Shown here: positions 1-16,881 of the stretch, one piece after another
Layout: every line of letters starts with the position of its first letter
How positions within the stretch are numbered: the stretch's first letter is position 1
NCBI GenBank assembly: GCA_017998095.1
Contig: JAGODU010000090.1
Location: forward strand, 1-16,881
Source of the DNA: Prolixibacteraceae bacterium
Lineage (GTDB): Bacteria > Bacteroidota > Bacteroidia > Bacteroidales > Prolixibacteraceae
Direction: 5' to 3'
Length of the DNA stretch: 16,881 bases
The notes under the pieces: generated by a model
The model's database searches: none
What the model saw: only the letters and a program-made list of their open reading frames with translations
What the model was told of the DNA's origin: nothing
Position numbers and translations under genes: made by a program

Positions 1-1
1 T

Positions 2-1327
2 TTTTATGCAGACAACTCCTTCCCTCCAACCGATTCTGCATTTATAACAATTCAACTACTCGGCCTCGAGAAGTATTACGATGATGAGGTTTATACTTTT
101 AAAACTCAACCTTTCATGTTTCTGGGCTCTCCTGAACTTAAAATAACTTCCCCTTCTGAATATTATACTGATATATTTGGGGTCAACGGGGAAAAACTAT
201 ATATCGATTCGATATACAATATTAAATGGGAAACGGAAGGTGAAATAAAATTTATTAGAATAAGCCTATGCGATTCATCTAAGCATGTAATTAAAACAAT
301 TGCCAAGAAAGCTCACAAACCAGGATTTACTTCCAAAGGGAACCTTAATTGGAAGATTCCGCAATATTATGGTGATAAGTTTTATTTACTTGCTGAAGGA
401 GGTTTATCTGAGCAAAATATTACGATAAGTGAATTCTCTGATTATTCTTTCAGAATAAACAGGCAAACCAGAATATTATCGCCAACTGATAACAAAACTG
501 ATATCGTTTTTACTCCATGCTTTGAGATAAATAATAATCCATTGGCAACAAAGTACAATTTTGAAATTTCAGATACAGAAAGTGAAGGAAAGGAATATTA
601 CCAAAATATTTCTTCAGAAAGTAACATTACATGCATCAGTGGCATTGAAAATGAATTATTTCCTGGCACCCAATACTCATTGTCTGCTCAAATAATTTCT
701 GATACGATTAAATTTTATAAAACAAGATTAAATTTTACAGTTAAAAAAGATAAGCCAGATAGTTTCAGTATTATTAATCCAAAAAAAGGAGCTCTAACCC
801 AAGGCAATGAATTGAGAATTGAATGGAATTGTGCAGCAGGAGCTTCAGAATATGAAATTCAAATTACAAACAAGGACAATATAATTTACAACAAAGTATA
901 TAATAAAAAGGATACTTCTATAATTGTTGAATTAGGTAATCCAGGCATTCCTGATACTCTTTTTCTGAAAGTGAATGCGACAAATGAATATGGTACTGCA
1001 ACTGCTCAAAGCTATTTCTTTAAAAATAACAGAACAGATATCAACGCAATCTCTGATGAACAAATAAGAATGACAATCTATACAAATAAATTTGACGACT
1101 GCATTTTAATTAATTTGTTTATTCCTGAAGAAAGCGATCAACAAATTTTTGGAGGTACAATATATAACTTGACCGGGCAAGTGATATACAATTTTAATAC
1201 GGAAACAATATACTCAGGAAATAATACAATGAAAATTAACAAGAAAATTCTTAAAGAGGGAGTTTATATAGGAGCGATAAGGGTAAATAATAAAACAATT
1301 AAACAAAAGTTTTCTGTCACCTACTAA
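2..1327 (+). CDS. Secreted multidomain protein with C-terminal type IX secretion sorting domain, 5' end outside window
   Basis: The reading frame is open from base 2, so the gene starts before the window; the first Met at 116 is internal, because the upstream frame reads as a continuous beta-rich protein. About 441 residues are visible. Counting from that Met, residues 5-110 have the W-x-V/I-P style of Kre9/KNH or Fn3-like folds. Two further Ig/Fn3-like modules follow at about 115-215 and 215-315. The last 85 residues (core TIYNLTGQVIY, then LKEGVYIGAIRVNN and a final QKFSVTY) match the pattern of T9SS type A C-terminal sorting domains. That implies export across the inner membrane, passage through the PorU/Sov machinery and surface attachment or release. 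No catalytic motif is visible in this part; any enzyme domain would be upstream. The family call rests on pattern only, but the sorting tail is convincing. Confidence 0.82.
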   Translation, partial: FYADNSFPPTDSAFITIQLLGLEKYYDDEVYTFKTQPFMFLGSPELKITSPSEYYTDIFGVNGEKLYIDSIYNIKWETEGEIKFIRISLCDSSKHVIKTIAKKAHKPGFTSKGNLNWKIPQYYGDKFYLLAEGGLSEQNITISEFSDYSFRINRQTRILSPTDNKTDIVFTPCFEINNNPLATKYNFEISDTESEGKEYYQNISSESNITCISGIENELFPGTQYSLSAQIISDTIKFYKTRLNFTVKKDKPDSFSIINPKKGALTQGNELRIEWNCAAGASEYEIQITNKDNIIYNKVYNKKDTSIIVELGNPGIPDTLFLKVNATNEYGTATAQSYFFKNNRTDINAISDEQIRMTIYTNKFDDCILINLFIPEESDQQIFGGTIYNLTGQVIYNFNTETIYSGNNTMKINKKILKEGVYIGAIRVNNKTIKQKFSVTY

Positions 1328-1381
1328 CCTCAGACAATTGAAATATCTCTAAAAAATTCTTTCAGAGAGTTCAGCATAAAA

Positions 1382-1732
1382 TTACAAAAGGCTATTTGTA
1401 GCAGTATCAGGAAAGATCATTTTTGGTTTAAATGATTTTGCTTCTTCAAAATCCATAGTAGCATAAGACATAATAATAACAACATCACCTACAGCAACTT
1501 TTCTGGCTGCTGGTCCATTCAGACAAATGACACCAGAACCTCTTTGCCCTTTAATAACGTAAGTATCCAGTCTTTCTCCGTTATTAATATTTACAACCTG
1601 CACTTTTTCAAATTCAATCAGATTGGCAGCGTCCATAAGATCTTCATCTATTGTTATACTCCCAACATATTGCAGATTGGCTTCAGTTACTGTAACCTGA
1701 TGAATTTTTGATTTGCATACTTCAATTAACAT
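1382..1732 (-). CDS. panD: Aspartate 1-decarboxylase PanD
   Basis: PanD makes beta-alanine from L-aspartate for pantothenate and coenzyme A synthesis. It is a cytosolic pyruvoyl enzyme that cleaves itself at a Gly-Ser bond. With the ATG at 1732-1730 the protein has 116 residues and the cleavage motif YVGSITID puts Gly24-Ser25 exactly where the family has it. The GTG three bases upstream (1735-1733) would shift this by one, so the ATG is preferred. Other family landmarks are Tyr58 in LDTYVIKG, the [13 protein letters not shown] segment and the [11 protein letters not shown] strand. The length is slightly short of the E. coli enzyme (126) because the C-terminal tail is short, which is common. 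The start overlaps the panC stop by one base (TGATG), so the two are surely translated as a coupled pair. No promoter of its own is seen. Confidence 0.97.
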
Positions 1733-2574
1733 CACTTAAAATTTACATTATCAATTAATCTCACTTTACCACAATGAACAGCTATACAACCTATTTTGTT
1801 GATTTTTTCATCCCATGATTTTACAGTTTGGAGATTAATCTCATCAACAATATCAAAATATTCAGTTTCAAGGAACGAATTAGCATTAATAGTTTCTAAT
1901 ACCCACTTTTTTAAACCATCAACAGAAAAATTTCTTGATTTCTTAACAGCAGCAAATAAAGTAGCTGAAATTAAGCTTGCAGCATCTCTTTCTTCAGGAG
2001 AAAGCAGCATATTTCTTGAACTCATAGCTAAACCGCTTGGCTCTCGTATTATTGGACAAGGGATAATTTCGACATCAAAATTCAGCATTTCTGTCATTTT
2101 CCTGATAATCGCCAATTGCTGAAAATCCTTAAGACCAAAAAAGGCTTTATCGGGTTTAACAGCTTCGAATAATTTACTAACTACCTGGGCTACACCATTA
2201 AAATGACCTGGTCGGAATTTACCTTCCATTACTGTTTCCAGACTTCCAAAATTAAAAGTTCTTGTATCTTCTTCAGGATACATTTCTTCTACTGATGGAG
2301 CAAAAACTATATTACATGATGTCTTTTCAAGTAGCTTTAAATCTTTATCCAAGTCTCGGGGGTAACGCTTTAAATCTTCTTTATTATTGAACTGAGTAGG
2401 ATTAACAAAAATGCTAACTACTACAATATCACTCTCTTTTCCGGCTTTGTTTACTAATGAAATATGACCTTCGTGAAGTGCTCCCATCGTTGGAACAAAC
2501 CCAACAACTGATTTATTAATCTTAACCTGTTCTAAAGAATTACTTAATTCTGCTTTTGTAGTAAAAACCTTCAT
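1732..2574 (-). CDS. panC: Pantothenate synthetase PanC
   Basis: PanC joins D-pantoate and beta-alanine using ATP, through a pantoyl-adenylate, to give pantothenate. The protein has 280 residues, the usual family length. The N-terminal Rossmann half shows the [13 protein letters not shown] signature with the class I nucleotidyltransferase HIGH-like motif at His34-His37. Then come the [10 protein letters not shown] segment, the [15 protein letters not shown] pantoate-binding region, FGLKDFQQL and the KMSKS-equivalent SGLAMSSRN. No key residue appears changed. It is the first gene of panC-panD and diverges from the GT5-like gene across about 150 bases. Just upstream on the minus strand, near 2591-2600, lies TATTTTG, a near but imperfect match to the Bacteroidota -7 box TAnnTTTG. 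I do not list it as a promoter. The enzyme is soluble and cytosolic. Confidence 0.98.
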
Positions 2575-2668
2575 AATGAAAAATGAATGTGCAAAATAAA
2601 TAAATTATTCAATACCATTCCAAATGTGAACATTATCTTTTACTTAATTAGCCTTTACTGTTAAATGA

Positions 2669-2698
2669 TTGATTATTTATTGATTTTTTGTAATTTTG
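2669..2698 (+). promoter_or_regulatory. Bacteroidota-type promoter of the GT5-like gene
   Basis: TAATTTTG at 2691-2698 is a full match to the Bacteroidota -7 consensus TAnnTTTG. A TTGA at 2669-2672 lies 18 bases upstream, at about the spacing expected for the -33 element. Transcription should begin near 2704, so the start codon at 2725 fits and the ATG at 2665, upstream of the promoter, does not. Confidence 0.6.
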
Positions 2699-2724
2699 CA
2701 AAATCAAAATCTATTTATATAGAA

Positions 2725-3534
2725 ATGGAAAAGAAAAAGGTATTGTTTGTTTTTCAGGAAATCACTCCTTATCTCCCCGAAACCGAAAAATCTATTATTG
2801 GCCGATACCTTCCACAAGGAATTCAGGAAAGAGGAAAAGAAATAAGAACGTTCATGCCCAGATACGGATGTGTTAACGAACGCCGTAATCAGTTACATGA
2901 AGTTATACGTCTTTCGGGAATGAATCTTGTGATTAATGATACAGACCATCCTCTGATAATAAAAGTTGCTTCAATCCAAGCAGCTAGAATGCAGGTATAT
3001 TTCATTGACAATGAAGATTATTTCCATCGAAAGTTTGTCATAACGGATAAAAATGAAGAACCTTTTGATGATAATGATGAACGTGCAATATTCTTTGCTC
3101 GAGGTGTACTTGAAACAGTTATTAAATTAAGGTGGGCTCCGGATCTTATACATTGTAACGGTTGGTTTGGTGCTATCGTTCCTATTCTGATAAAAAAGAC
3201 TTTTGCAAATGATCCTTTGTTCATTAATTCTAAAGTTATACTATCTGTTTATGATGATGAGTTTAATACTCCATTAGACGTTAATATAGCAAAGAAGGTA
3301 CTAAATGAAGAAATAAGAAAAGATGATGTAAAAGTCCTTGAGAATCCAACATATGCAAGCTTATACAAACTTGGTATTCAATATGCAGACGGAATTGTTA
3401 TGGGAAGTCCAAAAGTAAGTTCTGAAGTAGGAAAGATTATTAGTGAATGCGGAAAACCTGTTCTTGAATATACTGATCAGGAAACATATATAGACGCTTA
3501 CAATGATTTTTATGATAAAATTTTAAATAATTAA
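2725..3534 (+). CDS. Glycogen/starch synthase N-terminal domain-like protein (degenerate GT5)
   Basis: The 269-residue protein begins MEKKKVLFVFQEITPY, which resembles the first strand of the GT5 glycogen synthase N-terminal domain. Later blocks fit too: IRTFMPRYG (usual VRVLLPRY), VYFIDNEDYFHR (usual FIDnp.yF.R), ERAIFFARGVLE, DLIHCNGWFGAIVP (usual DVVHaHDWhTa) and YADGIVMGSPKVS (usual aDavtTVSPtYa). The KTGGL ADP-glucose loop is replaced by PETEKSII, and the second GT-B half, about 200 residues with the nucleotide-binding and E-x7-E regions, is absent. Glycogen synthase activity by this protein alone is therefore doubtful. Bacteroidota genomes often carry such a short gene beside panC, so it is probably a stable family and not a fresh truncation. 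The start at 2725 is chosen over 2665 because the promoter lies between them. A terminator directly follows. The real role is unknown. Confidence 0.85.
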   Translation: MEKKKVLFVFQEITPYLPETEKSIIGRYLPQGIQERGKEIRTFMPRYGCVNERRNQLHEVIRLSGMNLVINDTDHPLIIKVASIQAARMQVYFIDNEDYFHRKFVITDKNEEPFDDNDERAIFFARGVLETVIKLRWAPDLIHCNGWFGAIVPILIKKTFANDPLFINSKVILSVYDDEFNTPLDVNIAKKVLNEEIRKDDVKVLENPTYASLYKLGIQYADGIVMGSPKVSSEVGKIISECGKPVLEYTDQETYIDAYNDFYDKILNN

Positions 3535-3541
3535 ATAATTT

Positions 3542-3571
3542 AAAAAGAGAGTTTTGTACTCTCTTTTTTTT
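3542..3571 (+). terminator. Rho-independent terminator after the GT5-like gene
   Basis: AGAGAG (3546-3551) pairs with CTCTCT (3559-3564) around a 7-base loop, and flanking A and T runs extend the stem. The T-tract runs to 3571. It lies 8 bases past the stop and separates this gene from glmS, whose start is only about 40 bases further on. Confidence 0.85.
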
Positions 3572-3611
3572 ATATAATAATAACAAAAAAAATACACTAA
3601 CCTTACTAATT

Positions 3612-5456
3612 ATGTGCGGAATCGTTGGATATATCGGATCAAAAAATGCATGGCCAATATTGATAAAAGGATTAAAAAGACTTGAATACAGAGGTTATGA
3701 CTCTGCAGGAGTAGCTATTTATCACAATAACAAACTTGATGTTTATAAGAAAAAAGGCAAAGTCAGTGAGCTGGAAAATTATTGCGAAGACAAAGATCTT
3801 TGCGGAACAATAGGTATTGCCCATACAAGATGGGCAACTCACGGAGAACCCAATGATATAAACGCTCACCCGCATGTTTCAATGCAGGGACTTTTCACAA
3901 TTATCCATAATGGTATTATTGAAAATTACGATCGCCTTAAAACTGACCTATCTGCAAGAGGATATACTTTTAAAACCGAAACTGATACTGAAGTGCTGGC
4001 AAATCTGATAGAATACATGTATTGCAAAGGCGATCATGTAAATGCTGAACTTGCTGTCAGAATGGCCCTTTCAAGAGTTGTTGGAGCATACGGACTGGTT
4101 GTTATGTGCAAAAATGAACCCGAGCAATTGATAGCAGCCCGAAAAAGTAGTCCGCTTGCAATTGGTATTGGTAACAATGAGTACTTCCTTGCTTCAGATG
4201 CTACCCCAATGATCGAGTACACTAAAAATGTTGTATATCTGGACGATCATAATGTTGCAATTATTACAAAAAACAGCTTCACTTTAAAAACTGTAGCTGA
4301 TGATACCGAACTTACTCCTGTAATTCAAAAACTGGAATTAAGTGTTGGGGAAATTGAAAAGAACGGCTATGATCATTTCATGCTAAAAGAAATTTTCGAT
4401 CAGCCTAAAACAATAACTGATTCATTTAAAGGAAGAATTGATCCTGAAACTAAAGAAATTGTATTGGGAGGGCTCACTGATGTCATGCCTCGTATTGCTG
4501 ATGCAAAAAGAATTGTAATAATTGCTTGCGGAACTTCATGGCATGCAGCTCTTATTGGGGAATATCTTATTGAAGAATATGCCCGCGTGCCAGTTGAAGT
4601 TGAATATGCTTCAGAATACAGATACCGAAGACCTATAATAAATGAAGACGATGTTGTGCTTGCAATAAGTCAGAGTGGTGAAACTGCTGACACTCTTGCT
4701 GCTATACGTTTAGCAAAAGAAAAAAGGGCACTGGTACTTGGAATATGTAATGTAGTTGGCTCAAGCATTGCCCGCGAAACTGATGCAGGAGTATATACTC
4801 ATGCAGGTATTGAAATAGGAGTAGCTTCTACCAAAGCTTTTACAGCTCAGGTTACTGTTCTTATTCTCTTTGCTATGAGGCTTGCAAGAAAGAAAGGAAC
4901 ACTAAATGATGAAAGATATTTTTCAATAATAAATGATCTAATTGATGTTCCTGAAAAAATAAAGACTATTCTATTTTCTCACTTACACATTAAAGAAATC
5001 GCGCAAAAATATTCTGACAATATTAATGCCCTTTACTTAGGTCGTGGTTCCCTTTTCCCCGTTGCACTTGAAGGCGCCTTAAAGCTCAAAGAAATATCTT
5101 ATATTCATGCCGAAGGATATGCTGCAGGTGAGATGAAACACGGTCCAATAGCATTGGTAGACACCAATCTTCCGGTTATCGTTGTTGCTGCAAAAGATAG
5201 ATATTATGAAAAGATTGTCAGTAACATACAAGAAGTTAAAGCAAGAAAGGGAAATATAATCGCTGTAGTCACAGAAGGCGATAATGAATTGAGGAATATG
5301 GTTAAAGATATATTTGAAATACCTAAATCTGATCCGGTTGTTACACCTCTTGTTGCAATTATTCCTTTACAACTTTTTGCTTATTACCTTGCAATTCATA
5401 GAGGATGTGATGTAGACCAGCCAAGAAATCTGGCTAAATCGGTAACAGTGGAATAA
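3612..5456 (+). CDS. glmS: Glutamine-fructose-6-phosphate aminotransferase (isomerizing) GlmS
   Basis: GlmS turns fructose-6-phosphate and glutamine into glucosamine-6-phosphate and glutamate, the entry step to UDP-GlcNAc for peptidoglycan and lipid A. The 614-residue protein has the standard length. It starts MCGIVGYIG, so the exposed Cys after Met removal is the Ntn glutaminase nucleophile. RGYDSAGVA, AHTRWATHGEPN, HNGIIENY and the ETDTEVLANLIE segment complete the class II amidotransferase domain (about 2-220). Two SIS sugar-isomerase domains follow, at about 290-430 (ACGTSWHAALIGEY, ISQSGETADTLAA) and 460-600 (GRGSLFPVALEGALKLKEI, HAEGYAAGEMKHGPIAL). The C-terminus DQPRNLAKSVTVE is canonical. 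No glmS ribozyme fits in the 40-base leader, as expected outside Gram-positives. No clear TAnnTTTG box is seen there, so the promoter remains unassigned. Confidence 0.99.
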   Translation: MCGIVGYIGSKNAWPILIKGLKRLEYRGYDSAGVAIYHNNKLDVYKKKGKVSELENYCEDKDLCGTIGIAHTRWATHGEPNDINAHPHVSMQGLFTIIHNGIIENYDRLKTDLSARGYTFKTETDTEVLANLIEYMYCKGDHVNAELAVRMALSRVVGAYGLVVMCKNEPEQLIAARKSSPLAIGIGNNEYFLASDATPMIEYTKNVVYLDDHNVAIITKNSFTLKTVADDTELTPVIQKLELSVGEIEKNGYDHFMLKEIFDQPKTITDSFKGRIDPETKEIVLGGLTDVMPRIADAKRIVIIACGTSWHAALIGEYLIEEYARVPVEVEYASEYRYRRPIINEDDVVLAISQSGETADTLAAIRLAKEKRALVLGICNVVGSSIARETDAGVYTHAGIEIGVASTKAFTAQVTVLILFAMRLARKKGTLNDERYFSIINDLIDVPEKIKTILFSHLHIKEIAQKYSDNINALYLGRGSLFPVALEGALKLKEISYIHAEGYAAGEMKHGPIALVDTNLPVIVVAAKDRYYEKIVSNIQEVKARKGNIIAVVTEGDNELRNMVKDIFEIPKSDPVVTPLVAIIPLQLFAYYLAIHRGCDVDQPRNLAKSVTVE

Positions 5457-5487
5457 AAACATTATTTTAAAATATTCTTGTATATGT

Positions 5488-5524
5488 AAAAAAGAAATGG
5501 CATCCATCCAGGATGCCATTTCTT
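5488..5524. terminator. Convergent bidirectional terminator between glmS and the GH3 gene
   Basis: A perfect 14-bp stem (5492-5505 with 5511-5524) closes a 5-base loop and contains GGCATCC/GGATGCC. On the minus strand a run of six T follows (5493-5488), so it is a strong terminator for the GH3 gene. On the plus strand the T-tract is weak (TTTCTTAAT), so termination of glmS may be less efficient. Confidence 0.88.
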
Positions 5525-5541
5525 AATATCTTAATTCCAAA

Positions 5542-8166
5542 TTAATGTATATAGTAAGGTTTTCCTGTCAATGTTACCTTTTGATTAACTCCTCCTTTAT
5601 AGTTGGGGAGTGGCTGTTGCCCACCTAAATATAGTGTCACATTACCAGGCTGAACAACTCTCTTGTTCTCATCATCTATTACTGATAATTGCTTTGGGAG
5701 AAGTTCAAACTCAACTGTCCTTTTTTCTCCCGGGTTAAGTTTTATCCTTTTAAACCCTTGCAAAGAATGTATTGGAACAGGTACTGCTGAATCATCAATT
5801 TTAACATACAGCTGAACTACTTCATCACCTTTTCGTGTTCCTGTATTCTCAACGTCTACTGAAACTTTTATTTTTCCTGAAGTAGGTGAAGATGGAATTA
5901 CCATTAGATTATTATAACTGAAAGTTGTGTAACTCAAGCCAAATCCAAAGGGATAAAGAGCTTCTCCCCTGAAATATCGGTATGTCCTTCCTTCCATGTC
6001 GTAATTTGAAAAATCAGGTAAATCATTTACTGATTTATAAAAAGTTACAGGAAGCCTTCCTGCTGGATTATAATCACCAAACAAAACATCTGCAATAGCT
6101 GTACCACCTTCCTGTCCCGGATACCATGCCTGAAGTATTGCATCCAGATTTTCATCTTCCCAGTTAAGTGCTACTGCACTACCACTCATATTAACAAGTA
6201 TTACCGGTTTCCCAAGACTTTTAAGTTTCTTTAATGTATTGGTCTGCACTGCAGGTAAATCAATCTTTGTACGATCCCCTCCATCAAAACCATCAAAAGA
6301 AACAGGCATTTCTTCTCCTTCCAAAGCAGCAGACAAGCCTCCAAAATAAACAATAACATCACATTTAGCTGCTTCTTTAAAATACTGATCTTTTACTCCT
6401 TCCATTAATCTCAACCATTTTAACTGAGCAACTGCACCATGTTCAGCCTGGAAATATTCTATTTTAATGTCATATTCTGTCTTTGCTTTCAAATCGACAA
6501 CAAACTTGCCTTCTATAGGACCATGTTCTTTCCATTCATCAATTACAAGTTTATTATCAAACCATATTCTATATCCGTCATCTCCGGTGAAAGAAATTAC
6601 ATATTTCCCTGTCACTCCTGGAATCAATTTACCAGTCCATCTTATAGAAATATTCTGTGGGTTAATCTTTTCATGAAATCCTGAACCGTCCCAAACCATG
6701 TTAATCTTCCTGTCAATTCTGGTCACAACCGGCTCTCCCTCAAGGTTTTTATTGTTAAAATACTCTCCCTTGATGCCATTGACACCATCAGCCATAAGAT
6801 TATCACGTGTTATATTTTCAGGTATAGGATCATCATTTACCAATGAAGAAACATCGTTATGATATATTTTAACGTTTTTACCAAGCTTCTTTTCTATTCC
6901 TTCAAGAGGAGTTACATACTTAGAAGGAAATCCATTATAATTAGCATACATAACAACCGGATCATTCGAATTAGGTCCTAATACAGCTATTGATTTAATA
7001 TCCTTACTCAATGGCAAAATATTGTCCCTGTTTTTCAATAAAGTCATTGTTTCTCTGGCGACTTCAGCTGATAACTCTCTGTGTTCTTCAGAATCATTAA
7101 CTGAATAAGGAATATTATCATACGGATTTTTACCTGCAGGATCAAACATTCCAAGCTTCATACGGGCAGTAAATAAACGCTTAACTGCCTTATCAATGTA
7201 TTTTTCTGTCAACAACCCTCTTTCAACAGCTTCCTTCAGGTAATTATATGTTCTGCCACATTCAAGGTCACAACCGTTTAATACTCCAATAGCTGCTGCT
7301 TCTGCTCCGGTAGGTACAATCTTATGGTTTAAATATATATCATCAATTGCTCCACAATCAGAAACAACATATCCATCAAAACCCCATTGTTCTCTCAAAA
7401 TCTTATTTAAAAGAGTGTCGCTGCCACTGCATGACTCTCCACGAAAACGATTATATGCACCCATCAGCGAATAAGCTTTGGCTTCTTTGATTGTTGCCTC
7501 AAAAGCAGGCATATATGTATCCAGAAAATCTCTTTCAGATACATCTACGTTAAAAACATGACGATCTTTTTCAGGTCCACTATGAACCACATAATGCTTT
7601 GGAGTGGCTACTGTCTTTAAATAATCCGGATTGTCACCCTGAAGCCCTTTTACAAATGCCACACCCAAACGAGAAGTCAGGTATGGATCTTCTCCATAAG
7701 TTTCTTGTCCTCTTCCCCATCTTGGATCCCTGAAAATATTAATATTTGGTGACCAGACTGTCAATCCTTTATATCTTTGCCTTTCACCCTTTTTGATATA
7801 ATCGTTATACTTAGCTCTAAACTCATCGGAAATGACATTAGCTTCAACTAATAAAAGACTGTCATTAAATGTGGCAGCAACTCCAATAGCCTGCGGAAAA
7901 ACAGTTGCAACACCTGCTCGGGCTACCCCGTGCAATCCTTCATTCCACCAGTTATATTCAGGAATACCAAATCTTTCAATTGGTGCAGCAACATCCATCA
8001 TTTGAGATATTTTTTCTTCCAGCGTTAACTGAGAAACCAGGTTGTCAACCCTTTTCTCTATAGAAAGAGTTGGATCTTTCCAACTGTCAGAATTCATGCA
8101 ACCTGTAAACAGCAAAATCATAATAGCCGGAATAATCCATGCTTTAAAAAAGTCTTTTTTACTCAT
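5542..8166 (-). CDS. Glycoside hydrolase family 3 beta-glycosidase lipoprotein with PA14 insert
   Basis: This 874-residue enzyme should release terminal beta-linked sugars from oligosaccharides at the cell envelope. A signal peptide ends in LLFTGC with Cys23 as lipidation site. The GH3 TIM barrel (about 35-340) has YNWWNEGLHGVARAG (70-84), RDPRWGRGQETYGEDP (146-161), the KH pair Lys190-His191 and the nucleophile Asp270 in VVSDCGA. The second alpha/beta domain (about 370-460 and 590-740) is split by a PA14 domain at about 465-585 (FTGDDGYRIWFDN, YFQAEHGAVAQLKW). A C-terminal Fn3-like domain ends the protein. The NEGLHG motif and overall order resemble the xylosidase/arabinofuranosidase and BglX-like branches, so the exact substrate is not settled from sequence. 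It is not next to a SusCD pair or other glycan genes here. No clear promoter is seen in the 240 bases upstream. Confidence 0.93.
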   Translation of the reverse strand: MSKKDFFKAWIIPAIMILLFTGCMNSDSWKDPTLSIEKRVDNLVSQLTLEEKISQMMDVAAPIERFGIPEYNWWNEGLHGVARAGVATVFPQAIGVAATFNDSLLLVEANVISDEFRAKYNDYIKKGERQRYKGLTVWSPNINIFRDPRWGRGQETYGEDPYLTSRLGVAFVKGLQGDNPDYLKTVATPKHYVVHSGPEKDRHVFNVDVSERDFLDTYMPAFEATIKEAKAYSLMGAYNRFRGESCSGSDTLLNKILREQWGFDGYVVSDCGAIDDIYLNHKIVPTGAEAAAIGVLNGCDLECGRTYNYLKEAVERGLLTEKYIDKAVKRLFTARMKLGMFDPAGKNPYDNIPYSVNDSEEHRELSAEVARETMTLLKNRDNILPLSKDIKSIAVLGPNSNDPVVMYANYNGFPSKYVTPLEGIEKKLGKNVKIYHNDVSSLVNDDPIPENITRDNLMADGVNGIKGEYFNNKNLEGEPVVTRIDRKINMVWDGSGFHEKINPQNISIRWTGKLIPGVTGKYVISFTGDDGYRIWFDNKLVIDEWKEHGPIEGKFVVDLKAKTEYDIKIEYFQAEHGAVAQLKWLRLMEGVKDQYFKEAAKCDVIVYFGGLSAALEGEEMPVSFDGFDGGDRTKIDLPAVQTNTLKKLKSLGKPVILVNMSGSAVALNWEDENLDAILQAWYPGQEGGTAIADVLFGDYNPAGRLPVTFYKSVNDLPDFSNYDMEGRTYRYFRGEALYPFGFGLSYTTFSYNNLMVIPSSPTSGKIKVSVDVENTGTRKGDEVVQLYVKIDDSAVPVPIHSLQGFKRIKLNPGEKRTVEFELLPKQLSVIDDENKRVVQPGNVTLYLGGQQPLPNYKGGVNQKVTLTGKPYYIH

Positions 8167-8409
8167 AACTAAGCATTATTATTTTTCAATTTCTAATCTT
8201 GACTATCATCAAAACAGTCATTTAGAAAACTAAATATAAGTAAAATAAATGTAGCATATTAGTTATAATCATGCATTTTGAATAAGTTTTGTAACAAAGA
8301 AAAATTGAAAATCAATAATATGACTTTGATTATATTTCATGAAACATGTGTTATATTTTTGAGCCAGGAATTTAATTTAACACATTCGAAGAACTGAACA
8401 CGAATAACT

Positions 8410-8438
8410 AAAAAAGCCGAAATGAATCGGCCTTTTTT
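8410..8438. terminator. Bidirectional terminator of the original tRNA-Val gene
   Basis: Stem AGCCGA/TCGGC with a 6-base loop, flanked by six A (8410-8415) and six T (8433-8438), with one bulged C. It lies 5 bases past the tRNA 3' end on the minus strand, so before the element inserted it would have ended the tRNA-Val transcript. Confidence 0.75.
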
Positions 8439-8443
8439 ATATG

Positions 8444-8490
8444 TGGGTTGTACTGGATTCGAACCAGTGACCCCTACCCTGTCAAGGTAA
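8444..8490 (-). tRNA. 3' half of tRNA-Val(GAC), not functional here; attachment-site end of the element
   Basis: Read on the minus strand, this stretch has the anticodon stem TTACC/GGTAG around the loop TTGACAG (8479-8485) with anticodon GAC. Next come the 5-base variable loop GGGTC, a 5-bp T-stem ACTGG/CCAGT around TTCGAAT (8452-8468), the acceptor 3' strand ACAACCC and the discriminator A (8444). Position and sequence match the 3' half of bacterial tRNA-Val(GAC). The acceptor 5' strand and the D-arm are not found upstream on that strand; the DNA past 8491 does not fold that way. A 3' tRNA fragment directly before an integrase gene is the usual sign of a site-specific insertion in the tRNA. 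The core would be the anticodon stem-loop (inverted TACC/GGTA around the 7-base loop). CCA is not encoded. The intact gene should be to the right of the window. Confidence 0.85.
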
Positions 8491-8592
8491 TTACCATGTT
8501 AAAAACAGAAATCAAGAGAAAATATATATCATTGTTTTACTGCTACTTAATTCATTTTATAATTAATTGTTTTCTCTTCTTTTACTCTTTTA

Positions 8593-8623
8593 TTGTTACT
8601 TTTTGTTACTCGTTTGTTACTCG
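8593..8623 (+). repeat. Three phased TTGTTACT repeats upstream of int
   Basis: TTGTTACT occurs at 8593-8600, 8603-8610 and 8614-8621. The last two belong to a perfect 11-bp tandem repeat, TTTGTTACTCG at 8602-8612 and 8613-8623. The 10- and 11-base spacing puts the copies on one face of the helix. Lying about 110 bases from the att core and just before int, they could be arm-type integrase sites or operators for int; the sequence does not decide which. Confidence 0.5.
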
Positions 8624-8638
8624 TATGAGTTTTATTAT

Positions 8639-8646
8639 TACATTTG
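8639..8646 (+). promoter_or_regulatory. -7 box of the int promoter
   Basis: TACATTTG matches the Bacteroidota TAnnTTTG box and lies 27 bases before the int start codon. A TTTG at 8613-8616, inside the last tandem repeat, is 22 bases upstream, slightly far for a -33 element. If it is used, any protein bound to the repeats would block this promoter. Confidence 0.5.
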
Positions 8647-8673
8647 AAACCAACAACATAACTAGAGAAAATA

Positions 8674-9828
8674 ATGAGTGAAAAGGCACAAAAAAAGGTC
8701 AAAAAAGGCACAAAAAAAAACAATATTGTAATAAGAGAGAAGGTATTAGCCAATGGAAGCATTAGTTTATACCTTGATATTTACCGGGATGGAGAACGTT
8801 CTTATGAATTTTTAAAACTTTACATCAACCCAAAAGCACGTAATCCGATTGATAAAGAACAGAACAGATCAAATTATGAATTGGCTAATCGGATTAGAAC
8901 AGACCGAGAAAATGAGTTAAACAATCTTGCCTTTGATTATATCCCACCAACCAAACAAAAAGTTTTATTCTTTGATTTCGCCAAATATTATCAAGATAAT
9001 TACACAAAAAAGGACCTTGCAATGGTGAAAGGGGCAATTAACGATTTTAGAAGGTTTATCACAGAAAAATATCCATACATTAAAACAGAATCTCTTAAAG
9101 TAAATCAAATAGACAGAATAATGGTAGTGCGGTTTGTTGAGTTTTTGCAAGATAACCACACTGGGGAGGGTGCAAATTCTTATTATAGCAGATTAAAAAA
9201 AATACTTAATCATGCTGTTGCCCAAAACATTATTTCAAAAAGCCCGGCACAGAAAAAAGAACCGGGCGACATGGAAGTAACTTGTAAAAAGCCCTCCGGG
9301 TTGAGGAAACAAATACTTACTAATGAAGAAATACAATTGATAGCAAAGACTAAAACAAAACACCCGGAAACAAAGAAAGCGTTTCTATTCTGCCTTTGCA
9401 CTGGATTAAGGTTTGTAGATGTCAAGGCTTTAAAATTCTCAAATATTGACTTTTCAACAGATCGGATGCAAATTGATCAGCAAAAAACAGGTAGGCCTGT
9501 AATAATTGACCTTAATAAAACTGCTTTAAAACTAATTGGTGAACCGGGCAACCCTGAAGTATTGGTTTTTGATTTGCCAGAAAGGAAATGGGCAACAAAA
9601 ATAATCACAAAACTTGTAAAGGAGGCTGGAATACAAAAGCATATTACATGGCATTGTGCTCGTCACAGTTTGGCAGTGAATCTTTTAACAAGCAAGGAAA
9701 AACCCGATATAAAAACAGTAAGTAGTATTCTAGGCCACCAATCAACCAAAACAACCGAGGTGTATCTACATGTTGTGGATGAACTAAAAAAGAAAGCTGT
9801 TAATGCATTACCTGACTATGAATTATAA
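8674..9828 (+). CDS. int: Tyrosine recombinase/integrase of the element
   Basis: The integrase inserts and excises the element by strand exchange at the tRNA-Val site. The 384-residue protein has an arm-binding domain (about 18-92), a SAM-like core-binding domain (about 96-195, with the segment SYYSRLKKILNHAVAQ) and a catalytic domain (about 210-380). All catalytic residues are visible: Arg246 in CTGLRFVDV, Lys271 in QQKTGRP, His327 and Arg330 in WHCARH, His355 in LGHQS and nucleophile Tyr364 in EVYLHV. The architecture is that of the common Bacteroidota element integrases. The N-terminus is very Lys-rich and coded by runs of A, including nine in a row at 8712-8720. It reads away from the att site and is followed 10 bases later by the next gene, probably in the same transcript. 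The start at 8674 agrees with the -7 box upstream. Confidence 0.96.
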   Translation: MSEKAQKKVKKGTKKNNIVIREKVLANGSISLYLDIYRDGERSYEFLKLYINPKARNPIDKEQNRSNYELANRIRTDRENELNNLAFDYIPPTKQKVLFFDFAKYYQDNYTKKDLAMVKGAINDFRRFITEKYPYIKTESLKVNQIDRIMVVRFVEFLQDNHTGEGANSYYSRLKKILNHAVAQNIISKSPAQKKEPGDMEVTCKKPSGLRKQILTNEEIQLIAKTKTKHPETKKAFLFCLCTGLRFVDVKALKFSNIDFSTDRMQIDQQKTGRPVIIDLNKTALKLIGEPGNPEVLVFDLPERKWATKIITKLVKEAGIQKHITWHCARHSLAVNLLTSKEKPDIKTVSSILGHQSTKTTEVYLHVVDELKKKAVNALPDYEL

Positions 9829-9838
9829 ATAAAAACCC

Positions 9839-10744
9839 ATGCAAAAGTATAGTATAGAAAGTATAAAAGAAGCTTATTCTGATATTTCAGAAGTAATAAT
9901 TTCTCTTGATGAAGAAGGGAAAGTAGTCTTAAGTTTAAAAAAGGAAATTGTCGAGTATATTAAAGGCTTGCCTTTGCGTAGTCAAATAAGTGCATATCGT
10001 GAACTAATAAATCTATATAATGATGGATTTATATCTGAAACATACTTAAAAGACTATTTCCCCAAAATCTCATTTAATAACTATTTCAATTCCTTTTTAA
10101 ATACTGTAAAGAGTGAAATAGATATTGAAATAATCTTTGAGGATTACAAAAGCATTGAAAAAATAAAGTCGAAGTTAAGTACTCTTGTTAAAAAAGATGA
10201 AAAGATAAATTTCTTATTAATCCTTAAGAATAATTTTGAGGGCGACTTTTCTAAAGAAGTAAATGATAATCTGAAAAATGATTCAGTTTATCTTTTTATA
10301 AAGAAAGAATTAAAGTTTTGGAAGAATTATAAAGAAATTAATGATAATGAGAGTAAAATAGAAATACACCCCAGAATTAAAACCAACCTCACAATCGACC
10401 AGCGTGGTCAACTTTTTGACTTATTAAAAAGTGGTGGGTTTATTACGGATGAGTATAGAGATTATTTCAACTGGGCTATTGGTACAAATGATGAGAAAGA
10501 GCCGAGTCTACCAGGGCAATGGAAGCCAATAAAATGGCTAAAAACAAAATCCTTACTCGCATACTTTGTGAATGAATTCAACTTAAAAATATTGGGCAAT
10601 ATACGTGTCCAATGGAAACCATTTGAATTAATATTCAATACAACCAATTTACGAGGATCCAAAAACGATTGGGAAAAAACAGGAGATTTACCTAAAAGGT
10701 ACGAACAAATTGAAAATATAATAAATAAAATAGACAGCAAATAA
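9839..10744 (+). CDS. Unnamed protein downstream of integrase
   Basis: I do not assign a named family. The 301-residue protein is soluble, charged and mostly helical, with no signal peptide or membrane segment. Two parts can be told apart. Residues about 1-165 are Lys/Glu-rich. Residues about 180-275 are a more compact module with LTIDQRGQLFDLLKSGGFI, PIKWLKTKSLLAYFVNEFN and VQWKPFELIF. From memory, that second pattern (a short stretch saying whether the cell can afford a lookup, then a W-L-K-x-K-x-L-L-A-Y-F helix) recurs in small proteins beside integrases of Bacteroidota mobile elements, which suggests an accessory role in recombination or regulation. It lies 10 bases after int and ends at a strong terminator, so int and this gene form one unit. 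No catalytic signature is visible. Confidence 0.8.
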   Translation: MQKYSIESIKEAYSDISEVIISLDEEGKVVLSLKKEIVEYIKGLPLRSQISAYRELINLYNDGFISETYLKDYFPKISFNNYFNSFLNTVKSEIDIEIIFEDYKSIEKIKSKLSTLVKKDEKINFLLILKNNFEGDFSKEVNDNLKNDSVYLFIKKELKFWKNYKEINDNESKIEIHPRIKTNLTIDQRGQLFDLLKSGGFITDEYRDYFNWAIGTNDEKEPSLPGQWKPIKWLKTKSLLAYFVNEFNLKILGNIRVQWKPFELIFNTTNLRGSKNDWEKTGDLPKRYEQIENIINKIDSK

Positions 10745-10768
10745 TAAAGATTTTTACAATATTTATTC

Positions 10769-10822
10769 AACCCCTACAATACCCATTAATGGGCAATTGT
10801 AGGGGTTCTTATTTTTCTTTAT
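10769..10822 (+). terminator. Strong terminator ending the int unit
   Basis: A perfect 12-bp outer stem pairs 10769-10780 with 10796-10807 (AACCCC/GGGGTT at its base), and an inner 5-bp stem CCCAT/ATGGG sits above a small asymmetric bulge. A T-rich tail (CTTATTTTTCTTTATTT) follows. It separates the int unit from the replication block. Confidence 0.85.
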
Positions 10823-10862
10823 TTCTCATCTTCGGCCTATGTTATAACAAAAGTTAACAGGG

Positions 10863-10887
10863 AAAGGGGTGCACACCTGAACCCTTT
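10863..10887 (+). promoter_or_regulatory. Hairpin in the leader of the HTH gene
   Basis: AAAGGG (10863-10868) can pair with CCCTTT (10882-10887). The enclosed part contains GGTGCACACC, which can fold into its own 4-bp hairpin by using bases of the first arm. It lies 26 bases before the HTH start codon. It could be an operator, an attenuator or nothing. No consensus -7 box is seen in this leader. Confidence 0.3.
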
Positions 10888-10913
10888 TAATAATCTTATA
10901 AAATCAAATTATC

Positions 10914-11225
10914 ATGAAAGATAAAGAATTTTCAATAACTGAATACTTAGAGAGAATAGACGAAAGGCAACAGAACATTGAAAAGTTATTACTCTCACAA
11001 AAGAATGTTCTAACATTTGATGAAGCAGCCGAGTTCATTGGAATAAGCAAAAGTCACTTGTATAAGCTAACAATGTGCAATTCCTTACCCTTTTACAGAC
11101 CCCGTGGAAAAATGATTTACATGGATCGGGTGGAACTTGAAAACTGGTTATTACAAAACCGTATCACTCCGGCGGATGAGATTGAAGTAAAAGCCTCAAC
11201 TTATTCAGTATTAAATAAGAAGTAA
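10914..11225 (+). CDS. Helix-turn-helix DNA-binding protein, excisionase-like (HTH_17 type)
   Basis: The 103-residue protein has a charged helical N-terminus (about 6-28, coiled-coil-like, with ERIDERQQNIEKLLLSQ). It is followed by a MerR/excisionase-like winged helix at about 31-82: LTFDEAAEFIGISKSHLYKLT, then PFYRPRGKMIYMDRVELENWL. The F-x-R-x-x-G-K-x-I-Y wing and the D-x-x-x-L-E-x-W-L helix are the hallmarks of this family. Such proteins are standard in Bacteroidota mobile elements, where they direct excision, act as regulators or bind the origin. It is the first gene after the strong terminator and lies 141 bases before the helicase gene. Which of these roles it has cannot be read from the sequence. 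Confidence 0.9.
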   Translation: MKDKEFSITEYLERIDERQQNIEKLLLSQKNVLTFDEAAEFIGISKSHLYKLTMCNSLPFYRPRGKMIYMDRVELENWLLQNRITPADEIEVKASTYSVLNKK

Positions 11226-11241
11226 GAAAATATTTAATAAC

Positions 11242-11340
11242 GGGCAATGTGTTTGTGGTGTATTCGGGGTTAAATCATTTTGAAATATTGGACTCCATCC
11301 TATGTTTAAAAATATAATATTGCCCAAAAATACCACAAAC
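11242..11340 (+). other. Two interleaved inverted repeats in the leader of the helicase gene
   Basis: GGGCAATGT (11242-11250) is complementary to ATATTGCCC (11317-11325), 9 bp with one G-U. The next bases, GTTTGTGGTGT (11251-11261), are complementary to ATACCACAAAC (11330-11340), 11 bp with one G-U. The arms come in the order A, B, A', B', so the two hairpins cross. In RNA this is pseudoknot topology or a choice between two folds; in DNA it could be two pairs of protein sites. It fills most of the 141-base gap before the helicase start at 11367. Confidence 0.5.
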
Positions 11341-11366
11341 CATTTTCCCAAAATAATCATATAGAA

Positions 11367-12848
11367 ATGAATACTTCTAATATTCAATTCGATTTTAAAA
11401 AGTTTAATATCGAACCTGAGGATATAAAATCTGAAAAAGATAAACTCTTAAAGAAATCCAAAGCTAGTCTCCATTCTGAGATATTGGATCTGTTAATACA
11501 ACAGTTAAAACCTTTGGACTTCGAAGCGCTTGCAAACCCATATAATACTGAAAACTTCAAACTTAATAGCCGACATCTTTTAGTATTATCAATTGAGAAT
11601 ATTTTAAATGTAATGACAAATAATCATTGGGGATTATGCAAAAATCAAGACTTCATTTATTTGTATAATGGTGTTTTTTGGAAAGAAATTGACAAAGAAA
11701 CATTTCAAAAATTTTTGGGAGAAGCCTCTGAAAAATTGGGTGTTACAAAATTTACAGCGAGATATTACCAATTTAGAGAACAATTATTTAAACAATTTCT
11801 TGCAACTGCATATCTGCCAACACCTGAAAGTGATGAGGATAAAGTATTGATAAATTTGCTTAATGGAACTTTTGAGATAAGCTCAAAGGGTACGAAAATA
11901 AGACCATTTAATCAAATGGATTTTATTACCTATCAACTACCCTTTGAATATAATCCAACAGCAACAGCACCCCTATTTGATGCTTATTTAAACAGGGTAT
12001 TGCCTGACAAGAATAGTCAGAAAGTTTTATCAGAGTATTTGGGATATGTATTTTTAAAACATGGCAATAGTCTGAAACTTGAATCTGCCTTAATTCTTTA
12101 TGGACTGGGTGCGAACGGGAAAAGTGTATTTTTTGAAATTGTAAACGCACTATTGGGAAAAGATGCAACAAGTAGTTATTCACTACAGGAGCTAACAGAC
12201 AATACAGGATATTACCGGGCAATGATAGCCAATAAACTTGTAAACTATTCAAGTGAAATAAATGGAAAATTAGAGGTTGATATGTTCAAAAGAATGGTAT
12301 CAGGCGAAGTAATTCCGGCACGTCTGCCATACGGTAAACCTATGCAATTAACGCAATACGCAAAATTCATTTTTAATTGCAATGAACTGCCAAAAGACGT
12401 TGAATATACGAACGCATATTTCAGGCGTTGGATCATTATTCCTTTTAATGTTACAATACCAAAATCGGAGCAAGATACAGAACTGCATACCAAAATAATA
12501 AACAATGAATTATCAGGTGTATTTAATTGGGTACTTGGTGGATTAAAAAGGCTATTGGATCAGAAGCGTTTTACTGAATGTGATTCGATAAATAAAGCGT
12601 TGGAGAAATACAGAATTGAAAGTGATAGTATACAAATGTTTTTGAATGATGCAGGGTATAAAGTTTCATTAATCAACGATATTCCATTAAAAGAATTATT
12701 CAATGAATATAGATCCTATTGTATTGACAGTGGTTTTAAGTCATGTTCATTAAGAACATTTGCGGACAGATTAAGACATTCAGGCTATACGATTGAACGC
12801 AGGAACTTTGGCAATTCAATCGGAGCTGAAAAAATAAGTTTATTTTAA
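11367..12848 (+). CDS. SF3 (D5/P4-like) phage/plasmid replicative helicase
   Basis: The 493-residue protein should open and unwind the element's origin. The central region carries the superfamily 3 AAA+ helicase motifs: Walker A YGLGANGKS (245-253), a Walker B-like KLVNYSSEI with Glu297, sensor-1 FIFNCNELP with Asn337 to Glu340, and AYFRRW with arginine-finger candidates Arg353/354. Upstream of it, at about 65-190, is the D5_N-like helical region (LINLLNGTFEI, then the MDFITYQLPFEYNP run into the ATPase). The last 60 residues look like the winged-helix tail of P4-family proteins. There is no primase domain in this chain; the Toprim protein of the next gene probably supplies it. In phage P4 the three functions are fused in one protein. 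It is in line with the HTH gene and the Toprim gene, and the iteron-like array starts 2 bases after its stop. Confidence 0.93.
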   Translation: MNTSNIQFDFKKFNIEPEDIKSEKDKLLKKSKASLHSEILDLLIQQLKPLDFEALANPYNTENFKLNSRHLLVLSIENILNVMTNNHWGLCKNQDFIYLYNGVFWKEIDKETFQKFLGEASEKLGVTKFTARYYQFREQLFKQFLATAYLPTPESDEDKVLINLLNGTFEISSKGTKIRPFNQMDFITYQLPFEYNPTATAPLFDAYLNRVLPDKNSQKVLSEYLGYVFLKHGNSLKLESALILYGLGANGKSVFFEIVNALLGKDATSSYSLQELTDNTGYYRAMIANKLVNYSSEINGKLEVDMFKRMVSGEVIPARLPYGKPMQLTQYAKFIFNCNELPKDVEYTNAYFRRWIIIPFNVTIPKSEQDTELHTKIINNELSGVFNWVLGGLKRLLDQKRFTECDSINKALEKYRIESDSIQMFLNDAGYKVSLINDIPLKELFNEYRSYCIDSGFKSCSLRTFADRLRHSGYTIERRNFGNSIGAEKISLF

Positions 12849-12850
12849 AA

Positions 12851-12926
12851 CTACACTATCTACACTATCTACACAGAAAGTAAAATGATGACTTTAAAAT
12901 CAGTGTAGCAAGTGTAGTAAGTGTAG
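12851..12926. repeat. Inverted iteron array, three CTACAC facing three GTGTAG; origin candidate
   Basis: CTACAC stands at 12851-12856, 12860-12865 and 12869-12874. Its complement GTGTAG stands at 12903-12908, 12912-12917 and 12921-12926. Both triplets have an exact 9-base period, and they flank a 28-base AT-rich centre (12875-12902) that has its own AAAGT/ACTTT inverted pair. The three-base spacers are TAT on the left and CAA/TAA on the right, so only the hexamers are kept as complementary, which points to six protein sites more than to a simple hairpin. I find no other CTACAC near. It lies between the helicase and Toprim genes, as expected for a replication origin or copy-control region. Confidence 0.8.
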
Positions 12927-12948
12927 ATAAAAACAATAATTTATTTAT

Positions 12949-14220
12949 ATGAAAACTATACACAAATATATTTTGGAACCATATAACGGAATGAGAACTC
13001 GCTACAGTTGCCCTAATTGCAGTAAGGAAAAAACCTTTTCGTTATATATTGACACCGAAACAGGTGAGCACATACACCCCAACGTTGGCAGGTGCAATCG
13101 TGAAAGTAATTGCGGCTATCATTACACACCAAAACAATACTTCCATGATAACAACATTTCCTATGATGTTTCCCATCATGAAACATTTAAACCAAAAGTA
13201 GCTTTAACTCTATATAAACCTGTGTCTTTTATTCCAGTTGAAGTATTTAAAGGCAGTCTGAAATCATACCAAACAAACCACTTTGTAAATTTCTTGATTG
13301 ATCTCTTTGGGGATAAGATAACAAGTGAATTAGTGAGTAGCTATTTTATAGGAACATCAAATTATTGGGAAGGTGCAACAGTATTTTGGCAAATTGATAT
13401 CACCGGTAAAATAAGAACTGGTAAAATAATGCTTTATAACCCTGAAAATGGTAAAAGAGTAAAAGAACCTTTCAACCATATTCATTGGGCTCATAAACTT
13501 TTGTTCAAATCAGAATTTGAGTTAAAACAATGTTTATTTGGTGAACACCTTTTAATCAACAATACAAGACCTGTAGCAATAGTTGAAAGCGAAAAAACTG
13601 CAATTATTGCCAGCGTTTATCTACCTCAATTCGTATGGTTAGCTGTTGGCAGTCTTACCAACCTAAATATCGAAAAATGTAATGTTCTGAAAGGTAAACA
13701 AGTCATTTTATTTCCTGACTTAAAATGCTTTGACAAATGGAGGAACAAAGCTGAAGAACTTTCAAACATTGCAAATTTTCTAACTTCAGATTTATTGGAA
13801 CTAAAAGCTTCCTATGAAGAAAAAGAACAAGGTCTTGATATTGCTGACTACCTAATAAAATTTGATCTTCAAGAATTTGTTCAAGATAATTCACAGATTT
13901 CAGAAACTGAAGTTCATTCAATTGCTGACACTAATCAATCGAAAGAAAAAGAACAAAATAATTTTTTAACCCCTATCTCACATGAAGAATACTCATATAA
14001 TGAAAGTTGGGAAGAGGAAGTATTAGAACTTGATAATTTCTTTAAAAGTATTATTCTACCTACATATCCAATAAGGCTCAACAATTTTACTATGGTGACA
14101 GATGTTAATTTGTTTATACAAACCCACCTTGCTATAGTAGTTTCAAACATGGATAAACCTCGTTACAAACCTTATCTCATAAGATTGAAAGAATTAAAAA
14201 ATCATTTTATAAATAACTAA
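12949..14220 (+). CDS. Zinc-ribbon/Toprim primase-like protein (DUF6371-like)
   Basis: The 423-residue protein looks like a DnaG-type primase module that works with the helicase of the preceding gene. The N-terminus carries a CHC2-like zinc ribbon with Cys21, Cys24, Cys49 and Cys55 (YSCPNC, then GRCNRESNCGYH). A Toprim-like domain follows at about 205-305: VAIVESEKTAIIAS with the catalytic-type Glu213, WLAVGS, VILFPDLKCFDKW with Asp257 and Asp262, and the closing GLDIADYLI. In typical Toprim the last acidic pair is DxD; here the spacing is D-x4-D, so it may be divergent. The C-terminal 110 residues are acidic and unassigned. The order matches Bacteroidota DUF6371-type proteins as I remember them. 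The 100-base gap before it holds the iteron array; the next gene begins 12 bases after its stop. Confidence 0.85.
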   Translation: MKTIHKYILEPYNGMRTRYSCPNCSKEKTFSLYIDTETGEHIHPNVGRCNRESNCGYHYTPKQYFHDNNISYDVSHHETFKPKVALTLYKPVSFIPVEVFKGSLKSYQTNHFVNFLIDLFGDKITSELVSSYFIGTSNYWEGATVFWQIDITGKIRTGKIMLYNPENGKRVKEPFNHIHWAHKLLFKSEFELKQCLFGEHLLINNTRPVAIVESEKTAIIASVYLPQFVWLAVGSLTNLNIEKCNVLKGKQVILFPDLKCFDKWRNKAEELSNIANFLTSDLLELKASYEEKEQGLDIADYLIKFDLQEFVQDNSQISETEVHSIADTNQSKEKEQNNFLTPISHEEYSYNESWEEEVLELDNFFKSIILPTYPIRLNNFTMVTDVNLFIQTHLAIVVSNMDKPRYKPYLIRLKELKNHFINN

Positions 14221-14232
14221 AAATAAACCATT

Positions 14233-14637
14233 ATGGAAAAAGTTATAGCTTTTCAATGCCAGTATTGTGGCAAGCTTTACAACGAAAAAAGTAGTTGTAA
14301 ATCTCATGAGTATAGATGTTACTTTAACAGTCGTACTCGTAGTTGCGCAAGTTGTATATTTAATAAGCGAGAAACGCTAAGTTATCAAGAGGACAAGTCA
14401 GTAGTAGTAACTACTTGTCTAAAGAACAATGAAGTTTATCGGGGACTTAAAACAGCTTGTGAAGATTATCATTACAAAAGAGATAAATGTAATCTTGAAG
14501 AAATGAAGAAAATTAGAGCAGATTATGATCCTTACTTTGTTGTAAAGCCACTTCTTGATGAACTAAAGGGAAATAGCGAGTTAGAATTAAGTGAGATAAA
14601 AAAGTATATTGAAAATGAAATAATCCCTTATATATAG
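14233..14637 (+). CDS. Small Cys-rich zinc-binding protein of the replication block
   Basis: I do not recognise a named family. The 134-residue protein starts with a single zinc-finger-like unit, Cys9, Cys12, His25, Cys29 (QCQYCGKLYNEKSSCKSHEYRC), close to the classical C2H2 form with Cys in last place. A second possible metal site uses Cys38, Cys41, Cys62 and Cys76 (RSCASC, VTTCLKN, TACEDY). The remaining C-terminal part is helical and charged. Twelve bases separate it from the Toprim gene, and a terminator follows, so it is the last gene of the replication unit. A DNA-binding or partner-binding accessory role is an inference from the fingers and the position only. Confidence 0.8.
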   Translation: MEKVIAFQCQYCGKLYNEKSSCKSHEYRCYFNSRTRSCASCIFNKRETLSYQEDKSVVVTTCLKNNEVYRGLKTACEDYHYKRDKCNLEEMKKIRADYDPYFVVKPLLDELKGNSELELSEIKKYIENEIIPYI

Positions 14638-14694
14638 TATAATTAATCTTGCTTTATTTCTGACAATTTATCTTCTCATTATTCTATTTAAAGT

Positions 14695-14726
14695 AAACCT
14701 GTTGAGAAATCAATGGGTTTCTTTTT
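14695..14726 (+). terminator. Terminator ending the replication block
   Basis: AAACCTGTTGA (14695-14705) pairs with TCAATGGGTTT (14710-14720) through 11 pairs, two of them G-U, over a GAAA tetraloop. Five T follow (14722-14726). It lies between the convergent zinc-finger and AAA+ genes. Confidence 0.85.
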
Positions 14727-14736
14727 ATGCAGCTCT

Positions 14737-15831
14737 TTATTTAAAATATTCCTTAATCTCTTCATCATTTAAAGAAGGAGTCATATTTGAAATAACTGAT
14801 CCTAAAATATTTGTATCTATAATCGTTTCTCTTTCAATTGCTAATCGTGATGCTTCGTTTACTATGTACTCTATTTCAGCAAAAGTATAGTACTCTGTCA
14901 TTTCTCCAATAAACAACCATTTAATATTGGCATGAGGCCTTCCGTCAAGATGAATTTTGAATGCTTCTATTCTGGCTTCTAAGTCAGGTGTGCCAACAAA
15001 TATCTTTTTATCAAATCTCCCGGGTCGAAGAATTGCATTGTCAATATTTCTTAAATAGTTTGTCGTTCCTACAACAAAGATTCCTTTTTTATTGCATTGA
15101 TCTAACTGTGTCAGGAATTCATTCACTTCTGATTTATAATGAAAGGACACATCTGAATTCGTTCTATTTGGTACTAATGCTTCAATTTCATCTATAAGGA
15201 GTAATGTAGGACTGTTTTTTGCCGCCTCCTCAAATAGTCGCTTGATTTCAATTTGAGTTCCATGAACATATGTACTACCAATATCAGCCGGAGATATCTC
15301 CATGTATTTCATTCCAATCTGTTCAGATAATTTCCTTGCAATAAATGTTTTTCCACATCCAGGAGGTCCATATAGAATTATTCCGTTTGGTAATGGGACC
15401 TTGAATTTCTTATAAATATCTCTCTCATTAAATAAAAGAATTACATCTCTTTCAAAGATTGTTTTTAATTCGTGCATCCCGGCAACACCTTTCCATTTTT
15501 TTGAAGTGTTTTTTGGAGCTGAAATCATCTTATCGTTGAGAAGCCAATAGTAATGTTTTTTAAAGTACTCTTTATAAGCTAAAGCGTTTGAGTTTTCAGG
15601 ATACAATTCACACTCAAGGCAAATAAAGGCTAAGGCTTCCCGATACATTTCCCATTCTATCAGTAGACGTATACGGTAATTATTTAAGAACCTAACAAAC
15701 TCTCTGTAGTAATCAACATATAATCCCTTATCAATTTCACTAATCAATTTACTTATCAGCCAAATTGCTTCTGCCTTCCTTCTTCGATAGACAGATGATT
15801 GAATCTTTTCCGGAATTTGAAATCGTTCCAT
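14737..15831 (-). CDS. AAA+ ATPase, Cdc48/spastin-like, with helical N-terminal domain
   Basis: The 364-residue protein is a ring-type AAA ATPase of the classical clade. The ATPase core (about 112-300) has Walker A GPPGCGKT (155-162), pore-loop candidate STYVHG with Tyr188, Walker B LLIDEIEAL with Asp214-Glu215, sensor-1 Asn258 in GTTNY and the second region of homology ILRPGRFDKKI with arginine fingers at about 269 and 272. The small helical lid follows (TFAEIEYIVNEASRLA). The N-terminal 110 residues are helical, with a TPR-like stretch (YREALAFICLECELYPENSNAL). There is no protease or nuclease domain, so it probably remodels or unfolds a partner. It is 32 bases downstream of the small membrane protein gene on the same strand, and the two may work together. 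Single AAA proteins of this type occur as cargo in mobile elements, in part with defence roles; here that is an inference. Confidence 0.92.
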   Translation of the reverse strand: MERFQIPEKIQSSVYRRRKAEAIWLISKLISEIDKGLYVDYYREFVRFLNNYRIRLLIEWEMYREALAFICLECELYPENSNALAYKEYFKKHYYWLLNDKMISAPKNTSKKWKGVAGMHELKTIFERDVILLFNERDIYKKFKVPLPNGIILYGPPGCGKTFIARKLSEQIGMKYMEISPADIGSTYVHGTQIEIKRLFEEAAKNSPTLLLIDEIEALVPNRTNSDVSFHYKSEVNEFLTQLDQCNKKGIFVVGTTNYLRNIDNAILRPGRFDKKIFVGTPDLEARIEAFKIHLDGRPHANIKWLFIGEMTEYYTFAEIEYIVNEASRLAIERETIIDTNILGSVISNMTPSLNDEEIKEYFK

Positions 15832-15863
15832 TTATCTACATTTTCATTTTATTTGCCGGCTAC

Positions 15864-16232
15864 TCAAAAAAATGTAAACTGAATTATTCCATTCATAATT
15901 AAAAGGGTATATGCAACTATTATGCCTGTTATATCACCTAATAAATATGGCAAGTCGTTATGTCCATCCTTTAATCGTTTAATATCATTAAAAATTGTCG
16001 GAATTGCAACAATTATGACTAAAAACAATGGAAGTTGGAATTTGAATAATTTAAAAATTAAATGAGCTATCATTAAACCAGCAAAGTTGCAAAAAGCACT
16101 ATTACCAAAATTAATCAAATGTCTAATACCAAATTTGATATATAAAAATGAAAGCGGAGTTAAAATAAATGGTGCAATATTTACAACAATTAAAAAAACA
16201 ACAATTCCAATTAAATATGCTAATACAATCAT
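15864..16232 (-). CDS. Small integral membrane protein of unknown function
   Basis: The 122-residue protein has about four hydrophobic segments, roughly 1-31, 45-63, 65-81 and 92-120. A polar turn (DIKRLKDGHNDLPYLLGD, about 82-100) stands before the last segment. No enzyme motif or known family is recognised. It lies between the lipoprotein and AAA+ genes on the same strand, with about 30 bases on either side, so the three may form one operon. Base use is very AT-rich like its neighbours. The hydrophobic pattern and the conserved spacing make it a real gene, but nothing in it tells what it does. Confidence 0.7.
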   Translation of the reverse strand: MIVLAYLIGIVVFLIVVNIAPFILTPLSFLYIKFGIRHLINFGNSAFCNFAGLMIAHLIFKLFKFQLPLFLVIIVAIPTIFNDIKRLKDGHNDLPYLLGDITGIIVAYTLLIMNGIIQFTFF

Positions 16233-16262
16233 ATAAAAAGTTCTTGGTTTATGAGTGATATT

Positions 16263-16496
16263 TTAATTATAACAATATCTACAAGGTTTACGATTTCTAT
16301 TAATTGCTTCTTCTTTTGTAATCTTTTTAATATCACTACTACATCTTCTTAATCCCTCACAATGAGATGATTTATGGTATGATTTTGATTTCGGCCCAGT
16401 ACATATGTAAACATCTTTTGAAAAAGAATCACTACACCCAACTATAAAAATAAGTGATATGATAACTAGTGTGTATTTTATAAAATTTATCTTCAT
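16263..16496 (-). CDS. Small Cys-rich lipoprotein with YHxxxxC-type metal-binding-like domain
   Basis: With the start at MKINF (16496) the protein has 77 residues. A lipoprotein signal peptide ends in FIVGC with Cys21 and Ser at +2. A longer frame reaches back to 16541, but that would place 15 extra polar residues before the signal peptide; the alternative ATG at 16499 differs by one residue only. The mature part is about 55 residues: VYICTGPKSKSYHKSSHC, then EGLRRC and a final RKPCRYCYN. This pattern (Y-H, spaced Cys, K-x-E-A-I, then R-x-P-C-x-x-C) is a small domain I have seen in many Bacteroidota proteins and that resembles the Ada-type zinc-binding fold; its function is not known. It is probably the first gene of the lipoprotein, membrane protein, AAA+ unit. 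Confidence 0.72.
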   Translation of the reverse strand: MKINFIKYTLVIISLIFIVGCSDSFSKDVYICTGPKSKSYHKSSHCEGLRRCSSDIKKITKEEAINRNRKPCRYCYN

Positions 16497-16637
16497 CATC
16501 CATTTTACTATAAACACATCATTTACGTTAAATATTTCCACAATAACTGAAAGTCATCATTACCATTTTAATCTATTTGGATACAGTAACAACAATAAGA
16601 TTTAATCTGCACTAATATACCAAATAATAATTATTCA

Positions 16638-16697
16638 GACTATAGTCCGTGGCTTAAATGTTTTTAATAATTCATTTTAGCTCTGACTAAAGTCAGA
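16638..16697 (+). promoter_or_regulatory. C-box-like palindromic operators before the controller gene
   Basis: GACTATAGTC (16638-16647) and GACTAAAGTC (16685-16694) share the form GACT-N2-AGTC and differ at one base. The second is extended to TCTGACT/AGTCAGA (16682-16697) and ends 3 bases before the start codon at 16701. The first continues as TATAGTCCGTG, the sequence common to operators of restriction-modification controller proteins such as C.Esp1396I. The starts are 47 bases apart. I infer self-regulation of the gene at 16701. Confidence 0.7.
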
Positions 16698-16700
16698 AAT

Positions 16701-16881
16701 ATGATAGCCCAAACTTTCGGTAATGTACTATGTGAATTGAGGAAAGAAAAGAATATTTCTCAAGAGAAACTTGCTGAATATTGTGATCTTGATCGAACTT
16801 ATATATCCTTATTAGAAAGAGGTCTTAGACAACCTACGCTAACTACAATTTTTAAAATTTCATCTGCTTTAAAAATCCGGC
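16701..16881 (+). CDS. XRE-family regulator, probable restriction-modification controller (C) protein, 3' end outside window
   Basis: Sixty residues are visible and the frame is open at the right edge; controller proteins usually have 75-100 residues, so little is missing. The part seen is one HTH_3 domain: FGNVLCELRKEKNISQEKLA, then DLDRTYISLLERGLRQPTL with recognition helix DRTYISLLERG and the start of helix 5 (TIFKISSALKI). The DRTYIS-x-x-ERG motif is very common in C proteins of type II restriction-modification systems. These delay the restriction enzyme until the methylase has protected the DNA. Upstream sits a matched pair of C-box-like palindromes. The ATG at 16701 is preferred because it follows the second palindrome directly; leaderless C transcripts are known. 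Restriction and methylase genes are expected to the right. A generic XRE repressor of the element is the alternative. Confidence 0.8.
   Translation, partial: MIAQTFGNVLCELRKEKNISQEKLAEYCDLDRTYISLLERGLRQPTLTTIFKISSALKIR

What the first reader, a model, noticed from the sequence alone, without database searches (positions are those of the whole stretch)
12851..12926. Six-site inverted iteron array between helicase and primase genes
Seen: CTACAC three times on one strand and three times on the other, all with 9-base period, around a 28-base AT-rich centre; the spacers are not complementary, only the hexamers are. Known: P4-type replication uses short iterons for its initiator, and these sit at the origin and at a copy-control site. 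Inferred: this is the origin or replication control region, bound by the helicase tail, the HTH protein or the zinc-finger protein. A 9-base period is unusual since it is below one helical turn, so neighbouring sites would face progressively different sides.
Basis: partly seen in the sequence, partly recalled or inferred. Interest (0 to 1): 0.75.

Follow-up and report, generated by a model that had tools for sequence, protein, structure and literature searches.

The report
Paired half-origins read by helicase tail
The six short DNA repeats look like the start site of DNA copying for an integrated mobile element, built from two mirror-image halves whose sequence changes in step with the tail of the neighbouring helicase; the general kind is known from phage P4 and related islands, but this layout and its exchange as a cassette appear new.

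Summary
The array is real and exact: CTACAC three times on each strand at 9-bp pitch, 28 bp apart, between a D5/P4-type helicase gene and a DUF6371 primase-like gene. Among 85 loci (window plus 84 relatives) the 9-bp pitch and facing triplets recur while the hexamer changes (CTACAC, CTACAT, CGGCAC, AGTAAC, TTTCAC, TCGTCC and others). Each triplet is half of a module: an A-tract/T-tract element at a fixed place outside, then three NNN[C/A]A[C/T] sites. Facing pairs were found in 53 of 85 loci, 4-28 bp apart (18), or split by 0.2-8 kb (35), with the right half often inside the primase gene. Spacers show no sign of selected RNA pairing. Hexamer identity tracks the helicase C-terminal winged helix, not the helicase core, primase or HTH protein. 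In two elements 98% identical in the helicase core, the winged helix plus array has been exchanged as one piece. The predicted winged helix resembles the phage P4 origin-binding domain. Best reading: a P4/PICI-type replication origin bound by the helicase itself. Binding and replication were not tested. New variant of a known kind.

The parts
12830..12846 (+). left A-tract/T-tract element (unwinding-element-like), overlaps the last helicase codons
   Evidence: fixed place -21..-5 before the first hexamer in 103 distinct arms, 0.4-1.5 bits per position there
12851..12874 (+). left arm: hexamers 12851-12856, 12860-12865, 12869-12874 (CTACAC), 9-bp pitch
12875..12902 (.). 28-bp centre between the arms; length falls in one of the length clusters of relatives (4-7, 12-19, 27-28, 31-35)
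12903..12926 (-). right arm: hexamers 12903-12908, 12912-12917, 12921-12926 (CTACAC on - strand)
12931..12947 (-). right A-tract/T-tract element, mirror image of the left one, just before the primase start codon
11367..12848 (+). D5/P4-type helicase (D5_N, DUF5906, Pox_D5), proposed initiator
12627..12836 (+). C-terminal winged helix of the helicase (residues 421-490), proposed reader of the hexamer
   Evidence: fold; covariation
12949..14220 (+). primase-like protein (Zn_ribbon_16, DUF6371, DUF6965); not implicated in reading the hexamer

Best explanation
The array is the cis-acting replication origin (or a cis replication region of the P4 crr kind) of an integrated mobile element. Each arm is a half-origin: an outer A-tract/T-tract element that can open, then three hexamer sites at 9-bp pitch. 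The helicase encoded just upstream binds the hexamers with its own C-terminal winged helix, oligomerises on the two facing arms, opens the flanking A/T tracts and loads itself; the neighbouring primase-like protein would then prime. Shown here by sequence: layout, conservation, absence of spacer pairing, covariation with the winged helix, exchange as a cassette, fold likeness. Inferred: binding, melting of the A/T element, one helicase assembly per arm, replication.
Confidence: 0.86

Rival explanations
1. An RNA hairpin in the helicase-primase transcript that controls translation or termination of the primase message.
For: The strand folds well as RNA, z -5.66, and the array fills the space before the primase start.
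Against: Over 29 arrays the true spacers pair no better in the nested register a stem needs (103 of 174) than in the shifted one (103 of 174). In 35 of the 53 facing pairs the arms are 0.2-8 kb apart. Gap lengths cluster near a 10-bp step (R 0.54 at 10.5, 31 arrays; 6 of 5000 jitter sets after scanning periods). Shared A/T elements lie outside the arms. The per-position table does show nested above shifted at spacer positions 7 and 8 (0.67 v 0.56, 0.43 v 0.30), but it mixes centre and spacer bases.
Confidence: 0.04
2. An operator for transcriptional control (by the HTH protein or by the helicase as autorepressor) and not an origin.
For: An HTH_17 protein is encoded upstream, and the array lies in front of the primase gene.
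Against: Hexamer does not track the HTH protein (max 0.011, 23 loci) and HTH relatives were found in 36 of 85 loci. Arms in many relatives lie inside the primase gene or kilobases away, an odd place for an operator. Autoregulation by the helicase on top of an origin role is not excluded.
Confidence: 0.07
3. Ends of a small mobile unit: inverted arms as terminal repeats cut by a recombinase.
For: Facing inverted arms with outer A/T elements, often kilobases apart.
Against: Compact forms leave only 4-35 bp between arms; arms sit inside the primase gene in 22 of 35 split pairs; the hexamer tracks a helicase domain, not a recombinase.
Confidence: 0.02

Closest known systems
Phage P4 crr and ori1 with the alpha primase-helicase (X51522)
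   Same: D5-family helicase with a C-terminal winged helix; short iterons in both orientations; crr directly beyond the 3' end of the helicase gene; annotated type 1 iterons 9 bp apart in both crr copies (4314/4323, 4494/4503) and 18 bp apart on the other side; A-tract/T-tract stretch just outside the crr iterons.
   Different: Iteron TGTTCACC, not CTACAC; ori1 iterons 10-11 bp apart; primase fused in alpha (777 aa) and a separate gene here; crr is duplicated and irregular; the A/T stretch lies 9-10 bp from the first iteron, 4 here. The A/T pattern also hits about ten other places in P4.
PICI / SaPI pri-rep-ori
   Same: Iterons in two sets by the rep gene, Rep C-terminal domain recognises them (PMC6092414 figure legend and section 11; PMC7581432 passages). 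SaPI5 primase-helicase is the only PDB sequence match (E 5e-13).
   Different: PICI legend puts the AT-rich region between the sets; here the conserved A/T elements are outside. Pitch and sequences of PICI iterons were not compared here.
SCCmec Cch2 origin
   Same: Helicase of the same broad kind binds, by its C-terminal domain, a 23-bp direct-repeat stretch with three 5-nt iterons (AAGTG, read on the other strand CACTT) just downstream of its gene (PMC7581432 section 6 and passages). Three 5-mers filling 23 bp fit a 9-bp pitch (my inference).
   Different: Only three iterons, one triplet, were found there; no facing second arm was reported in what I read.

Membership tests
D5/P4-type initiator helicase with iteron origin (P4, PICI, SaPI, SCC kind) | helicase with D5_N / Pox_D5 type domains | tested here: met
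   D5_N 2.7e-12, DUF5906 4.8e-17, Pox_D5 3.1e-5; PHROG primase/helicase families
D5/P4-type initiator helicase with iteron origin (P4, PICI, SaPI, SCC kind) | C-terminal origin-binding winged helix | tested here: met
D5/P4-type initiator helicase with iteron origin (P4, PICI, SaPI, SCC kind) | repeats directly downstream of the helicase gene | tested here: met
   array begins 2 bp after the stop codon
D5/P4-type initiator helicase with iteron origin (P4, PICI, SaPI, SCC kind) | two iteron sets flanking an AT-rich region | tested here: inconclusive
   two sets yes; centre 79% AT here but 65% on average in relatives, A/T elements lie outside
D5/P4-type initiator helicase with iteron origin (P4, PICI, SaPI, SCC kind) | initiator binds the repeats | not testable with these tools
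   only indirect: covariation and cassette exchange
D5/P4-type initiator helicase with iteron origin (P4, PICI, SaPI, SCC kind) | supports autonomous replication | not testable with these tools
   no reads, no assay
phage P4 replicon proper | P4 iteron TGTTCACC and primase-helicase fusion | tested here: not met
   hexamer CTACAC; 493-aa helicase without a primase domain found, primase-like gene separate
phage satellite (P4-like or PICI) | packaging or capsid-hijacking genes, helper dependence | not tested
   no such gene matched among the element genes in the window, but the element's far end is not in the window
RNA leader / attenuator | stem pairing conserved, spacers included | tested here: not met
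   nested 103 of 174 equals shifted 103 of 174 over 29 arrays; 0 Rfam matches

The most novel reading that the evidence does not exclude
P4-type origins in general are bipartite: two movable, facing half-origins, each an A/T opening element plus three sites at 9-bp pitch that seats one helicase assembly. They can be fused (4-35 bp apart, spaced in steps of about a helical turn) or kilobases apart, even inside the primase gene (9 bp is three codons, so a triplet can be coded). Specificity lies in the hexamer and the helicase winged helix, which are swapped between elements as one cassette of about 300 bp, giving new compatibility groups. P4 ori1 and crr, and the lone SCCmec triplet, would be instances.
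Probability: 0.45. Interest if true: 0.8.

Novelty: new variant of a known kind. Interest (0 to 1): 0.62.

Why it matters
Self-loading D5-type helicases are shared by satellites, resistance and pathogenicity islands and large DNA viruses, but how they find and open an origin is poorly known; the SCCmec work notes that only three iterons were found and that other factors may be needed (PMC7581432 passages). The half-origin rule predicts a second facing triplet and an A/T element and can be looked for at once. The many natural pairs of winged helix and hexamer are a data set for a recognition code, and the cassette exchange shows how such elements may change compatibility.

Tried and rejected
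RNA stem: tested and rejected. HTH, zinc-finger and primase proteins as readers: tested, no support. GC-skew switch: nothing decisive. Close relatives in viral contigs by single protein: none. Class-wide genome search gave few hits (11 of 395). I first believed that split arms flank the primase gene; checking showed that in 22 of 35 split pairs the right arm lies inside the primase reading frame, and I changed the text. The 'element present' pattern and the generic arm rule were written after looking at sequences; shuffles and inner flanks are their only controls. Hexamers of 52 of 85 loci were read by eye; the frame-free automatic version is the check. A/T flanks may partly reflect helicase tail codons on the left, but the right side shows the same. 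Rows dropped: viral hits L204-L207 (about 30% identity) and weak genome hits L218-L222; L229 (ambiguous unit); 16 of the 30 fetched new loci had no unit assigned and 3 were duplicates. Full-length helicase model was poor outside the tail (mean pLDDT 48.8).

Literature: only open PMC papers; older P4 papers were not found. Searches for this array or family in print; nothing on it in the listings. That RFX proteins read DNA with the wing is recalled, not from a call.

Full report
Observation. Hexamer counts alone are not unusual, the arrangement is. They start 2 bp after the stop codon of a helicase (D5_N, DUF5906, Pox_D5) and end 22 bp before a protein with Zn_ribbon_16, DUF6371 and DUF6965. 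The element also has a tyrosine integrase, an HTH_17 protein and two proteins without Pfam match.

Relatives. In -90..+200 around the helicase stop, 9 is the best period in 51.2 loci (ties shared); control regions of the same loci give 1.5 of 85, 9.8 of 82 and 6.2 of 82. Inverted arrays found without a given unit score 3.9 or more in 32 of 85 loci at 9 bp, but in 0, 2, 1, 0 and 0 of 85 at 7, 8, 10, 11 and 12 bp; shuffles 1 of 425.

The unit changes, the frame stays. Among 52 loci given a hexamer by eye there are 20 kinds. In 29 three-plus-three arrays position 5 is A in 167 of 174 sites, position 4 is C in 143 and A in 25, position 6 is C or T in all 174, positions 1-3 and 7-9 vary.

Not an RNA stem. 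The strand can fold, but spacers pair in the nested register no more often than in the shifted one, 103 of 174 each, and arms can be far apart. The all-position table shows nested slightly above shifted at positions 7 and 8; it mixes spacer and centre bases.

Half-origins. With a generic arm rule, 53 of 85 loci have a facing pair, 3 a back-to-back pair, 4 a same-strand pair; shuffles 0 of 85. Separations: 4-28 bp in 18 loci, 204-213 in 4, 939-1203 in 9, 2.2-8.4 kb in 22. The rule picks the best-matching pair, so L121, L159, L181 and L187, counted as far, also have a compact array. Eight more loci have a compact three-plus-three array by the unit-based rule (L147, L152, L167, L169, L195, L197, L199, L200), so 61 of 85 have a facing pair by one rule or the other and 24 do not. 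In 22 of 35 split pairs the right arm lies inside the primase reading frame. In 103 distinct arms the stretch -21 to -5 before the first hexamer is an A-tract followed by a T-tract, up to 1.5 bits per position; inner flanks stay at or below 0.31 bits. A simple pattern for it is present outside 85 of 103 arms, inside 0 of 103, and in 58 of 1700 random 30-mers. AT content 15-20 bp outward is 94% on both sides against 59% background; the centres average 65%.

Gap phasing. Over 31 non-duplicate compact arrays gaps gather at 4-7, 12-19, 27-28 and 31-35 bp. Concentration at 10.5 bp is 0.54; 2 of 20000 jittered sets reach it, 6 of 5000 after scanning periods 8-14. This suggests that the arms keep a face of the helix; the sample is small and related.

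Who reads it. With the helicase core (61-400) partialled out, hexamer distance correlates with helicase windows at 478-492 (0.66), 475-489 (0.66), 472-486 (0.61) and 454-474 (0.40-0.45); the median of 153 windows is 0.009, no window before residue 427 is among the top 15, and 0 of 1000 permutations reach the peak. Automatic, frame-free units give the same place (0.56 over 45 loci, 0 of 1000). The primase, as near to the array on the other side, gives at most 0.13 (45 loci) or 0.22 (37 loci), the HTH protein at most 0.011 where the helicase gives 0.67 (23 loci); the zinc-finger protein has a relative in 1 of 85 loci, itself. Seven loci with a unit have no primase detected just downstream (45 of 52 have one). 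Nearest-neighbour prediction over 62 loci misses 0.84 of 6 bases by winged helix, 1.66 by core, 2.52 at random. The hold-out is weaker: 10 new loci, 1.8 against 2.0 against 2.45; the two with a close winged-helix neighbour are exact, the other eight are predicted worse by winged helix (2.25) than by core (1.75).

Natural exchange. L121 (Flavobacterium cyanobacteriorum) and L191 (Bacteroidetes MAG) share 98% of the helicase core but 12% of residues 454-492, and CTACAC has replaced AGTAAC or the reverse. DNA identity is 0.77-0.98 up to about -240, then 0.57, 0.38, 0.27, 0.33, 0.62 in 60-bp bins, and 0.86-1.00 from +120 on; the breakpoints fall at the start of the winged helix and in the first codons of the primase. 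L121 still has AGTAAC arms at -4845 and +1173. Among the 40 pairs with the most similar cores, pairs with 3 or more hexamer changes have winged-helix identity 0.12-0.24, except L169/L200 0.58, L195/L200 0.68 and three L133 pairs 0.52-0.58; pairs with the same hexamer 0.64-1.00, except L169/L195 0.40.

Known systems. P4: type 1 iterons at 9-bp spacing in both crr copies, crr next to the 3' end of alpha, A/T tract outside them; ori1 faces crr about 4.7 kb away (read from positions). PICI origins have two iteron sets by rep (PMC6092414, passages and section 11). SCCmec Cch2 binds three iterons in 23 bp just downstream of its gene by its C-terminal domain (PMC7581432). So the kind is known. I found no report of the facing half-origin rule, the outer A/T element or the exchange cassette in the listings; subscription journals are mostly missing from that library.

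What is shown and what is not. Shown: anatomy, conservation, covariation, exchange, fold likeness. Inferred: binding by the helicase, opening of the A/T elements, two assemblies per origin, replication of this element.

Noticed in passing
window 8447-8497: 3' half of a tRNA gene on the - strand just before the integrase gene, probably an attachment half-site; no whole tRNA found in the window, and the other end of the element is not in the window.
   Followed up: partly
window 14737-15831 (-): AAA+ ATPase matching the IetA anti-phage model (6.9e-29); no IetS partner was matched in the proteins tested.
   Followed up: no
window 9839-10744: 301-aa protein after the integrase without Pfam, PHROG or PADLOC match; relatives in 3 of 85 loci, itself included.
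   Followed up: no
L157, L174, L175, L184, L189 (Legionellales and Gammaproteobacteria contigs), L166 (Gracilibacteria MAG): Helicase relatives outside Bacteroidota, several with TGTCAC, CGTCAC or TTTCAC arms 5-7 kb upstream; for MAGs wrong binning is possible.
   Followed up: partly
L121 -4845 and +1173 from the helicase stop: A second pair of arms with another hexamer (AGTAAC) around an element whose own array is CTACAC: relic or second specificity.
   Followed up: partly
L025, L079, L087 and others: Many viral contigs carry CTACACNNN triplets, some in back-to-back pairs about 85-125 bp apart, with no such helicase in the fetched stretch.
   Followed up: no
primase genes of L127-L130, L145, L191 and others: A coded arm about 300 bp before the end of the primase frame: 9 bp is three codons, so the triplet reads as a tripeptide repeat.
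   Followed up: partly
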